Shown: piece after piece, positions 1-64,000 of the stretch | Layout of the letters: every line of letters starts with the position of its first letter | Numbering within the stretch: position 1 is the first letter of the stretch | NCBI RefSeq assembly: GCF_020911945.1 | Contig: NZ_CP087135.1 | Coordinates: forward strand, 1,302,001 to 1,366,000 | From: Flavobacterium galactosidilyticum | GTDB taxonomy: Bacteria > Bacteroidota > Bacteroidia > Flavobacteriales > Flavobacteriaceae | Length of the DNA: 64,000 nucleotides | Direction of reading: 5' to 3' | Program-made: the position numbers and the translations under genes | Notes under the pieces: model-generated | What the model saw: only the letters and a program-made list of their open reading frames with translations | The model's database searches: none | Told to the model about the DNA's origin: nothing

Positions 1-31
1 TTATAAATTTAGAATAATATATCTATCAAAA

Positions 32-1375
32 ATGAACTGGGAACAACTTTTATCACTAAGAAGGCAAGGCGACAAAGGCAAAAGATTGCGTGTAGAACAA
101 GACGATACGCGTTTGGGTTTTGAAGTAGATTATGACCGAATTGTTTTCTCTGCAGCGTTTAGAAGTTTGCAGGATAAAACACAAGTGATTCCACTTTCAA
201 AAACCGACTTTGTACATACGCGATTGACGCATAGTTTAGAAGTTTCGGTTGTGGGACGTTCTTTGGGACGATTAGTTGGTAAAAAAATTATTGAAAAATA
301 TCCGCACTTAAAAGAAGTTCATGGTTTTCACATGAATGATTTTGGCGCTATTGTAGCTGCGGCTTCATTGGCGCATGATATTGGAAATCCACCTTTTGGA
401 CATTCAGGAGAGAAAGCTATAGGTGAATATTTTTCTATTGGAAACGGACAAAAGTACAGAGGACAAGTCACAGATAAAGAATGGCAAGATTTAATTGATT
501 TTGAAGGAAATGCGAATGGTTTTTCAGTTTTAACAGCTAGCCGCCCTGGAATTGAAGGCGGTCTCCGAATTTCCTACGCTACTTTAGGTGCTTTTATGAA
601 GTATCCAAAAGAAAGTCTGCCCAAAAAACCAACGAGGAATATTGCCGATAAAAAATATGGTTTTTTTCAAACTGATAAGAAGTTTTTTGAGGAAGTAGCT
701 ACTGATATGGGTTTGATTCCAAATAAAGATGGAAATGATATTGGTTTCGAAAGACATCCTTTGGCTTATTTAGTCGAAGCTGCTGATGATATTTGCTACA
801 CCATTATTGATTTTGAAGACGGAATAAACTTAGGTTTAGTTTCTGAAGATTTTGCGCTAGAATATTTGATTAAACTAGTAAAAGATAGCATTGATACTTC
901 AAAATATAAAACATTAACTACTAAGGAGGATAGAATTAGTTATTTGCGTGCTTTGGCAATTGGTAGCTTGATTAATGATGCTGTAAAGGTCTTTGTTGAA
1001 AATGAAGAGGCTATTTTGAATGGTAAGTTTCCATATTCACTGACTGATAAGAGTAAGTACAAAGTACAGATGGATGATATTATTAATATTAGCGTCAATA
1101 ATATTTATCAGAGCAGAGAAGTGATTGAGAAAGAAATTGTAGGTTACCAAATCATCCAAACGCTATTGGACAAATTCATAACGGCGTTTAATAATAAATA
1201 CAACGGTAATGAGTCTAATTATGATTCGTTAATCTTGAAATTACTACCTGAGAAACATCATCTGGAGAAAGAAAACTTATATGAACGAATGCTTCATATC
1301 TGTCATTTTATTTCCATGCTAACGGATGGAAATGCTTTGTTGTTTTATAAAACGATAACAGCAGTTAAAAATTAA
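32..1375 (+). CDS. dgt: Deoxyguanosinetriphosphate triphosphohydrolase (dGTPase)
   Basis: Hydrolyses dGTP (and probably other dNTPs) to deoxynucleoside plus triphosphate, affecting dNTP pools in the cytoplasm. The 447-residue protein is full length for the family. The HD-domain metal ligands are visible: H67 in the HTRLTHSLEV motif, and the H115-D116 pair in AHDIGNPPFGHSGE. A later HPLAYLVEAADDICY segment supplies the further Asp expected in HD phosphohydrolases. The ATG lies 31 bases into the window, so its promoter may be partly outside. It converges on the DUF3078 gene across a strong shared terminator. The family call is secure; substrate range cannot be read from sequence. Confidence 0.95.
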   Translation: MNWEQLLSLRRQGDKGKRLRVEQDDTRLGFEVDYDRIVFSAAFRSLQDKTQVIPLSKTDFVHTRLTHSLEVSVVGRSLGRLVGKKIIEKYPHLKEVHGFHMNDFGAIVAAASLAHDIGNPPFGHSGEKAIGEYFSIGNGQKYRGQVTDKEWQDLIDFEGNANGFSVLTASRPGIEGGLRISYATLGAFMKYPKESLPKKPTRNIADKKYGFFQTDKKFFEEVATDMGLIPNKDGNDIGFERHPLAYLVEAADDICYTIIDFEDGINLGLVSEDFALEYLIKLVKDSIDTSKYKTLTTKEDRISYLRALAIGSLINDAVKVFVENEEAILNGKFPYSLTDKSKYKVQMDDIINISVNNIYQSREVIEKEIVGYQIIQTLLDKFITAFNNKYNGNESNYDSLILKLLPEKHHLEKENLYERMLHICHFISMLTDGNALLFYKTITAVKN

Positions 1376-1393
1376 AACGCCATTTACGCAGTA

Positions 1394-1430
1394 AAAAAAA
1401 GTCCTGAAAATATTTTTCAGGACTTTTTTT
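1394..1430. terminator. Bidirectional terminator between dgt and the DUF3078 gene
   Basis: A perfect 17-bp inverted repeat (1394-1410 with 1414-1430) with a 3-nt loop. It has A-runs on one side and T-runs on the other, so it should stop transcription in both directions between the convergent genes. Confidence 0.9.
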
Positions 1431-1432
1431 TA

Positions 1433-2479
1433 TTAGAAAACGTATTGCAAACCTACGCCAATCGCTTGTCGAACTTGTGCTTTTGGTCCTTCTGTTACTT
1501 GTACGCCAGCAACCTCTTTTTTTGATTTAATATCATCGTCGTAAATTACGTGTGCTCCAATATTTGCTCTTACGTATTGATTTACTACAAGCTCCACTTG
1601 TAAGTCGCAATTGACATCTACATTTCCAAAATGATTTAGATAATCAGAATATAAACTCAGACGATTTTCTAAAATAACATTCTTAACAACTTCTTTTTTG
1701 TACTTATTAGTAATTAAAAAACCAAATTCTGTTCTTGCTTTTTTTCCTTCGGTAATTAAATTTTTGTCTTCATCATAAATTGCTTTAGGTACTCCAAAAG
1801 CACCTTGATTAGCTAATGTTTGATCTAAAACTAATGTAGTTTTAAAAGTAAATGGCGAAATGTATAAGGTTCTGTTTTTTTCTTTATTAATGTTTTCAGC
1901 TCCCATTCCTAGGAAAATATATGCTGGTGCAAAGGGTTTTGAAATGGCTCTGGTAGTATTTGGATAGGCATAACCATTGGTAAATTGGGTACTAAAGTTA
2001 AATTTAGCCGAATGAAACCAGTTGGATTTAGGATTGTGTCTGTAACCAAATGTTGAATTAATTTGAAGAGCGTCATCCGTTTTTTTCATGTCTTGACCGT
2101 CTTGCTTGTTGACGCCATATCTAAAAATTAGTTCGTTTGACCAATTTGCATTAAGATTGGTATAATTCTTTGTGAACTGACCTTTCAATAATCCAGAGAT
2201 TGAAGTCGTTCCACCCGCATTCCAGTTAAAAAAAGCTACTTCAGAAATATCAAAACCTAAAGTATTTTTGTTACTCCAGTGAGAAAATGGAAGAAAATGT
2301 GTCTTAGTCTGTATTTTTAATTTTTGCGACATGGGCTTAACTGCAGCTAATAAAATTTTTGCTGGTCTTAATGTATCGTAAATTGACAATTGAATGGAGT
2401 CTTTTACTTTTGTTTGCGAAAAACTATTGTATGTTACTGAAAATGTAAGCAATAATAAGAGGTATAATCGTATTTTCAT
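1433..2479 (-). CDS. DUF3078 domain-containing secreted protein
   Basis: A 348-residue exported protein with an N-terminal signal peptide (hydrophobic core LYLLLLLTFSV, cleavage probably after SFSQ). The rest is rich in alternating aromatic/polar strands and ends in QYVF, a terminal aromatic typical of outer-membrane beta-barrels. The WSNKNTLGFDISEVAFFNWNAGG segment is characteristic of DUF3078 in Bacteroidota. No biochemical function is known to me for this family. The gene starts 38 bp after the dxs stop on the same strand, so the two are probably co-transcribed. An outer-membrane location is inferred. Confidence 0.8.
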   Translation of the reverse strand: MKIRLYLLLLLTFSVTYNSFSQTKVKDSIQLSIYDTLRPAKILLAAVKPMSQKLKIQTKTHFLPFSHWSNKNTLGFDISEVAFFNWNAGGTTSISGLLKGQFTKNYTNLNANWSNELIFRYGVNKQDGQDMKKTDDALQINSTFGYRHNPKSNWFHSAKFNFSTQFTNGYAYPNTTRAISKPFAPAYIFLGMGAENINKEKNRTLYISPFTFKTTLVLDQTLANQGAFGVPKAIYDEDKNLITEGKKARTEFGFLITNKYKKEVVKNVILENRLSLYSDYLNHFGNVDVNCDLQVELVVNQYVRANIGAHVIYDDDIKSKKEVAGVQVTEGPKAQVRQAIGVGLQYVF

Positions 2480-2517
2480 TTAGGCGCGTTTAGGTTTAAC
2501 TTGGCAAAATAATTATT

Positions 2518-4299
2518 TTAATAGTTTGAAAAAAGTATTTCAAGACTTTTAACGTCAATTTTGCAGTATTGTTGTAATTCGGCTACATTTCCTTGCTGAA
2601 TAAATTTATCGGGAATGCCAAGAACTTTTATTTTTGATGTGTAATGGTGCAGAGCACTGAATTCAAGTATCGCACTTCCAAAACCACCTTGCACTATTCC
2701 ATCTTCGATTGTGACGATATTTTCGAATGTTTTAAAAATAAAATGCAATTGATTTTCATCCAATGGTTTTACAAAGGCAAAATCATAATGAGCAATTGTT
2801 GCCGGATTTTTTATTTTGGCTAAAGCCATAGTTACATTGTTAGCAATCGTTCCATTTGAAAGAACAGCTACTTTAGAACCTTGTTTCATACAGCTGCTTT
2901 TCCCAATGGCTATCTCCTGATATTTTCCTAGATGAAGTGATTGCCAATCTTGAATGATACCGCGACCACGTGGGTATCGAATGGCGATAGGATGATTTAG
3001 TCCTAACTGTGCGGTGTACAATATGTTTTGTAGTTCGATTTCGTTTCTAGGTGAGTAAACAATCATATTGGGTATGCAACGCAAATAAGCTAAATCGAAA
3101 ACTCCGTGATGGGTTGCGCCATCTTCACCCACCAAACCAGCTCTGTCAAGACAAAAAATCACAGGCAAATTTTGCAAAGCAACATCATGAATGACTTGGT
3201 CATACGCTCTTTGTAAAAAAGTGGAGTAAATATTACAATAGACTATCATTCCTTGAGTGGCCATTCCAGCAGCTAATGTAACGGCGTGTTGCTCCGCAAT
3301 CCCTACATCAAAAGCGCGTTCTGGAAATTCATCCATCATAAAGTTCAATGAACTTCCTGACGGCATTGCTGGAGTAATTCCAATAATTTTTTCGTTTTTT
3401 CGGGCTAAATCTAACAGCGTAAGTCCAAAGACGTCTTGGTATTTTGGAGGAAGATTTTCTTCTATTTTCTTATGTATTTCTCCTGTAGACGCGTCAAATT
3501 TTCCAGGAGCGTGGTATTTTACCTGATCTTCTTCAGCTTGTTTTAATCCTTTTCCTTTTGTGGTAATTACGTGAAGGAATTTGGGACCTTTTATTTTTTG
3601 TAATCGTTTTAATTCCTTGATGACTGCAAAAATATCATGACCGTCAATAGGTCCTGAATAATCAAAATTCAATGACTTAATCATGTTATTTTGTCGAGGA
3701 TTCTTTCCTTCCTTAACCGCAGTGAGGTATTTTTTTAAAGCGCCAACACTTGGATCAATCCCAATGGCGTTATCGTTCAGAATTACTAATAAATTAGCAT
3801 CAGTAACTCCAGCGTGATTCAGTCCTTCAAAAGCCATTCCTGACGCTATGGAGGCATCGCCAATAACTGCGATATGTTGCTTGTCATAATCTCCTTTCAA
3901 ATTAGAGGCAATTGCCATTCCTAAAGCAGCAGAAATAGAAGTAGAGGAGTGGCCTACGCCAAAAGTGTCATAGATGCTTTCACCTCTTTTTGGGAAACCA
4001 GAAACACCACCTAATTGTCTGTTGGTATGAAAGCTTTCTCTTCTTTCTGTTAGGATTTTATGTCCGTACGCTTGATGACCTACATCCCAAACCAATAAAT
4101 CGTTTGGCGTGTCAAAAACATAATGCAACGCTATAGTAAGTTCTACAACTCCTAAACTAGCACCTAAATGCCCTTCTTTTGCCGCTACAACAGCTATGAT
4201 AAAATTACGTAGTTCTTGCGCAACTTGAGGAAGTTGAGCTTCGTCGAGTAGACGTAAATCAGTTGGAGAATTTATGTTTTGGAGTAAATTAGCAGACAT
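2518..4299 (-). CDS. dxs: 1-deoxy-D-xylulose-5-phosphate synthase
   Basis: Condenses pyruvate and glyceraldehyde 3-phosphate with thiamine diphosphate to form DXP, the first step of the MEP isoprenoid pathway. The 593 residues contain the ThDP/Mg motif GDASIASGMAFEGLNHAG followed by LNDNAIGID, the glutamate-bearing GIAEQHAVTLAAGMA of the pyrimidine domain, and DGATHHGVFDLAYL. It is slightly shorter than the roughly 620-640 residues of many Dxs enzymes but all three transketolase-like domains are present. It is divergent from tadA. A TACATTTG box lies only 4 nt upstream of the ATG, so the transcript may be leaderless. Confidence 0.95.
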   Translation of the reverse strand: MSANLLQNINSPTDLRLLDEAQLPQVAQELRNFIIAVVAAKEGHLGASLGVVELTIALHYVFDTPNDLLVWDVGHQAYGHKILTERRESFHTNRQLGGVSGFPKRGESIYDTFGVGHSSTSISAALGMAIASNLKGDYDKQHIAVIGDASIASGMAFEGLNHAGVTDANLLVILNDNAIGIDPSVGALKKYLTAVKEGKNPRQNNMIKSLNFDYSGPIDGHDIFAVIKELKRLQKIKGPKFLHVITTKGKGLKQAEEDQVKYHAPGKFDASTGEIHKKIEENLPPKYQDVFGLTLLDLARKNEKIIGITPAMPSGSSLNFMMDEFPERAFDVGIAEQHAVTLAAGMATQGMIVYCNIYSTFLQRAYDQVIHDVALQNLPVIFCLDRAGLVGEDGATHHGVFDLAYLRCIPNMIVYSPRNEIELQNILYTAQLGLNHPIAIRYPRGRGIIQDWQSLHLGKYQEIAIGKSSCMKQGSKVAVLSNGTIANNVTMALAKIKNPATIAHYDFAFVKPLDENQLHFIFKTFENIVTIEDGIVQGGFGSAILEFSALHHYTSKIKVLGIPDKFIQQGNVAELQQYCKIDVKSLEILFSNY

Positions 4300-4303
4300 A
4301 AAG

Positions 4304-4311
4304 CAAATGTA
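4304..4311 (-). promoter_or_regulatory. Predicted -7 box of the dxs promoter
   Basis: TACATTTG on the minus strand matches the Bacteroidota TAnnTTTG -7 element. Four bases separate its final G from the dxs start codon, placing the predicted +1 on the A of the ATG. No clear TTG was found at -33. Confidence 0.55.
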
Positions 4312-4383
4312 CGATTTGAAATTGTATTTTTACAATCGTTAAAAACTTGTTTCAAAAAGAATTAAAATTTTCCTTCCAACACT

Positions 4384-4827
4384 ATGATAAATCCTTTCAC
4401 TGACGAATATTTCATGAAAAAAGCTTTGCAAGAAGCAGAAACTGCTTTTGATAAAGACGAAATTCCTGTGGGTGCAATTATTGTAATTGATAATAAAATT
4501 ATTGCAAGAAGTCATAATCTTACGGAGTTGCTAAATGATGTAACGGCTCATGCCGAAATGCAATCTATTACTGCTGCAGCTAATTTTCTTGGTGGGAAAT
4601 ATTTAATAGGATGTACACTTTATGTAACACTCGAGCCGTGCCAAATGTGTGCCGGCGCTTTATATTGGAGTCAAATTTCGAAAATTGTGTATGGCGCACG
4701 TGATGAAAATCGTGGTTTTGTAAAAATGGGAACGAAACTACATCCTAAAACCACTGTCGTTTCGGGAGTTTTAGCTGATGAAGCAGCCGATGTAATGAAA
4801 CGCTTTTTTGCTGAAAAGAGAAAGTAG
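4384..4827 (+). CDS. tadA: tRNA-specific adenosine deaminase-type nucleoside deaminase
   Basis: A zinc-dependent cytidine/deoxycytidylate deaminase-fold enzyme. By family it most likely converts the wobble adenosine of tRNA-Arg(ACG) to inosine. The 147 residues show the zinc and proton-shuttle motif HAE (H56, E58 in TAHAEMQ) and PCQMC (C86, C89). The N-terminal region AFDKDEIPVGAIIV is typical of TadA. Guanine or other base deaminases of the same fold cannot be fully excluded. It is transcribed divergently from dxs. Confidence 0.85.
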   Translation: MINPFTDEYFMKKALQEAETAFDKDEIPVGAIIVIDNKIIARSHNLTELLNDVTAHAEMQSITAAANFLGGKYLIGCTLYVTLEPCQMCAGALYWSQISKIVYGARDENRGFVKMGTKLHPKTTVVSGVLADEAADVMKRFFAEKRK

Positions 4828-4856
4828 AATATATTCAAATTAGATTGATTTAAAAC

Positions 4857-4893
4857 AAACAAAGCCCTTGACTTGGTCTCAAGGGCTTTGTTT
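4857..4893. terminator. Bidirectional terminator between tadA and the barrel protein gene
   Basis: A perfect 15-bp inverted repeat (4857-4871 with 4879-4893) with a 7-nt loop and a T-run after the right arm. It lies between two convergent genes. Confidence 0.88.
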
Positions 4894-4919
4894 TGCAATT
4901 ATCTGAATTAATAATAATT

Positions 4920-7697
4920 TTACATGTCTATAGGTGTAGCTCTCATTCCGCCTCCTCTATTATTTCGGCCACCAGGAGGATTTTTCATTCCCGCGAAATT
5001 TTGAATTTTGTAGGTCAATGAAAACATAGCATAACGTTTCAAAATAGTATTTTCTTCGTCACGAATCGAAGTGTCTGAAATAGTTCGGGTGGTACTTTGG
5101 TTCTGATTTAAAACATCATATACTTTGATCTTTGCAACAAAATCTTTGTTGAAAAAACTGTATGACAAACTAGTGTTCCACAAGTAGAAATCTTTTTTGA
5201 ATTCTGATGATAATCTTGAGTTATAAGTGTATCCAAAATCATTTCCCCACGTCCAATTTTTTGGCCAATAGCTCGTAGTTTGAATGTTGAATCTGTGAAC
5301 GTAATTTGAACTCGAGTTAGTTAGGTAGTTTTCATATTGTGTTTCATTATAAGAGAAATTATAAGAAGGTGCTAGAGTGAAAAATTCGCCGTAATCATAG
5401 TTCATATAAATTCGAGGGCTTATTCCTGTTGATACTGCATCAAATAAAATCCCATCAGTAAAACCTTTTGAAGTAGAAAAACTACCATTTAATGAAATTC
5501 CGTAACGTAATAAGTTAGATTCTTGCTTGATCGATTTATTCCAACTTCCTCCTCCAGAAATAGCATAGGTTCCTGAGATGTTTTCGTAAGTTGTTGTTCT
5601 TTTTCTATCAACATCATAGATAGTAGATGTTATGATTTCGCTAGCGTAAAAATCAGCATTCGCGTACATATTATACCCTGAACGGGTACGGAAATCAAAG
5701 TTTCTGTAATTAATGTTAGCACTGTGCTTTTCGTTTGGTTTTAAATCAGGGTTTCCAGTTATGGTATTCAAAGGGTTTGACAAGTTGACAATGGGAAGCA
5801 ACTGATTAGATGATGGTAACGAAACAGAATAATTGTATCTCGTTGTAAGTGTTTTAGAACGATCTATCTTGTATCGTACTTGTCCGCTTAAGTTAGGTAA
5901 AATGTACTTTTTATTTAAGTCGGTAGCTTGATTTAGATAATTTGAGAAATTATCATATTGTACAATCGAGGAGGAGGAATTAATGTCAACTGAGAATTTA
6001 TTTTTCTCAAAACGAATTCCTGCTTTTGGAGTAATACTGTTTTGTGTCGAGGTTGTATAATTAGATTGAAAGATATTCAGGTCTGAGTATGCTTGATCTG
6101 TAGTGTTAAAATTATAAGTTTTTGCATCATTAACAGAATTGCTGTAATTGTATTCTAGTCCTATTTTGAATCGGATAGAATCAGTAACAGGCTCTGTATA
6201 TTCAATTTCAGCTGAGTAAGAGTCGTTTGAATTGTCAGAAAGGTTGTTTTGATTTCTCTTATCGCTGGTTTGCGTAGTATAATAATTAGTTTCTGATTGT
6301 GTTATTCCGTTTGAATTTGATTTGGTGTTATTATTATTCAACACAACGCTTAAGTTTCTTGTCTTTTTTTCAAATGACTTATTAAAATTGATAGAATTAC
6401 TAAAGTTGTTTGATTCGTTTTCTGAACTCGATTTTGATTTTGAATCATTTTTCAGTGTTCCATTTTCTTCGCGAGAACTATTTTCTGATTCAGAAAAATT
6501 ATTTGATCTTGAATTAGAGAATCTTGGAGAAGCAAAAATTCGGATACTTGGAATGGCTTTATATTCTAATTCGAAACCAGCTTTGTTGCTCGTATTCTCA
6601 TTTTTAGTTTTGGACTGCGATTCCGTGGTGAAATTCCCAGTTGGTAAGAAATTAATTGTTTTTGATTTAGATAAATTCTCTGTATCAGTATTCGAAAAAT
6701 TGTAATTTCCAGAGGCTTGCAATCCTTTAGCCCATTCATCAGAATAATTTAACCCTATTAAATTTGATTGTGTTATTCCTTTACCTACAGCTCTATTGGT
6801 ACCTCCTCTACTATTTCGGCCTCCTCCCATATTATCAAATACTTCATCCATAGAAAAACCAGGAGCGTTGATGTTATTAGAAGAACCTAAAAGGCTTATT
6901 TTTCTGTTGTTGTTAAATAGATTTACAATAAAACTAGATTCATAACGATCATCAGTTCCATATCCGCCTAAGAATTTACCAAAATAACCTCTGTTTTTCT
7001 CTTTATCAATAGTTAAGTTAATACTAGAATTATCTGAAGTTGATTCTGATTTAGAGTATTCTTCTTTTTTTGTTTTATAATCTGAAACCTGTACCTTATT
7101 AATCAGTTCAGCAGGTAGGTTTTTTAAAGCCATTGTACCATCACGGTCAAAGAATGGTTTTCCGTTAACTAAAACTTGGTTCACTTCTTTTCCGTTTACG
7201 GTGATTTTTCCATCACTGTCTACTTCAAAACCAGGTAGCTGTTTTAATAAAGTTTCTACATTTGAATCCGGACGAACTTTAAACAAAGATGCTTTGAATT
7301 CTATAGTGTCATTTTTTACTCTGATAGGCGGTTCTTCTGCAATTATAGTAACGCCAGAAAGCATATTTGCTGACTCTACAAGAGGAATAGTCTTAAATTC
7401 TCTATTAGCAGTAATCTCTTTTACTTCTTCCTTATGTGTTTCAAATCCCATATAGGTTACTTTCAAAAAAGTGGGTTTATCTTGTTTTTTAACATTAAAA
7501 ACAAAATCTCCGTTTTTGTCAGTTAAAGTGTATTCTAACATTGTGGAATCTTTTACAGTTGTAAAATAAACAGTAGCTGATTCTAAAGGGAATTTGTCAT
7601 TAGCCCCAATTACTTTACCTTTTATGGTGTATTTTTCTTGTGAAGTTGCGAATAGGGAAAAAAGTAAAAAGAATAGAATAGAGTAAGACTTTTGCAT
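4920..7697 (-). CDS. TonB-receptor-like outer-membrane beta-barrel protein with carboxypeptidase-like N-terminal domain
   Basis: A 925-residue outer-membrane protein. After a signal peptide (LFFLLFSLFATSQ) comes a carboxypeptidase-regulatory-like domain (about residues 23-110, YTIKGKVIGANDKFPLESATVYF). Next is a plug-like domain (PGFEVDSDGKITVNGKEVNQVLVNGKPFF) and a long Ser/Asn-rich beta-barrel. Two Gly/Asn/Arg-rich stretches stand out: GGGRNSRGGTNR in the first third and GGRNNRGGGMR at the C-terminus. It does not end in the usual aromatic residue. The substrate is unknown, no SusD partner is adjacent, and the gene appears monocistronic. Confidence 0.82.
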   Translation of the reverse strand: MQKSYSILFFLLFSLFATSQEKYTIKGKVIGANDKFPLESATVYFTTVKDSTMLEYTLTDKNGDFVFNVKKQDKPTFLKVTYMGFETHKEEVKEITANREFKTIPLVESANMLSGVTIIAEEPPIRVKNDTIEFKASLFKVRPDSNVETLLKQLPGFEVDSDGKITVNGKEVNQVLVNGKPFFDRDGTMALKNLPAELINKVQVSDYKTKKEEYSKSESTSDNSSINLTIDKEKNRGYFGKFLGGYGTDDRYESSFIVNLFNNNRKISLLGSSNNINAPGFSMDEVFDNMGGGRNSRGGTNRAVGKGITQSNLIGLNYSDEWAKGLQASGNYNFSNTDTENLSKSKTINFLPTGNFTTESQSKTKNENTSNKAGFELEYKAIPSIRIFASPRFSNSRSNNFSESENSSREENGTLKNDSKSKSSSENESNNFSNSINFNKSFEKKTRNLSVVLNNNNTKSNSNGITQSETNYYTTQTSDKRNQNNLSDNSNDSYSAEIEYTEPVTDSIRFKIGLEYNYSNSVNDAKTYNFNTTDQAYSDLNIFQSNYTTSTQNSITPKAGIRFEKNKFSVDINSSSSIVQYDNFSNYLNQATDLNKKYILPNLSGQVRYKIDRSKTLTTRYNYSVSLPSSNQLLPIVNLSNPLNTITGNPDLKPNEKHSANINYRNFDFRTRSGYNMYANADFYASEIITSTIYDVDRKRTTTYENISGTYAISGGGSWNKSIKQESNLLRYGISLNGSFSTSKGFTDGILFDAVSTGISPRIYMNYDYGEFFTLAPSYNFSYNETQYENYLTNSSSNYVHRFNIQTTSYWPKNWTWGNDFGYTYNSRLSSEFKKDFYLWNTSLSYSFFNKDFVAKIKVYDVLNQNQSTTRTISDTSIRDEENTILKRYAMFSLTYKIQNFAGMKNPPGGRNNRGGGMRATPIDM

Positions 7698-8190
7698 ATT
7701 GAATTTATTTGACTTCCATTAAGATGTCAAATAGGTAGAAAGGTTTAATTATAAAGTTAAAAATTTGTTTAATTTTTAGAGTATTGGTGTGGAGTATTAG
7801 AGATATAGGATCTGCTCTTTTAAAAAGCGGATGTTTTTATTATAGGGATTTAAATTTAACGAAGAAGTATTTGTCGTTGTAAGTAATCGATAGTTGTTAA
7901 CTTGCGCAGTTAGTTAAACACTACCGCATAAGGAAAAATTTCGTTGATTTCGGTAAAAATTATTTTGTAAAAAATAATCCAAATCATTGAAATTATCGCT
8001 AATATGAAAACTATTTTATCGGTATTGAATTCTAACTTTTTTACCATTGCGATTGTATTAAAACATTTGAACATGGGTTATTTCCTTAAATATCTGAAGA
8101 TATAATTTGTTTTCTAAATATTAAAACCAAAAAACCCTCACATTGCTGCAAGGGTTTAGATTCTTCCTATCGTCAGAATGACAAATTGGA
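7698..8190. other. Intergenic region between the barrel gene and ahcY
   Basis: About 490 bp between the start of the barrel gene and the stop of ahcY. It contains the ahcY terminator (8132-8157) and presumably the promoter of the barrel gene. A 33-codon plus-strand ORF at 8004-8105 has no supporting signal. I see no riboswitch, tRNA or repeat here. Confidence 0.6.
8132..8157 (-). terminator. Terminator of ahcY
   Basis: Inverted repeat AAACCCT (8132-8138) and AGGGTTT (8151-8157) with a 12-nt loop. Read on the minus strand it is followed by a T-run. It lies about 33 bp past the ahcY stop. Confidence 0.7.
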
Positions 8191-9507
8191 TTAATATCTG
8201 TAATATTCTGGTTTGAATGGTCCAGCAACTTCAACACCAATATAAGCAGCTTGATCGTCACGTAACGTTTCTAATTCAACGCCTAATTTAGCAAGGTGTA
8301 GGAAAGCTACTTTTTCATCTAAATGTTTTGGTAACATGTACACGTCATTGTTGTATGCCGCGCTATTTTTCCACAATTCGATTTGAGCTAATGTTTGGTT
8401 TGTAAAGGAGTTACTCATTACAAAACTTGGGTGACCTGTAGCACAACCAAGGTTTACTAAACGACCTTCAGCAAGGATTAGAATATCTTTACCAGCGATA
8501 GTATATTTGTCAACTTGTGGTTTGATTTCAATTTTAGACGCACCGTGGTTTTTGTTCAACCAAGCCATATCAATTTCGTTATCAAAATGTCCGATGTTAC
8601 AAACGATAGTTTTGTCTTTCATTTGTTCGAAGTGTGAACCTAGAACGATATCTTTATTTCCAGTAGTGGTGATGATAATATCAGCATTTCCAACAACTGT
8701 ATTTAATTTTTTAACTTCAAAACCGTCCATTGCAGCTTGTAAAGCGCAAATTGGGTCAATTTCAGTAACTGTTACAATAGATCCAGCACCTCTAAACGAA
8801 GCAGCAGTTCCTTTTCCTACGTCACCGTATCCACAAACCACAACTCTTTTACCAGCAAGCATAATATCTGTTGCACGACGAACAGCATCAACTGCTGATT
8901 CTTTACAACCGTATTTGTTGTCAAATTTCGATTTAGTAACCGAGTCATTTACGTTGATAGCAGGCATTGGTAAAGTTCCAGCTTTTACTCTTTCATACAA
9001 TCTATGCACACCAGTTGTAGTTTCTTCACTCAATCCTTTGATTCCAGCAACTAATTCTGGGTAACGGTCAATCACCATATTGGTCAAATCTCCACCGTCA
9101 TCAAGAATCATGTTCAATGGTTTTCTATCTTCACCAAAGAATAAGGTTTGCTCGATACACCAGTCAAAATCCTCTTCGTTCAAGCCTTTCCAAGCGTAAA
9201 CTTGAATTCCAGCAGCAGCAATTGCAGCAGCAGCTTGATCTTGAGTAGAGAAAATGTTACAAGATGACCAAGTAACTTCAGCTCCTAAATCGATTAAAGT
9301 TTCGATCAAAACTGCAGTTTGTATAGTCATGTGCAAACATCCTGCAATGCGAGAACCTGCAAGCGGTTGTTCGTCTTTATATTCAGCACGAAGCGCCATT
9401 AAACCTGGCATTTCAGCCTCAGCTAGTTCAATTTCTTTTCTTCCCCAAGCCGCTAGAGAAATGTCTTTTACTTTGAAAGCCACAAAAGGCATAGTTGTAG
9501 TACTCAT
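8191..9507 (-). CDS. ahcY: Adenosylhomocysteinase (S-adenosyl-L-homocysteine hydrolase)
   Basis: An NAD-dependent cytosolic enzyme that splits S-adenosylhomocysteine into adenosine and homocysteine, closing the methyl cycle. At 438 residues it is full length. Visible motifs are the substrate-domain [20 protein letters not shown] and [15 protein letters not shown], the NAD-binding [17 protein letters not shown], and the C-terminal KPEYYRY with the conserved Lys/Tyr that reaches the neighbouring subunit's NAD. No SAH or SAM riboswitch is evident upstream; a TAATTTTG box lies 30 bp before the ATG. It seems monocistronic. Confidence 0.97.
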
Positions 9508-9537
9508 TTATAGTATATTTGTAGTGTAAATTTTTTG

Positions 9538-9545
9538 CAAAATTA
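9538..9545 (-). promoter_or_regulatory. Predicted -7 box of the ahcY promoter
   Basis: TAATTTTG on the minus strand fits TAnnTTTG and gives a leader of about 27 nt. No clear -33 TTG was found. Confidence 0.45.
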
Positions 9546-9656
9546 CGTAATTAAGTTATGATTTTAAAAGGATTCCTAAATATTTATGAATTGTTTAATT
9601 TTGTAATCTTTTAAAAATCAGTAAAATAATTTTTTTAAACTGAATTGTTTTTAGTT

Positions 9657-9740
9657 TAAGGAGCTATTTCCCGCTTTACATTACAATCTTTTTTTCCTCG
9701 CAAAGGCGACTCAAAAAAGGATTTTCATTACAATCGGGGC
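9657..9740. repeat. Flavobacterial-type intergenic repeat
   Basis: The stretch GAGCTATTTCCCGC ... CGGGGCTAGGG contains two direct copies of CATTACAATC (9679-9688 and 9726-9735) around a CGCAAAGGCGAC core (9700-9710). From memory, elements with the same ends recur between genes in Flavobacterium. It lies just upstream of the phosphopantetheinyl transferase gene. No coding potential is seen. Copy number could not be counted from this window. Confidence 0.55.
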
Positions 9741-9759
9741 TAGGGATCACGATACTAAC

Positions 9760-10395
9760 ATGCCATTATTCAAGACTATACACTACAACGCTACGACACA
9801 AATTCTAGTTTGGAAGATTACAGAAACTTTCGAAGAATTATTTGATACCGTAGTTTTAAACGAAAACAATAGTATCCGACTTGCCGGAATGAAATCACAA
9901 TTACACCAACGCGCTTTTCTAAGCGTGCGCAAATTGTTTTATTTGGCTGGCTACACTGACTTCGATTTGTATTATGATGAATTTGGAAAACCGCATCTCA
10001 AAGATGGTAAATACATTTCCATTACCCATTCTCATGAGTTTTCAGCAATTATTCTCAGCAACGAAACTGTTGGAATCGATATGGAGTTGCAAAGAGATAA
10101 AATCATTAAAATTGCAGATAAATTCTGTGATTCCGAATTTCAATATTTAACTGATAACGAAGAGTATATTCGGAAACTTACAGTGATTTGGGGCGCTAAA
10201 GAAGCTATTTTTAAAATCCGAAATGAAAAAGGAATAAGTTTCAAAAATCATATCAAAGTCAATTCCTTTGAATTAGAAGCGAATGAAACTGTAGCCGAAT
10301 TGCATTTTGATGATTTAACCAAGGATTTCAAAATCTATTTTGAAGAAATAGAGGGTTTTACTCTTGTTTACGCTTTTCAAGAAATTAAGGATTGA
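9760..10395 (+). CDS. 4'-phosphopantetheinyl transferase superfamily protein
   Basis: Transfers the phosphopantetheine arm of CoA onto acyl- or peptidyl-carrier proteins. The 211-residue length fits the Sfp/AcpT-like class. The Mg-binding pattern is visible: GIDMELQRDK in the middle and WGAKEAIFK about 45 residues later, with ISITHSHEFSAII upstream as the CoA-binding stretch. No carrier protein or biosynthetic cluster is adjacent, so the target (fatty-acid ACP or a secondary pathway) is unknown. The gene sits between two repeat elements and has no obvious TAnnTTTG box. Confidence 0.85.
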   Translation: MPLFKTIHYNATTQILVWKITETFEELFDTVVLNENNSIRLAGMKSQLHQRAFLSVRKLFYLAGYTDFDLYYDEFGKPHLKDGKYISITHSHEFSAIILSNETVGIDMELQRDKIIKIADKFCDSEFQYLTDNEEYIRKLTVIWGAKEAIFKIRNEKGISFKNHIKVNSFELEANETVAELHFDDLTKDFKIYFEEIEGFTLVYAFQEIKD

Positions 10396-10401
10396 TTTTT
10401 T

Positions 10402-10485
10402 GCCGCAAAGGCACAAAGGCTCATTGTCTTTTAGTTTTAAAAAAATCAAGATAATCTTAAATTTTGTGCCTTTGTGCCTTCGTTG
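10402..10485. repeat. Imperfect palindromic repeat with GCAAAGGCACAAAGG core
   Basis: AAGGCACAAAGGC (10408-10420) is the exact inverse of GCCTTTGTGCCTT (10468-10480), separated by a 47-nt AT-rich spacer. The left arm GCCGCAAAGGCACAAAG resembles 9700-9710 and 16097-16120. It fills the gap between two convergent genes and could form a transcript-ending hairpin, though there is no T-run. Confidence 0.6.
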
Positions 10486-10522
10486 CACTATTTCTTATCA
10501 AGTAATCTTCAATTGAAAACAA

Positions 10523-10912
10523 TTACTCTTTTCGTCTGCTTTCAAAAATATTCATAAATAGGAAAGTACTCATCTTTTGAGCTCTGCGTTTTAGAATTTC
10601 AGCATTTTCGCCTATGAACATTTCGTCAATTGTTGCAAACCATAAATTCAGCCAAATTCCAAAAATGTTAGAAGTAATCTTCTGGTCAAATTTTTTATCT
10701 ACTGCATTATGCGCTACAATTGGGTTTCCAGTAAATTTTCGGGCACCAAATATATTCATTTCCCAAAAATCAGTCAATTTATCTAAGTGTTCTTCCCAGT
10801 CTGTAATCGTTTCATTAAAGAAAAAACCAATTTCTGCATCAGCTCTGATCTTAGTATAAAAACGTTCCACAAGAAGTCTGAGGTCAGCGCGGTTTTCAAT
10901 TTCTTTTATCAT
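10523..10912 (-). CDS. Group III truncated haemoglobin
   Basis: A 129-residue haem protein of the 2-on-2 globin fold, group III type. The likely proximal histidine is H68 in NPIVAHNAVDKKF. The B/E-helix region ADAEIGFFFNETITDWEEHLDKLTDFWE is typical of this group. Family members bind O2 and NO, and some are linked to nitrosative stress. The ATG overlaps the stop of the upstream membrane-protein gene (ATGA), indicating one transcript and likely translational coupling. The Crp/Fnr gene just upstream and the palindrome between them suggest direct regulation. Confidence 0.88.
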   Translation of the reverse strand: MIKEIENRADLRLLVERFYTKIRADAEIGFFFNETITDWEEHLDKLTDFWEMNIFGARKFTGNPIVAHNAVDKKFDQKITSNIFGIWLNLWFATIDEMFIGENAEILKRRAQKMSTFLFMNIFESRRKE

Positions 10913-11199
10913 CGGATAATCAAAGTGTTTATAATAATAAAGAATACACTAGAAATTACGCTTAAGATTGTAAGGTTAAAAATAACTTTATGTTTCATCT
11001 GCGCTAAAATGGCGCAGTTTACAAACATGCAAATTAGTACAATTACGCCTAATTGAAACATTTGTATCAAACTTGTTCCATTTCTGAGTATATTCATTGC
11101 TGCTGCAGAGCCTAGACAACTTTGTCCAATAACGATTAAAGTTGAAAAACCAATAAAATTGTTATTGAAATCAGCGAGTGTTTTTTGATATAGTGACAT
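10909..11199 (-). CDS. Small membrane protein co-transcribed with the truncated haemoglobin
   Basis: 96 residues starting MSLYQKTLADFNNNF. The open frame extends further upstream, but the predicted promoter box at 11223-11230 lies inside that extension, so the ATG at 11199 is preferred. Three or four hydrophobic segments are visible (around FIGFSTLIVIGQSCLG, LIQMFQLGVIVLICMFVNCAIL, and FNLTILSVISSVFFIIINTLII), so it is an inner-membrane protein. I do not recognise the family. Its ATGA overlap with the haemoglobin gene suggests a linked role. Confidence 0.7.
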   Translation of the reverse strand: MSLYQKTLADFNNNFIGFSTLIVIGQSCLGSAAAMNILRNGTSLIQMFQLGVIVLICMFVNCAILAQMKHKVIFNLTILSVISSVFFIIINTLIIR

Positions 11200-11222
11200 A
11201 CTAGTTAAATTTTTCGTTACTA

Positions 11223-11230
11223 CAAATTTA
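11223..11230 (-). promoter_or_regulatory. Predicted -7 box for the membrane protein/truncated haemoglobin operon
   Basis: TAAATTTG on the minus strand, 23 bp upstream of the ATG at 11199. With the G at -4 the predicted start of transcription is 11219. The nearest TTG (11245-11247) has a 14-bp spacer, short of the usual 17-23, which fits a promoter needing an activator. Confidence 0.6.
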
Positions 11231-11250
11231 CAGCCACTTACATTCAATTT

Positions 11251-11270
11251 TTTATGACCTACATCATAAA
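11251..11270. promoter_or_regulatory. Candidate Crp/Fnr operator
   Basis: A perfect palindrome TTTATGA-N6-TCATAAA. The 6-nt spacer and TGA/TCA half-sites follow the Crp/Fnr-type operator plan. It lies between the Crp/Fnr gene's stop codon and the truncated-haemoglobin operon, centred at predicted -41.5 of that operon. Confidence 0.62.
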
Positions 11271-11277
11271 GGAAAAA

Positions 11278-11874
11278 TCAACGGTACACTTTTCTATTAA
11301 TGATTTTTAGTTCGCCTTTTTTCTCTAATGTTTTTATGGTTCTGATAACAGTTTCTACGCGAAGACCAGTTAAATCACCCATTTGTTGTCGGGTCAAGTC
11401 GATGTGATAGCCATCTAGTTCTTTTTTAAAATTAAAATAAGTAATCGAATAGTCAAATAATTGTAAAAGACGGTGCTCCGAATCTTGAGTGGAAATCTCT
11501 GCAGCCATAACCGATTTATAATGCAGTCGTTGTGCTAGATTTTCAATCATAATGATGGAAACTTCGGGGTTTTCAGCCATTAGTTTCAGGAAATTAGCTT
11601 TAGAAACACATATTAATTCACAATCCTCTACTGCTTCAGCATTTGCGGGATAGGTTCTGTCTAAAAACAAAGGAGGTTCACCAAAACACTGCTTAACTGT
11701 GAAAAAGCCTTGAATAAATTCCCGACCTTCATCATTGAAATTATTCATTTTTACTGATCCAGAAATGATTTGATAATAATGTGTGGCTAACTTATCCTTC
11801 TCGAAAATGATTTCTGATTTTTTATACAACCTTCTTATGGCATCATATTTTTCGAGTATATCTATTTGAATCAT
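11278..11874 (-). CDS. Crp/Fnr family transcriptional regulator
   Basis: 198 residues: an N-terminal cyclic-nucleotide-binding-like beta roll (about 15-125, with YYQIISGSVKM and AEAVEDCELICVSK) and a C-terminal winged helix (about 145-198) whose recognition helix is TGLRVETVIRTIKTLE. The E-T-V-x-R pattern suits a TGA-type half-site. It lacks the clustered N-terminal cysteines of an Fnr iron-sulfur sensor. The open frame runs 43 codons further up, but a TATCTTTG box at 11909-11916 lies inside that extension, fixing the start at 11874. It is probably the regulator of the adjacent haemoglobin operon. Confidence 0.85.
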   Translation of the reverse strand: MIQIDILEKYDAIRRLYKKSEIIFEKDKLATHYYQIISGSVKMNNFNDEGREFIQGFFTVKQCFGEPPLFLDRTYPANAEAVEDCELICVSKANFLKLMAENPEVSIIMIENLAQRLHYKSVMAAEISTQDSEHRLLQLFDYSITYFNFKKELDGYHIDLTRQQMGDLTGLRVETVIRTIKTLEKKGELKIINRKVYR

Positions 11875-11908
11875 GTGATTTTTAGGGTAAAGTTTCTGAA
11901 TAGTTAAA

Positions 11909-11916
11909 CAAAGATA
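11909..11916 (-). promoter_or_regulatory. Predicted -7 box of the Crp/Fnr gene
   Basis: TATCTTTG on the minus strand, giving a leader of about 31 nt. It excludes the longer start at 12003. Confidence 0.6.
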
Positions 11917-11970
11917 AGTTTTCTTAAAGTAATGCTCACTTTCAAAAAAACGTATACTTTTACGCTGATT

Positions 11971-12708
11971 ATGAAAAGTAAAGTGCAGCACATATACAGC
12001 CAAATACTAGAAGCTAAGGCGAAAAACCATAAGTTATTAGCGGTCTTACTAGATCCAGACAAAATTATTTGGTCTAAAATTGATTATTTAATTGATAGAA
12101 TAAATCGGTCGCCTGCTACTCATGTTTTCATTGGCGGAAGCCACGTAGAAAGTAATAGTACAGATGAATTGATTTTAAAAATAAAACAAAATTGCCTGTT
12201 GCCAATCGTACTTTTTCCGGGAAATCCATCACAAATTTCGAAAGAAGCTGATGGAATTTTATTTCTTTCGCTCCTTTCTGGTAGAAACGCGGATTATTTA
12301 ATAGAACATCAGGTGAAAGCTGCTCCAGTTTTAAAACAATCGCAACTTGAAATTATTTCTACCGGTTATATTCTAATAGAAAGCGGAAGTGAAACTGCGG
12401 TTGAGCGCATCAGTAAAACAAAACCAATTCATAGAGAAAATATAAATTTAGTATTAGCAACTTCTCAAGCTGGCGAAATGCTAGGCAATAAATTAATTTA
12501 TTTGGAAGCGGGAAGTGGCGCTAAACAAGCCGTTCCCTTGAATGTGATTGAGTTAGTTTCTAGAAATATAGAAATTCCCTTAATTGTAGGTGGCGGAATT
12601 GTAAGTTTGCAAGGAATCGAAAATGCTTACAAAGCCGGGGCTGATTTAGTAGTGATTGGAACTGCTTTCGAAAATAATTTGGAATTTTTTAATTTTGATA
12701 AAATATAA
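11971..12708 (+). CDS. Geranylgeranylglyceryl-phosphate synthase family protein (bacterial GGGPS/PcrB type)
   Basis: A TIM-barrel prenyltransferase family that joins an isoprenyl diphosphate to sn-glycerol 1-phosphate through an ether bond. The 245-residue protein shows LLDPDK near the N-terminus, GGSHVES, PGNPSQISKEADGILFLSLLSGRNADYLI, STGYILIESG, YLEAGSGAK and the phosphate-binding VGGGI. The start MKSKVQHIYSQ is chosen because the 13 extra upstream codons overlap the divergent Crp/Fnr promoter region. Family enzymes of Bacteroidota have been shown to make archaeal-type ether-lipid precursors; the chain length is not evident here. The stop is 6 bp before pnuC, so an operon is likely. Confidence 0.88.
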   Translation: MKSKVQHIYSQILEAKAKNHKLLAVLLDPDKIIWSKIDYLIDRINRSPATHVFIGGSHVESNSTDELILKIKQNCLLPIVLFPGNPSQISKEADGILFLSLLSGRNADYLIEHQVKAAPVLKQSQLEIISTGYILIESGSETAVERISKTKPIHRENINLVLATSQAGEMLGNKLIYLEAGSGAKQAVPLNVIELVSRNIEIPLIVGGGIVSLQGIENAYKAGADLVVIGTAFENNLEFFNFDKI

Positions 12709-12714
12709 TCTTGT

Positions 12715-13338
12715 ATGTTTGATTACTTTTTTGCTCAATATCATGATTATCCAGTGCATGAGGTTTGGTTAGAACTTGTTGGTGTGTTTTTTGGACTATG
12801 TAGTGTTTGGTATGCCAAAAAAGACAATATTTTGGTTTTTCCCACGGGATTAATTAGCACCTCCATTTACGCCTATTTGCTTTGGCAGTGGAGCCTTCTA
12901 GGTGATTCAATGATTAATGTTTATTATTTTATAATGAGTATTTACGGTTGGTATCATTGGACACGTAAAAAGGATGATGTAGATGAGTTCCCCATTTCGT
13001 TGATGACTAAAAAAGAGAAAGCAATGGCAGCTATTCTCTTTATAATCACAGTTGTTTTTGTTGTTCTTGTTTATCTTTATTTTAATAAATTTACCAGTTG
13101 GTATTCCTATCTAGACACAATATTAACTGGATTGTTTTTTGTAGGAATGTGGTTGATGGCAAAACGCAAGATTGAAAACTGGATATTTTGGATTGTTGGA
13201 GACCTACTTTCCATCCCACTATATTTGGCAAAGGGATATACTTTTACTAGTTTGCAATATATAGTTTTTACAATTATTGCCGTATATGGCTATTTAGAAT
13301 GGAAAAAAATCTTAAACAACAACAGTCAGCAATTGTGA
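12715..13338 (+). CDS. pnuC: PnuC-family transporter (nicotinamide riboside or thiamine)
   Basis: A 207-residue inner-membrane protein with about seven hydrophobic segments. The C-terminal motif KIENWIFWIVGDLLSIPLYL followed by YGYLEWKK is the PnuC signature. PnuC proteins carry nicotinamide riboside by facilitated diffusion, trapped by a cytoplasmic kinase. The next gene starts with a NadR-like ribosylnicotinamide-kinase domain and overlaps this one by 40 bp, supporting that substrate. However, PnuC homologues in Bacteroidota also carry thiamine (PnuT), and a TPP-riboswitch receptor gene lies 2.5 kb downstream, so the substrate is not settled. Confidence 0.85.
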   Translation: MFDYFFAQYHDYPVHEVWLELVGVFFGLCSVWYAKKDNILVFPTGLISTSIYAYLLWQWSLLGDSMINVYYFIMSIYGWYHWTRKKDDVDEFPISLMTKKEKAMAAILFIITVVFVVLVYLYFNKFTSWYSYLDTILTGLFFVGMWLMAKRKIENWIFWIVGDLLSIPLYLAKGYTFTSLQYIVFTIIAVYGYLEWKKILNNNSQQL

Positions 13339-15422
13339 AAATTGCTTTGTTTGGTCCTGAAAGCACCGGCAAAACGACTTTAGCAAAACAACTCGCTGCA
13401 CATTATGATACGGCTTGGACTCCTGAGTTTGCTAGAGATTATCTTCAGCAAAAATGGGATAAAGAGCAAAAAATATGCGACCTAAGTGATATGCTGCCCA
13501 TTGCGTACGGTCAGGTGCAATTGGAAAATGAAAATTTGGCTGTAGCCAATAAATATCTTTTTTGTGACACTAATTTACTAGTAACAAAGTTGTTTTCGGA
13601 AGTGTATTATAATTATTGTGATCCATTGCTACAGAATGCAGCGCAAGAACATGAATATGATTTATTTTTCCTTACTGATATTGATGTGCCATGGGAAAAA
13701 GATGATTTGCGAGATAAACCAGAAGGAAGGGAATCTATTTTTGCGGTGTTTAAACAATCTTTAATCGATAATAACAAGCCATTTATAACACTTTCTGGAG
13801 ATAAAGAGTTGCGTCTTAAAAAAGCAATTACGATAATTGAAGATTTAGCTAAAGCCAAAACGCTCGGTTTTACGTCGAGGGATTTTGTGCAAATGTACAA
13901 TCACGGGATTTCGGTGGCGGCAATTCAAAAACAGTTAGAATTTTGCAAAAATGGAATTCCTAAAACCTCTTTGGTAGAACCCGCTGTGATAAAGAATGGA
14001 ATTCTAAAGCTTTCCAAAATAGATTTAGAAATTAAAGCTGCCTTTTTCGATAGTAAGAAGGACGCATTAAAACTGTTAAAATTCGTTCCTGCTTCAGGCG
14101 CAGCGACGCGAATGTTTAAGTTTTTGATTGCTTTTTTAGAAGAATTTGACATTGAAAATGATACTATAAACGGATACATCAATAGGAAAAAAGACACTGA
14201 ATTGTCGATGTTTATTATCGCGATGGATAAATTTCCTTTTTTTGATGCAGTTAATGAAAAGTTGCAAGCAGAATATCCTGAATATGATACTTTAACTGAT
14301 GATTATAAAAATTATTACTTTATAAAATTACTACTTTCAACAGTTCATTTTGATTTTGGTAATAAACCAAAAGGTATTTTGCCATTTCATCAGTGTGAAA
14401 ATAAAATCGCTACTCCAATAGAAGAGCATTTGTATGAATGCGGTATTTATGCTAGTTCAGGAGGAAATTCTAATTTGCATTTTACGGTTTCTGAAGCTCA
14501 TCAACAGCAATTTGAAACTATAATAAGCTCGATAAAGAAGAAAGTCGAAATGGAGTCTAATACGACTATTGAAGTTTCGTATTCCTATCAAAACAAAAGT
14601 ACTGATTCATTGACTGTTGATTCAAACAATAAAATATTTCGAGATAAAAATGGTCACTTGGTTTTCAGACCCGGCGGACATGGAGCGCTCATTAAAAATT
14701 TGAATAGGTTAGACGCGGATGTTATTTTTATTAAAAACATTGACAATGTAATGCTTAAAAGCAAAAGAAAAAGTGCATTGTGTAAAAAAGCTTTAGCAGG
14801 AATTCTTGTCGAATTGCAACAGCAAATATTTACGTATTTGAGATTGTTTGATGCTAAAGCTATAAACAATGATGAAGTAGGTGAGGTTACTACTTTTATA
14901 AAAAATAAATTGAGCGTAGAAATCCCTTCGGACTTTGATAGGTGGATAATAGAAAATAAAGTAGACTTTTTCAAAGCCGTTATGAACAAGCCTATACGCG
15001 TTTGTGGAATGGTGAAAAATGAGGGAGAACCTGGTGGAGGACCATTTTGGGTCAGAAACAGTCAGGGATTGGTTTCTTTGCAAATTGTTGAAAGTTCGCA
15101 AGTTGACTTATTTAATGAAGATCAAAAAAACATTCTTAATGCAGCAACACATTTTAATCCTGTTGACCTAGTTTGTGGCACTAAAAACTATAAAAACGAA
15201 CTATTTGACTTGGATCAATTTGTAGATAATACGAGCGGATTTATTGTTGAAAAAACAGTAGCTGGCAAAAATATAAAAGCCTACGAGTTACCGGGATTGT
15301 GGAATGGAGCAATGGCTAATTGGTTGACTATTTTTGTCGAAGTGCCGTTGATTACTTTTAACCCCGTAAAAACAGTTAATGACTTGTTGAAAGCGGCGCA
15401 TCAAAATTCGAAGTTAAAATAA
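13299..15422 (+). CDS. NadR-like P-loop kinase fused to DUF4301
   Basis: 707 residues in two parts. Residues 15-187 form a NadR-type ribosylnicotinamide-kinase domain: Walker A GPESTGKTT (19-27), WTPEFARDYL (40-49), FCDTN (88-92) and the DDLRDKPEGRE lid (135-145). Residues 190-707 are DUF4301, containing VPASGAATRMFK (263-274) and FRPGGHGAL (456-464) followed by FIKNIDNVM. These resemble the GGxGTR and PGGxG...VDN signatures of nucleotide-sugar pyrophosphorylases. No frame break or start codon is seen at the junction, so it is a genuine fusion. It overlaps pnuC by 40 bp; a GTG at 13335 is an alternative start. By its kinase half it should phosphorylate a nucleoside; the DUF4301 role is unknown. 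Confidence 0.8.
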   Translation: MEKNLKQQQSAIVKIALFGPESTGKTTLAKQLAAHYDTAWTPEFARDYLQQKWDKEQKICDLSDMLPIAYGQVQLENENLAVANKYLFCDTNLLVTKLFSEVYYNYCDPLLQNAAQEHEYDLFFLTDIDVPWEKDDLRDKPEGRESIFAVFKQSLIDNNKPFITLSGDKELRLKKAITIIEDLAKAKTLGFTSRDFVQMYNHGISVAAIQKQLEFCKNGIPKTSLVEPAVIKNGILKLSKIDLEIKAAFFDSKKDALKLLKFVPASGAATRMFKFLIAFLEEFDIENDTINGYINRKKDTELSMFIIAMDKFPFFDAVNEKLQAEYPEYDTLTDDYKNYYFIKLLLSTVHFDFGNKPKGILPFHQCENKIATPIEEHLYECGIYASSGGNSNLHFTVSEAHQQQFETIISSIKKKVEMESNTTIEVSYSYQNKSTDSLTVDSNNKIFRDKNGHLVFRPGGHGALIKNLNRLDADVIFIKNIDNVMLKSKRKSALCKKALAGILVELQQQIFTYLRLFDAKAINNDEVGEVTTFIKNKLSVEIPSDFDRWIIENKVDFFKAVMNKPIRVCGMVKNEGEPGGGPFWVRNSQGLVSLQIVESSQVDLFNEDQKNILNAATHFNPVDLVCGTKNYKNELFDLDQFVDNTSGFIVEKTVAGKNIKAYELPGLWNGAMANWLTIFVEVPLITFNPVKTVNDLLKAAHQNSKLK

Positions 15423-15432
15423 TTTGGTGCCA

Positions 15433-15834
15433 ATGGAAATTGAAAAAATTATATCTGAATTAAATTACAAAGCCGTCCGAAGTAGTGGAGCAGGTGGACA
15501 AAATGTGAATAAAGTTTCGTCAAAAGTAGTTTTGAGTTTTGATTTGAGAAATTCTAAATTTCTTTCTGATGATGAAAAGCTGTTATTAGAAACAAATTTG
15601 TCTTCACGACTAACAACTGATTTGGTTTTAATTCTAAATTGTGATGAAGACCGAAGTCAATTTAAAAATAAAGAGATTGTTACAAAGCGTTTTTTAGAAC
15701 TGATGAGAAAAGCTTTAATTGTGCCCAGAATCAGGAAGGAAACTAAGATTCCAAAATCTGCAATCAGAAAGCGGATTAAAAATAAAAAGACTATTTCCGA
15801 AATAAAGAAAACCAGAAAAAAGCCAGATTTTTAA
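15433..15834 (+). CDS. arfB: ArfB-like peptidyl-tRNA hydrolase (ribosome rescue)
   Basis: 133 residues of the class I release-factor fold without a codon-recognition domain. The catalytic GGQ is at 21-23 (SGAGGQNVNKVSSKV), and the C-terminal tail is strongly basic (RKRIKNKKTISEIKKTRKKPDF), as in ArfB/YaeJ, where the tail enters the empty mRNA channel to free stalled ribosomes. The ATG at 15433 is chosen over a TTG nine bases upstream. It follows the kinase-DUF4301 gene by 10 bp and is probably co-transcribed with it, with no obvious functional link. Confidence 0.88.
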   Translation: MEIEKIISELNYKAVRSSGAGGQNVNKVSSKVVLSFDLRNSKFLSDDEKLLLETNLSSRLTTDLVLILNCDEDRSQFKNKEIVTKRFLELMRKALIVPRIRKETKIPKSAIRKRIKNKKTISEIKKTRKKPDF

Positions 15835-15853
15835 TTTTTTTGGAATTTGTATT

Positions 15854-15884
15854 TTGATTTTTGGAATTTTAAGGTTTATCTTTG
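15854..15884 (+). promoter_or_regulatory. Predicted promoter of the TPP-riboswitch transcript
   Basis: TTG (15854-15856), 20-bp spacer, TATCTTTG (15877-15884). Both elements fit the Bacteroidota -33/-7 consensus. Transcription would start near 15888, at the 5' edge of the riboswitch. Confidence 0.65.
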
Positions 15885-15887
15885 CGC

Positions 15888-15966
15888 CGTCTCAAAGGGG
15901 TGCTCTAAATAACGAGCTGAGATCATACCCAACGAACCTGAGCAAGTAATGTTGCTAAGGGAAAAA
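15888..15966 (+). ncRNA. TPP riboswitch (THI element)
   Basis: Conserved blocks of the thiamine-pyrophosphate aptamer appear in order: AGGGGTGCTC, AGCTGAGATCATACCC, CGAACCTGAGCAAGTAATG and TTGCTAAGGGAA. The aptamer lies about 105 bp upstream of the TonB-dependent receptor start. Downstream are a possible ACGACA/TGTCGT stem (15967-15972 with 15999-16004) and a CGTAA/TTACG hairpin ending 1 nt before the ATG (16056-16070), which could hide the start region. Control of translation initiation is inferred. Confidence 0.93.
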
Positions 15967-16071
15967 ACGACACAATCGTAGAGTGCACGCTATAATTTTG
16001 TCGTAAGAAACAATCATTTATTAATTTAACAAAAAGAATAATTCCCCCTTTTATTCGTAATTTTTTTACGG

Positions 16072-18282
16072 ATGAAAACTATTTGCAATTTTTCTAGCCG
16101 CAAAGGCTCAAAGACACAAAATATAACTTTTTTAGTGTCTCTCTTCTTTTTTCTATCTATTATAGGTTCTTTCGCGCAAGTAAAAGACACTACTAAAGTC
16201 AACCAGTTAGACGAAGTTCTAGTTTCGGCAGTTCGTGCCACTACAAAAACGCCTGTTAGTTTTAGCAATTTGACCAAGAAAGATATCAAATCTCGTAATC
16301 TTGGTCAGGACATTCCTGTTTTAATGAATTATTTGCCCTCAGTTGTTACCACAACTGACGCCGGTAACGGAGTAGGATATACTGGAATCCGAGTTCGTGG
16401 TAGCGATGCCACGCGCGTCAATGTAACAATCAACGGAATTCCGTATAATGATTCCGAAAGTCATGGAACTTTCTGGGTAAACATGCCTGATTTCGCTTCT
16501 TCAGTAGAAAGTTTGCAATTGCAGCGAGGTGTGGGAACTTCAACCAATGGCGCTGGTGCTTTTGGTGCTAGTTTAAATATGTTGACTGATGCATATTCAA
16601 AGGAAAGTACGGGGGAAATCTCAAATTCGTTTGGGAGTTTTAATACTAGAAAACACACCGTTAAATTCAGTACGGGCTTGATGAACGATCATTTTGAAAT
16701 TGCAGGACGTCTTTCGGCGCTAAAATCAGATGGCTATATTGACAGGGCTTTTTCTGATATGAAATCGTATTTTTTGCAAGGAACCTATTTTGGTAAAACT
16801 ACTTTGGTTAAAGCTTTAGCTTTTGGAGGAAATCAAAAAACCTACCAAGCCTGGAATGGTTTAGAAGATTTAGATAAATTAGAAAATGACCGGACATTCA
16901 ATCCTGCAGGAATGTTTACGGATGAATTTGGTGAAATTCGATTTTATGACAATGAAACCGATAATTACCAACAAGATCATTATCAGTTGCATTGGAACGA
17001 AAAAGTAGCTGAAAAATGGAGTACGAATCTCGCTTTTCATTACACAAAAGGTGTTGGGTTTTATGAAAACTACAAAGAAAATGCTAAATTCTCAGCCTAC
17101 GGACTAACTCCAATACTTATTAATGGAACAACTATTAATAAAACAGATTTGATTCGTCAGAAGTGGTTAATCAATGATTTTTATGGAACTACTTTTTCGG
17201 CAAATTACAAAGAGGAAAAGCTCAATGTGATTTTTGGAGGAGGTTATAATAGATACGAAGGTGATCACTTTGGCAGAATAATTTGGGCGCGTTATGCCTC
17301 AAAATCAGAATTAGATGATCGCTTTTATGATGATTCTGCTTCTAAAACAGACGGAAATGTTTTTGCAAAAGCAAATTATCAAATCACTGAAAAGCTGAAT
17401 TTATTCGGCGATCTGCAACTTCGAAACGTATCTTATAAAGCTGATAGTGCCGAAGCAGGCTTGGTCAACGATAGTTTTAATTTCTTCAATCCAAAAGCGG
17501 GTTTGAATTATGAAATTAATGCTAACAACGCATTGTATTTTTCGTATGCACGAGCGAATCGCGAACCCAATAGATCCGATTATGAAAACGGAAGTCCACG
17601 ACCAGAGAAATTAAACGATTTTGAACTAGGATTGCGTCATGTAGATTCAAAAGTAAAATTGAATGCTAATATCTATTATATGGCATACAAAGATCAATTG
17701 ATTGTAACTGGAGCTTTAGACGATGTAGGTGCGCCAATACGTGAAAATAGCGGTGATAGTTACCGTTTAGGAGTTGAACTTGATGCAACGATTTCGATTT
17801 TGGATAATTTATTTATTAGACCAAACGTAACAGTAAGTACCAATAAAAATAAAGATTTTTTCTTTAAGAGAGATGGTGTTTTAACTTCATTAGGAAATAC
17901 AAATATTGCTTTTTCTCCTGATTTTATTGCGGGAAATATCGTGAGCTTTGTACCGGTGGAGAAACTTCAAATATCGTTTCTGTCCAAATTCGTAGGGGAA
18001 CAATATATGGCAAACATAGATGCTGAAGGCTCTAAGCTGAAATCTTATTTTACAAATGATTTGAATGTTTCTTATGAGATTATTCCAATATCAGTTTTTA
18101 AATCGATTTATCTTTCTGCTTTAGTAAACAATATTTTCGATTATAAATACATATCGAATGGTTTTTTCTATACTTATGATGATGATTATACTAATCCTCC
18201 CGCGATTGCTACAAAAGAAGGAGCTGGTTATTACCCACAAGCGGGAATCAACTTTTTAGTAGGAATGACGCTGAAGTTTTAA
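16072..18282 (+). CDS. TonB-dependent receptor under TPP-riboswitch control, probable thiamine(-precursor) importer
   Basis: A 736-residue outer-membrane receptor. It has a signal peptide (hydrophobic core FLVSLFFFLSII, cleavage near SFAQ), a plug domain with GIRVRGSDATRVNVTINGIPYNDSESHG, a 22-strand-type barrel and a C-terminal Phe (GMTLKF). The TPP riboswitch directly upstream indicates repression when thiamine diphosphate is plentiful; Bacteroidota receptors with such leaders are predicted to import thiamine or its precursors. The n-region of the signal peptide is encoded by a copy of the dispersed GCCGCAAAGGC repeat (16097-16120), giving SRKGSKTQ. No inner-membrane transporter gene follows; pnuC lies upstream. 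Confidence 0.88.
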   Translation: MKTICNFSSRKGSKTQNITFLVSLFFFLSIIGSFAQVKDTTKVNQLDEVLVSAVRATTKTPVSFSNLTKKDIKSRNLGQDIPVLMNYLPSVVTTTDAGNGVGYTGIRVRGSDATRVNVTINGIPYNDSESHGTFWVNMPDFASSVESLQLQRGVGTSTNGAGAFGASLNMLTDAYSKESTGEISNSFGSFNTRKHTVKFSTGLMNDHFEIAGRLSALKSDGYIDRAFSDMKSYFLQGTYFGKTTLVKALAFGGNQKTYQAWNGLEDLDKLENDRTFNPAGMFTDEFGEIRFYDNETDNYQQDHYQLHWNEKVAEKWSTNLAFHYTKGVGFYENYKENAKFSAYGLTPILINGTTINKTDLIRQKWLINDFYGTTFSANYKEEKLNVIFGGGYNRYEGDHFGRIIWARYASKSELDDRFYDDSASKTDGNVFAKANYQITEKLNLFGDLQLRNVSYKADSAEAGLVNDSFNFFNPKAGLNYEINANNALYFSYARANREPNRSDYENGSPRPEKLNDFELGLRHVDSKVKLNANIYYMAYKDQLIVTGALDDVGAPIRENSGDSYRLGVELDATISILDNLFIRPNVTVSTNKNKDFFFKRDGVLTSLGNTNIAFSPDFIAGNIVSFVPVEKLQISFLSKFVGEQYMANIDAEGSKLKSYFTNDLNVSYEIIPISVFKSIYLSALVNNIFDYKYISNGFFYTYDDDYTNPPAIATKEGAGYYPQAGINFLVGMTLKF

Positions 18283-18308
18283 AATTAAATACTCTATTCT
18301 ACTAAAAA

Positions 18309-18333
18309 GGCTGAAAGTTATAAACTTTCAGCC
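18309..18333. terminator. Bidirectional terminator between the receptor and the Rieske-like lipoprotein
   Basis: Inverted repeat GGCTGAAAG (18309-18317) and CTTTCAGCC (18325-18333) with a 7-nt loop, an A-run before and a T-run after. The lipoprotein's stop codon falls within the T-run. Confidence 0.88.
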
Positions 18334-18337
18334 TTTT

Positions 18338-18751
18338 TTAATTATAAACTCTAATCACATCACCGTTAACTTGAACACGATATTCTTTCAATGGATATTG
18401 TAATTTTCCTTGACCGCTAAACAAGCTGTATTCTTCTTTATCGCATGGGCAAACGAGAGTAATGCCTTTTAAAGTCATTGTTGAGCAGGAAGCTAAAGCC
18501 TGATTAGGGCAAGCAATATCAAAGGCTTTGTAGCCACTTCCAGTATTGAAAACTACAACACCACGCACTCCTTTTGCGGGAATTAAAACCGCATTACTCA
18601 CAAACTTTAGATTTGAGTATTCAGGTAAATTTAAGTTGAGGTCTATAAGCACAGAATAATTAGGTAAGTACGGGTTATTACTCCTAATGCCAGAATCGCT
18701 ACAAGATAAAAATAAAGGAAGGAGTAAAAAAAGGGCAGCGTATTTTTTCAT
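18338..18751 (-). CDS. Rieske-fold-like lipoprotein lacking the histidine ligands
   Basis: 137 residues starting MKKYAALFLLLPLFLSC; the lipobox cysteine is C17, so it is a lipoprotein. Later segments FDIACPNQ and TLVCPCDKEEYSLFSGQ, then KYPLKEYRV-like strands, follow the layout of a Rieske [2Fe-2S] domain (CPHxG ... CxxHGxxF). The two histidines are absent: the first site reads CPN and the second CPCD. Extra cysteines (CSTM, CPC) are present. Cluster binding is therefore doubtful or altered. The start chosen omits five upstream codons, so the charged n-region directly precedes the hydrophobic core. Confidence 0.7.
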   Translation of the reverse strand: MKKYAALFLLLPLFLSCSDSGIRSNNPYLPNYSVLIDLNLNLPEYSNLKFVSNAVLIPAKGVRGVVVFNTGSGYKAFDIACPNQALASCSTMTLKGITLVCPCDKEEYSLFSGQGKLQYPLKEYRVQVNGDVIRVYN

Positions 18752-18849
18752 TTTAAAATGTGTCAAACTATTAGCGAAACAAATTTAATTTATTTAACTT
18801 TGAATTATATATGATTAACATATAATTATAGACGAAAAAAAAATAGTAG

Positions 18850-18857
18850 TATCTTTG
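18850..18857 (+). promoter_or_regulatory. Predicted -7 box of the greA promoter
   Basis: TATCTTTG fits TAnnTTTG. Predicted transcription start is near 18861, four bases before the hairpin at 18865-18886. No -33 TTG was found. Confidence 0.6.
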
Positions 18858-18864
18858 TGGAAAG

Positions 18865-18890
18865 AAATCCCGTTCCGATGGGATTTTTTC
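18865..18890 (+). terminator. Promoter-proximal terminator-like hairpin in the greA leader
   Basis: AAATCCC (18865-18871) pairs with GGGATTT (18880-18886) around an 8-nt loop, followed directly by TTTC. It lies between the predicted greA promoter and the greA ATG at 18913, so it is placed to act as an attenuator or to release a very short RNA. Confidence 0.6.
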
Positions 18891-18912
18891 TATTTATATA
18901 AATAAGGAAGTT

Positions 18913-19389
18913 ATGAGTACAGTATCGTATTACACCGCTGATGGTTTAAAAAAATTAAGGGAAGAGTTAGATTATTTAAAAAGCGTTATGCGTCCAAAAG
19001 CCTCAGCTGATATAGCAGAAGCAAGGGATAAAGGGGATCTTTCTGAAAACGCAGAATATGATGCCGCTAAAGAGGCGCAGGGAATGCTTGAAATGCGTAT
19101 TGCTAAATTAGAGGAAGTACATTCTAACGCTCGTTTGATTGATGAAACCCATTTAGATCTTTCTAAAGTTTTGGTATTATCTAATGTGAAAATCAAAAAC
19201 CAAACTAACGGAATGGAAATGAAGTACACTTTAGTTGCTGAAAGTGAAGCCGATTTAAAAGCTGGGAAAATCTCTGTAACCTCACCAATAGGGAAAGGTT
19301 TACTAGGAAAATCATTAGGAGAAGTTGCTGAAATTACGGTTCCAAACGGTGTTTTGAAATTCGAAATTTTAGAAATAACAAGAGACTAA
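18913..19389 (+). CDS. greA: Transcription elongation factor GreA
   Basis: 158 residues of the Gre family: an N-terminal coiled-coil (about 1-75) with the tip acidic motif DKGDLSENAEYDAAKEAQ, and a C-terminal FKBP-like domain ending ITVPNGVLKFEILEI. It enters the RNA polymerase secondary channel and stimulates cleavage of backtracked transcripts. The start codon is preceded by AATAAGGAAGTT. The leader contains a terminator-like hairpin right after the promoter. It is followed 65 bp later by the HIT-family gene. Confidence 0.96.
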   Translation: MSTVSYYTADGLKKLREELDYLKSVMRPKASADIAEARDKGDLSENAEYDAAKEAQGMLEMRIAKLEEVHSNARLIDETHLDLSKVLVLSNVKIKNQTNGMEMKYTLVAESEADLKAGKISVTSPIGKGLLGKSLGEVAEITVPNGVLKFEILEITRD

Positions 19390-19454
19390 ACTAGTAGCAG
19401 TTTAGCAGCTCTTTTTCTAGTTATTATTCTATTCTAAACATAATTATTTTCACT

Positions 19455-19844
19455 ATGTCAAGTATTTTTACCAAAATAGTTAACGGAGAAATTCCTTGTT
19501 ACAAGATTGCTGAAGACGAAAACTTTTTGGCCTTTTTGGATGTAAATCCTAACGCTAAAGGGCACACGCTTTGTATTCCAAAACAAGAAATCGACAAGAT
19601 TTTTGAAATTGAAGACGATTTGTATATTGGATTAATGCAATTTTCTAAAAAAATCGCAAATGCTTTAGAAAAAACGGTTCCATGTCTCCGAGTAGGAATG
19701 GCCGTTGTTGGTCTTGAAGTGCCGCACGCTCACGTACATTTGATTCCGCTGAATGAAATGGACGAAATGCGTTTTCAAAATAAAGTTTCATTATCTAAAG
19801 AAGAATTTGAAGTTTTAGCACAAAATATAAAAGAGAATTTATAG
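19455..19844 (+). CDS. HIT-family protein (histidine triad nucleotide hydrolase)
   Basis: 129 residues with the triad HAHVHLIPL near the C-terminus and the N-terminal SSIFTKIVNGEIPCYKIAEDE typical of Hint-like proteins. Members hydrolyse nucleoside phosphoramidates or adenylates. The physiological substrate is not known. It follows greA on the same strand and ends at a strong terminator. Confidence 0.9.
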   Translation: MSSIFTKIVNGEIPCYKIAEDENFLAFLDVNPNAKGHTLCIPKQEIDKIFEIEDDLYIGLMQFSKKIANALEKTVPCLRVGMAVVGLEVPHAHVHLIPLNEMDEMRFQNKVSLSKEEFEVLAQNIKENL

Positions 19845-19882
19845 TATTTGTAGAAATAGAATAAATTGGTATGATTTTCGTT

Positions 19883-19914
19883 AAAAGGGAATAGGTGAAA
19901 ATCTATTCCCTTTT
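19883..19914. terminator. Terminator after the HIT gene
   Basis: A perfect 12-bp inverted repeat (19883-19894 with 19903-19914) with an 8-nt loop, followed by ATTTTATTT. The longer reading frame of the next gene begins inside this loop, which argues against that start. Confidence 0.88.
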
Positions 19915-19939
19915 ATTTTATTTGAACCTACACATAATT

Positions 19940-21103
19940 ATGAGAATTACAGTCTTACTCCTTTCTTTATTTTTTTCATTCCTAAGCTTTGGACAAGTCA
20001 AAACTGAATATAGTTATGTAGATGCCAAAATAGCTACTATTCCAGATTATGCAACTACTTCTACTACGTCAATTGCTAACTTTATTCAATCAAATTTTAA
20101 AAGTGATAGTGATAGAATTAGAGCTGCTTTTTATTGGACTGCTTCAAATATAAGGTATGACTTGAAAGACATGAATGTCACTAGATATAGTGAATCTAGA
20201 GAAGATAAAATTAATAGAGCATTAAAATCAAAAATGGGGGTTTGTAGTCACTACGCTGCAATTTTTAATGAGCTTGCTGAGAAAATGGGAATACAATCCT
20301 ATGTAGTTGAAGGTTACAATAAGCAAAATGGTAAAGTGACAAATTTAGCACACGCATGGACTGCTGCAAAAATTGATAGTAAGTGGTATTTATTTGATCC
20401 TACTTGGGGCGCTGGTTATGTAAACAACGGGCGGTTTTTTAAGAAATTCAATAATTCCTATTTTAAGGTAGAGCCTAGCAAAATAATTAGTACTCACATG
20501 CCATTTGATTATTTATGGCAGTTCCTGAATTATCCTGTTACTAATGGAGAGTTTTATGAAGGGAAAATTCACGTAAATAAATCTAAAAAATATTTTGATT
20601 TTGAGAGAGAAATTGCAAAATATAATAATTTGTCTCAAACGGATCAATTATTTGAGTCAGCTCAGAGAATTGAGAAGAACGGATTGAAAAATGCTTTGAT
20701 TATAGAGCGTTATGATGGGAAAAAGAAGCAGTTAGTTCATTCGCGTAAAAACACGAATATAGACAAGCTGAATTCCATTGTCATTGAAATGAATGAGGCT
20801 GTGGCATTGTTGAATGACTTTATTCATTATCGAAACCAACAATTTAAACCCACTTTCTCCGATGTTGAAATTAACAATATGATTCAAACGCCAAGACAGA
20901 AATTAGTGAAATGTCAAAATGATATTTACGCAATTGGCGATGTAGGTGATGAGAATAGGTCTAATTTATTAGTAATCAAAAAATCTATCATTACCACTTT
21001 GGCGAGAGCCGAAGAGCATGCTTTATTTGTACAAAACTATTTGAGTAAGTCTAAACTAGCACGGAAAACAATGTTCTCAAAGTCATCGTCGTTTAGGGTT
21101 TAA
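19940..21103 (+). CDS. Secreted transglutaminase-like protein
   Basis: 387 residues beginning MRITVLLLSLFFSFLSFGQ, a signal peptide. A transglutaminase-like cysteine-protease core is visible at about 85-165, with catalytic Cys in KMGVCSHYAAIFNELAEKMG, His in AHAWTAAKI and Asp in WYLFDPTWGAGY. The C-terminal half is charged and partly helical without a recognised domain. It probably acts in the periplasm or at the cell surface on peptides or protein amides. The ATG at 19940 is chosen because the upstream alternative lies in the terminator loop of the previous gene. Confidence 0.8.
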   Translation: MRITVLLLSLFFSFLSFGQVKTEYSYVDAKIATIPDYATTSTTSIANFIQSNFKSDSDRIRAAFYWTASNIRYDLKDMNVTRYSESREDKINRALKSKMGVCSHYAAIFNELAEKMGIQSYVVEGYNKQNGKVTNLAHAWTAAKIDSKWYLFDPTWGAGYVNNGRFFKKFNNSYFKVEPSKIISTHMPFDYLWQFLNYPVTNGEFYEGKIHVNKSKKYFDFEREIAKYNNLSQTDQLFESAQRIEKNGLKNALIIERYDGKKKQLVHSRKNTNIDKLNSIVIEMNEAVALLNDFIHYRNQQFKPTFSDVEINNMIQTPRQKLVKCQNDIYAIGDVGDENRSNLLVIKKSIITTLARAEEHALFVQNYLSKSKLARKTMFSKSSSFRV

Positions 21104-21108
21104 TCACG

Positions 21109-22257
21109 CTAATTGCTTTTTTTATAACTTACTTGCATCGTAGTTCCTTTGCCTATTTCAGAATATAAAACTTTAATGATTCCTTTATGATATTCCTCTA
21201 CAATTCTCTTAGTTAAGGAAAGTCCTAATCCCCAACCTCTTTTTTTAGTGGTGAAACCGGGTTCAAATATAGTACTAAACTGGTTTTTCTGAATTCCGGC
21301 GCCGGTGTCAGAAACATTTATTTTTACGTAGTCACCTTCTTGTTCAATTTCTAAGGCTAATTTCCCCTTTCCTTTCATAGCATCGATAGCGTTTTTTACA
21401 AGGTTCTCTATTGTCCAACTGTGTAAAGTTGGATTTAAAGAAACCATAACAGCAGACTGTGGTGCTTTAAATGAAAATTCAATTTGTTTTGAAAAGCGAG
21501 ATTGTAAATAATCGTAGGATTGCTGTGTTTCTGAAACAATATCTTTAAGTTCTAATTTAGGTTCTGAGCCTATTTTCGAGAATCGATCCGTAATAGTTTG
21601 CAATCGGTCAATGTCTTTTTCGATTTCTAAAGTAGTGCTTTCAGCCACATCTTCTGATTTTAAAATCTCAACCCAGCCAATTAAGGAGGAAAGCGGAGTG
21701 CCTATTTGATGCGCTGTTTCTTTAGCCATTCCCGCCCATAGTTTGTTTTGAGTAGCCATTTTTGTAGTTCTGTAAAAATTGTACACTAAGCCGCCAAACA
21801 ATACAATTATTAGTACTAATGCAATAGGGTAATATTTAAGTTTATTCAATAAGGAGGAGTTACCGTAATAAAGTTTCTGAAATTTTCCGGGGACGTATTC
21901 AATGACGATTGGGTCATTCTCGGCTTTTAGGTCATGTAGAAAATCGATGGCTTTTTGCGGATCTTTTATTATAAGTTCATCAATATTCACAGTATTTATA
22001 ATACTGTCATTTTCTGTAAGTATAATTGGTATTGAGGTGTTATTGCTAAAAATCAGTAGCGGTAGTTCTACATCAGTGTTTTCGCCAGCGTTGATGAATG
22101 TCTTTTGTGCATTGGCCCAAAGATTCATTTTTAAACGTTCTTCATTTTTAAAAATTTGAAAAAAGGTATAGGTATTCCACAGAATTAAGGAAATTATAAA
22201 AAAAGAGGCGAAAATTATGACCCAGCGGGTTGTGTTTCTTCGTTCAGAAAACTTCAT
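21109..22257 (-). CDS. Membrane sensor histidine kinase
   Basis: 382 residues. Two transmembrane segments (about 13-35 and 144-162) enclose a periplasmic sensor region of about 110 residues. The DHp helix carries the phosphorylated H183 in KETAHQIGTPLSSLIG. The ATPase domain has NLVKNAIDAM, VSDTGAGI and KKRGWGLGLSLTKRIVEE. It is an ordinary HPK-type kinase, but no response regulator is adjacent, so it is an orphan here and its signal is unknown. It converges on the transglutaminase gene with a 5-bp gap. Confidence 0.92.
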   Translation of the reverse strand: MKFSERRNTTRWVIIFASFFIISLILWNTYTFFQIFKNEERLKMNLWANAQKTFINAGENTDVELPLLIFSNNTSIPIILTENDSIINTVNIDELIIKDPQKAIDFLHDLKAENDPIVIEYVPGKFQKLYYGNSSLLNKLKYYPIALVLIIVLFGGLVYNFYRTTKMATQNKLWAGMAKETAHQIGTPLSSLIGWVEILKSEDVAESTTLEIEKDIDRLQTITDRFSKIGSEPKLELKDIVSETQQSYDYLQSRFSKQIEFSFKAPQSAVMVSLNPTLHSWTIENLVKNAIDAMKGKGKLALEIEQEGDYVKINVSDTGAGIQKNQFSTIFEPGFTTKKRGWGLGLSLTKRIVEEYHKGIIKVLYSEIGKGTTMQVSYKKSN

Positions 22258-22398
22258 AAATAGAATTTTGAGGTATAAATATAACGAATTAAATAAGGAA
22301 GTATTTTAGTTTTGATTAAAGTATTTTATTTTGAAAAAATGAGCAAATAATTTCATCGTAATTGTAAAGTTCTATCTTTAAAATTTAATTGATTTGCC

Positions 22399-22406
22399 TA
22401 CTTTTG
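22399..22406 (+). promoter_or_regulatory. Predicted -7 box of the flavin reductase gene
   Basis: TACTTTTG fits TAnnTTTG and lies 27 bp before the ATG at 22433, within the longer reading frame that starts at 22394. Confidence 0.5.
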
Positions 22407-22432
22407 TAACGATAAGCGATAAATTAATAAGT

Positions 22433-23308
22433 ATGATTACTATTGACCCTAAAAGTATAGAAACGGCAAAATTACAAGGGTATTTGCAGGGCTCTGTTGG
22501 TCCGCGACCTATTGCCTTTGCGAGTACCATGGACGCTCAAGGCAATCCAAATTTGTCGCCTTTTAGTTTCTTTAACGTGTTTAGCGCAAATCCTCCCATT
22601 CTCGTATTTTCCCCAGCTAGAAGGGTACGAGACAACTCTATAAAACATACGTTGATCAATGCCGAAGCAACGGGTGAAGTGGTTATTAATGTCGTTAATT
22701 ATGATATGGTGCAGCAAACCTCGCTTGCCAGCACGGAGTATGCAGCAGGTGTTGATGAATTTTTGAAATCCGGCTTTACGCCAATAGCATCTGAGGTAGT
22801 AAAACCTTTTAGAGTTAAGGAATCACCTGTTCAATTTGAATGTAAAGTGACTCAAATTATTGCGCTGGGAACAGAAGGTGGAGCAGGAAATCTTATTCTT
22901 TGTGAAGTAGTGCGAATTCATCTAGATGAAAGTATTTTAGATGAAAATGGGGCGATCGATCAGTATAAAATTGACTTAGTATCCAGACTAGGAGGTAATT
23001 GGTATTCTAGATCCAATCAAGGACTTTTTGAAGTGCCAAAGCCATTAACTACTTTGGGGATTGGAGTAGATGCAATTCCTAATTTCGTGAAGCACAGTAC
23101 AGTGTTTACAGGAAATGATTTAGGCATGCTTGGAAATGTAGAATCCTTGCCAACTCTTGAAGAAATTACTATATTTGTAAAAGAAAATTTTGAAGTAAAA
23201 GGGGTGCTAAGTGCTGATGACGAAGAAAAAAAACACCAATTAGCTAAAGAATATTTGAATAAAAGTGAAGTACTAACGGCTTGGAAAGTACTTTTAGCAA
23301 AAAAATAA
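22433..23308 (+). CDS. Flavin reductase family protein (FMN-binding split barrel)
   Basis: 291 residues starting MITIDPKSIETAKLQGYLQGSV. The flavin-binding core covers about 15-200, with GPRPIAFASTMDAQGNPNLSPFSFFNVFSANPP and FSPARR typical of the DIM6/NTAB group. The C-terminal ~70 residues are charged and less conserved. Members bind FMN and reduce flavins or act as flavin-dependent oxidoreductases; the partner is unknown. The start is set downstream of the predicted promoter box. The DUF3127 gene follows 27 bp later and is likely co-transcribed. Confidence 0.85.
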   Translation: MITIDPKSIETAKLQGYLQGSVGPRPIAFASTMDAQGNPNLSPFSFFNVFSANPPILVFSPARRVRDNSIKHTLINAEATGEVVINVVNYDMVQQTSLASTEYAAGVDEFLKSGFTPIASEVVKPFRVKESPVQFECKVTQIIALGTEGGAGNLILCEVVRIHLDESILDENGAIDQYKIDLVSRLGGNWYSRSNQGLFEVPKPLTTLGIGVDAIPNFVKHSTVFTGNDLGMLGNVESLPTLEEITIFVKENFEVKGVLSADDEEKKHQLAKEYLNKSEVLTAWKVLLAKK

Positions 23309-23335
23309 TAGGTCCAAACAATTAAAATAGAGAAG

Positions 23336-23713
23336 ATGGAAGTTACAGGAAAAATTAAAATGATTGATCAAACTAAAGAAGTTGGATCTGGCGGTTTCAA
23401 AAAGAGAGACATAGTTGTTACAACTGATGAGCAATATCCACAGCATATTCTAGTTCAATTTGTTCAAGATAAATGTGATTTATTAAATGGTTTTCAAGTA
23501 GGTGAGCCAGTAAAAATTGATATTAACTTAAGAGGTAGAGAATGGACAAATCCACAAGGAGAAACTGTTTATTTCAATACAATTCAAGGATGGAGAATAG
23601 CTAAAGCGCAAGGAGATGCTCCTGCGGCTCAAGCACCTCCAATGCCTGCTGCACAGGCTTTTGCTCCCGCAACAAACTTAAACGAAGAAGACGCAGACGA
23701 TTTGCCATTCTAA
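23336..23713 (+). CDS. DUF3127 protein (OB-fold-like)
   Basis: 125 residues. The first ~85 (MEVTGKIKMIDQTKEVGSGGFKKRDIVV ... FNTIQGWRI) match DUF3127, which looks like an OB-fold resembling single-stranded-DNA-binding proteins. The tail is Pro/Ala-rich and ends in acidic EEDADDLPF, strongly reminiscent of the C-terminal acidic tip of SSB. This suggests nucleic-acid binding and protein recruitment, but function is unproven. It is followed by a strong terminator. Confidence 0.82.
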   Translation: MEVTGKIKMIDQTKEVGSGGFKKRDIVVTTDEQYPQHILVQFVQDKCDLLNGFQVGEPVKIDINLRGREWTNPQGETVYFNTIQGWRIAKAQGDAPAAQAPPMPAAQAFAPATNLNEEDADDLPF

Positions 23714-23733
23714 GATATATTTTTTTAATTTTT

Positions 23734-23783
23734 AAAAACCAAATTCCAAATTTAGCCTGTCTGAAAATTGGAATTTGGTTTTT
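23734..23783. terminator. Terminator after the DUF3127 gene
   Basis: A perfect 16-bp inverted repeat (23734-23749 with 23768-23783), 18-nt loop, then a T-run. The arms consist of the CCAAATTCCAA motif also seen in other spacers of this window. Confidence 0.87.
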
Positions 23784-23829
23784 TTTATTAAATTGAATTT
23801 TGCATTATCGCTGATTTTTAATATTACTA

Positions 23830-24483
23830 TTGAAATTGAACAAAGTGTATTACGTAACTAAAGATTTATTTTTCCCGCCTGTTTCCCAAGCCAACCGCGA
23901 TGGGATTTTGGCTATTGGTGGAGATTTATCTACAGAGCGCTTGTTACTTGCCTACAAAAGTGGAATTTTTCCTTGGTTCGATCCAGGAGATCCTATTTTG
24001 TGGTGGTCTCCTAATCCCAGAATGGTTTTGTTTCTAGATGAGTTAATTGTTTCTAAGAGCATGCGAAGCATCTTGAATAGAAATGTTTTTACAGTTACAT
24101 TTAATCAAAACTTTCGAGATGTAATTTCTAATTGCCAAAATGTCAAAAGGAACGGTCAAACCGGAACTTGGATTACTAATGACATGATTGAAGCGTATTG
24201 TAATCTCAACGAATCAGGAATTGCGAAATCAGTTGAAGTCTGGCAAAATGACGAATTAGTTGGTGGGTTATATGGAATTGATTTAGGAACTATATTCTGT
24301 GGTGAAAGTATGTTTTCATTAGTTTCAAATGCATCAAAAGTTGCTTTTATCACTTTGGTAGAACAATTAAAAAAGGAAAATTATAAATTACTTGACTGTC
24401 AGGTTTATAATCCACATCTTGAAAGTTTAGGTTGTCGTGAAATTAAACGTATAGAATTTTTACGAATTTTAAAAAGTGAATAG
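23830..24483 (+). CDS. aat: Leucyl/phenylalanyl-tRNA-protein transferase
   Basis: Adds Leu or Phe from aminoacyl-tRNA to proteins with N-terminal Arg or Lys, marking them for ClpAP degradation (N-degron pathway). About 212-217 residues, full length, with FFPPVSQANRDGILAIGGDLSTERLLLAYKSGIFPWF, WWSPNPRMVL, TGTWITNDMIEAY and GLYGIDLGTIFCGESMFS. There is no ATG near the expected start: TTG at 23830, TTG at 23836 or GTG at 23845 are the candidates. The GTG would begin at VYYVTKDLFFPP, which fits the family best. Confidence 0.93.
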   Translation: MKLNKVYYVTKDLFFPPVSQANRDGILAIGGDLSTERLLLAYKSGIFPWFDPGDPILWWSPNPRMVLFLDELIVSKSMRSILNRNVFTVTFNQNFRDVISNCQNVKRNGQTGTWITNDMIEAYCNLNESGIAKSVEVWQNDELVGGLYGIDLGTIFCGESMFSLVSNASKVAFITLVEQLKKENYKLLDCQVYNPHLESLGCREIKRIEFLRILKSE

Positions 24484-24526
24484 TTGGGCTTGCTATTTTG
24501 TCTGATTCAAGTTCAACTGTTACCTC

Positions 24527-25090
24527 TTACTGTTTTCTCGTCCAACAATCTTCCACATGATCATTCACCATTCCAGTAGCTTGCATGTGTGCATAAACAA
24601 CAGTAGAGCCTACAAATTTGAATCCACGTTTTTTTAAGTCTTTGCTAATGGCATCCGAAAGTGAAGTAGTTGCAGTAACCTCTTTTAGTGTTTGGGGTTT
24701 ATTGTCAATGGGTTTGCCATCAGTAAAAGCCCATATGTACGTTGAGAAACTACCAAATTCCTCTTGGATTTTGATGAAATTTTGAGCGTTAGTTACGGCA
24801 GAATATACTTTAAGTTTGTTACGGATGATCCCGGCATCTAAAAGCAATTCTTGGATTTTATCTTCTTGGTATTGCGCTATTTTTATGTAATCGAAATTAT
24901 CAAAAGCGACTCTGAAGTTTTCTCTTTTTTTTAAGATAGTGTGCCAACTTAATCCTGCTTGGAAAGTTTCTAATATTAAAAACTCAAATATAGTGGCATC
25001 GTCATAAACAGGAACTCCCCATTCTTGGTCGTGGTATTTTCTGTATAAATCATCTTTTTCGCACCAAGTGCAACGTAGTTTACTTTCCAT
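24527..25090 (-). CDS. tag: DNA-3-methyladenine glycosylase I
   Basis: 187 residues of the Tag family, which removes 3-methyladenine from alkylated DNA. The N-terminus CTWCEKDDLYRKYHDQEWGVPV provides a Zn-binding Cys and the base-pocket aromatics, and the C-terminus supplies HVEDCWTRKQ, with the other Zn ligands expected there. FLILETFQAGLSWHTILKKRENFRVAFDNFD is the family's core helix. A TATATTTG box lies 17 bp upstream of the ATG. Confidence 0.95.
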   Translation of the reverse strand: MESKLRCTWCEKDDLYRKYHDQEWGVPVYDDATIFEFLILETFQAGLSWHTILKKRENFRVAFDNFDYIKIAQYQEDKIQELLLDAGIIRNKLKVYSAVTNAQNFIKIQEEFGSFSTYIWAFTDGKPIDNKPQTLKEVTATTSLSDAISKDLKKRGFKFVGSTVVYAHMQATGMVNDHVEDCWTRKQ

Positions 25091-25106
25091 ATATAGGTTT
25101 AGGATT

Positions 25107-25114
25107 CAAATATA
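25107..25114 (-). promoter_or_regulatory. Predicted -7 box of the tag promoter
   Basis: TATATTTG on the minus strand, leaving a short leader of about 13 nt. Confidence 0.5.
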
Positions 25115-25118
25115 AAAG

Positions 25119-25156
25119 AAAAATCCCATTTCAAATTGATTTGAAATGGGATTTTT
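25119..25156 (-). terminator. Terminator of the rplM-rpsI-rpsB-tsf cluster
   Basis: A perfect 17-bp inverted repeat (25119-25135 with 25140-25156) with a 4-nt loop. On the minus strand it follows the tsf stop by 20 bp. Confidence 0.88.
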
Positions 25157-25176
25157 AATATGAAGTTCAAGATAGA

Positions 25177-26001
25177 TTATCCTAAAGCAGCTCTTTTGAA
25201 ACCTGTAACAGTTAAGTTACCATCAACAGATTTTACATAAGCAGCAACGTTCATAGAACTATCTTTAATGTAATCTTGGTTTACTAAAGTGTTGTCTTTG
25301 TAAAAACGTTGGATTTTTCCTTTAGAAATGTTTTCTAACATTGCTTCTGGTTTACCTTCTTGACGTAACAAATCTTTAGCGATTTCAATTTCTTTTTCGA
25401 TAACAGCAGCATCAACTCCAGCTTCGTTCAAAGCAATTGGGTTCATGGCAGCTGCTTGCATAGCAACGTTTCTTGCAGCTTCATCAGCACCAGCAACGTT
25501 AGCAGAAAGAGCAACTAAAGTAGCGATTTTGTTACCTGAGTGAATATAAGATCCAACGAAAGCACCTTCTAATTTCTCAAAAGTTCTGATTTCTAATTTT
25601 TCTCCAATAACTCCTGTTTGCTCAATTAATTTTTCAGCAACAGTGATTCCGTTGAAATCAGATGCTAAAAATGCTTCAATTGTATCATAGTTCAATGCTT
25701 GATTAGCCATTTCAGTAGCCATTTTTACAAAGTTCTCATTCATACCTACGAAGTCAGTCTCACAGTTTAATGTGATAACAACTCCAGCAGTTTTGTCAGC
25801 ATTAACAACAGCAATTGCAGCACCTTCAGTAGATTCTCTATCTGAACGGTTAGCAGCTACTTTTTGTCCTTTTTTACGTAGGTTTTCGATTGCTAAATCA
25901 AAATCCCCGTCAGATTCAACTAAAGCTTTTTTGCAGTCCATCATTCCTGCGCCTGTAGCTGTTCTTAATTTATTTACGTCTGCAGCAGTAATTGTTGCCA
26001 T
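25177..26001 (-). CDS. tsf: Elongation factor Ts
   Basis: 274 residues. The N-terminal UBA-like domain contains KLRTATGAGMMDCKKALVESDGD and the EF-Tu-contacting TDFVGMNENF lies near residue 80. It exchanges GDP for GTP on EF-Tu. Usual length for Bacteroidota. It lies downstream of rpsB on the same strand, the conserved rpsB-tsf order, separated by a 141-bp repeat-rich spacer. Confidence 0.97.
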   Translation of the reverse strand: MATITAADVNKLRTATGAGMMDCKKALVESDGDFDLAIENLRKKGQKVAANRSDRESTEGAAIAVVNADKTAGVVITLNCETDFVGMNENFVKMATEMANQALNYDTIEAFLASDFNGITVAEKLIEQTGVIGEKLEIRTFEKLEGAFVGSYIHSGNKIATLVALSANVAGADEAARNVAMQAAAMNPIALNEAGVDAAVIEKEIEIAKDLLRQEGKPEAMLENISKGKIQRFYKDNTLVNQDYIKDSSMNVAAYVKSVDGNLTVTGFKRAALG

Positions 26002-26045
26002 GTTTTTTATATTTTAAATTAAAAAATAGTTTTAATAAAAAAAAT

Positions 26046-26132
26046 CCAAACCTAAAATTCCAGTTTCCAATTAATAAATTAAATCATTGCTGAGGTTAAT
26101 TTTTGGAATTTGGAATTTTAGAATTTGGAATT
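26046..26132. repeat. GGAATTT-type repeat in the rpsB-tsf spacer
   Basis: Three spaced copies of TTTGGAATTT-like units on the right (26100-26131) face CCAAACCTAAAATTCC and TTTCCAA on the left, so the spacer can fold into a large imperfect hairpin. The same CCAAATTCC/GGAATTTGG motif forms the terminator at 23734-23783 and occurs at 15838-15870. It may tune read-through between rpsB and tsf. Confidence 0.45.
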
Positions 26133-26142
26133 TCTTTTTGTT

Positions 26143-26940
26143 TTATTCTTCAGTTGCAGTTGGAGCAGCAGTTTCTACAGCAGGAGCAGCCTCTACAGCT
26201 TCAGCAGCAGGAGCAACAACTTCTGTAGTAGCTTCACCTTCTTTATCAGAACCTCTATCAGAAAGTCCTTCAGTAATAGCAGCTGTGACTAAAGTTAAAA
26301 TTTTGTCAATTGATTTAGAAGCATCATCATTTGCAGGAATTACATACTCTACTTCACGTGGATCAGAGTTAGTATCAACCATTGCGAAAACTGGAATGTT
26401 TAATTTTTGAGCTTCTTTTATTGCGATGTGTTCTGCTTTAATATCAACTACGAACAAAGCAGCTGGTAGTCTAGACATGTCAGCGATTGAACCTAAGTTT
26501 TTCTCTAGTTTAGCACGAAGACGATCAACTTGTAAACGCTCTTTTTTAGAAAGAGTCATGAATGTACCATCTTTCTTCATTTTATCAATAGTAGCCATTT
26601 TTTTAACAGCTTTACGGATTGTTACGAAGTTAGTTAGCATTCCACCAGGCCATCTTTCAGTGATGTAAGGCATGTTTGCAGCTTTTGCTTTTTCAGCAAC
26701 GATGTCTTTTGCTTGTTTTTTGGTAGCAACGAATAATATTTTTCTACCTGATGCAGCGATTTTTTTCAAAGCGTCATTTGCTTCTTCAATTTTTGCTGCA
26801 GTTTTATATAGATTGATAATGTGAATACCATTACGTTCCATATAGATGTAAGGAGCCATGTTTGGATCCCATTTTCTAGTCATGTGTCCAAAGTGAACAC
26901 CTGCTTCTAGTAAGTCTTTAACTTCTATTTTGTTTGCCAT
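26143..26940 (-). CDS. rpsB: 30S ribosomal protein S2
   Basis: 265 residues. The N-terminus VKDLLEAGVHFGHMTRKWDPNMAPYIYMERNGIHIINLYKT and the middle YITERWPGGMLTNFVTIRK are diagnostic. The C-terminal ~35 residues form an Ala/Glu/Thr-rich low-complexity tail (EVVAPAAEAVEAAPAVETAAPT), a common extension in Bacteroidota S2. It lies in the rplM-rpsI-rpsB-tsf gene string. The 174-bp leader contains several possible stem-loops. Confidence 0.97.
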   Translation of the reverse strand: MANKIEVKDLLEAGVHFGHMTRKWDPNMAPYIYMERNGIHIINLYKTAAKIEEANDALKKIAASGRKILFVATKKQAKDIVAEKAKAANMPYITERWPGGMLTNFVTIRKAVKKMATIDKMKKDGTFMTLSKKERLQVDRLRAKLEKNLGSIADMSRLPAALFVVDIKAEHIAIKEAQKLNIPVFAMVDTNSDPREVEYVIPANDDASKSIDKILTLVTAAITEGLSDRGSDKEGEATTEVVAPAAEAVEAAPAVETAAPTATEE

Positions 26941-27114
26941 TTTTGTTCTAGTTTACGTTCTGTTGATTAGCAATGCATAAATGGCGGTTTCCCGGCTATA
27001 TACATTTAGATGCTAAACTATTTCCTACCTCGGTAGGAGAGCAACAACAACTGTGTTTTTAAATTCAATAATAAATTGATGCTGTCCTGTACATAGTGTA
27101 CAAGACAGGTAATA
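26941..27114 (-). promoter_or_regulatory. Structured rpsI-rpsB spacer / rpsB leader
   Basis: Reading on the minus strand: a 12-bp stem with one mismatch (27082-27093 with 27097-27108, loop TAG/CTA), a CCTACC-GA-GGTAGG hairpin near 27025-27038, and a CGG-GAAA-CCG stem with a GNRA-type loop near 26985-26996. No T-run follows the first hairpin, so it need not be a terminator. The set could be an autoregulatory S2 leader; this is inference. Confidence 0.4.
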
Positions 27115-27501
27115 TTAACGTTTAGAGAATTGGAATCTCTTACGAGCTTTCTTCTGACCGAATTTCTTACGTTCAACCATTCTTGGATCTCTTGTCAATA
27201 AACCTTCTGGTTTCAATATCCCTCTGTTTTCAACATTTACTTCGCACATTGCACGAGCTAATGCCATTCTTACAGCTTCTGCTTGACCAGTTGAACCACC
27301 TCCATAAACATTAACTTTAACGTCAAAGTTAGTAGCGTTCTCTGTCATAGACATTGGTTGCATAACTTTGTACTGTAAAGTAGCTGTTGGGAAGTAAGTT
27401 GCGAATTCTTTTTTGTTTACAGTGATAACTCCTGTTCCTTCTGAAACATATACACGTGCAACAGCGGTTTTTCTTCTACCGATTTTGTGAATAACTCCCA
27501 T
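27115..27501 (-). CDS. rpsI: 30S ribosomal protein S9
   Basis: 128 residues. IGRRKTAVARVYVSEGTG at the N-terminus and the C-terminal basic tail RDPRMVERKKFGQKKARKRFQFSKR, which reaches the P-site tRNA, are diagnostic. The ATG overlaps the rplM stop codon by one base (TAATG), indicating translational coupling with L13. Confidence 0.97.
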   Translation of the reverse strand: MGVIHKIGRRKTAVARVYVSEGTGVITVNKKEFATYFPTATLQYKVMQPMSMTENATNFDVKVNVYGGGSTGQAEAVRMALARAMCEVNVENRGILKPEGLLTRDPRMVERKKFGQKKARKRFQFSKR

Positions 27502-27956
27502 TACTTAAGATCGTTAAGGTTAACTGTTCTCGGTTTTTGAGCGCCTTGTTTGTGCTCAGAACCTACAACAACATTTAAATTTCTGAAAAGTTCAGCTCCT
27601 AATTTGTTTTTAGGTAACATTCCTTTTACTGCTCTTTCTACTAATAATGCAGGGTTTTTTGATTGCAATACTTTAGCAGTTAAAGTTCTTTGTCCTCCTG
27701 GATAACCTGTGTGACGGATGTAAGTCTTCTCGTCCATTTTGTTTCCTGTAAGGTTGATTTTTTCTGAGTTGATAACGATTACGTTATCTCCACAGTCAAC
27801 ATGTGGTGTATAACTTGCTTTGTATTTACCTCTAAGGATCATTGCGATCTTTGAAGCCATACGTCCTAAGTTATGCCCATCAGCATCAACAACGATCCAC
27901 TCTTTTTTAACGGTGGCTTTGCTTGCTGATTGTGTCTTGTAGCTTAATGCGTCCAT
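27501..27956 (-). CDS. rplM: 50S ribosomal protein L13
   Basis: 151 residues with WIVVDADGHNLGRMASKIAMILRGKYKASYTPHVDCGDNVIVIN and the later AVKGMLPKNKLGAELFRNL. First gene of the rplM-rpsI-rpsB-tsf string. A well-matched promoter lies upstream, and a CCCC-N6-GGGG hairpin occupies the predicted 5' end of the transcript. Confidence 0.97.
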   Translation of the reverse strand: MDALSYKTQSASKATVKKEWIVVDADGHNLGRMASKIAMILRGKYKASYTPHVDCGDNVIVINSEKINLTGNKMDEKTYIRHTGYPGGQRTLTAKVLQSKNPALLVERAVKGMLPKNKLGAELFRNLNVVVGSEHKQGAQKPRTVNLNDLK

Positions 27957-27982
27957 AATATTATTTTAATTAAACATTCCAT

Positions 27983-27996
27983 CCCCAATAAAGGGG
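27983..27996 (-). promoter_or_regulatory. Hairpin at the 5' end of the rplM transcript
   Basis: CCCC-AATAAA-GGGG, starting at the predicted transcription start (near 27996). No T-run follows. It may stabilise the RNA or serve L13 autoregulation; the latter is speculation. Confidence 0.4.
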
Positions 27997-27999
27997 TTG

Positions 28000-28029
28000 C
28001 AAAAGTACAATTAATTATTTTAAATGCAA
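28000..28029 (-). promoter_or_regulatory. Promoter of the rplM-rpsI(-rpsB-tsf) cluster
   Basis: On the minus strand TTG (28027-28029), 19-bp spacer, TACTTTTG (28000-28007). Both elements and the spacing fit the Bacteroidota consensus. Confidence 0.68.
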
Positions 28030-28030
28030 A

Positions 28031-28298
28031 TACCTTAAAAGATTATTTTTTACTTGTTTTAGTGCTGATTATCAAATGTATATTTAAAATATGTTTCTCT
28101 GTTCCAATTTAGGATTGAAGCAATTCGAATAATGTCTGCGTGATAGTAGAATAATTATTTAATTTTATTGAGTTTTTCTCAATTTTAACATCGAAATTAT
28201 ATATTATAATTGCTATTTTTGTCTATTGCATAAATATTATTCTTAATAGTACTATATTATGCCTTGTTACATATCATCAATTACAATAAATTTTCTTT
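28031..28298. other. AT-rich intergenic region upstream of the LacI-type gene
   Basis: The remainder of a 342-bp divergent spacer between rplM and the LacI-type regulator. It contains a TATTTTTG box at 28214-28221 as a possible promoter for the regulator. I see no RNA gene, operator palindrome or open reading frame worth naming. Confidence 0.5.
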
Positions 28299-29324
28299 AT
28301 GAAAGCTAAAGCTACGTTAAAACAAATCGCAAAAGAACTTAATGTTTCTGTTTCAACAGTTTCAAAAGCACTAAATGATAGTCCGGAGATTAGTGAGTTA
28401 ACTAAAGTTAAAATCAAAGAATATGCAAAACTTAAAAATTACAAACCCAATGTTATTGGTCTGAATCTTAAAAACAGAAAAACAAAAACCATTGGAGTTA
28501 TTATTCCCAATATATTAAATTCTTTTTTTGCCAAAGTATTTAGTGGAATCGAAAAAGTAGCCGACGAAAAAGGCTATAATGTTATTATGTGTATTTCTAA
28601 TGAGTCTCTAAAAAAAGAAATGCATACACTTGAGATGCTTAGTAATGGAACTATTGATGGTTTTATTGTCTCCGTTTCAGAAGAAGCTCAAAAAAAGCAT
28701 CAGTACGACCATTTTTCTACTATAATTAATGATGGAACTCCTATTGTCATGTTTGATCGCATTGCCGAAGATATCGATTGTGATAAAGTTATAGTTGATG
28801 ATTTTGATTCTGCTTTAGATTCGACGCAACATTTAATTAATCTAGGTTGTAAAAATATAGCCTTATTGTCTTCTATAGATAATTTAAGTGTTGGGAAATT
28901 AAGAGCAGAAGGCTATCTTAAAGCTTTAGAGGTAAATAAAATTGCAATAAAAAATGATATAATCTTAAGGACTGATTCAGAAGATGATTTGAATGAAAAA
29001 ATAGAAAATTTTAATGATGATAATACTATTGACGGAATTTTTGCTCTGGACGAAACCGACTCAGTTGCTGCGTTAAAATTTGGTCTGAAAAAAGGATATA
29101 AAATTCCAGAGGAGCTTTCAATAATAGGTTTTGCAGATGGAATCTTAGCATCCAGAAGATTATCGCCACGACTGACAACAGTAAGTCAGCACGGAATAGA
29201 AATAGGTGAAGTAGCTGCTAAATTACTAATTGATAGACTAGAATCTAAAGAAGAACATATACCTTATGAAACGAAGGTTATTAAAACCAAGTTAAAAGAA
29301 AGAGAATCTACAAGAAAGTTGTAA
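28299..29324 (+). CDS. LacI/GalR-family transcriptional regulator
   Basis: 341 residues. The N-terminal helix-turn-helix and hinge are clear (TLKQIAKELNVSVSTVSKALNDSPEIS, then YKPNVIGLNLKNRKTKTIGVIIPNILNSFFAKVFSGIE). They are followed by a periplasmic-binding-protein-like effector domain ending in GIEIGEVAAKLLIDRL. Such regulators usually respond to sugars. No carbohydrate genes are adjacent, so the target is unknown. A terminator follows directly. Confidence 0.9.
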   Translation: MKAKATLKQIAKELNVSVSTVSKALNDSPEISELTKVKIKEYAKLKNYKPNVIGLNLKNRKTKTIGVIIPNILNSFFAKVFSGIEKVADEKGYNVIMCISNESLKKEMHTLEMLSNGTIDGFIVSVSEEAQKKHQYDHFSTIINDGTPIVMFDRIAEDIDCDKVIVDDFDSALDSTQHLINLGCKNIALLSSIDNLSVGKLRAEGYLKALEVNKIAIKNDIILRTDSEDDLNEKIENFNDDNTIDGIFALDETDSVAALKFGLKKGYKIPEELSIIGFADGILASRRLSPRLTTVSQHGIEIGEVAAKLLIDRLESKEEHIPYETKVIKTKLKERESTRKL

Positions 29325-29329
29325 AAAGT

Positions 29330-29358
29330 AAAAAACCATCGAAATGATGGTTTTTTTT
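29330..29358 (+). terminator. Terminator of the LacI-type gene
   Basis: AAAAAACCATC (29330-29340) pairs with GATGGTTTTTT (29346-29356), loop GAAAT, T-run to 29358. Confidence 0.88.
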
Positions 29359-29451
29359 GTGATTACTTTCATTGCTAGGAACGACGCAATGAAATTTAGT
29401 TTTAGTCCTTTCTCGTACTGAATTACTGAGCGCTGCCAACTGAATACTCTT

Positions 29452-32313
29452 TTAATGTGCTTCCAGCCAGTTTTTGCCTACTCCAATTTCTATGTCTAAA
29501 GGAACGTCTAGTTTGAAAGCATTTTCCATTTCATGCTTAATCATAGGTTGGATTTTTTCTAATTCTGAATTATGTACATCAAACACAAGTTCATCATGTA
29601 CCTGTAATAACATTTTTGACTTCCAATTGTCCTCAATTAGTTTTTTATGAATATTGATCATTGCAATTTTGATAATATCAGCAGCTGAACCTTGAATTGG
29701 AGCATTTACAGCATTTCGTTCTGCACCACTTTTTACCATCATATTTGCAGAATTAATATCTTTTAAATAACGACGTCTTCCTAAAACGGTTTGTACATAA
29801 CCATGCTCTCTGGCAAAATCAACTTGGTTTGCCATATACGATTTTAGCTTTGGATACGTTGCATAGTAGGCATCAATCAAATCGGCACTTTCTTTTCTCG
29901 AAAGTGAAGTTTGATTAGAAAGTCCAAAGGCGGAAACGCCATATATAATTCCGAAATTTACCGTTTTAGCATTACTTCTTTGTTCTTTAGTGACTTCATC
30001 TAATGGAACATTAAAAACTTTAGCTGCGGTGCTTTTATGAATATCTTCTTTATTTTGAAATGCTTTAATCATGTTTTCTTCACCCGATAAAGCAGCGATA
30101 ATTCTAAGTTCTATTTGAGAATAATCGGCAGAAAGTAAGGTGTAGTTTTCGTCGCGAGCGATAAATGCTTTTCGAATCAATCTTCCTTTTTCTGTTCGAA
30201 TTGGGATGTTTTGCAAGTTTGGATTGGTAGAACTCAATCGACCTGTAGCTGCAACTGTTTGCATATAATCGGTGTGAACGCGACCTGTTTTTTTGTCCAC
30301 TTGATTAGGTAACGCATCAATATAGGTGCTTTGTAATTTTACCATTTGGCGCCATTCCAGAATATCACGAACAATTTCGTTGTCATTTGCTAAATAGGAT
30401 AGTACTTCTTCACCAGTGGCATATTGACCAGTTTTGGTTTTCTTTTGTTTGGCTCCGCCAATTTTCATTTTATCAAAAAGAATATCACCTAATTGTTTTG
30501 GAGAAGCTAAGTTAAATTTCTCACCAGCAGTTTCATAGATTTTTTGTTCTAGAGCGTTGCTTTCAGCTGCCATTTCAACAGACATTTTTTTCAAGAAATC
30601 CTCATCTAAATTAATGCCTTCTAATTCCATTGCCGCTAAAACTGGAACTAAGGGAATTTCGATTTCATTAAATAATTTTTTAGTTTCGGCTTTATCTAAA
30701 ATTGGACTAAAAATTTCTTTTAGTTGTAATGTTACATCGGCGTCTTCGGCAGCATATTCCTTAATTTGTTCTAAAGAAGCGTCTTTCATCGATAACTGAT
30801 TTTTGCCTTTTTTACCAATTAAATCTTCAATGGGTTTTGGTGAATATTTTAAATAAGTTTCACTTAAAACATCCATATTATGTCGCATGTCAGGATTGAT
30901 TAAGTAATGTGCAATCATCGTGTCAAATAATTTTCCTTTGATTTGAATACCGTATTTAGTCAATACTTTTAAATCATATTTTATATTTTGGCCAATTTTT
31001 TCAATGCCTTCGTTTTCAAAGAAAGGTTTGAATTTGTCAGCTAATAGTTGCGCTTCCTCGCGATTTTCAGGGAATGGAATATAAAATGCTTTTCCTTTTT
31101 CCCAAGAAAAAGAAATACCAACTAACTCCGCATTTTGAGCGTCAATTCCAGTTGTTTCGGTATCAAAACAAACAGCATTCTGATTGTTTAAGTTTTGTAA
31201 AAACAATTTCAAACCTAAATCACCTTGAATACTTTGGTAATTATGATCAGTAGTTTCTAATGTGGCATAAAATGAATTTGTATTTGGCTCATCAGATGTT
31301 TCATCAGAAAATCCGAATAAATCAAATTGATCTTCACTTGATTTTTTTGTAGAAACTTTTTTTGCAGGCTGTGGCGTTTCGCTTGACGTTACATTTCCGT
31401 TGGTGTCAATCTCGTCATATTCTTTACCTGTTCCAAAATATTTATCGAACTGTGCTTTCATCTGACGAAATTCCAATTCGTTGAATAATTCGTCTGTTTT
31501 TTCAACATCAGGTTTTGAAAGCTCAAAATCAGCTGCGTCAAAAGTTACAGGACAATCGAGCAGAATAGTAGCTAGTTTTTTAGACAAGATTCCCAATTCA
31601 GCATTGGCTTCAATTTTGTCTTTTATGGCACCTTTTAATTGGTGCGTATTAGCCAGAAGATTTTCCATTGAGCCATATTCTTTCAAGAATTTTTTTGCTG
31701 TTTTTTCACCAACTCCTGGTAATCCTGGGATGTTATCGGCAGCATCGCCCATCATTCCTAGAAAATCGATAACTTGTTCTGGTCGATCGATTTCAAATTT
31801 TTCTAAAACTTCTGGAATTCCCCAAATTTCGATACCGTTACCCATTCGTGCTGGTTTGTACATGAAAATATTTTCAGAAACCAATTGTGCAAAATCCTTA
31901 TCAGGAGTTACCATAAACACTTTGAAGTCTTCTTTTTCAGCTTGTTTAGCCAAAGTCCCAATCAAATCATCAGCTTCAAATCCTGCAACTTCAATAATAG
32001 GAATATGCATCGCTTTCAATAATTGTTGAATGTATGGAACAGCAATCTTAATAGCTTCAGGTGTTTCGTCACGATGTGCTTTGTATTCTTGGTACATCTC
32101 GTAACGGTAGTCGCTTCCGCCTTTGTCAAATGCAACAGCTAGATGATCTGGTTTTTCACGTTTGATGACATCCATCAAGGCATTCATAAATCCCATAATA
32201 GCGGAAGTATCCATTCCTCTTGAATTGATTCTTGGGTTTTTTATGAAGGCAAAATAACCGCGGAATATGAGAGCGTAAGCATCAAGAAGGTATAGTCGTT
32301 TTTGTTCTGACAT
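29452..32313 (-). CDS. polA: DNA polymerase I
   Basis: 953 residues, full length, with three domains in order. A 5'-3' exonuclease (1-~290: VAFDKGGSDYRYEMYQEYKAHR, GFEADDLIGTLA, GDAADNIPGLPGVGEKTA). A 3'-5' exonuclease (~350-545: CFDTETTGIDA, IGQNIKYDLKVL). A polymerase A domain (~560-953: SADYSQIELRIIAALSGE, AKTVNFGIIYG, VHDELVFDV). The proofreading DxE is retained. A Ser/Lys-rich linker sits at ~300-345. It fills Okazaki gaps and acts in excision repair. A TACTTTTG box lies 22 bp before the ATG. Confidence 0.97.
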   Translation of the reverse strand: MSEQKRLYLLDAYALIFRGYFAFIKNPRINSRGMDTSAIMGFMNALMDVIKREKPDHLAVAFDKGGSDYRYEMYQEYKAHRDETPEAIKIAVPYIQQLLKAMHIPIIEVAGFEADDLIGTLAKQAEKEDFKVFMVTPDKDFAQLVSENIFMYKPARMGNGIEIWGIPEVLEKFEIDRPEQVIDFLGMMGDAADNIPGLPGVGEKTAKKFLKEYGSMENLLANTHQLKGAIKDKIEANAELGILSKKLATILLDCPVTFDAADFELSKPDVEKTDELFNELEFRQMKAQFDKYFGTGKEYDEIDTNGNVTSSETPQPAKKVSTKKSSEDQFDLFGFSDETSDEPNTNSFYATLETTDHNYQSIQGDLGLKLFLQNLNNQNAVCFDTETTGIDAQNAELVGISFSWEKGKAFYIPFPENREEAQLLADKFKPFFENEGIEKIGQNIKYDLKVLTKYGIQIKGKLFDTMIAHYLINPDMRHNMDVLSETYLKYSPKPIEDLIGKKGKNQLSMKDASLEQIKEYAAEDADVTLQLKEIFSPILDKAETKKLFNEIEIPLVPVLAAMELEGINLDEDFLKKMSVEMAAESNALEQKIYETAGEKFNLASPKQLGDILFDKMKIGGAKQKKTKTGQYATGEEVLSYLANDNEIVRDILEWRQMVKLQSTYIDALPNQVDKKTGRVHTDYMQTVAATGRLSSTNPNLQNIPIRTEKGRLIRKAFIARDENYTLLSADYSQIELRIIAALSGEENMIKAFQNKEDIHKSTAAKVFNVPLDEVTKEQRSNAKTVNFGIIYGVSAFGLSNQTSLSRKESADLIDAYYATYPKLKSYMANQVDFAREHGYVQTVLGRRRYLKDINSANMMVKSGAERNAVNAPIQGSAADIIKIAMINIHKKLIEDNWKSKMLLQVHDELVFDVHNSELEKIQPMIKHEMENAFKLDVPLDIEIGVGKNWLEAH

Positions 32314-32673
32314 GAGTAATGTTTTTGATAGTTTTCAAAAGTACAAAATTGGTCACATAAAGAGCGGGCCTAGCTGGATATTTATGTTTAAATGCAATTT
32401 TAATAATGATTTTTAAAATTTTGCTCTTCGCAATTCGGTTATATATCATTTAGTGCGTGTTCATTGGATTGCTTTTTATTTTTGGCGAATGTTTTGTTTA
32501 ACGAAAAGAATCACACGCGTGCAGATGGATGGGTCTTAAATCGCTTTTTTAGTCTATTTTATATTTTTAAATGAATAGATTCAATTTGGTTTAGCTTAAT
32601 TTTAGTTAAATTTAGATTAATAAAAAGAGATAGTCTTTTCTTAATTTGTTATTTTGTTTAAAATCCAATTAAA
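32314..32673. other. Divergent intergenic region between polA and the metallophosphoesterase gene
   Basis: 360 bp of AT-rich sequence. It holds the predicted polA -7 box (TACTTTTG on the minus strand, 32336-32343). Nothing else with clear structure was seen apart from a short CACACGCGTGC near 32511. Confidence 0.5.
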
Positions 32674-33909
32674 ATGATCTTTCGCGTTGTATTTCTTTTT
32701 TTATTTCTACTTATTATAGAAGTCTATTCTTTTCAGGCATTAAAAACTTTGATAAAATCAAAAAAAGTATTGTTTTTGATTGAGTGTGTGAGCTTAGTGT
32801 TTTTATGTTACATCATTTATACCGTTTTGCAATTTGATCGAAGTGTAGGACAAACACAGCAATTGATGAGTGGTATGGGGCTGTTGTTGATTATATATGT
32901 TCCAAAATTAATTTTGACACTCGTATTGCTGAGCGAAGATATTTTAAGATTAGGTGCGGGAATAGTTAATTATTTTGTGAATCGTGATAAGAAAGAAGAT
33001 TTTTTTGCTTCTAGAAGAAAGTTTGTTAGTAAGGTAGGATTGGGTTTAGCTGCAGTTCCTTTTCTATCATTAATTTACGGAGTTACCGTAGGAAAATATA
33101 ATTTTAAAGTAATCAAGCAGCGTATTTTTTTTCCTGATTTGCCTGACGCTTTTGATGGTTTTACCATTACACATATATCAGATGTTCATAGCGGAAGCTT
33201 CGACAATGCAGAAAAAATTAACTATGCCATAGATTTAATTAACGAACAGAATTCAGATTTGATTTTGTTTACTGGTGATATTGTTAATACGGCTGCTAAA
33301 GAAATGTATCCTTGGCTAGAGACATTTAATAGAATCAAGAAACACGAATATGGTAAATATTCGGTTTTAGGAAATCACGATTATGGAGAATATGTTACGT
33401 GGCCAACGGAACAAGCTAAAGAAGCTAACTTTGAAGCTATAAAAAATTTATACGGTCAAATTGGTTTTAAACTAATGTTAAATGAACATACCTTCATTCA
33501 GAAAGGGGATGATAGAATAGCGTTAGTAGGCGTCGAAAACTGGGGGCATAACTTTAAGCAAGTGGGCGATTTGATGAAAGCTGCTGGAGCGCTAAAGAAA
33601 GAAGAGTTTAAAATCCTGATGAGTCATGATCCGTCGCATTGGGATCGAGTTGTACAATATGATGAAAAAAACTTCCACTTAACACTTTCAGGGCATACGC
33701 ATGGAATGCAGTTTGGCATCGAAATTCCAGGTTATTTTAAATGGAGCTTAGCACAATATGTGTACAAGCAATGGGCTGGATTGTATGAAAACCTGGGCAG
33801 GTATATTTATGTCAATAGGGGATTCGGATTTCATGCTTATCCAGGGAGAGTTGGTATTATGCCTGAAATTACAGTAATTCAACTAAAAAAAGGAGTTAAT
33901 GTAGCATAA
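32674..33909 (+). CDS. Membrane-anchored metallophosphoesterase
   Basis: 411 residues. The N-terminal ~150 residues hold about four hydrophobic segments. Residues ~155-405 form a calcineurin-like phosphoesterase with all metal motifs: THISDVHSG, LFTGDIVN, LGNHDYGEY, LMSHDPSHW and LSGHTHGMQFG. The active site is probably periplasmic, after the last hydrophobic segment. Related enzymes hydrolyse UDP-diacylglucosamine-like or phospholipid substrates, but the substrate here is unknown. Confidence 0.88.
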   Translation: MIFRVVFLFLFLLIIEVYSFQALKTLIKSKKVLFLIECVSLVFLCYIIYTVLQFDRSVGQTQQLMSGMGLLLIIYVPKLILTLVLLSEDILRLGAGIVNYFVNRDKKEDFFASRRKFVSKVGLGLAAVPFLSLIYGVTVGKYNFKVIKQRIFFPDLPDAFDGFTITHISDVHSGSFDNAEKINYAIDLINEQNSDLILFTGDIVNTAAKEMYPWLETFNRIKKHEYGKYSVLGNHDYGEYVTWPTEQAKEANFEAIKNLYGQIGFKLMLNEHTFIQKGDDRIALVGVENWGHNFKQVGDLMKAAGALKKEEFKILMSHDPSHWDRVVQYDEKNFHLTLSGHTHGMQFGIEIPGYFKWSLAQYVYKQWAGLYENLGRYIYVNRGFGFHAYPGRVGIMPEITVIQLKKGVNVA

Positions 33910-33923
33910 TACGTTAAAAATGC

Positions 33924-33931
33924 TACATTTG
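33924..33931 (+). promoter_or_regulatory. Predicted -7 box of the thioredoxin-like gene
   Basis: TACATTTG, just after the metallophosphoesterase stop; predicted leader about 50 nt. Confidence 0.45.
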
Positions 33932-33983
33932 TAAAATAGATATCTCTTTTTAATAAATTTTTAAAAATTAAACTTTAGGTTTT

Positions 33984-34280
33984 ATGTCAAAATTTGGAGA
34001 ACTTATAAATACTCAAGTGCCTGTGTTAATTGACTTTTACACAGATTGGAATGAATCTTCAGTGTCAATGCATCCTGTTATCAGAGATGTAGCAGCAGCT
34101 CTTGGTGATAAGGCAAAAGTTATTAAAATCGATGTAGATAAAAATCAAGAATTAGCTGATGCTTTACGCATAAAAGGGCTGCCAACATTGATGATTTACA
34201 AGCAAGGTCAGATGATTTGGAGACAATCTGGAGAGTTGGACGCTAATACTCTTATTGGGATTGTACAGGAGCAGTTGTAA
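33984..34280 (+). CDS. Thioredoxin-fold protein without active-site cysteines
   Basis: 98 residues with the complete thioredoxin fold: VPVLIDFYTDW, AKVIKIDVDKNQELADALRIKGLPTLMIYKQG and the cis-Pro loop GLPT. Where thioredoxin has WCGPC it has WNESSVSM, and the protein contains no cysteine at all. It therefore cannot act as a dithiol reductase; a binding or chaperone role is more likely. I recall similar cysteine-free versions in other Flavobacterium genomes, so this is probably a stable family and not decay. Confidence 0.85.
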   Translation: MSKFGELINTQVPVLIDFYTDWNESSVSMHPVIRDVAAALGDKAKVIKIDVDKNQELADALRIKGLPTLMIYKQGQMIWRQSGELDANTLIGIVQEQL

Positions 34281-34294
34281 AAACGGTTTTCCAT

Positions 34295-34936
34295 TCATAA
34301 AGTCTTGCAATTAAAATTGCTTTTTTTTAGAAAATCCAGTGTTTTTGGCAAAACGTATTCAAGATTTTTGAATGCTTTTATACTATCGTGAAAAACTATT
34401 ATACTTCCTGGCTCTATATGTTCTAATACGTTTTCTAGACATTTTTCCTTAGAAATAGTCGTGTCAAAATCAGCGCTAAGCACATCCCACATTATTATTT
34501 TATATCCTAATTTTCGCAGTGCTCTTGATTGCCTAGTTTTCAATTTACCATAAGGAGGTCTGAAAATTTTAGTGTTTAAATTGGAATCACTATATTTTTT
34601 AATTATATCTTCACACAACTTTATATTTTCGATATAAGCTACAGTGTTAGTTTTCCAACCGTTGTAATGGTTGAGAGTGTGGTTTCCTATAGCATGGCCG
34701 TCATTAATTACCTTTTTGAAGATATTTGGATTTTTGTTGATATTATCGCCAGTACAAAAAAAAGTAGCTTTAGCATTGTATTTTTTTAGCTCTGCTAAGA
34801 CAAATTCTGTTATTTCGGGAACAGGGCCATCATCGAATGTGAGGTAAACAGTATTGTGTTTACTTGCGACACTCCATGTATAATTAGCGAAAATTTTTTT
34901 TATAATCCAATTTGTTTTAACCCAGTAGAATTTCAT
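34295..34936 (-). CDS. Polysaccharide deacetylase family protein (NodB domain)
   Basis: 213 residues dominated by the NodB homology domain: the catalytic Asp pair in VYLTFDDGPVPEI, the metal-binding HAIGNHTLNHYNG, FRPPYGK and a late IVFHDS motif. It is likely a metal-dependent carbohydrate esterase (family 4) acting on N-acetylated glycans of peptidoglycan or surface sugars. The N-terminus is basic/aromatic with no clear signal peptide. It converges on the thioredoxin-like gene with a 14-bp gap. Confidence 0.9.
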   Translation of the reverse strand: MKFYWVKTNWIIKKIFANYTWSVASKHNTVYLTFDDGPVPEITEFVLAELKKYNAKATFFCTGDNINKNPNIFKKVINDGHAIGNHTLNHYNGWKTNTVAYIENIKLCEDIIKKYSDSNLNTKIFRPPYGKLKTRQSRALRKLGYKIIMWDVLSADFDTTISKEKCLENVLEHIEPGSIIVFHDSIKAFKNLEYVLPKTLDFLKKSNFNCKTL

Positions 34937-34990
34937 AGTTTACAAAAATGTGAATTACACTATTTGTAAAGTTATAGATTTCTAAATTAA

Positions 34991-35044
34991 AAATGGGCTA
35001 ATTAGAAAACTTATATAGTAATAAATTTTCAAATTAGCCCATTT
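34991..35044 (-). terminator. Terminator of the DUF2723 gene
   Basis: A perfect 13-bp inverted repeat (34991-35003 with 35032-35044), with further GAAAA/TTTTC pairing inside the loop, 19 bp beyond the stop of the minus-strand gene. Confidence 0.75.
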
Positions 35045-35063
35045 CAAATACTGCCTAATTTTA

Positions 35064-38000
35064 CTATTCTAAATCACGTTCAAAACGCTCAAACATTTTA
35101 ATGTAAGTGTTAAATACGATTTTATGTTTATTGTAAAATTCCATATCCTCATTATCTTTCATGGTATGCAGGAGGCTTCTGTAACGCTCAATATCGATGA
35201 TGATAGGAGTCGCAATACTACTTTGGTCTGACGGTTTCATTTTGCCATAGTAGTTTAAGTTTTCCTGATACTTATTGATCAACTTATCAAGCAATTGATG
35301 TGCTTTAGTTTTATTCCCTATTTTGTAATAGCCATCAGCAAAAGGTTCAAGCAGCGAATAGTAGCCATATTGCTCTAAAGGCATTTTTGTCATAGCAAGA
35401 TCGATGATATTTTTTGCTTTTTCGTTTTGACCTTCTTTAATCAGCTGATTCATTAATCTCGCAAGATTTGTTCTATAGGTAATGCTATTTCTTCTAGTCT
35501 CTGGGTCGTGATAGATTTTTAAACTTTCGCTATTTCCCCAGTCCCATTTCATAACCTTGGCATACATTTTATCACTATCAATTTGTCCCATCTCGAGAGG
35601 TCCGCCATCTTTAGGTAAAGCGGTTCGCACTGGGACTAATTTATAGACCATACCTTCAAGCTGCAGGTATTCTTTCATCCAGATATAATCTTCATTATCG
35701 AATGCGCCTCCACTAAAGTAAATAGGTCGTTTCCAGTTGTTATTAGCTACAATATCAAGCATCATTAACCTATTTTTATAAATGGCACTTCCTTTTATAT
35801 CCACATCAATATAGGGAACAATAGAATCGTTGTATTTAGCAGAAACAACTTTATTTTTTATAATAATGTCTTTATCTACAGGGATCCTAATTTTATTAGT
35901 AGGGTAAAAATGTATCGTTTGGCCATTTTGAAGTTCAACCGTTGCTTTTGGATTTTTAATAAAAGCAATAAAATCTTTGATATCCCAACGGCTTTCCACT
36001 TTAGGAATATAAGCCACATAATCGCGATTATCACCTACATATTCGTCATGTGTGAAAGAAATAGGAAGTGGGTCTGATTCGTAAGTTTTAGTTTTCATTT
36101 GGTCGATATACCAATCCGTCATAAATAAACTAGTATTTACGATTTTAACATCTGTTCTAATGTTCTCAATTTCTTGAGCGTACCAAAGCGGGAACGTATC
36201 ATTGTCGCCAATAGTAAATAAAATTGCATTTGCATCACAAGAGTTAAGATATGCTTTTGCCATTGCTACAGCGGTATATTTTCCGGAGCGATCGTGGTCA
36301 TCCCAGTTCTGGGAAGCCATAAGTACTGGTGCAGCTAGTAAACTAGCAGCGATAACTATAGGTCCAGCAATTTTTGGTGCTACGTATTTCTTTACACTCT
36401 CGTAAAGCGCATAAACGCCAAATCCAATCCAAATTGCAAATACATAAAAGGATCCAACCAAGGCATAATCCCTTTCACGCGGTTCAAAAGGTCTTTCGTT
36501 TAAGTAAATTTTAAGTGCTATTCCTGTAAATAAGAACAGCGCTAGTAGTACATAAAAACTTTTTAAATCCTTGTTTGCATGGTACATTATTCCAATAAGT
36601 CCAAGGATGAAAGGAAGGAAGAAGTATACATTTCTACCTTTGTTGTTGAGTACATCAGAAGGGAGATTTTCTTGACTTCCTAAGTGTAGTGTGTCTATAA
36701 ATGAGATTCCACTTAGCCAATTGCCGTCAAGGTAATCATAACGTCCTTGATTGTCGTTTTGACGACCAACGAAATTCCACATTAAATACCTCCAGTACAT
36801 GTATCCAAACTGGTATTCAACCATAAAGCCTAGGTTGTCAACTGTTGTAGGTTTTTCAACTATTAAATAGTCACCATAGCTTTTTAGGAATTTAATATAT
36901 CCTTCGTTGTCAATTTGCTTTTGTGCGTATGCTTGTCTAAACTCATTTATTGTCTTTTCAGTCTCTTGTTTAAGTTGTGCTATCGCTTTATTGTAATCTT
37001 CTTCGCTTAACTGGCTTGGATCTATACCGTATTTTTGTAAATCATCCTCGTAAGGATAGTTAGGATTCATTTTGAATGCAGGTGGATTTGTGAAATTCAT
37101 ATAGTTTTCCATGTGATCGCCGCTCCACATTCTAGGTAATATAGTTTTTTGATTATCATCTGTATTTTGCTCCGCATTTTTGAAATTATTTACAATAACG
37201 TATTTGCCAGTTTTATAATCTCTTTCATAGTTGGGTGCTTTATCCAGATAAGGATTGTTTTTGTCTAAACCTGAAAACGCTTCGGTGTACTGTGGGCCGT
37301 AAAATAGCGGATTTACTCCATATTGCTCTCTATTGTAGTATGCTAAAACTTCGCGCGCATCTGAAGGTTTATTCTCGTTGATTACCGTGTTAGCATTAGC
37401 ACGTATTGGCAACATAAGCCAAGTAGAAAAACCAATTAGTATAAAAAGAATACAAAGTATTAAAGTGTTATAAGTTACAAGGCCTTTGTTTTGAGTGTAT
37501 TTTAATCCAAAGTAAAATAAGGTAACTAGTAAAATTGTAACAAATATAGTTCCTGAATCAAAAGGTAATCCTAAGCTGTTAACCATGAAAACTTCGGTTA
37601 GACCGAAGAATCCCATAGTCATAGGAAGTAATAATTTGAAGATAAAAAGGAGAACAGCTATAACTACAATGTTTGCAATTATGAAGTTTTTTATTGTGAC
37701 GTCTTTATAATTTTTGAAATAATAAAGAAAACCAATAGCTGGAATAGTCAATAAAGCCATGAAGTGAACTCCAAAAGAAAGACCTACAACCAGTGAGATT
37801 ATTAGTAGCCATCTATTCCCTCTAGGTTTGTGCATGTCTTGTTCCCAGCGTAATCCCAGCCAAAATAGTAGTGCAATAAGTACGGATGCCATTGCATAAA
37901 CTTCTGCTTCTACTGCGTTATACCAGAAGCTATCAGAGAAAGTATAGGCAAGAGAGCCAACAAATGAACTTCCTAGTATTACAATTTCATTGCTTTTGGT

Positions 38001-38375
38001 TAACTCATTCTTTGGTTCAGCTTGATGATCTGATGCTGAAAAACGAGTGACTAATTTTCTTAAAATCATTGACGATGACCAGAACATGAATAAGATCGTG
38101 AATGCGCTTGAGAAAACGGACATCATATTTACCATTAAAGCAATCTTTGTGACGTCTGTAGCGAACATTGCGAAGAAAGCTCCAATCATTTGGTATAAAG
38201 GTGCGCCTGGAGGGTGGCCGACTTCTAATTTTGCAGCGGTAGCAATATATTCACCACAATCCCAAAAACTCATTGTAGGTTCAACGGTCAAAGTGTAGGT
38301 TAATAATGCGATTCCAAATGTAAACCAACCAATAATTGTATTCCACTTATTAAAATTGAAACGAGCTTTATCCAT
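35064..38375 (-). CDS. DUF2723 multi-pass membrane protein (TMEM260-like glycosyltransferase family)
   Basis: 1103 residues. The N-terminal third has many transmembrane segments and the DUF2723 signature TVEPTMSFWDCGEYIATAAKLEVGHPPGAPLY, with an acidic residue in the first periplasmic loop as in GT-C transferases. A middle soluble stretch is followed by more membrane helices, then a large periplasmic C-terminal part (GDNDTFPLWYAQEI) ending in TPR-like helices (KAHQLLDKLINKYQENL). The vertebrate relative TMEM260 is an O-mannosyltransferase, so protein O-glycosylation is plausible; the activity is inferred. No adjacent glycan genes except the deacetylase. Confidence 0.82.
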   Translation of the reverse strand: MDKARFNFNKWNTIIGWFTFGIALLTYTLTVEPTMSFWDCGEYIATAAKLEVGHPPGAPLYQMIGAFFAMFATDVTKIALMVNMMSVFSSAFTILFMFWSSSMILRKLVTRFSASDHQAEPKNELTKSNEIVILGSSFVGSLAYTFSDSFWYNAVEAEVYAMASVLIALLFWLGLRWEQDMHKPRGNRWLLIISLVVGLSFGVHFMALLTIPAIGFLYYFKNYKDVTIKNFIIANIVVIAVLLFIFKLLLPMTMGFFGLTEVFMVNSLGLPFDSGTIFVTILLVTLFYFGLKYTQNKGLVTYNTLILCILFILIGFSTWLMLPIRANANTVINENKPSDAREVLAYYNREQYGVNPLFYGPQYTEAFSGLDKNNPYLDKAPNYERDYKTGKYVIVNNFKNAEQNTDDNQKTILPRMWSGDHMENYMNFTNPPAFKMNPNYPYEDDLQKYGIDPSQLSEEDYNKAIAQLKQETEKTINEFRQAYAQKQIDNEGYIKFLKSYGDYLIVEKPTTVDNLGFMVEYQFGYMYWRYLMWNFVGRQNDNQGRYDYLDGNWLSGISFIDTLHLGSQENLPSDVLNNKGRNVYFFLPFILGLIGIMYHANKDLKSFYVLLALFLFTGIALKIYLNERPFEPRERDYALVGSFYVFAIWIGFGVYALYESVKKYVAPKIAGPIVIAASLLAAPVLMASQNWDDHDRSGKYTAVAMAKAYLNSCDANAILFTIGDNDTFPLWYAQEIENIRTDVKIVNTSLFMTDWYIDQMKTKTYESDPLPISFTHDEYVGDNRDYVAYIPKVESRWDIKDFIAFIKNPKATVELQNGQTIHFYPTNKIRIPVDKDIIIKNKVVSAKYNDSIVPYIDVDIKGSAIYKNRLMMLDIVANNNWKRPIYFSGGAFDNEDYIWMKEYLQLEGMVYKLVPVRTALPKDGGPLEMGQIDSDKMYAKVMKWDWGNSESLKIYHDPETRRNSITYRTNLARLMNQLIKEGQNEKAKNIIDLAMTKMPLEQYGYYSLLEPFADGYYKIGNKTKAHQLLDKLINKYQENLNYYGKMKPSDQSSIATPIIIDIERYRSLLHTMKDNEDMEFYNKHKIVFNTYIKMFERFERDLE

Positions 38376-38562
38376 GATTAAAATTTAATGTATATATAAG
38401 CTACAAAGAAAATGTTTTTTTGTTAATCGATGTAGTCATTAACAAAATTTTCTGGAAAAGTAACTTAATTTATTAACGTGTTGATTGTGAGAGATGTTTG
38501 TTGTTTTTTGAAATGTTTTTTTGAAAAAGTTCAATTTTTGTTCAAAAAAAGCTAAAAAAAGT

Positions 38563-38592
38563 TTGTGTAAACAATAATTTAGTTTAAATTTG
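38563..38592 (+). promoter_or_regulatory. Promoter of tRNA-Gln
   Basis: TTG (38563-38565), 19-bp spacer, TAAATTTG (38585-38592). The predicted start is about 16 nt before the tRNA 5' end. Confidence 0.7.
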
Positions 38593-38612
38593 CACTCGCT
38601 TAGCAGCAATGC

Positions 38613-38683
38613 TGGTCTATGGTGTAATGGTAACACAACTGTTTTTGGTGCAGTCTTTCAAGGTTCGAGTCCTTGTAGACCAA
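38613..38683 (+). tRNA. tRNA-Gln (anticodon UUG)
   Basis: Acceptor arms TGGTCTA and TAGACCA pair fully. The D-arm contains GGTGTAATGGTAACAC, the anticodon stem ACTGT/GCAGT encloses TTTTGGT with anticodon TTG, and the T-arm carries GGTTCGAGTCC. Discriminator A; the CCA end is not encoded. A promoter and a terminator flank it, so it is a stand-alone unit. Confidence 0.95.
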
Positions 38684-38690
38684 CGTAAAA

Positions 38691-38714
38691 CCCCTCTTTT
38701 GGAGGGGTTTTTTT
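38691..38714 (+). terminator. Terminator of tRNA-Gln
   Basis: CCCCTC (38691-38696) pairs with GAGGGG (38702-38707), 5-nt loop, followed by seven T. Confidence 0.93.
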
Positions 38715-38770
38715 ATGGAGTAAATCTTAAGTGATACGATTTTCTTTTTGCAGATTGTAATTTAAGAAAA

Positions 38771-39595
38771 TTAAATTTTGAAAGTAATAACGGGTTTTGT
38801 TGCGTGATTTACTAGGTCTTCGCTAATGCTTCCATTAAAAAAGTGAGCTAACCCAGTTCTACCATGTGTGCAAAGTCCAATTAGATCCGCATTTACTTTT
38901 TTAGAAAAATTAATGATTCCATTTTCTATATTGGTATCATTGAAAATATTTAAGGTGTAATTCTGAATCTCGAAATTTTTTACAAATTTTTTCATTTTTT
39001 TTTCAGCATCAATTGTGTTTTTGAAGCTATTGGGTGTAGAGATCATAACTAAAAATAGTTTAGCGCTAAAAATTTCAGCAAATTCAATCATTTTTTCAAA
39101 CGGCTGTTTTGTTTCCTCTGAAAAATCGGAAGCGAATACAAAGTTTTCGAAATGCAACTCATTTATATTTTTTTTTAGAATCAGTACTGGTATCTCAGAT
39201 AGTCGTACAACTTTCTCGGCATTTGAACCTATTAATAGTTCTTCAATGCCTGAAGTTCCGTGTGACCCCATTACTATTAAGTCGATTTTATTACTTTTAG
39301 TAAATGACATAATACCGTTAAAAGCTTTTTCGAATTGCACTGATGTACTTACTGTGATTCCCTCTAGATAGGGTTGTTCTGTCGTTTTTTGAAGTAAGTC
39401 ATTTGCTTTATTTATAAACAGCATCACCTCGGGAACACTACTTCCTGTTGTCATTGCGTCGTTCATCTGGCCAGGTAGTTCTAATAAATGCAGTAAAAAT
39501 ATTTCAGCGTTATTTTTTTTAGCAAAAATAGCAGCTGCTTTTAATGCATTTTCAGCATATTCAGAAAAATCCATCGGAACTAATATACGTTTCAT
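38771..39595 (-). CDS. Universal stress protein with two tandem UspA domains
   Basis: 274 residues. The first UspA domain (~1-140) starts KRILVPMDFSEYAENALKAA and ends with the nucleotide-binding GSHGTSGIEELLIGSNAEKVVRLSEIPVLIL. The second (~148-274) ends with CTHGRTGLAHFFNGSISEDLVNHATKPVITF. Both carry the G-x2-G-x9-G(S/T)-type ATP loop. Likely cytoplasmic and stress-related; no specific trigger is visible. Confidence 0.92.
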   Translation of the reverse strand: MKRILVPMDFSEYAENALKAAAIFAKKNNAEIFLLHLLELPGQMNDAMTTGSSVPEVMLFINKANDLLQKTTEQPYLEGITVSTSVQFEKAFNGIMSFTKSNKIDLIVMGSHGTSGIEELLIGSNAEKVVRLSEIPVLILKKNINELHFENFVFASDFSEETKQPFEKMIEFAEIFSAKLFLVMISTPNSFKNTIDAEKKMKKFVKNFEIQNYTLNIFNDTNIENGIINFSKKVNADLIGLCTHGRTGLAHFFNGSISEDLVNHATKPVITFKI

Positions 39596-39700
39596 AATTA
39601 GCAGGTGTTAAATTGTCGTAAATATCGTTGTTTTGACTGCTAATAAAGGTAACAAATTATTTTACAGCATTCGTTTATTTTAGTTTATAAAAAAAAACAC

Positions 39701-39708
39701 TATATTTG
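39701..39708 (+). promoter_or_regulatory. Predicted -7 box of the rimP-nusA-infB promoter
   Basis: TATATTTG fits TAnnTTTG; the predicted start of transcription is near 39712. No clear -33 TTG was found. Confidence 0.6.
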
Positions 39709-39736
39709 CACCGTTATTTATTAAAATCTAGATAAT

Positions 39737-39763
39737 GAGGGGACTAATATGTCCCCTCTTTTT
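39737..39763 (+). terminator. Promoter-proximal terminator-like hairpin in the rimP-nusA-infB leader
   Basis: GAGGGGAC (39737-39744) pairs perfectly with GTCCCCTC (39751-39758) around TAATAT, followed by TTTTT. It lies about 25 nt after the predicted start and 10 nt before the rimP ATG, so it is placed as an attenuator. Confidence 0.72.
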
Positions 39764-39772
39764 ATAAAAAGT

Positions 39773-40237
39773 ATGACATTTAAAGAAAAAGTAAGTACAG
39801 TATTAGCAGAATGCCTTTTAGAAAAGCCATCGATTTTTTTGATAGAGCTAGTAATCACTGATGCTTTCAAGGTTATCGTGAATGTAGATGGTGATGAGGG
39901 AGTCGCGCTTCAGGATTGTATTGATGTGAGTCGTTATATGGATGCACACTTGGATCGTGAAGAACAAGATTACTCATTGGAAGTCGCTTCAGTAGGGGTT
40001 GGGTCGCCATTGAAGTTAGTAAGACAGTATAAAAAAAATGTAGGGAGAACATTAATTGTTAAGACTGGAACAGAAACAATTGAAGCAGAATTAGTGGAAG
40101 CTACTGATGATTTTGTAATTTTGTCGTGGGAAGCAAGAGAACCTAAGAAGATAGGAAAAGGGAAGGAAACGGTTCAAAAAGAACTTAAACTACCTTATGG
40201 AAATATAAAAGAAGCAATTGTTACAGTAACATTTTAA
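39773..40237 (+). CDS. rimP: Ribosome maturation factor RimP
   Basis: 154 residues starting [15 protein letters not shown]. The RimP N-terminal domain holds [28 protein letters not shown] followed by [26 protein letters not shown]; an SH3-like C-terminal domain follows. It is needed for late 30S assembly. The ATG at 39773 is used because the longer frame starts inside the leader hairpin. nusA follows 13 bp later. Confidence 0.93.
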
Positions 40238-40250
40238 TTAAAGAATTCGC

Positions 40251-41504
40251 ATGGAAAACTTAGCATTAATCGATTCATTCTCTGAGTTTAAAGATGATAA
40301 ACTTATTGATCGTGTAACGCTTATGGCAATTTTAGAAGATGTATTTAGAAATGCCTTGAAAAAAAAATACGGATCAGATGATAATTTCGATATCATTATA
40401 AATCCTGATAAAGGAGATATGGAGATATGGCAAAGAAGGGTAATCGTTGCTGATGAAGACCTAGATTTTGATCACCTTGAGATTACTTTAACGGAAGCTA
40501 GAAAAATTGAGCCTGATTTTGAAATCGGTGAAGAGGTTTCTGAAGAAGTTAAATTAATTGACTTGGGAAGAAGAGCAATTTTAGCTTTGCGCCAAAATTT
40601 AATTTCAAAAATTCATGAACACGACAATACAAATCTTTACAAGCAATTTAAAGATTTAATTGGCGATATTTATACTGCTGAAGTACACCATGTGCGTCCT
40701 AGAGTTGTTATTTTAGTTGATGATGAAGGTAATGAGATCGTTTTGCCTAAAGAAAAACAAATTCCTTCTGACTTTTTTCGCAAGGGAGATAATGTTAGAG
40801 GAATTATTGAAAGCGTTGAATTAAAAGGAAATAAACCGCAAATTATTATGTCTAGAACTTCTGAGAAGTTTTTAGAAAAATTGTTTGAGCAAGAAATTCC
40901 TGAGGTTTATGACGGTTTGATAATGGTTAAGAAAGTAGTAAGAATTCCTGGTGAAAAAGCAAAAGTAGCCGTAGATTCTTATGATGATCGAATTGACCCA
41001 GTAGGTGCATGTGTGGGAATGAAAGGTTCTCGTATTCACGGTATCGTTCGTGAATTAGGAAATGAAAATATAGATGTTATCAATTATACTAGTAATATTC
41101 AATTGTTTATTACTAGAGCATTGAGTCCAGCTAAAGTTTCTTCGATCAAAATTAACGAGGAAACTAAAAGAGCAGAAGTTTTCTTGAAGCTTGAAGAGGT
41201 TTCAAAAGCTATTGGTCGTGGTGGGCATAATATTAAATTAGCTGGTTTATTGACTGGTTATGAATTAGACGTTATTCGCGAAGGTGATGTTGCTGGTGCA
41301 ACTGCTGATGAGGATGATGTTGAATTAACTGAGTTTTCAGATGAAATTGAAGGCTGGGTTATTGAAGAGTTTGCAAAAATTGGTTTAGATACTGCAAAGA
41401 GTATTTTGAAACAAGATGTAGACGATTTAGTGAGAAGAACAGACCTAGAAGAGGAAACAATTCTAGATGTAATGAGAATATTGAAAGAGGAATTTGACAG
41501 TTAG
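40251..41504 (+). CDS. nusA: Transcription termination/antitermination factor NusA
   Basis: 417 residues: N-terminal RNA-polymerase-binding domain (~1-130), S1 domain (~135-200), KH1 (~205-280) with DPVGACVGMKGSRIHGIVRELGNENIDVINY, and KH2 (~285-350) with GRGGHNIKLAGLLTGYELDVI. An acidic tail of ~65 residues replaces the long AR repeats of E. coli NusA. It binds RNA polymerase, affects pausing and intrinsic termination, and may act on the leader hairpin of its own operon. Confidence 0.96.
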   Translation: MENLALIDSFSEFKDDKLIDRVTLMAILEDVFRNALKKKYGSDDNFDIIINPDKGDMEIWQRRVIVADEDLDFDHLEITLTEARKIEPDFEIGEEVSEEVKLIDLGRRAILALRQNLISKIHEHDNTNLYKQFKDLIGDIYTAEVHHVRPRVVILVDDEGNEIVLPKEKQIPSDFFRKGDNVRGIIESVELKGNKPQIIMSRTSEKFLEKLFEQEIPEVYDGLIMVKKVVRIPGEKAKVAVDSYDDRIDPVGACVGMKGSRIHGIVRELGNENIDVINYTSNIQLFITRALSPAKVSSIKINEETKRAEVFLKLEEVSKAIGRGGHNIKLAGLLTGYELDVIREGDVAGATADEDDVELTEFSDEIEGWVIEEFAKIGLDTAKSILKQDVDDLVRRTDLEEETILDVMRILKEEFDS

Positions 41505-41531
41505 TCACTAATTCTTCAACGATAACCATGC

Positions 41532-41581
41532 CGCTTTACAATAAATTCTTGCTCGGTAGGTATCGAGTTGGGAGTAAAGCG
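41532..41581 (+). promoter_or_regulatory. Structured RNA element between nusA and infB
   Basis: Outer stem CGCTTTAC (41532-41539) with GTAAAGCG (41574-41581), inner stem CTCG (41552-41555) with CGAG (41564-41567). The 112-bp spacer has no ORF. It may influence processing or infB translation; no T-run follows, so it is not a terminator. Confidence 0.5.
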
Positions 41582-41616
41582 AGGAATAACAAAAAAGATA
41601 ATAATAAAAAGGTTTT

Positions 41617-44514
41617 ATGTCTGAAGAGAGAATTATTAGAATAAACAAAGTTTTAAGGGAATTGAATATTTCTTTGGAAAGAGCTGTGGATTATCTAAAA
41701 GATAAGGGGATTGCTGTTGAGTCAAATCCAAACACAAAAATTTCTGATGAAGTATACAAAGTCTTGTGCGGTGAGTTTGCAGGCGACAAAGGGAATAAAG
41801 AAGCTTCTAAAGAAGTAGGGGAAGAAAAAAGAAAAGAGAAAGAGGCTTTGCGTTTAGAACGTGAGAAAGAAATTGAGGACAAACGTAGAGCTGAAGAAGA
41901 TCGCCTTAAACAACAGGAAGTTATAAAAGCGAAAGCAGTTATATCAGGTCCAGTTCAAGTGGGTAAAATTGACCTTAATCCTAAGAAAGCGACTATTATT
42001 TCGCCGGTTAAAGCGGTAGAAAAAGTGGAAATTCCAGTAGCTAAAGTTGCTGAAGTAAAACCAACTGTTACTGAAGTACCTGCTGAAAAACCTGCGCAAG
42101 AACAACCTTTAGAAGAAAAAGTTGTTTCAGATAAAAAAGTAGAAAAACCTATTGTAGGTATTAAAGAAGTGAAAGCGGAAACAGTATCGGAAGTTCCTGC
42201 TGAACCAAAAGTAGCTGCAAAAACTGAAGTAGTTAAAACGGATGAAGCGCCAGTTGATGAAACAATCACTACGCAATATCAAAAGTTGTCAGGGACTACT
42301 TTAACAGGTCAAATAATTGATTTATCTCAATTTAATAAACCAAAGAAGAAAAAAGAAGAGCCTAAGATTACTCCAAATAAACCGGGAGCTCCAGGATCTG
42401 CTGCTGCAAATGCAAATAAGAATAAACGCAAAAGGATTGCTCCTAAGCCAGGTGCTCCTAGACCACCTGCAACACCAGGAGTTCCTGGTGCGCCAAATCC
42501 TAACAAGATTACTCCTAATGTAGGAGGCGGTGGATTCAATGCGAATAGAAGTGCAAGACCAGGATTTGTTAAAGGAAATAGGCCTGCAATTGTTGCCAAA
42601 GTTGAGCCAACAGAAGAAGAAGTTAAAAATCAAATTAGAGAGACTTTAGAGAAGCTACAAGGTAAAGGTGGAAAATCTAAAGCTGCTAAATATAGAAGAG
42701 ATAAAAGAGATACGCACCGTCAGAAATCTGATGATGAGCAAAGAGCTATCGATGAAGGAAGTAAAACTATTAAGGTTACTGAATTCGTAACAGTAGGTGA
42801 AATTGCAATCATGATGGATGTTCCAATTACTAAAGTTATTGGAACGTGTATGTCACTTGGAATCATGGTTACCATGAACCAGCGTCTTGATGCAGAAACT
42901 TTAACTATTGTAGCTGATGAATTTGGTTATGAAGTTGAGTTTATTACTGTAGATATTGAAGAAGCGATACAAGTTGTAGAAGACAAAGAAGAAGATCTAG
43001 TTTTTAGAGCGCCTATTGTAACAGTTATGGGGCACGTCGATCATGGTAAAACATCTTTACTGGATTATATCCGTAAGGAAAACGTAATTGCAGGTGAGTC
43101 TGGAGGAATTACACAGCATATTGGTGCGTACGGAGTAACATTAGATAACGGACAAAAAATAGCATTCTTAGATACTCCTGGTCACGAAGCGTTTACAGCC
43201 ATGCGTGCACGTGGAGCTCAAGTTACAGATATTGCTATTATTGTAATTGCTGCTGATGATGATATCATGCCGCAAACAAAAGAAGCAATTAGCCACGCGC
43301 AAGCAGCTAATGTTCCTATTATTTTCGCTATCAACAAAATTGATAAGCCTAACTCTAATGTAGAGAAAATAAAAGAGAAATTAGCAGGTATGAATTTACT
43401 TGTTGAAGATTGGGGTGGTAAAATTCAATCACATGATATTTCTGCGAAAGTAGGAACAGGTGTTAAAGAATTATTAGAAAAAGTATTATTAGAAGCAGAG
43501 CTTTTAGATTTGAAATCAAATCCAAACAAAGCAGCTTCTGGTACCGTAGTTGAAGCTTTTCTTGATAAAGGGAAAGGATATGTTTCTACGATTTTAGTAC
43601 AAAACGGAACTTTGAAAGTAGGAGATTATATGTTGGCTGGTAAGCATCATGGTAAAATTAAAGCTATGCATGACGAAAGAGGAAATATTGTAACTGTTGC
43701 AGGTCCTTCAACTCCGGTTTCAGTTTTAGGTCTTGATGGAGCGGCTACCGCTGGTGATAAGTTCAATGTGTTTGAAGAAGAAAAAGAAGCAAAACAAATT
43801 GCATCTAAACGTTCTCAATTAATGCGTGAGCAATCAGTACGTACACAACGTCATATTACGTTAGATGAAATTGGACGTAGAATTGCATTAGGTCAATTTA
43901 AAGAATTGAACATTATCCTTAAAGGAGATGTTGATGGATCAGTTGAAGCATTATCTGATTCATTCTCTAAATTATCTACTGAAGAAATCCAAATCAACAT
44001 TATACACAAAGGTGTTGGTGCAATTACAGAAACTGACGTAATGTTAGCTTCCGCTTCTGATGCAATTATTATTGGATTTAATGTTCGTCCTGCTGGAAAT
44101 GCAAGACAATTAGCTGATAAAGAAGAAATCGATATCCGTTATTACTCTATTATTTATGCTGCTATTGATGACTTGAAAGATGCAATGGAAGGAATGTTAG
44201 CTCCTGAAATGAAAGAAGAAGTTCTGGGTACAGCTGAGATTAGAGAGATATTCAAAATTTCTAAAGTGGGTTCAATTGCGGGTTGTATGGTTATGGATGG
44301 CAAAATTGTCAAAAATGCTAAAATGCGTATTATCAGAGAAGGAGTTGTTGTCTTTACAGGTGAGTTGTTAGCGTTAAAACGTTTCAAGGATGATGTAAAA
44401 GATGTAGCTAAAGGATATGATTGTGGTATCCAAATAAAAGGATATAATGATATTGAAGAGAGAGATATTATTGAGTCGTATCATGAAGTTGCTATTAAAA
44501 AGAAATTGAAATAG
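41617..44514 (+). CDS. infB: Translation initiation factor IF-2
   Basis: 965 residues. The N-terminus begins with an IF2-N helix domain (RINKVLRELNISLERAVDYLKDKG). A long charged, Pro/Ala/Gly-rich linker (~70-330) follows, then a second IF2-N module. The GTPase starts near 465, with G1 GHVDHGKTSLLDYI, G3 DTPGHEAF and G4 NKIDKPN, then domains II-IV ending HEVAIKKKLK. It delivers initiator tRNA to the 30S subunit. It is the last gene of rimP-nusA-infB, followed by a tight terminator. Confidence 0.97.
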   Translation: MSEERIIRINKVLRELNISLERAVDYLKDKGIAVESNPNTKISDEVYKVLCGEFAGDKGNKEASKEVGEEKRKEKEALRLEREKEIEDKRRAEEDRLKQQEVIKAKAVISGPVQVGKIDLNPKKATIISPVKAVEKVEIPVAKVAEVKPTVTEVPAEKPAQEQPLEEKVVSDKKVEKPIVGIKEVKAETVSEVPAEPKVAAKTEVVKTDEAPVDETITTQYQKLSGTTLTGQIIDLSQFNKPKKKKEEPKITPNKPGAPGSAAANANKNKRKRIAPKPGAPRPPATPGVPGAPNPNKITPNVGGGGFNANRSARPGFVKGNRPAIVAKVEPTEEEVKNQIRETLEKLQGKGGKSKAAKYRRDKRDTHRQKSDDEQRAIDEGSKTIKVTEFVTVGEIAIMMDVPITKVIGTCMSLGIMVTMNQRLDAETLTIVADEFGYEVEFITVDIEEAIQVVEDKEEDLVFRAPIVTVMGHVDHGKTSLLDYIRKENVIAGESGGITQHIGAYGVTLDNGQKIAFLDTPGHEAFTAMRARGAQVTDIAIIVIAADDDIMPQTKEAISHAQAANVPIIFAINKIDKPNSNVEKIKEKLAGMNLLVEDWGGKIQSHDISAKVGTGVKELLEKVLLEAELLDLKSNPNKAASGTVVEAFLDKGKGYVSTILVQNGTLKVGDYMLAGKHHGKIKAMHDERGNIVTVAGPSTPVSVLGLDGAATAGDKFNVFEEEKEAKQIASKRSQLMREQSVRTQRHITLDEIGRRIALGQFKELNIILKGDVDGSVEALSDSFSKLSTEEIQINIIHKGVGAITETDVMLASASDAIIIGFNVRPAGNARQLADKEEIDIRYYSIIYAAIDDLKDAMEGMLAPEMKEEVLGTAEIREIFKISKVGSIAGCMVMDGKIVKNAKMRIIREGVVVFTGELLALKRFKDDVKDVAKGYDCGIQIKGYNDIEERDIIESYHEVAIKKKLK

Positions 44515-44534
44515 TATTTTACATATATAAAGTT

Positions 44535-44561
44535 AAAAATCCCGATTCGTCGGGATTTTTT
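44535..44561 (+). terminator. Terminator of rimP-nusA-infB
   Basis: AAAAATCCCGA (44535-44545), TTCG tetraloop, TCGGGATTTTT (44550-44560): a perfect 11-bp stem followed by T. Confidence 0.92.
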
Positions 44562-45820
44562 GTGTTTTAAAATAAAGCTTATTTCAATTTGTTGAGAGTG
44601 TAAATTTATGACTCGAAAAAAAAAGTCTAAAATAAAAGTGTTGTTTTTTGATTACTAATTGTACAAAGTACGCCGCTGGAATACGGAAATTATTAAGCAG
44701 AATGACCATCATTTTTTTTGTTAATTGTGGGGATTTCCACTTTCTATATACTCAACAAAATAACAATTGCAAATGGTGTTTGTCTATGTACTAAAATAAA
44801 AATATTAAGTGATTCCATACGGGTGCAAAGTGGAGCAAACACTTTTATTTTATGTCTCTGTTTTTGTTACTATTTGTTCAGAAGAAATAGTAATGAAATT
44901 ATCAAGCATTCTTAGTACTTAACTTCCAATACAAAGACTTCAAAATATTAAATTATTTGCTTGACTTGTTCATTATAGGGACGGTTTTTCCTCTTATTTA
45001 GATTGTAATTTTAGTAAGAGAAAGCCAAATATTTTTTTAAAATAGATTTTGTTTTTATTTAGCCGACATGCTATTCTATTTGAAACATATAAAGCTATTG
45101 ATTTCTCACATAAACTACTCCCAGCGTGCGAAGTTAGTACCTATAGCGTTGTGTTACTTGCAAGAGTAGGATGAATATTAAATAGTATTTCTTAAAGTAA
45201 TGAGAAGATAGTAGAAGCTTTTGTAACGAATTTTGTAAAAGGGAACAGTTGCCTTTTCGACCGAATTTGAGTTTAAAATACAGTGGTTCTTTTCTAATAC
45301 TTCGCTATTTAACATAGAGTAATTAAATATGGAAGAACTCTTAGGTAAAATTTTATACCTTTTGGAGCTTAGCAGAAACGAAAGTCGGCTGTAGTAGAAT
45401 CGAGGTAAAGAGTGGTAAATTATTTGAATGCAATGGATTTAATTCAATATAGGATCTGCATGATGCAACTATAAATTTTAGTGGTTGGGTAAGCGACGAA
45501 ATTTTACATTTTTCCCTTGGATAAAAGTCATCTTAAAATTCGTATTGATAGACTTAAAGAAGATCTAACCGGGAAATTGCCTTCAAAGTCTTTGACGAAT
45601 GAAGTGATAAAATGGCCGGTATTAGTACTTTTGTTGTAACTAAAAATATTTTTTTAACAACTTGATCAAGGAGGTTTGTAAAAGGAATGTTGTCTTCTAT
45701 TTTATAAAAATTCGCAATTGTATAGTATCATTGATAGCCCAGCCAGTGACAAGTTGCATTTTGGTATTATGTTACCTAATATTCATTAAGCTTTCTGCTG
45801 AAAAAACTATTTGACAAGAA
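44562..45820. other. 1.26-kb region without an intact gene, possible remnant of decayed coding DNA
   Basis: No ORF here has a credible product. In one plus-strand frame (the frame of position 45481), open stretches are separated by stops: about 45052-45168 (SRHAILFETYKAIDFSHKLL), 45493-45636 (KFYIFPLDKSHLKIRIDRLK), and 45679-45786 (FYKNSQLYSIIDSPASDKLHFG). This could be a broken gene, but I could not match it to a family. No tRNA, tmRNA, RNase P or 6S signature was recognised. The spacer between infB and the following genes is much longer than its neighbours. Confidence 0.4.
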
Positions 45821-45844
45821 AAAACCACTTTTTACAGTGGTTTT
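45821..45844. terminator. Terminator downstream of the SPOR gene
   Basis: AAAACCACT (45821-45829) pairs with AGTGGTTTT (45836-45844), 6-nt loop. It lies 20 bp past the stop of the minus-strand SPOR gene. Confidence 0.8.
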
Positions 45845-45863
45845 CTCTGCTTAAATAAGTAAT

Positions 45864-46253
45864 CTAATTCTTTGGTTTTATCAAATGAACGTTGCTGTAT
45901 CTTTTTCTAAATTCAATTAAATTTCGTTCTGCCTCTATACGCGATTTATAATTTCCAACCCATACTTTGTAATTAGGTGTGAAAAAAAAGATTGTTCCGT
46001 CAGTATCTTTAAATTCTTGTCTAAATTCATTTAAGATGGTTTTTGCCTTTTCACTTTCGCCACTGTAAATTTGAATTTGATATCTGTCATTTATACTATT
46101 CGAAATATTACTTTTTCTCTTCTCATTTAGTAATTGTTCGAATTTAGAGTCTTGTTTTACAGTTATATTTGATGTTTGTGCATTGGCAAATAAACAAGGA
46201 ATGCAAACAGTTAAGGTGATAAAGAAAGCTTTCTTAGTGGCTAAAATTCTCAT
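45864..46253 (-). CDS. SPOR-domain secreted protein
   Basis: 129 residues with a signal peptide (FFITLTVCIPCLFANAQ) and a C-terminal SPOR domain (about 55-127: YQIQIYSGESEKAKTILNEFRQEF and YKVWVGNYKSRIEAERNLIEFRKRYSNVHLI). SPOR domains bind denuded peptidoglycan, often at septa. Small single-domain versions are common in Bacteroidota. It is divergent from the respiratory operon. Confidence 0.88.
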   Translation of the reverse strand: MRILATKKAFFITLTVCIPCLFANAQTSNITVKQDSKFEQLLNEKRKSNISNSINDRYQIQIYSGESEKAKTILNEFRQEFKDTDGTIFFFTPNYKVWVGNYKSRIEAERNLIEFRKRYSNVHLIKPKN

Positions 46254-46355
46254 AATGTGATTGTTTTTGTGTAAAAATAATATTTTAACATTGATGCCGA
46301 ACGGTAAAAGTTATTTAGAATTGATATAAATTGAAATTAAGACTATTTTAAGGTT

Positions 46356-46384
46356 TTGAGAATAGTTCTTAAGTCGTATTTTTG
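46356..46384 (+). promoter_or_regulatory. Promoter of the actABCDEF-coxBA operon
   Basis: TTG (46356-46358), 18-bp spacer, TATTTTTG (46377-46384). Both elements match. The predicted leader is about 80 nt. Confidence 0.68.
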
Positions 46385-46468
46385 TCGAAGTTTTAAAATA
46401 AAGGACTAGTTTTTATAAATCAATTAGAAAAAACTGTGCCAATTTTTATTAGATAATCATTATATAAT

Positions 46469-47800
46469 ATGAAAAAGGTGGGTAACCATAATTCGATCGC
46501 AAGGAAATTATTTTTAGGCTTGGCCTTATCGCTAATTTTTTCTTTAACTTCATTCGCTCAAGATGCTGCTCCTGCAGCTACTGATGATGCTGCGGCGCCT
46601 GCTGCAACTAGTGGTGGAGATGCTTTAAAAGGTAAAGAATTGTTTAATGCAAATTGTGCTGCATGTCACAAAATGGATGCTAAAGCTACTGGTCCTGCGC
46701 TAAGAGGTGTGGCTGACAAGTATGATACTCCGTGGCTTTACAAATGGATTAGAAACAGTTCTGAATTAATTAAATCTGGAGACGCTCAGGCGGTTAAAGT
46801 ATTTAATGAAAACAATAAGGCAGTAATGTCTGCTTTTCCACAATTATCAGATACTGATATTGATGATATATTAGCTTATACATCAGAGCCTAAAGCTGAA
46901 GCTGCTGCTCCTGCTCCAGGTGTTGAAGCTGTTCCTGGAACTGCTCCTTCAGATAGTGGTGTGTCGAACAATATTATTTTAGGTGCATTAGCACTTGTTA
47001 TGATTGTTTTGGTTGTGATGCTATTTTTGGTAAACAAAGTTTTATCTAAAGTTGCTAAAGTTAATGGAATTGAAGTTGCGCCGAAAACGCCAACAACTCC
47101 TATATGGAAAGCTTTTGCTAAAAATCAATTTTTAGTTTTAGTTACTGCAATCTTTTTGCTTCTTGCTAGTGCTTATTTTGTATATGGTTTCTTAATGCAA
47201 ATTGGTGTAGATAAAGATTATGCGCCTATTCAGCCAATTCACTTTTCACACAGAATTCACGCTGGTGATAACGAGGTGAACTGTAAATATTGTCACTCTG
47301 CTGCTAGAGTAAGTAAAAATGCAGGGATTCCTTCGCTGAATGTTTGTATGAACTGTCATAAAAACATAGGAGAGGTTGCTGAAACTACTGCAACTCCAGA
47401 GTACAGCAAAGCATTCTACGATGAGCAAATCCAAAAATTATATACTGCTGTAGGTTGGGATTCAGAAACTCAAACTTACACTGGTAAAACGGAGCCTGTA
47501 AAGTGGGTTCGTATTCATAATTTACCTGATTTTGTTTATTTTAATCACTCTCAACACGTAACTGTTGCTGGAATCGAATGTCAAACTTGTCACGGTCCAG
47601 TTCAAGAGTATGAAATTCAAAAACAATTTGCTCCATTGACTATGGGTTGGTGTATTGATTGTCATAGAAAGACAGAAGTGAAGATGGAAGGGAATGAATA
47701 TTACACTAAAATTCACGCTGAGCTTTCTAAAAAATACGGAGTTGAGAAATTGACTGCTGCTCAAATGGGAGGTTTAGAATGTGGTAAATGCCATTATTAA
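46469..47800 (+). CDS. actA: Alternative complex III subunit ActA with an N-terminal monohaem cytochrome c domain
   Basis: 443 residues, exported by a signal peptide cleaved near SFAQ. Six CxxCH haem-binding motifs are visible at 63-67, 272-276, 293-297, 371-375, 395-399 and 438-442. The first belongs to a class I cytochrome c domain (~48-140, with the Met-ligand region AVMSAFPQLSD), followed by an Ala/Pro linker, a transmembrane helix (~168-190), a second (~220-242) and then the five-haem ActA core. ACIII oxidises menaquinol and passes electrons to an oxidase. The extra domain may deliver electrons to the adjacent aa3-type oxidase. Confidence 0.92.
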   Translation: MKKVGNHNSIARKLFLGLALSLIFSLTSFAQDAAPAATDDAAAPAATSGGDALKGKELFNANCAACHKMDAKATGPALRGVADKYDTPWLYKWIRNSSELIKSGDAQAVKVFNENNKAVMSAFPQLSDTDIDDILAYTSEPKAEAAAPAPGVEAVPGTAPSDSGVSNNIILGALALVMIVLVVMLFLVNKVLSKVAKVNGIEVAPKTPTTPIWKAFAKNQFLVLVTAIFLLLASAYFVYGFLMQIGVDKDYAPIQPIHFSHRIHAGDNEVNCKYCHSAARVSKNAGIPSLNVCMNCHKNIGEVAETTATPEYSKAFYDEQIQKLYTAVGWDSETQTYTGKTEPVKWVRIHNLPDFVYFNHSQHVTVAGIECQTCHGPVQEYEIQKQFAPLTMGWCIDCHRKTEVKMEGNEYYTKIHAELSKKYGVEKLTAAQMGGLECGKCHY

Positions 47801-47829
47801 TCAAATTATTAAGATTTTAATATTTAAAT

Positions 47830-50800
47830 ATGTCATCAAACAAAAAATACTGGAAAAGTGTTGAGGAACTAGACCAAAATAGTTCTATTGTTGAGGCGCT
47901 TAAAAATAACGAATTTGTTGAAGAGATTCCTACTGATGAGTTTTTAGGAAATAGCGATGCATTGTCATCATCTTCAACATCACGTCGTGATTTTTTAAAG
48001 TACGTTGGTTTTAGTACTGCAGCGGCAACGCTTGCGGCTTGCGAGGGTCCTGTAAACAAATCAATACCTTACGTTCTTCAGCCAGAGCAAATTATTCCTG
48101 GAGTTGCTGATTATTATGCAACTTCCGTTTTTGACGGATTTGATTTTGCTAACTTATTAGTAAAAACTCGCGAAGGTCGTCCTATTAAAATAGATAATAA
48201 TACTATTGCTGGGGCTAAGTTTAGTGCTAATGCAAGAATTCATGCGTCTATATTGTCGTTATATGATAGTATGCGTTTGAAGGAGCCTAAAATTGGAGGA
48301 AAAGCTGCTAACTGGTCTACTGTTGATGCTCAAATTAAATCTAGTATAGCTGATGCTGCTGCAAAAGGTGGGCAAGTTGTACTTTTGACAAATACTTTAG
48401 CTAGCCCGTCAACTGAGAAGCTTATTGCTGACTTTTTATCTAAAACGGCAAACGCTAAGCATGTTGTTTACGATGCAGTTTCTGAATCTGAGGCATTAGA
48501 TGCTTTTGAAGCAGTTTATGGAGAAAGAGGTTTAGTTGACTATGACTTTTCTAAAGCATCATTAATTGTTTCTGTTGGAGCTGATTTTCTTGGCGATTGG
48601 CAAGGTGGTGGTTATGATTCCGGATATGTTAAAGGTAGAATTCCTAAAGCTGGAATGATGTCTCGTCATTTTCAATTAGAGTCTAATATGACTTTGTCTG
48701 GTGCTGCAGCTGATAAGCGTGTTGCAATGTCAACTGCTAATCAAAAACAAGCATTAGTTCATATATATAATGTCGTAACTGGTTCTTCTGTAGGTGTGAG
48801 CTTAGATGCTGCCTATAAAGCAGAAGTAACTAAAGCTGCACAACAATTGAAAGCTGCTGGATCTAAAGGTTTATTAGTATCTGGTATTCAAGATAAAAAC
48901 GCACAATTGTTAGTTTTAGGTATTAACCAAATGTTAGCAAGTGAGGCTTTCACTACGTCAGGAGTTAGACAAATTAGAAAAGGATCTAACGCAAATGTTG
49001 CTCAATTAATTGCAGATATGAAAGCGGGTAGCGTTCATACTTTGATTATGAGTGGTGTTAATCCTGTTTATACTTTGGCAGACACTAATTCTTTTGTAGA
49101 GGGACTTAAAAAAGTTAAAACTTCTGTTTCTTTTTCTTTAAAGGAAGATGAAACGGCTTTAGTTAGTACTATTGCTGCTGCTGTTCCTCATTATTTGGAA
49201 TCGTGGAATGATTTAAGTATTACTAAAGGTACTTATAGTATTACACAGCCTACAATACGCCCGCTTTTTATTACAAAACAGTTTCAAGATGTTTTAATGT
49301 CTTTGACAGGTCAAGCGGGTACTTTTTATGATTATATCAAATTAAATGCTTCGTCTATAATTACTGGTTCTACTTGGAATAAAGTATTACATGACGGATT
49401 ATATGTTGGTGCTTCTTCAACTCTTTCTGGTGGTTCAGCTGATTTTAGTGGTGCTGCTAATGCGCTAGCACAGTCAAAAGGGGTACAAGGATTAGAATTA
49501 GTATTGTATACTAAAACCGGTATGGGTGATGGGCAGCAAGCTAACAATCCTTGGTTGCAAGAATTCCCAGATCCTATCACTAGAGTTTCTTGGGATAACT
49601 ACGTAACTGTTTCTAATGCTGATGCTAAGAAATATGAACTTCATAATGAAATCGTTGCTAATGGTGGTTTGAACGGAAGTTATGCCACAATTACTACAGC
49701 AGATGGTTTGAAATTAGAAAATGTTCCGGTAATCGTTCAGCCAGGACAAGCAGTAGGAACTGTTGGTTTAGCTGTAGGTTACGGTCGTAAAGCTGCGCTT
49801 AAAGAAGAAATGATGGTAGGTGTAAATGCTTACTCTCTATATAAAGGTTTCAATAATGTACAGTCTATAACTTTGGCTAAAGCTGGAGGAGAACATGAGT
49901 TTGCTTCTGTTCAAGGACAAAAAACATTAATGGGAAGAGGTGATATTATTAAAGAAACATCTTTAGAGATTTTTAATACTAAAGACGCTAAGGAATGGAA
50001 TCCACAACCAATGGTTTCATTGGATCATAAACAAGTTGAAGCTACAACTGTAGATTTATGGGGTTCATTCGATCGTTCTACTGGTCACCATTTCAATTTA
50101 TCTATTGACTTAAATGCTTGTACTGGATGTGGTGCTTGTGTAATAGCTTGTCACGCTGAAAATAACGTTCCGGTTGTTGGTAAGTCAGAAGTAAGAAGAA
50201 GTCGTGATATGCACTGGTTGCGTATTGACAGATATTATTCTTCTGAGAGCACTTTTGCAGGAGATAATGAAAGAAAAGAAAATATAGCAGGTTTGTCAAG
50301 TTCATTGTCTACTTTTAATGAAATGGAAGAGGCTCATGATAATCCTCAAGTTTCTTTCCAGCCTGTAATGTGTCAGCACTGTAACCATGCGCCTTGTGAA
50401 ACTGTTTGTCCTGTAGCGGCTACATCTCACGGTCGTCAAGGTCAAAACCAAATGGCTTATAATAGATGTGTTGGTACTCGTTATTGCGCTAATAACTGTC
50501 CTTATAAAGTACGTCGTTTTAACTGGTTCTTGTATAACAAAAACAGTGAATTCGATTATAATATGAATGATGATCTAGGACGTATGGTTTTAAATCCAGA
50601 TGTTAATGTTCGTTCTCGCGGAGTTATGGAAAAATGTTCTATGTGTATCCAAATGACACAAGCAACAATTTTGAAAGCTAAAAGAGAAGGAAGGGTCATT
50701 GTTGATGGTGAATTCCAAACTGCATGTTCAAATGCTTGTTCTAATGGAGCAATGAAATTTGGCGACGTAAATGATTCTGAAGCTGAAATTACTAAATTAG

Positions 50801-50886
50801 CAGCTGACGATAGAATGTATCATTTATTAGAGCATGTTGGAACAAAACCAAATGTGATTTATCACGTTAAAGTTAGAAATACCTAG
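47830..50886 (+). CDS. actB: Alternative complex III iron-sulfur subunit ActB (Tat-exported molybdopterin-oxidoreductase-like protein)
   Basis: 1018 residues. A 50-residue leader precedes the twin-arginine signal SRRDFLKYVGFSTAAATLAAC, which ends in a lipobox; this is the extended-Tat arrangement known for the family. Residues ~75-720 resemble a molybdopterin oxidoreductase without evident cofactor ligands. Residues ~755-1000 are PsrB-like with four cysteine clusters: CTGCGACVIAC, CQHCNHAPCETVCP, CVGTRYCANNCP and CSMCIQ...CSNACSNG, fitting several [4Fe-4S]/[3Fe-4S] centres. It is the periplasmic electron-wire subunit. Confidence 0.94.
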   Translation: MSSNKKYWKSVEELDQNSSIVEALKNNEFVEEIPTDEFLGNSDALSSSSTSRRDFLKYVGFSTAAATLAACEGPVNKSIPYVLQPEQIIPGVADYYATSVFDGFDFANLLVKTREGRPIKIDNNTIAGAKFSANARIHASILSLYDSMRLKEPKIGGKAANWSTVDAQIKSSIADAAAKGGQVVLLTNTLASPSTEKLIADFLSKTANAKHVVYDAVSESEALDAFEAVYGERGLVDYDFSKASLIVSVGADFLGDWQGGGYDSGYVKGRIPKAGMMSRHFQLESNMTLSGAAADKRVAMSTANQKQALVHIYNVVTGSSVGVSLDAAYKAEVTKAAQQLKAAGSKGLLVSGIQDKNAQLLVLGINQMLASEAFTTSGVRQIRKGSNANVAQLIADMKAGSVHTLIMSGVNPVYTLADTNSFVEGLKKVKTSVSFSLKEDETALVSTIAAAVPHYLESWNDLSITKGTYSITQPTIRPLFITKQFQDVLMSLTGQAGTFYDYIKLNASSIITGSTWNKVLHDGLYVGASSTLSGGSADFSGAANALAQSKGVQGLELVLYTKTGMGDGQQANNPWLQEFPDPITRVSWDNYVTVSNADAKKYELHNEIVANGGLNGSYATITTADGLKLENVPVIVQPGQAVGTVGLAVGYGRKAALKEEMMVGVNAYSLYKGFNNVQSITLAKAGGEHEFASVQGQKTLMGRGDIIKETSLEIFNTKDAKEWNPQPMVSLDHKQVEATTVDLWGSFDRSTGHHFNLSIDLNACTGCGACVIACHAENNVPVVGKSEVRRSRDMHWLRIDRYYSSESTFAGDNERKENIAGLSSSLSTFNEMEEAHDNPQVSFQPVMCQHCNHAPCETVCPVAATSHGRQGQNQMAYNRCVGTRYCANNCPYKVRRFNWFLYNKNSEFDYNMNDDLGRMVLNPDVNVRSRGVMEKCSMCIQMTQATILKAKREGRVIVDGEFQTACSNACSNGAMKFGDVNDSEAEITKLAADDRMYHLLEHVGTKPNVIYHVKVRNT

Positions 50887-50923
50887 TACAAAATAAATTA
50901 ATTAAGAATCAATATAAAGGATT

Positions 50924-52327
50924 ATGTCGTCTCACTACGAAGCAACCATTAGAAAACCCTTAGTTATAGGTGATAAAACGTATCACGATGTAACTGTAGA
51001 TGTAGCTGCACCTGTTGAAGGGAAAGCAAACAAACAATGGTGGATTGTATTTTCAATCGCATTAATAGCCTTCCTTTGGGGATTAGGCTGTATTATATAC
51101 ACCGTCTCTACGGGTATTGGTACATGGGGACTGAATAAAACTGTTGGATGGGCTTGGGATATTACCAATTTCGTTTGGTGGGTTGGTATCGGTCACGCAG
51201 GAACGTTAATTTCTGCAGTATTATTACTTTTCCGTCAACGTTGGAGAATGGCGATTAACCGTTCTGCAGAAGCAATGACAATTTTCTCAGTTATTCAAGC
51301 AGGTTTGTTCCCTATTATACACATGGGTCGTCCATGGTTAGCGTATTGGGTATTACCAATTCCGAATCAATTTGGTTCGTTATGGGTAAACTTTAACTCA
51401 CCTTTACTTTGGGATGTATTTGCGATTTCTACATACCTTTCAGTATCATTAGTTTTCTGGTGGACTGGTTTGTTACCTGATTTTGCAATGTTACGTGATA
51501 GAGCTATAACTCCGTTTAACAAAAGAGTATATTCGATATTAAGTTTTGGTTGGAGCGGTAGAGCAAAAGACTGGCAACGTTTTGAAGAAGTATCTTTAGT
51601 GCTTGCAGGTTTAGCTACTCCACTTGTACTTTCGGTTCATACTATTGTATCGATGGACTTTGCTACTTCAGTAATTCCAGGTTGGCATACTACTATTTTC
51701 CCTCCTTACTTTGTTGCTGGAGCAGTTTTCTCAGGATTTGCGATGGTTAATACCTTGCTTATTATTATGAGAAAAGTTTCTAATCTTGAAGCTTACATCA
51801 CGGTTCAACATATTGAATTGATGAATATTGTAATCATGATTACCGGATCTATAGTAGGTGTTGCGTATATCACTGAATTATTTGTTGCATGGTATTCAGG
51901 AGTAGAGTATGAACAATATGCTTTCCTTAATAGAGCAACAGGACCTTACTGGTGGGCTTATTGGTCAATGATGACTTGTAATGTTTTTTCTCCTCAGTTC
52001 ATGTGGTTTAAGAAATTAAGAACAAGTATTATGTTTTCATTTATAATTTCGATAGTTGTAAACATCGGAATGTGGTTTGAGAGATTTGTAATTATCGTAA
52101 CTTCGTTACATAGAGATTATTTACCATCTTCATGGACAATGTTCTCACCGACATTTGTTGATATTGGAACTTTCATAGGAACAATAGGTTTCTTCTTTGT
52201 ACTGTTTTTATTATATGCTAGAACTTTCCCTGTGATTGCTCAAGCGGAGGTTAAAACGATTTTAAAGGGAACAGGAGATAATTATAAAAGAGAAAGAGAA
52301 GCAAATAAAGATTCACACCATGAGTAA
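50924..52327 (+). CDS. actC: Alternative complex III membrane subunit ActC (NrfD-like)
   Basis: 467 residues with about ten transmembrane helices of the NrfD/PsrC type (WWIVFSIALIAFLWGLGCIIY, VWWVGIGHAGTLISAVLLLFRQRW, IIHMGRPWLAYWVLPIPNQ). ActC is one of the two NrfD-like quinol-binding subunits; the other is ActF. The stop overlaps the actD start by 8 bp. Confidence 0.94.
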   Translation: MSSHYEATIRKPLVIGDKTYHDVTVDVAAPVEGKANKQWWIVFSIALIAFLWGLGCIIYTVSTGIGTWGLNKTVGWAWDITNFVWWVGIGHAGTLISAVLLLFRQRWRMAINRSAEAMTIFSVIQAGLFPIIHMGRPWLAYWVLPIPNQFGSLWVNFNSPLLWDVFAISTYLSVSLVFWWTGLLPDFAMLRDRAITPFNKRVYSILSFGWSGRAKDWQRFEEVSLVLAGLATPLVLSVHTIVSMDFATSVIPGWHTTIFPPYFVAGAVFSGFAMVNTLLIIMRKVSNLEAYITVQHIELMNIVIMITGSIVGVAYITELFVAWYSGVEYEQYAFLNRATGPYWWAYWSMMTCNVFSPQFMWFKKLRTSIMFSFIISIVVNIGMWFERFVIIVTSLHRDYLPSSWTMFSPTFVDIGTFIGTIGFFFVLFLLYARTFPVIAQAEVKTILKGTGDNYKREREANKDSHHE

Positions 52328-52844
52328 TAAAGTAATTTACGCATTTTATAATGACGATGATATTTTGATGGATGCGGTAAAAAAAACCAGAGCAGCTCAT
52401 CACCATATTGAGGAAGTTTTTTGCCCATTCCCAGTGCACGGTTTGGACAAGGCAATGGGGCTTGCGCCAACTAGATTAGCTATTTGTTCATTCATTTATG
52501 GATGTATTGGTTTATCATTTGCAGTTTGGATGATGAATTATATCATGATACAAGATTGGCCACAAGATATTGGTGGAAAGCCAAGTTTTAGCTATATTGA
52601 GAACATGCCTTCTTTTGTTCCAATTATGTTTGAGCTTACAGTATTTTTTGCTGCTCACTTAATGGTTATTACTTTTTATATGAGAAGTAGATTATGGCCA
52701 TTCAAAGAAGCTGAAAATCCTGATGTTAGAACTACAGATGACCATTTCTTAATGGAAGTTGCAATAAAGGGTAATGAGGAGGAGATGGTATCTTTCTTTC
52801 AAAACACGGGAGCTGTAGAAGTTAAAGTAATAGATAAGCATTAA
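52320..52844 (+). CDS. actD: Alternative complex III subunit ActD (DUF3341)
   Basis: 174 residues. A cytoplasmic N-terminal part (YAFYNDDDILMDAVKKTRAAHHHIEEVFCPFPVHGLDKAMG) typical of DUF3341 precedes two transmembrane helices (~55-80 and ~98-120). It is a structural subunit of ACIII. It overlaps actC and is followed 7 bp later by actE. Confidence 0.93.
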   Translation: MSNKVIYAFYNDDDILMDAVKKTRAAHHHIEEVFCPFPVHGLDKAMGLAPTRLAICSFIYGCIGLSFAVWMMNYIMIQDWPQDIGGKPSFSYIENMPSFVPIMFELTVFFAAHLMVITFYMRSRLWPFKEAENPDVRTTDDHFLMEVAIKGNEEEMVSFFQNTGAVEVKVIDKH

Positions 52845-52851
52845 ATTAGAT

Positions 52852-53397
52852 ATGAAAAGCGTATATAAAATAACACTTTTATTTGGTATAACTATTTTAG
52901 TTTCATCTTGCCATAATACATCGGCACCAAACTATCAATATTTTCCAAATATGTACGAATCTGTGGGTTATGAAACTTACTCTGAGTCGGATGCATTTAA
53001 AGATGGTAAAGAAGGTCAGCTTCCAGCTGAAGGATCAATAAATAGAGGTTTTGAGCCTTTTGAATACGAAAATTCTACTGCAGGTTATGAGTTAGCTAAA
53101 GCTAATCTTAAATCTCCTCTTGATTCTTTAACTACAAACCCAGAGAAAGGTAAAGAGTTATACGAGATTTATTGTATGACTTGTCACGGGTCTTCTGGTA
53201 ATGGTAAAGGTAAATTGGTAGAGAAAGAGAAGTTCTTAGGGGTTCCTAGCTATGCTGATAGAGTTATAACTGCGGGTAGTATTTATCACGTTATAACTTA
53301 CGGATTAAACTCAATGGGTTCGCATGCGAATCAATTGAATCCACAAGAACGTTGGTTAGTTGCTGACTATGTTCTAAAACTAAAAAGCGAATTATAA
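52852..53397 (+). CDS. actE: Alternative complex III cytochrome c lipoprotein ActE
   Basis: 181 residues. Lipobox C20 (ILVSSC) gives a lipid-anchored protein, and the haem motif CMTCH is at 108-112, followed by GNGKG; the distal Met is in LNSMGSHANQLNPQERW. ActE is the monohaem subunit at the periplasmic side of ACIII. It directly abuts actF. Confidence 0.94.
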   Translation: MKSVYKITLLFGITILVSSCHNTSAPNYQYFPNMYESVGYETYSESDAFKDGKEGQLPAEGSINRGFEPFEYENSTAGYELAKANLKSPLDSLTTNPEKGKELYEIYCMTCHGSSGNGKGKLVEKEKFLGVPSYADRVITAGSIYHVITYGLNSMGSHANQLNPQERWLVADYVLKLKSEL

Positions 53398-53424
53398 TTG
53401 TTGAACAAACTGATCGTAATAGAT

Positions 53425-54888
53425 ATGTATACATTTTCAAGTAAATTAAAAACATTCTCTTTTATCTTAATGGCCTTAGGTTTATTAGGAATTGGATATG
53501 GTTTTTATACTGCACCAAAGGATATTCAAGAAGTTGAAAAAATTCTTGCCGCGCAAAGTCATGGTGGACATGGTGAGGCAGCACATGAAGCTTCGATGCC
53601 TACTGAAGCTTCTCACGAAGCTACCGCCGTTGATACCGATGTGATTAAAGGAGATGCTGCTGTAGCAGTTTTAACTACCGAAGACACTACTAAAGTCACA
53701 GAAGAAGTACAAATAGAGCCAATTAGTGCACAACCGATTGTAAAAAAAGAAAGTCATGTAGTTAGTGAAGAGGAAGCTCACGCTGAACATTTGAATCATG
53801 TTTTACATCAGTTGCAAAATAAGCCGTGGTCGGCATTTTATGTAGCATGTATCTTCTTTATGTTAATTTCTCTTGGTGTATTAGCGTTTTATGCTATTCA
53901 GTACGTATCTCAAGCAGGATGGTCTCCTGTTTTGTTTAGAGTTATGCAAGGTATTACTGCTTATTTACCTGTTGGATCTGTAATATTTTTTATTTTCTTA
54001 GTGCTATCAGGTCTTCATCTTAATCACTTATTTGTTTGGTTAGATCCTGAAGTGGTTGCCACTGATAAATTAATTGCAAATAAATCAGGTTATTTAAATT
54101 TTCCTTTTTGGATTATTAGAGCTGCTATATTTCTGATTGGTTGGAATCTTTACAATTATTACACTAGAAAAAATTGTTTAGCGCAAGATGAATCTAATGA
54201 TAATAGTAATTATAAAAAGAACTTTAATATTTCGGCAATATTTCTTGTATTCTTTATTGTAACTGAATCTATAATGTCTTGGGATTGGATTATGTCTATT
54301 GACCCACACTGGTTTAGTACATTATTCGGGTGGTATGTTTTCTCAAGTTTCTTTGTTAGTGCTATAACTACAATTGCTTTAGTTACATTATACTTGAAAT
54401 CTAAAGGAGTATTAGAATTTGTAAATACGAGTCACATACATGATTTAGCTAAATTTATGTTTGGTTTTAGTGTTTTCTGGACGTACTTATGGTTCTCACA
54501 ATTCGTGTTAATATGGTATGCTAACATTCCTGAAGAAGTAACTTATTTTATTACTAGAATTGAAGTGTATAACCTTCCTTTCTTTGCTGCGGTAGTAATG
54601 AACTTTGTATTTCCTTTATTAATTTTAATTAATACTGATTTCAAAAGAATTACGTGGGTTTTAGTTATGGCAGGAATAGTTATATTGATGGGACACTATC
54701 TTGATTTCTTCCTTATGATTATGCCAGGAACAGTTGGTGATCAGTGGTTCATTGGTGTTTCAGAGATTGCATCAGTTCTTTTCTTCCTTGGATTGTTTAT
54801 TTATGTTGTTTTTACAGCATTAACAAAAGCTCCTTTGTTACCGAAAAGAAATCCTTTCATTGACGAAAGTAAACATTTCCATTATTAA
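53425..54888 (+). CDS. actF: Alternative complex III membrane subunit ActF (NrfD-like)
   Basis: 487 residues from the ATG; an in-frame TTG at 53398 abutting the actE stop is an alternative. One helix (~12-30, FILMALGLLGIGYGFY) is followed by a hydrophilic insert of ~100 residues rich in His, Glu and Ala (SHGGHGEAAHE, EASHEATA, HAEHLNHVLHQL). About nine further helices of the NrfD type follow. It is the second membrane pole of ACIII. The long His-rich insert is notable. Confidence 0.92.
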   Translation: MYTFSSKLKTFSFILMALGLLGIGYGFYTAPKDIQEVEKILAAQSHGGHGEAAHEASMPTEASHEATAVDTDVIKGDAAVAVLTTEDTTKVTEEVQIEPISAQPIVKKESHVVSEEEAHAEHLNHVLHQLQNKPWSAFYVACIFFMLISLGVLAFYAIQYVSQAGWSPVLFRVMQGITAYLPVGSVIFFIFLVLSGLHLNHLFVWLDPEVVATDKLIANKSGYLNFPFWIIRAAIFLIGWNLYNYYTRKNCLAQDESNDNSNYKKNFNISAIFLVFFIVTESIMSWDWIMSIDPHWFSTLFGWYVFSSFFVSAITTIALVTLYLKSKGVLEFVNTSHIHDLAKFMFGFSVFWTYLWFSQFVLIWYANIPEEVTYFITRIEVYNLPFFAAVVMNFVFPLLILINTDFKRITWVLVMAGIVILMGHYLDFFLMIMPGTVGDQWFIGVSEIASVLFFLGLFIYVVFTALTKAPLLPKRNPFIDESKHFHY

Positions 54889-54907
54889 TATTTAAAGAAG
54901 ATAACAG

Positions 54908-56068
54908 ATGACAAGTTTGTTGGTAATTATAGTTTTAGTTTTATTAGCTGTTGCTCTATGGCAATTGACTAAAATATTCGACCTAACGCAAGTTGGATCC
55001 AATGTAGATAAATCAGAAGTTGCGACTGATGATGATAATAATGTACAAGGTTATATCATGTTCGCCTTTATCGCATTTCTATATATCTTTACGATATATG
55101 GTTTATTTAAGTGGGGCCCATTAGTGCTTCATACTCCAGCATCTGAACATGGTGCAGAAGTTGATAATCTGATGAATATTACTTGGATTCTTATTTTTAT
55201 AGTACAAGCTATTACTCAAGTGTTATTGCATTATTTTGCTTTCAAATACAGAGGTAAAAAAGATCAGAAAGCATTGTATTTTGCTGATAACAATAAGTTA
55301 GAAGCAGTGTGGAGCGTAATTCCAGCAGTGGTTTTAGCAGGTTTAATTTTATATGGTTTATATGCTTGGACAAACATTATGTTTGTTGATGAAGACGAAG
55401 ATACAATTGTTATTGAGTTGTATGCACAGCAATTTAACTGGAAAGCAAGATATGCAGGTGAAGATAATGTATTAGGTAAAGCTAACGTAAGATTGATTGA
55501 AGGAGTTAATAGTCTTGGTGTTGATATGGCTGACCCGTACTCTCAAGATGACATCGTTGTAACTGAATTACACATTCCTAAAGGAAAAAAAGTTCATTTT
55601 AAAATGAGATCTCAAGATGTTTTACACTCAGCTTACTTTCCTCATTTTAGAGCTCAAATGAACGTAGTGCCCGGAATGGTAACTGAATTTGCTTTTACTC
55701 CGGTTTATACTACTGCAGAATACAGAGAGTTACCTTATATGATTGAAAAAGTAGCTCACATTAACGATCTAAGAGTTAAGAAGAGTGCGGAGTTAGTGGC
55801 AAAAGGTGAGACAGCTTTAGATCCGTATACTTTTGATTACCTTTTACTTTGTAACAAAATATGTGGTGCATCTCACTACAACATGCAAATGAAAGTTATT
55901 GTCGATACTCCTGAGGATTATAAAAAATGGATCAGTGAACAAGCGCTTTTAGTTACTCAAGTTAAAGAAGCTAGCGCTGCTGCTTCAGCTCCAGTTGATG
56001 GTGACGTGAAGGTCGATTCTACTAAAGGTGGTGATACCACGGCTGTTGTTAAAATGGCGATGAAATAA
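54908..56068 (+). CDS. coxB: Cytochrome c oxidase subunit II
   Basis: 386 residues. An N-terminal helix and two more transmembrane segments (~48-66 and ~90-112, ~138-152) precede a cupredoxin domain with the CuA ligands C315, C319, H323 and M326 (CNKICGASHYNM), plus HSAYFPHFRAQ upstream. No haem c motif is present, so electrons must arrive from a separate cytochrome domain, plausibly that of ActA. The C-terminal tail of ~35 residues is low-complexity. Confidence 0.95.
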   Translation: MTSLLVIIVLVLLAVALWQLTKIFDLTQVGSNVDKSEVATDDDNNVQGYIMFAFIAFLYIFTIYGLFKWGPLVLHTPASEHGAEVDNLMNITWILIFIVQAITQVLLHYFAFKYRGKKDQKALYFADNNKLEAVWSVIPAVVLAGLILYGLYAWTNIMFVDEDEDTIVIELYAQQFNWKARYAGEDNVLGKANVRLIEGVNSLGVDMADPYSQDDIVVTELHIPKGKKVHFKMRSQDVLHSAYFPHFRAQMNVVPGMVTEFAFTPVYTTAEYRELPYMIEKVAHINDLRVKKSAELVAKGETALDPYTFDYLLLCNKICGASHYNMQMKVIVDTPEDYKKWISEQALLVTQVKEASAAASAPVDGDVKVDSTKGGDTTAVVKMAMK

Positions 56069-56098
56069 TATAAATAAGAAAATTTAAAGTAAACATAT

Positions 56099-57895
56099 AT
56101 GTCAGCAGAAGGTCACGATCACGCAATGGATCACGAACACGAACACCACCATAAAGAAACTTTTATTACTAAATATATCTTTAGTACTGATCATAAAATG
56201 ATTTCTAAGCAATACTTGATTACAGGTATTATCATGGGAGTTATTGGAGTACTAATGTCACTTCTGTTTAGAATGCAACTAGCATGGCCAGAAGAATCAT
56301 TTAAAATTTTTAATTTACTTTTAGGTGATAAATTTGCTCCAGGTGGAGTTATGGCTAATGATATTTATTTGGCCCTTGTTACTATACATGGTACAATAAT
56401 GGTATTCTTTGTTTTAACTGCTGGTTTGAGTGGAACATTTAGTAATTTATTAATTCCATTTCAAATTGGTGCTCGAGATATGGCGTCAGGCTTTATGAAC
56501 ATGGTGTCTTACTGGTTGTTCTTTTTGTCAGCTGTAATTATGTTATCATCATTATTTGTTGAGGCGGGTCCAGCTTCATCAGGATGGACTATATATCCGC
56601 CATTAAGTGCATTGCCACAGGCAATTCCAGGTTCTGGTGCAGGTATGACATTGTGGTTGATTTCGATGGCAATATTTATTGCTTCTTCATTATTAGGTTC
56701 ATTAAACTACATTGTTACTGTAATTAATTTAAGAACTAAAGGAATGTCTATGACAAGATTGCCATTGACAATATGGACATTCTTTGTAACTGCAATTATT
56801 GGAGTAGTTTCATTTCCAGTTTTATTATCTGCTGCGTTACTTTTAATTTTCGATAGAAGTTTTGGAACTTCTTTCTTCTTGTCAGACATCTATATTGCTG
56901 GTGAAGTTTTGCATTATCAAGGTGGATCTCCTGTTTTATTTGAACACTTATTCTGGTTCTTAGGGCATCCTGAAGTATATATTGTTATTTTACCTGCAAT
57001 GGGTATTGTTTCTGAAGTTTTAGCGACGGGTTCTCGTAAGCCAATCTTTGGATACAGAGCAATGATTATGTCTGTTTTAGCTATTGCATTTTTATCAACA
57101 ATAGTATGGGGGCATCATATGTTTGTATCAGGAATGAATCCATTTTTAGGATCTGTATTTACTTTTACAACCTTATTAATTGCGATTCCATCGGCTGTTA
57201 AAGCATTTAACTGGATTACTACATTATGGAAAGGAAATTTACAATTGAATCCAGCTATGTTGTTTTCTATTGGTATGGTTTCTACATTTATTAGTGGTGG
57301 TTTAACTGGAATTATATTAGGAGATAGTACATTAGATATTAATGTACATGATACTTACTTTGTTGTAGCTCACTTTCACTTAGTAATGGGTATTTCTGCA
57401 CTTTATGGAATGTTTGCTGGAGTTTACCACTGGTTCCCTAGATTGTACGGAAGAATGATGAATAAGAATTTAGGCTATATTCACTTTTGGGTTACTGCTA
57501 TTTGTGCTTACGGAGTATTTTTCCCAATGCACTTTATTGGATTAGCTGGTTTACCTAGACGTTATTACACAAATACAAGTTTCCCTTTATTTGATGATTT
57601 ACAGAATGTGAATGTACTTATTACTACTTTTGCTTTGATTGGTGGCGTTTTTCAATTGGTTTTCTTATATAACTTTTTCAGTAGTATATTCTTCGGTAAA
57701 AAAGCGGTTCAAAACCCTTGGAAATCGAATACTCTTGAATGGACTGCTCCAGTAGAACACATTCATGGAAACTGGCCTGGTGAGATTCCAGAAGTTCATA
57801 GATGGCCTTACGATTATAGCAATCCTAACCATGATGAAGATTTTGTACCTCAAAATGTACCAATGAAACCAGGTGAAGAAGTTTTACATCACTAG
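56099..57895 (+). CDS. coxA: Cytochrome c oxidase subunit I
   Basis: 598 residues with 12 core helices. Ligands and channel residues are visible: the low-spin haem His in TIHGTIMVFF, WFLGHPEVYIVILPAMG (CuB His and the cross-linked Tyr), WGHHMFVSGM (CuB His pair), and DTYFVVAHFHLVMG (haem a3 and a ligands). It reduces O2 to water and pumps protons. The N-terminus carries seven histidines between residues 6 and 18 (GHDHAMDHEHEHHH), which may bind metal. Last gene of the operon. Confidence 0.97.
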   Translation: MSAEGHDHAMDHEHEHHHKETFITKYIFSTDHKMISKQYLITGIIMGVIGVLMSLLFRMQLAWPEESFKIFNLLLGDKFAPGGVMANDIYLALVTIHGTIMVFFVLTAGLSGTFSNLLIPFQIGARDMASGFMNMVSYWLFFLSAVIMLSSLFVEAGPASSGWTIYPPLSALPQAIPGSGAGMTLWLISMAIFIASSLLGSLNYIVTVINLRTKGMSMTRLPLTIWTFFVTAIIGVVSFPVLLSAALLLIFDRSFGTSFFLSDIYIAGEVLHYQGGSPVLFEHLFWFLGHPEVYIVILPAMGIVSEVLATGSRKPIFGYRAMIMSVLAIAFLSTIVWGHHMFVSGMNPFLGSVFTFTTLLIAIPSAVKAFNWITTLWKGNLQLNPAMLFSIGMVSTFISGGLTGIILGDSTLDINVHDTYFVVAHFHLVMGISALYGMFAGVYHWFPRLYGRMMNKNLGYIHFWVTAICAYGVFFPMHFIGLAGLPRRYYTNTSFPLFDDLQNVNVLITTFALIGGVFQLVFLYNFFSSIFFGKKAVQNPWKSNTLEWTAPVEHIHGNWPGEIPEVHRWPYDYSNPNHDEDFVPQNVPMKPGEEVLHH

Positions 57896-57910
57896 TTTCT
57901 TTAAATATTT

Positions 57911-57945
57911 AAAATGCCTTTCTATTCTGAAAGGCATTTTTTTTT
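57911..57945 (+). terminator. Terminator of the act-cox operon
   Basis: A perfect 12-bp inverted repeat (57911-57922 with 57929-57940), 6-nt loop, T-run to 57945. Subunit III is not encoded before this point. Confidence 0.92.
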
Positions 57946-57961
57946 ACATGTAACTTTATTC

Positions 57962-57969
57962 TATCTTTG
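57962..57969 (+). promoter_or_regulatory. Predicted -7 box of the ruvB promoter
   Basis: TATCTTTG with its G only 4 nt before the ruvB ATG (57974), so the predicted transcript begins at the start codon. Confidence 0.6.
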
Positions 57970-57973
57970 CTAT

Positions 57974-58996
57974 ATGAATGAAAATTTAGATCCAACATCA
58001 AACGGATACAATGCGGAAGAACTTGATCTTGAAAAAAAATTAAGACCACTTTCTTTTGATGATTTTGCAGGTCAAGATCAAGTATTAGAAAATTTAAAAA
58101 TATTTGTTCAAGCGGCTAATCAGAGGAATGAAGCGCTTGATCATACTCTTTTTCACGGTCCTCCAGGTTTAGGTAAAACTACATTAGCTAATATACTTGC
58201 TAATGAATTGCAAGTAGGTATAAAGATCTCTTCAGGACCAGTACTTGATAAGCCCGGGGACTTAGCAGGTTTGCTAACTAATCTTGAAGAGCGCGATGTT
58301 TTATTTATTGATGAAATACATCGTTTAAGTCCTATTGTAGAAGAGTATTTATATTCTGCAATGGAAGATTTTAAGATTGACATAATGATCGAGTCTGGAC
58401 CAAATGCGAGGACTGTGCAAATCAATCTCAATCCATTTACATTAATAGGCGCTACTACCAGATCGGGGTTGCTTACTGCTCCAATGCGTGCCCGTTTTGG
58501 GATAGCTTCACGTCTGCAATATTATACAACTGAATTGCTTACAGCAATCGTAGAACGAAGTGCTTCTATCTTTAAAATGCCTATATCAATGGAAGCTGCT
58601 ATTGAAATTGCTGGTAGAAGTCGCGGTACACCCCGTATTGCTAATGCGTTATTGCGTCGTGTTCGTGATTTTGCGCAAATTAAGGGAAATGGAACTATTG
58701 ATATTGAAATTGCTCGTTATGCTTTAAAAGCTTTAAATGTCGATGCTTTTGGTCTGGATGAAATGGACAATAAAATCTTAACCACAATTATTGAAAAGTT
58801 CAAAGGAGGTCCAGTTGGTTTGTCCACTTTAGCAACAGCTGTTTCTGAAAGTAGTGAAACTATTGAGGAAGTTTATGAGCCCTTTTTGATACAGGAAGGT
58901 TTTATTATGCGCACTCCCAGAGGTCGCGAAGTTACTGAGAAAGCTTATAAACATTTAGGAAAGATTAATTCTAATATTCAAGGTGGTTTGTTTTAA
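57974..58996 (+). CDS. ruvB: Holliday junction branch migration helicase RuvB
   Basis: 340 residues, AAA+ ATPase motor that drives branch migration with RuvA. Walker [16 protein letters not shown], Walker [10 protein letters not shown], sensor/arginine-finger region [18 protein letters not shown], and a C-terminal winged helix with [17 protein letters not shown]. The ATG at 57974 is chosen because the longer frame starts within the terminator of the preceding operon. ruvA is 5 kb downstream, not adjacent. Confidence 0.97.
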
Positions 58997-59026
58997 AATA
59001 TTGTTTTTTAAAATAGGTCGAGCTTT

Positions 59027-60007
59027 TTGCTTTATCAGATTTTAATTGCTGCTTTTAATTTTTATATTTATCCTATAAATACGGTAATCATTTTAAAATC
59101 TCAATATACTCAATTCATCAAATCCGAGGCTAAGCGTCTCGGTTTTTTGTCTTGTGGGATATCTAAGGCTGGTTTTTTAGAAGATGAAGCACCACGTTTA
59201 GAAAATTGGTTAAACAATAATCGAAACGGGCAAATGTCCTATATGGAGAATCATTTTGATATGCGGCTAAATCCAACATTGCTTGTTGATGATGCTAAAA
59301 GCGTAGTTTCACTTTTGTTAAATTATTATCCAGAGGAAGTACAAAACTCGGAATCCTTTAAAATTTCTAAATACGCTTATGGGGAGGATTACCATTTTGT
59401 TATCAAAGACAAACTGAAGGAGTTTTTATTTTCAATTCAATCAAATATTGGTGAGGTGTCTGGTCGTGCGTTTGTGGATTCAGCTCCCGTTTTAGATAGA
59501 GCTTGGGCCGCTAAGAGTGGATTGGGGTGGATTGGTAAAAGCAGTAATTTAATCACCCAAAAAGTAGGCTCTTTTTATTTTATAGCTGAGCTCATTATTG
59601 ATTTAGACTTAGAGTACGATAATCCGACTACAGATCATTGTGGGTCGTGTACTGCATGTATTGACGCCTGTCCCACAGAAGCAATTGTGGCTCCTTATAC
59701 TGTTGATGGCAGTAAATGTATTTCCTATTTTACAATAGAGCTGAAAGAAAATATACCAACAGACATGCGAGGTAAGTTTGATGATTGGGCTTTTGGATGT
59801 GATATTTGTCAGGATGTTTGTCCGTGGAATAGGTTTTCAAAAGCACATAGCGAACCATTATTTAGTCCTAATCCTGAAATGTTATCGATGTCTAAAAAGG
59901 ACTGGATAGAAATTACTGAGGAAACATTTAGGACTGTATTTAAAAAATCACCACTTAAAAGGGCAAAGTTTCACGGTTTAAAACGCAATATCGATTTTCT
60001 CAAGTAA
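59027..60007 (+). CDS. queG: Epoxyqueuosine reductase QueG
   Basis: Up to 326 residues. It catalyses the last step of queuosine synthesis in tRNA, using cobalamin and two [4Fe-4S] clusters. The catalytic-Asp region [29 protein letters not shown] and the cluster motifs [16 protein letters not shown] and [13 protein letters not shown] are clear. The family's usual N-terminus begins near residue 24 ([18 protein letters not shown]). No ATG or GTG lies near this point; the only in-frame NTG is TTG at 59027, so the start may be that TTG or a rare ATT/ATA codon near 59075-59090. Confidence 0.92.
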
Positions 60008-60195
60008 AATTTATTTTACTTGATAGAAATATTTCTATTTATTTCAATATTCTTTATTGGTGATTTTTTTATTGTAAAACATAAAGAATTTATAAAGGAA
60101 TTTATTTGTTTCGTGATTTATTTTCGTTCTATCTATGTTTTTATTGTTTTTATCTATATTTTTTTTAACTTTATCATTCACTAAATGAAGTAATT

Positions 60196-60621
60196 ATGAC
60201 AGTTAATCAAATTTTAAGTACAAAAGGAAAGGAAGTTTATTCGATACTTTCAACTAACACTGTATATGAAGCATTAACAGTGATGAGTGAGAAAAACATA
60301 GGAGCAATTCTTATTATTGAAGATACGATATTGAAAGGTGTTTTGTCTGAGCGAGATTATGCTCGCAAAATTGTACTGAAATCTAAGTCTTCTAAAAAAG
60401 CCTTTGTTCATGAAATTATGGAGACTGATGTGGTAACCGTAAGTCCATTGGACAATTTAGATTTTTGCATGGAGCTTATGAGTACTAAAAGAGTGCGTCA
60501 TTTACCAGTTTTAGAAAATAATACTGTAATTGGAATCATCTCAATTAGTGATGTTGTAAAAGCGATAATTGATATGCAAAAAGATACTATTCAACATCTG
60601 AATTCATATATTACACAGTAA
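60196..60621 (+). CDS. CBS-domain-pair protein
   Basis: 141 residues made of two CBS domains (about 8-65 and 75-135): VYEALTVMSEKNIGAILIIEDTILKGVLSERDYARKI and LDFCMELMSTKRVRHLPVLENNTVIGIISISDVVKAII. Such pairs bind adenosine nucleotides and act as stand-alone regulators. The target is unknown. It appears monocistronic with its own terminator. Confidence 0.9.
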   Translation: MTVNQILSTKGKEVYSILSTNTVYEALTVMSEKNIGAILIIEDTILKGVLSERDYARKIVLKSKSSKKAFVHEIMETDVVTVSPLDNLDFCMELMSTKRVRHLPVLENNTVIGIISISDVVKAIIDMQKDTIQHLNSYITQ

Positions 60622-60644
60622 ACTCAAATAACTTAAATTTTAAT

Positions 60645-60670
60645 ATAGCTGCAATTTTTGCGGCTATTTT
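60645..60670 (+). terminator. Terminator of the CBS-domain gene
   Basis: ATAGCTGCAA (60645-60654) pairs with TTGCGGCTAT (60658-60667), one G-U pair, followed by T-rich sequence. Confidence 0.78.
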
Positions 60671-60745
60671 TATTGTTATTTGCTAATTATCACCTAGTTT
60701 TTGTAAAAGAATAGTATAAAAGTTATCTTTTTAGAGCAAGTCTTC

Positions 60746-60753
60746 TATCTTTG
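60746..60753 (+). promoter_or_regulatory. Predicted -7 box of the maeB promoter
   Basis: TATCTTTG, with a predicted leader of about 22 nt before the ATG at 60779. Confidence 0.58.
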
Positions 60754-60778
60754 CGATTGCGAATAAAATCTAAAATCC

Positions 60779-63061
60779 ATGAATAAAGATAGTAAAAGAA
60801 GAGAAGCATTATTATACCATGCAAAACCAACTCCTGGTAAAATTCAAGTTGTTCCAACTAAGAAATATGCAACACAAAGAGATTTGTCTTTGGCCTATTC
60901 TCCTGGTGTAGCTGAGCCTTGTTTAGAAATTGCAAAAGACGTAAACAACGTATATAAATATACTGCTAAAGGAAACTTGGTAGCGGTAATCACTAACGGA
61001 ACGGCAGTTTTAGGACTTGGTGATATTGGACCAGAAGCTTCTAAGCCGGTAATGGAAGGAAAAGGATTATTGTTTAAAATCTTTGCTGATATTGATGTTT
61101 TTGACATCGAAATTGGAACTAAAGATATCGAAGAATTTATTCAAACGGTTAAAAATATTGCGCCAACTTTTGGTGGAATTAACCTTGAAGATATTAAAGC
61201 ACCGGAATCTTTTGAAATCGAAAGAAGATTAGTAGAAGAATTGAATATTCCAGTAATGCATGATGATCAGCATGGTACTGCTATTATTTCCTCAGCAGCT
61301 TTGTTGAATGCATTAGAGTTAGCAGATAAAAAAGCGGAGGATGTTAAATTAGTAGTGTCAGGTGCTGGTTCAGCTGCTATTGCCTGTGCTGATTTATATA
61401 TTTTACTAGGTGTGAAGCTAGAAAATATTTTAATGTTTAATAGCAAAGGGTTGTTAACAAAAGATAATCAAAAACTGTCTGATTTACAATTAAAATATGC
61501 GAAGGACATTGAGCCTATTACTCTTGAAGAAGCATTAGTAGGCGCTGATGTTTTCTTAGGATTATCGACAGGAGATATCATGTCGCCACAAATGTTGTTA
61601 GGAATGGCTGATAATCCAATCGTTTTTGCAATGGCTAATCCTAATCCGGAAATTGATTACAATTTAGCGGTTGAAACACGTAAAGATGTAATTATGGCTA
61701 CAGGACGTTCTGATTTTCCTAATCAGGTTAATAATGTTTTAGGATTTCCATATATCTTTAGAGGAGCGCTTGATGTTCGTGCTACAACTATCAATGAAGC
61801 TATGAAAATGGCGGCTGTTAAAGCATTGGCTTTGCTAACAAAAGAATCAGTACCAGAGCAGGTAAATGTGGCTTATGGAGCAACAAAACTGAATTTTGGT
61901 CGTGAATATATAATCCCTAAACCATTTGATCCTAGGTTAATTACTATTGTTGCTCCGGCTGTTGCCAAAGCGGCAATGGACAGTGGAGTGGCACTAAATC
62001 CTATAACAGATTGGAATAAGTACGAAGAAGAACTTATGGATCGTTTAGGAAATGATAATAAAATGCTTCGTTTGATTGTAAACAGAGCTAAAATGGATCC
62101 TAAAAAAATCGTTTTTGCAGAAGCAGATCATTTAGATGTTCTAAAAGCTGCTCAAATTGTTTGGGAGGAAGGAATTGGATTTCCAATTTTATTAGGGAAC
62201 AAAGAAATTATTTTAGAATTAAAAGAGGAAATCGGTTTCGATGCTGCTGTTGAAATCATCGACCCGAAAACTGAAGAAGAAGAAGGTAGAAGAAATAAGT
62301 TTGCTAATACTTACTGGTCTTCTAGAAAAAGACGTGGTATTTCTTTCTTAGATGCACAAAAATTAATGCGCGAGAGAAACTACTTCGCTGCAATGATGGT
62401 CAATGAAGGGGAAGCAGATGCGCTAGTAACAGGTCATTCGAGAAGTTATCCTTCAGTGGTTAAACCAATGTTGCAGTTAATTGATAAAGCTCCAGGAGCT
62501 TCTCTAGTGGCTACTGCTAATATGATGATGACGGCTCGTGGGCCAATGTTTTTATCAGATACAGCTATAAACATTAATCCATCAGCTGATGATTTAGCTA
62601 AAATAGCTATCATGACTGCTACTACAGCAAGAATGTTTGGTGTAGAACCAGTAATAGCAATGATCTCATTTTCTAATTTTGGATCTTCAACTCACGAAAG
62701 TGCTAGTAAAGTTAGAGAGGCAGTCGCATATTTGCATAAAAATCACCCTGATATGATTGTTGATGGTGAAATTCAAGCTGATTTTGCTCTGAATCCTGAA
62801 TTATTGAAATATAAATTTCCGTTTTCTAAGCTTGCTGGTAAAAAAGTAAATACGTTAATTTTTCCAAATTTAGATTCGGCAAACATCACCTATAAATTAT
62901 TGAAAGAATTAAATAAGGTAGAATCAATTGGACCTATAATGTTAGGAATGGGAAAACCAGTTCACATCTTTCAATTAGGAGCTAGCGTGGAAGAGATGGT
63001 AAATATGGCTGCAATTGCAGTAATTGATGCTCAAGAAAAGCAAATAAAAAAAGCAAAATAA
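60779..63061 (+). CDS. maeB: NADP-dependent malic enzyme with C-terminal phosphotransacetylase-like domain
   Basis: 760 residues. The malic enzyme part (~1-425) contains [19 protein letters not shown], the metal site [15 protein letters not shown] and [10 protein letters not shown], and the NADP-binding [15 protein letters not shown]. The C-terminal ~320 residues resemble phosphate acetyltransferase ([35 protein letters not shown]) and usually serve regulation by acetyl-CoA, not catalysis. It converts malate to pyruvate with NADPH formation in the cytoplasm. Monocistronic by position. Confidence 0.95.
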
Positions 63062-63154
63062 AGGCATCTGCAAGTAGAGAAAAGCATTGTTAAAATCCTG
63101 AATTTTAGTTAATCCTCTGTTAATTTTATTATATTTGGAGATAAATTATTATTC

Positions 63155-63736
63155 ATGATAGCACATTTACAAGGTAAGTTAGTCGAGAAATCACCCACGC
63201 AAATAGTTATTGATTGTGGAGGAGTAGGTTACCATGTTAATATTTCTTTACACACTTATTCTTTATTGCCAAATACAGATTTTATAAAAGTGTATACGCA
63301 TCTTCAAATCAAAGAAGATGCGCATACACTTTTTGGTTTTATGGAAAAGTCTGAGCGGGAGATTTTTAGATTGTTACTGTCCGTTTCTGGAATAGGAGCA
63401 AGTATAGCGCGAACTATGCTTTCGTCGCTAGATCCAAAACAAATTACTAATGCAATAGCCACTGCTGATGTAGTTACTATTCAATCTATAAAAGGAATTG
63501 GAAGTAAAACTGCCCAGCGAGTAATATTAGATTTAAAAGAAAAAGTATTGAAGCTGTATGACTTAGATGAAGTTTCTATGTCAAAAAGCAATACAAATCG
63601 AGATGAAGCGTTATCAGCTTTGGAAGTTTTAGGGTTTGTCCGAAAAGCATCTGAAAAAGTTATCGAAAAAATTGTCAAAGAAGACCCAGATGCTTCTGTT
63701 GAATCAATTATTAAAAAAGCATTAAAAAGCCTTTAG
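63155..63736 (+). CDS. ruvA: Holliday junction branch migration complex subunit RuvA
   Basis: 193 residues. Domain I OB-fold (~1-65: MIAHLQGKLVEKSPTQIVIDCGGVGYHVNIS), domain II with two helix-hairpin-helix motifs (LSVSGIGASIARTMLSSL and IKGIGSKTAQRVILDLK), a flexible linker, and domain III (~145-193), which binds RuvB. It recognises four-way junctions. sprA follows 26 bp later on the same strand. Confidence 0.97.
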   Translation: MIAHLQGKLVEKSPTQIVIDCGGVGYHVNISLHTYSLLPNTDFIKVYTHLQIKEDAHTLFGFMEKSEREIFRLLLSVSGIGASIARTMLSSLDPKQITNAIATADVVTIQSIKGIGSKTAQRVILDLKEKVLKLYDLDEVSMSKSNTNRDEALSALEVLGFVRKASEKVIEKIVKEDPDASVESIIKKALKSL

Positions 63737-63762
63737 GAGGATATTTAAGAAACACGAGTTAT

Positions 63763-64000
63763 ATGCACAAAATTTGTATTTTTTTGCTTGTTTTATTTTG
63801 TGGCTATACAACACGCGCACAAGTAAAGGAAGTACTTCAGGATACCGTTAAGGCGGGGTTTTCTGTTGGGAAAATTCAGTTGAAAAACCCTCAAAGCATT
63901 CTTGCTGCTTATACTTATGATCCAGTGACGGATCGCTATGTTTATACCAATTCAGTAGATGGATTTTCCATCAATTACCCTATTATCTTAACGCCAAAAG
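63763..64000 (+). CDS. sprA: SprA, gliding-motility / type 9 secretion translocon protein (5' end only)
   Basis: The first 79 codons before the window ends. It starts MHKICIFLLVLFCGYTTRAQ, a signal peptide, then DTVKAGFSVGKIQLKNPQSILAAYTYDPVTDRYVYTNSVDGFSINYPIILTPK, which I recognise as the SprA N-terminus. SprA forms the very large outer-membrane translocation pore of the type 9 secretion system, normally around 2,400 residues. The order ruvA-sprA is one I recall from other Flavobacterium genomes. The rest is outside the window. Confidence 0.85.
   Translation, partial: MHKICIFLLVLFCGYTTRAQVKEVLQDTVKAGFSVGKIQLKNPQSILAAYTYDPVTDRYVYTNSVDGFSINYPIILTPK

Follow-up and report, generated by a model that had tools for sequence, protein, structure and literature searches.

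We report that a single gene in the DNA analysed here, a stretch of 64,000 nucleotides from Flavobacterium galactosidilyticum that we call the window, probably encodes two independent enzymes, a ribosylnicotinamide kinase and, in its DUF4301 half, a divergent nucleotidyltransferase of the UDPGP type. Computation established how the gene is built, which fold its DUF4301 half is predicted to take, which motifs it carries, how the family is distributed and how fusion and loss have proceeded, and cross-genome comparison suggests that the two halves do separate jobs and that a new NAD pathway is unlikely. In the arrangement we propose, the kinase half would phosphorylate nicotinamide riboside imported by PnuC, giving NMN, which would proceed to NAD through ordinary enzymes, by CinA/PncC deamidation followed by NadD and NadE. 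The DUF4301 half would most likely bind UTP through its glycine-rich loop, an invariant Gln and a GHG motif, and would move UMP onto a sugar-1-phosphate, or a similar phosphate, with release of pyrophosphate. The fusion itself may have arisen because the genes overlap and are expressed together, and the halves would share no substrate. A strongly conserved, uncharacterised family would in this way gain a testable biochemical identity as a UDP-sugar-pyrophosphorylase-like enzyme, and the case illustrates how a gene fusion can mislead, given that comparative data part the two halves.

The fusion gene (positions 13299..15422, + strand) is one open frame of 707 aa with 0 internal stops. Pfam placed AAA_28 at residues 14-170 (135 bits, cut-off 27) and DUF4301 (PF14134) at residues 193-702 (665 bits, cut-off 27), confirming the uninterrupted frame from a NadR-like kinase into DUF4301 that had been described in an earlier note on this DNA. 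Also confirmed was the presence next door of pnuC (12715..13338, +; 207 aa), a member of the nicotinamide riboside transporter family, which lies upstream, overlaps the start of the fusion gene by 40 nt at its 3' end, and scored 111.8 bits against TIGR01528 (curated cut-off 42.45) and 189 bits against PF04973. The host genome, a single contig of 3.53 Mb, holds one copy of DUF4301, and this pnuC is its sole match. The downstream arfB-like gene, with an RF-1 domain (15424..15834, +; PF00472), is a frequent neighbour, a relative being present at 60 of the 80 named loci described below, and is not thought to be part of the fusion's function. A model of the whole fusion reached a pLDDT of 85.2 and a pTM of 0.80, the relative orientation of the domains being left uninterpreted. 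At least 7999 sequences match DUF4301 (7999 of 7999 scored candidates, among the matches listed); in those parts of the literature that were accessible, the only mention of DUF4301 found was in a rumen proteome table, and no mention of PF14134 was found.

The N-terminal half (residues 1-187; 13299..13859, +) is ribosylnicotinamide-kinase-like and is probably an enzyme for salvage of a vitamin B3 compound. It possesses a P-loop, the Walker A Lys, the Walker B Asp and kinship to the C-terminal domain of NadR. Across 34 fused proteins, the Walker A motif GPESTGKTT (residues 19-27; 13353..13379, +) was invariant at G19, P20, E21, S22, G24, K25, T26 and T27, as was the Walker B-type aspartate Asp90 (D90; 13566-13568, +). 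These motif names are also those used in PMC7221760. Against the NadR profile TIGR01526, the kinase half scored 96.8 bits over profile positions 164-320 of 325, i.e., over the kinase part only, which leaves the fusion below the whole-protein cut-off of 341 bits. It also aligned with the solved NadR chains 9x6f, 8x7f and 1lw7, and with AAA_28 these matches bear out the NadR-type assignment proposed earlier. No NMN adenylyltransferase (NMNAT) domain (CTP_transf_like) was detected in the fusion protein at E<=1. The kinase half therefore shares with NadR the Walker A motif, the Asp and a W-x-x-D-x-L-R segment, whereas the window protein differs from NadR in having no NMNAT domain and in carrying its kinase at the N-terminus, joined to DUF4301. 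A second AAA_28 protein, in a 179-aa frame, is encoded elsewhere in the host genome. With regard to the transporter, a reading of pnuC as a thiamine carrier (PnuT) was weakened by the absence of any TPP riboswitch at gathering score within the window.

The DUF4301 domain occupies residues 190-707 (13866..15419, +; PF14134). An AlphaFold2 model of this piece (13857-15419) reached a pLDDT of 91.4 and matched UGP, UAP and USP structures by Foldseek and VIA-align, consistent with a GT-A type UDP-sugar pyrophosphorylase fold; the Foldseek TM-scores were only 0.37-0.56, with an rmsd of about 5-13 Å in the rows listed. The earlier note had called DUF4301 pyrophosphorylase-like and had proposed a structure prediction and search as a check, and both the UGP/UAP/USP-type fold predicted here and most of the UDPGP core motifs agree with that description. 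VPASGAATRM and RPGGHGAL...FIKNIDNV, the segments on which it was based, are both found in the fusion. They go beyond chance, since 63 DUF4301 sequences, with identities down to 31%, are invariant at P, A, S, R and M in the first segment and at GHG, L and K-N-I-D-N in the second.

A common order of motifs was found in these 63 sequences and 29 UDPGP sequences: loop, Gln, GHG, NIDN (N-x-D-N in UDPGP), E..Q, FN and PVK. From GHG onward the match was supplied by hhalign, the loop and the Gln being placed by eye. PASGAATRMFK (14088..14120, +) is the by-eye equivalent, checked against conservation in both sets, of the UDPGP glycine-rich loop NGGLGTSMG; its consensus, PASGA[AG][TS]RM versus NGGLGT[SG]M, retains G81 in 62/63 and R and M in 63/63, has Ser for the first glycine, and departs from the textbook GGxGTSM. 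Gln431 (Q245 of the modelled piece; 14589..14591, +), matched by eye and by spacing, is present in 63/63 and lies 30 residues ahead of the GHG His, as compared with 29 in UDPGP. It is a candidate uracil-reading residue, on the assumption that the Gln of UGPases contacts uracil, and its placement hints at UTP, not ATP, as the nucleotide. GHG (14676..14684, +; UDPGP PPGHGD) and NIDN (14736..14747, +; UDPGP N-S-D-N) were present in all 63 sequences, as were the E, Q, F and N of the E-S-S-Q ... F-N pair (15090..15158, +; UDPGP E-S-A-Q ... F-N), in which E and F-N are 21 residues apart in both families. Finally, the P-V-K of FNPVKTVNDLL (15363..15371, +; UDPGP FAPVKTTNELL), the equivalent of the late active-site Lys, had P and V in 63/63 and K in 62/63.

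The UDPGP model PF01704 did not match the window's DUF4301 at E<=1 and matched 15 of the 63 members at that threshold (best 6.9e-5); hhalign aligned the two families with a probability of only 37-48% over 176 columns of the C-terminal part, the E-value being that of one comparison; a global hhalign gave no useful alignment; and a search of solved-structure sequences with a 13-sequence DUF4301 profile returned nothing at E<=10. DUF4301 is like the UDPGP family (PF01704; UGP, UAP/AGX, USP) in predicted fold and in its Gln, GHG, NxDN, E..Q, FN and PVK, but differs in that the window protein falls under Pfam detection, in an identity of 13-18% to UGP, UAP and USP (structural alignment rows), in a PASGA rather than a GGxGT loop, and in blocks such as LPGLWNGAM to which no UDPGP counterpart could be assigned. 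Because the glycine-rich loop is changed and an early Lys, K88 in the modelled piece, occurs in only 48/63 sequences, we infer activity rather than read it from the motifs. The same two features would suit a regulatory or dead pseudo-enzyme that has kept the fold, e.g., as a sensor of UTP or UDP-sugars. We consider this improbable, as GHG, NIDN, E..Q, FN and PVK show little or no variation in the 63 sequences, down to 31% identity, which would be unusual in a dead enzyme.

If DUF4301 is active, it might conceivably stand in for GalU or UGP in some Bacteroidota as the source of UDP-glucose or of several UDP-sugars, although we are doubtful of this. The UGP-type predicted fold and motifs are in its favour, as is the rarity with which the standard enzymes are detected in the phylum: among 296 Bacteroidota genomes, canonical GalU exceeded its cut-off of 327 bits in only 5 (four more scored 298-305 bits) and full-length UDPGP was found in only 1. 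At E<=0.001, however, the GalU model had some match in 296/296. OtsA, which uses UDP-glucose, was over cut-off in 41 genomes and was commoner with DUF4301 (13/51) than without it (28/245), an association that is weak (p 0.013, uncorrected for kinship). Moreover, none of the 28 OtsA genomes lacking DUF4301 had GalU over cut-off or full-length UDPGP, so that another enzyme must serve there; four of them matched UDPGP in part, within frames 1114-1144 aa long. GalU and DUF4301 occurred together in two genomes, and 38 of the 51 DUF4301 genomes, the window's included, had no OtsA over cut-off. The GalU and OtsA tests of a UDP-glucose role are weak or mixed. As a separate observation, UDP-glucose synthesis in most of the 296 genomes is left unexplained by the GalU and UDPGP models, despite OtsA in 41.

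According to the earlier note, DUF4301 might complete the salvage of nicotinamide riboside in a two-gene path, a proposal that genome comparisons did not support. We surveyed the 296 Bacteroidota genomes and 14 control genomes. DUF4301 was present in 51 and pnuC in 125 (124 over cut-off) of the former, and DUF4301 in 1/14 of the latter, a Bacteroides. Co-occurrence of the two exceeded expectation (pnuC in 39/51 genomes with DUF4301 versus 85/245 others; Fisher p 5e-8, uncorrected for kinship). In the window's family, pnuC lay within 581 nt of DUF4301 in 27/27 DUF4301 genomes, three of which (G084, G154, G289) had a gap too small for a kinase and, genome-wide, nothing that matched the window's kinase at E<=0.001. 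Outside the family, 12/24 DUF4301 genomes had no pnuC, and the other 12 had it on a different contig or at a distance of hundreds of kb; in 20/24 neither a pnuC nor a kinase match (E<=1e-3) was found in the 9-18 kb around DUF4301, and Pfam analysis of 10 neighbours at nine loci revealed no common theme. The linkage to pnuC held within the window's family and failed in all 24 genomes beyond it, where pnuC was remote or absent. DUF4301 lying mainly away from pnuC and NadR, which the note had named as evidence against its proposal, is what we found, outside the window's family only. Overall, a kinase match was present in 31 of the 51 DUF4301 genomes and absent from 20. In G289, a genome of the window's genus, the DUF4301 gene adjoining the kinase-less pnuC (G289:C54:1491357-1492843) is broken: it contains a stop and a change of frame.

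Fused and split versions were compared at the best 80 of 591 named loci, a comparison of the kind that the earlier note had recommended. At 44 loci pnuC, kinase and DUF4301 were three separate genes, at 22 the kinase and DUF4301 were fused, at nine pnuC was followed directly by DUF4301 with the kinase missing, and at five DUF4301 stood alone (L105, at a contig edge, is of uncertain label). The split rows, from other Flavobacteriaceae, have the same genes in the same order, overlapping or almost touching, and differ in that their kinase and DUF4301 are separate proteins; these two genes overlapped or were <=6 nt apart in 42/44 loci, with a 4-nt overlap in 20. The nearest named homologues of the fusion belong to Flavobacterium. 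As its one-frame architecture was repeated at the 22 fused loci, and both Pfam domains were present in 113 of the 120 nearest homologues among the matches listed (an unfair sample, ranked by closeness to the window), the fusion is no sequencing accident. On a tree of 81 rows including the window, built by a quick method with SH-aLRT support only, fused rows fell in one Flavobacterium clade and in Croceivirga radicis, which indicates about two fusion events, and the kinase-less state required at least three changes. G198, from another genus and absent from the tree, is fused as well. In eight of the nine kinase-less DUF4301 genes the start lies 25-43 nt within pnuC and encodes Met-Glu, as in the fused gene, a pattern to be expected if a fused gene had lost its kinase part in frame. 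One row retained in the tree, L043, is labelled as a Klebsiella pneumoniae MAG; it carries the Flavobacterium-type fusion and neighbours, and is probably a mis-binned Flavobacterium contig.

We also examined 20 pnuC loci, hand-picked for spread by family from the 85 DUF4301-free genomes in which pnuC was over cut-off. At eight, an NMNAT-less kinase adjoined pnuC (G030 was scored NMNAT-less, its 354-aa frame running into pnuC); three of these, G029, G088 and G107, are from the window's own family and have a kinase 54-57% identical to the window's. Three further loci had an NMNAT-kinase NadR beside pnuC, and nine (G089, G191, G037, G093, G220, G012, G281, G246, G043) had no such kinase within 2.5 kb, their transporters perhaps serving other cargo or a distant kinase. 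The kinase therefore persists without DUF4301, as DUF4301 does without the kinase. In two genomes, G202 and G182, the DUF4301 row is accompanied by a second copy of pnuC, which has an NMNAT-kinase NadR beside it. The PnuC-NadR pairs of Bacteroidota (these two second copies, G190, G049, G013 and G231) likewise place pnuC beside a kinase of the same kind, but that kinase carries a fused NMNAT, which the window's does not. pnuC followed by NadR (NMNAT plus kinase) was located at L149 835-2398, L150 812-2429 and L151 1050-2683. In six NadR-type pnuC neighbours the NMNAT part was of the ordinary NadR kind (blastp in six; HxGH read directly in three).

These comparisons bear on whether DUF4301 could serve as an NMN nucleotidyltransferase with a fold of a class new to that job, with PnuC and the fusion turning nicotinamide riboside into NAD or an analogue. 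The gene row, the two separate kinase fusions and a kinase that lacks NadR's NMNAT domain, with DUF4301 in the place of the second enzyme, speak for it, and other GT-A nucleotidyltransferases accept non-sugar phosphates. We nevertheless judge it very unlikely, given the NMNAT-less kinase and pnuC without DUF4301 at 8/20 loci, the DUF4301 genomes without pnuC (12/51) or a kinase match (20/51), NadD in 51/51 of them, the ordinary NMNAT of the six NadR-type neighbours, and conserved residues that hint at UTP. An NMNAT role was accordingly rejected as the leading reading: outside the window's family DUF4301 lies away from pnuC and kinase, it was kept where the kinase was lost (nine of the 80 named loci and three genomes), and three of the eight kinase loci without it are from the window's family. 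Slightly less probable still is a variant in which DUF4301, with its GT-A fold, joins NMN or another nucleoside phosphate from its own kinase to a nucleotide in Flavobacteriaceae, giving NAD or a new dinucleotide, and acts on another phosphate elsewhere; if true, the NMN adenylyltransferase step would have been invented twice, by unrelated proteins. The host genome has one NadD over cut-off, one CinA/PncC-type protein (CinA family) and one pnuC. With NadD also in all 51 DUF4301 genomes, known enzymes can take NMN on to NAD, presumably from nicotinamide riboside via CinA/PncC, NadD and NadE.

Several findings count against the two-enzyme reading that we prefer. The long-kept linkage of pnuC, kinase and DUF4301 (44 split plus 22 fused loci of 80), together with the two fusion events, points to a functional link of some sort, which that reading treats as weak. 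To these are added the missing Pfam UDPGP match, the low profile probability and TM-scores, the non-textbook loop, the excess co-occurrence of DUF4301 with pnuC, and the outcome of the UDP-glucose tests. Elsewhere in the window, a Flavo-1 RNA (RF01705, 71 bits) was found at 9663-9745 (-), flanked by what we take to be an adenosylhomocysteinase-like gene and a phosphopantetheinyl-transferase-like gene.
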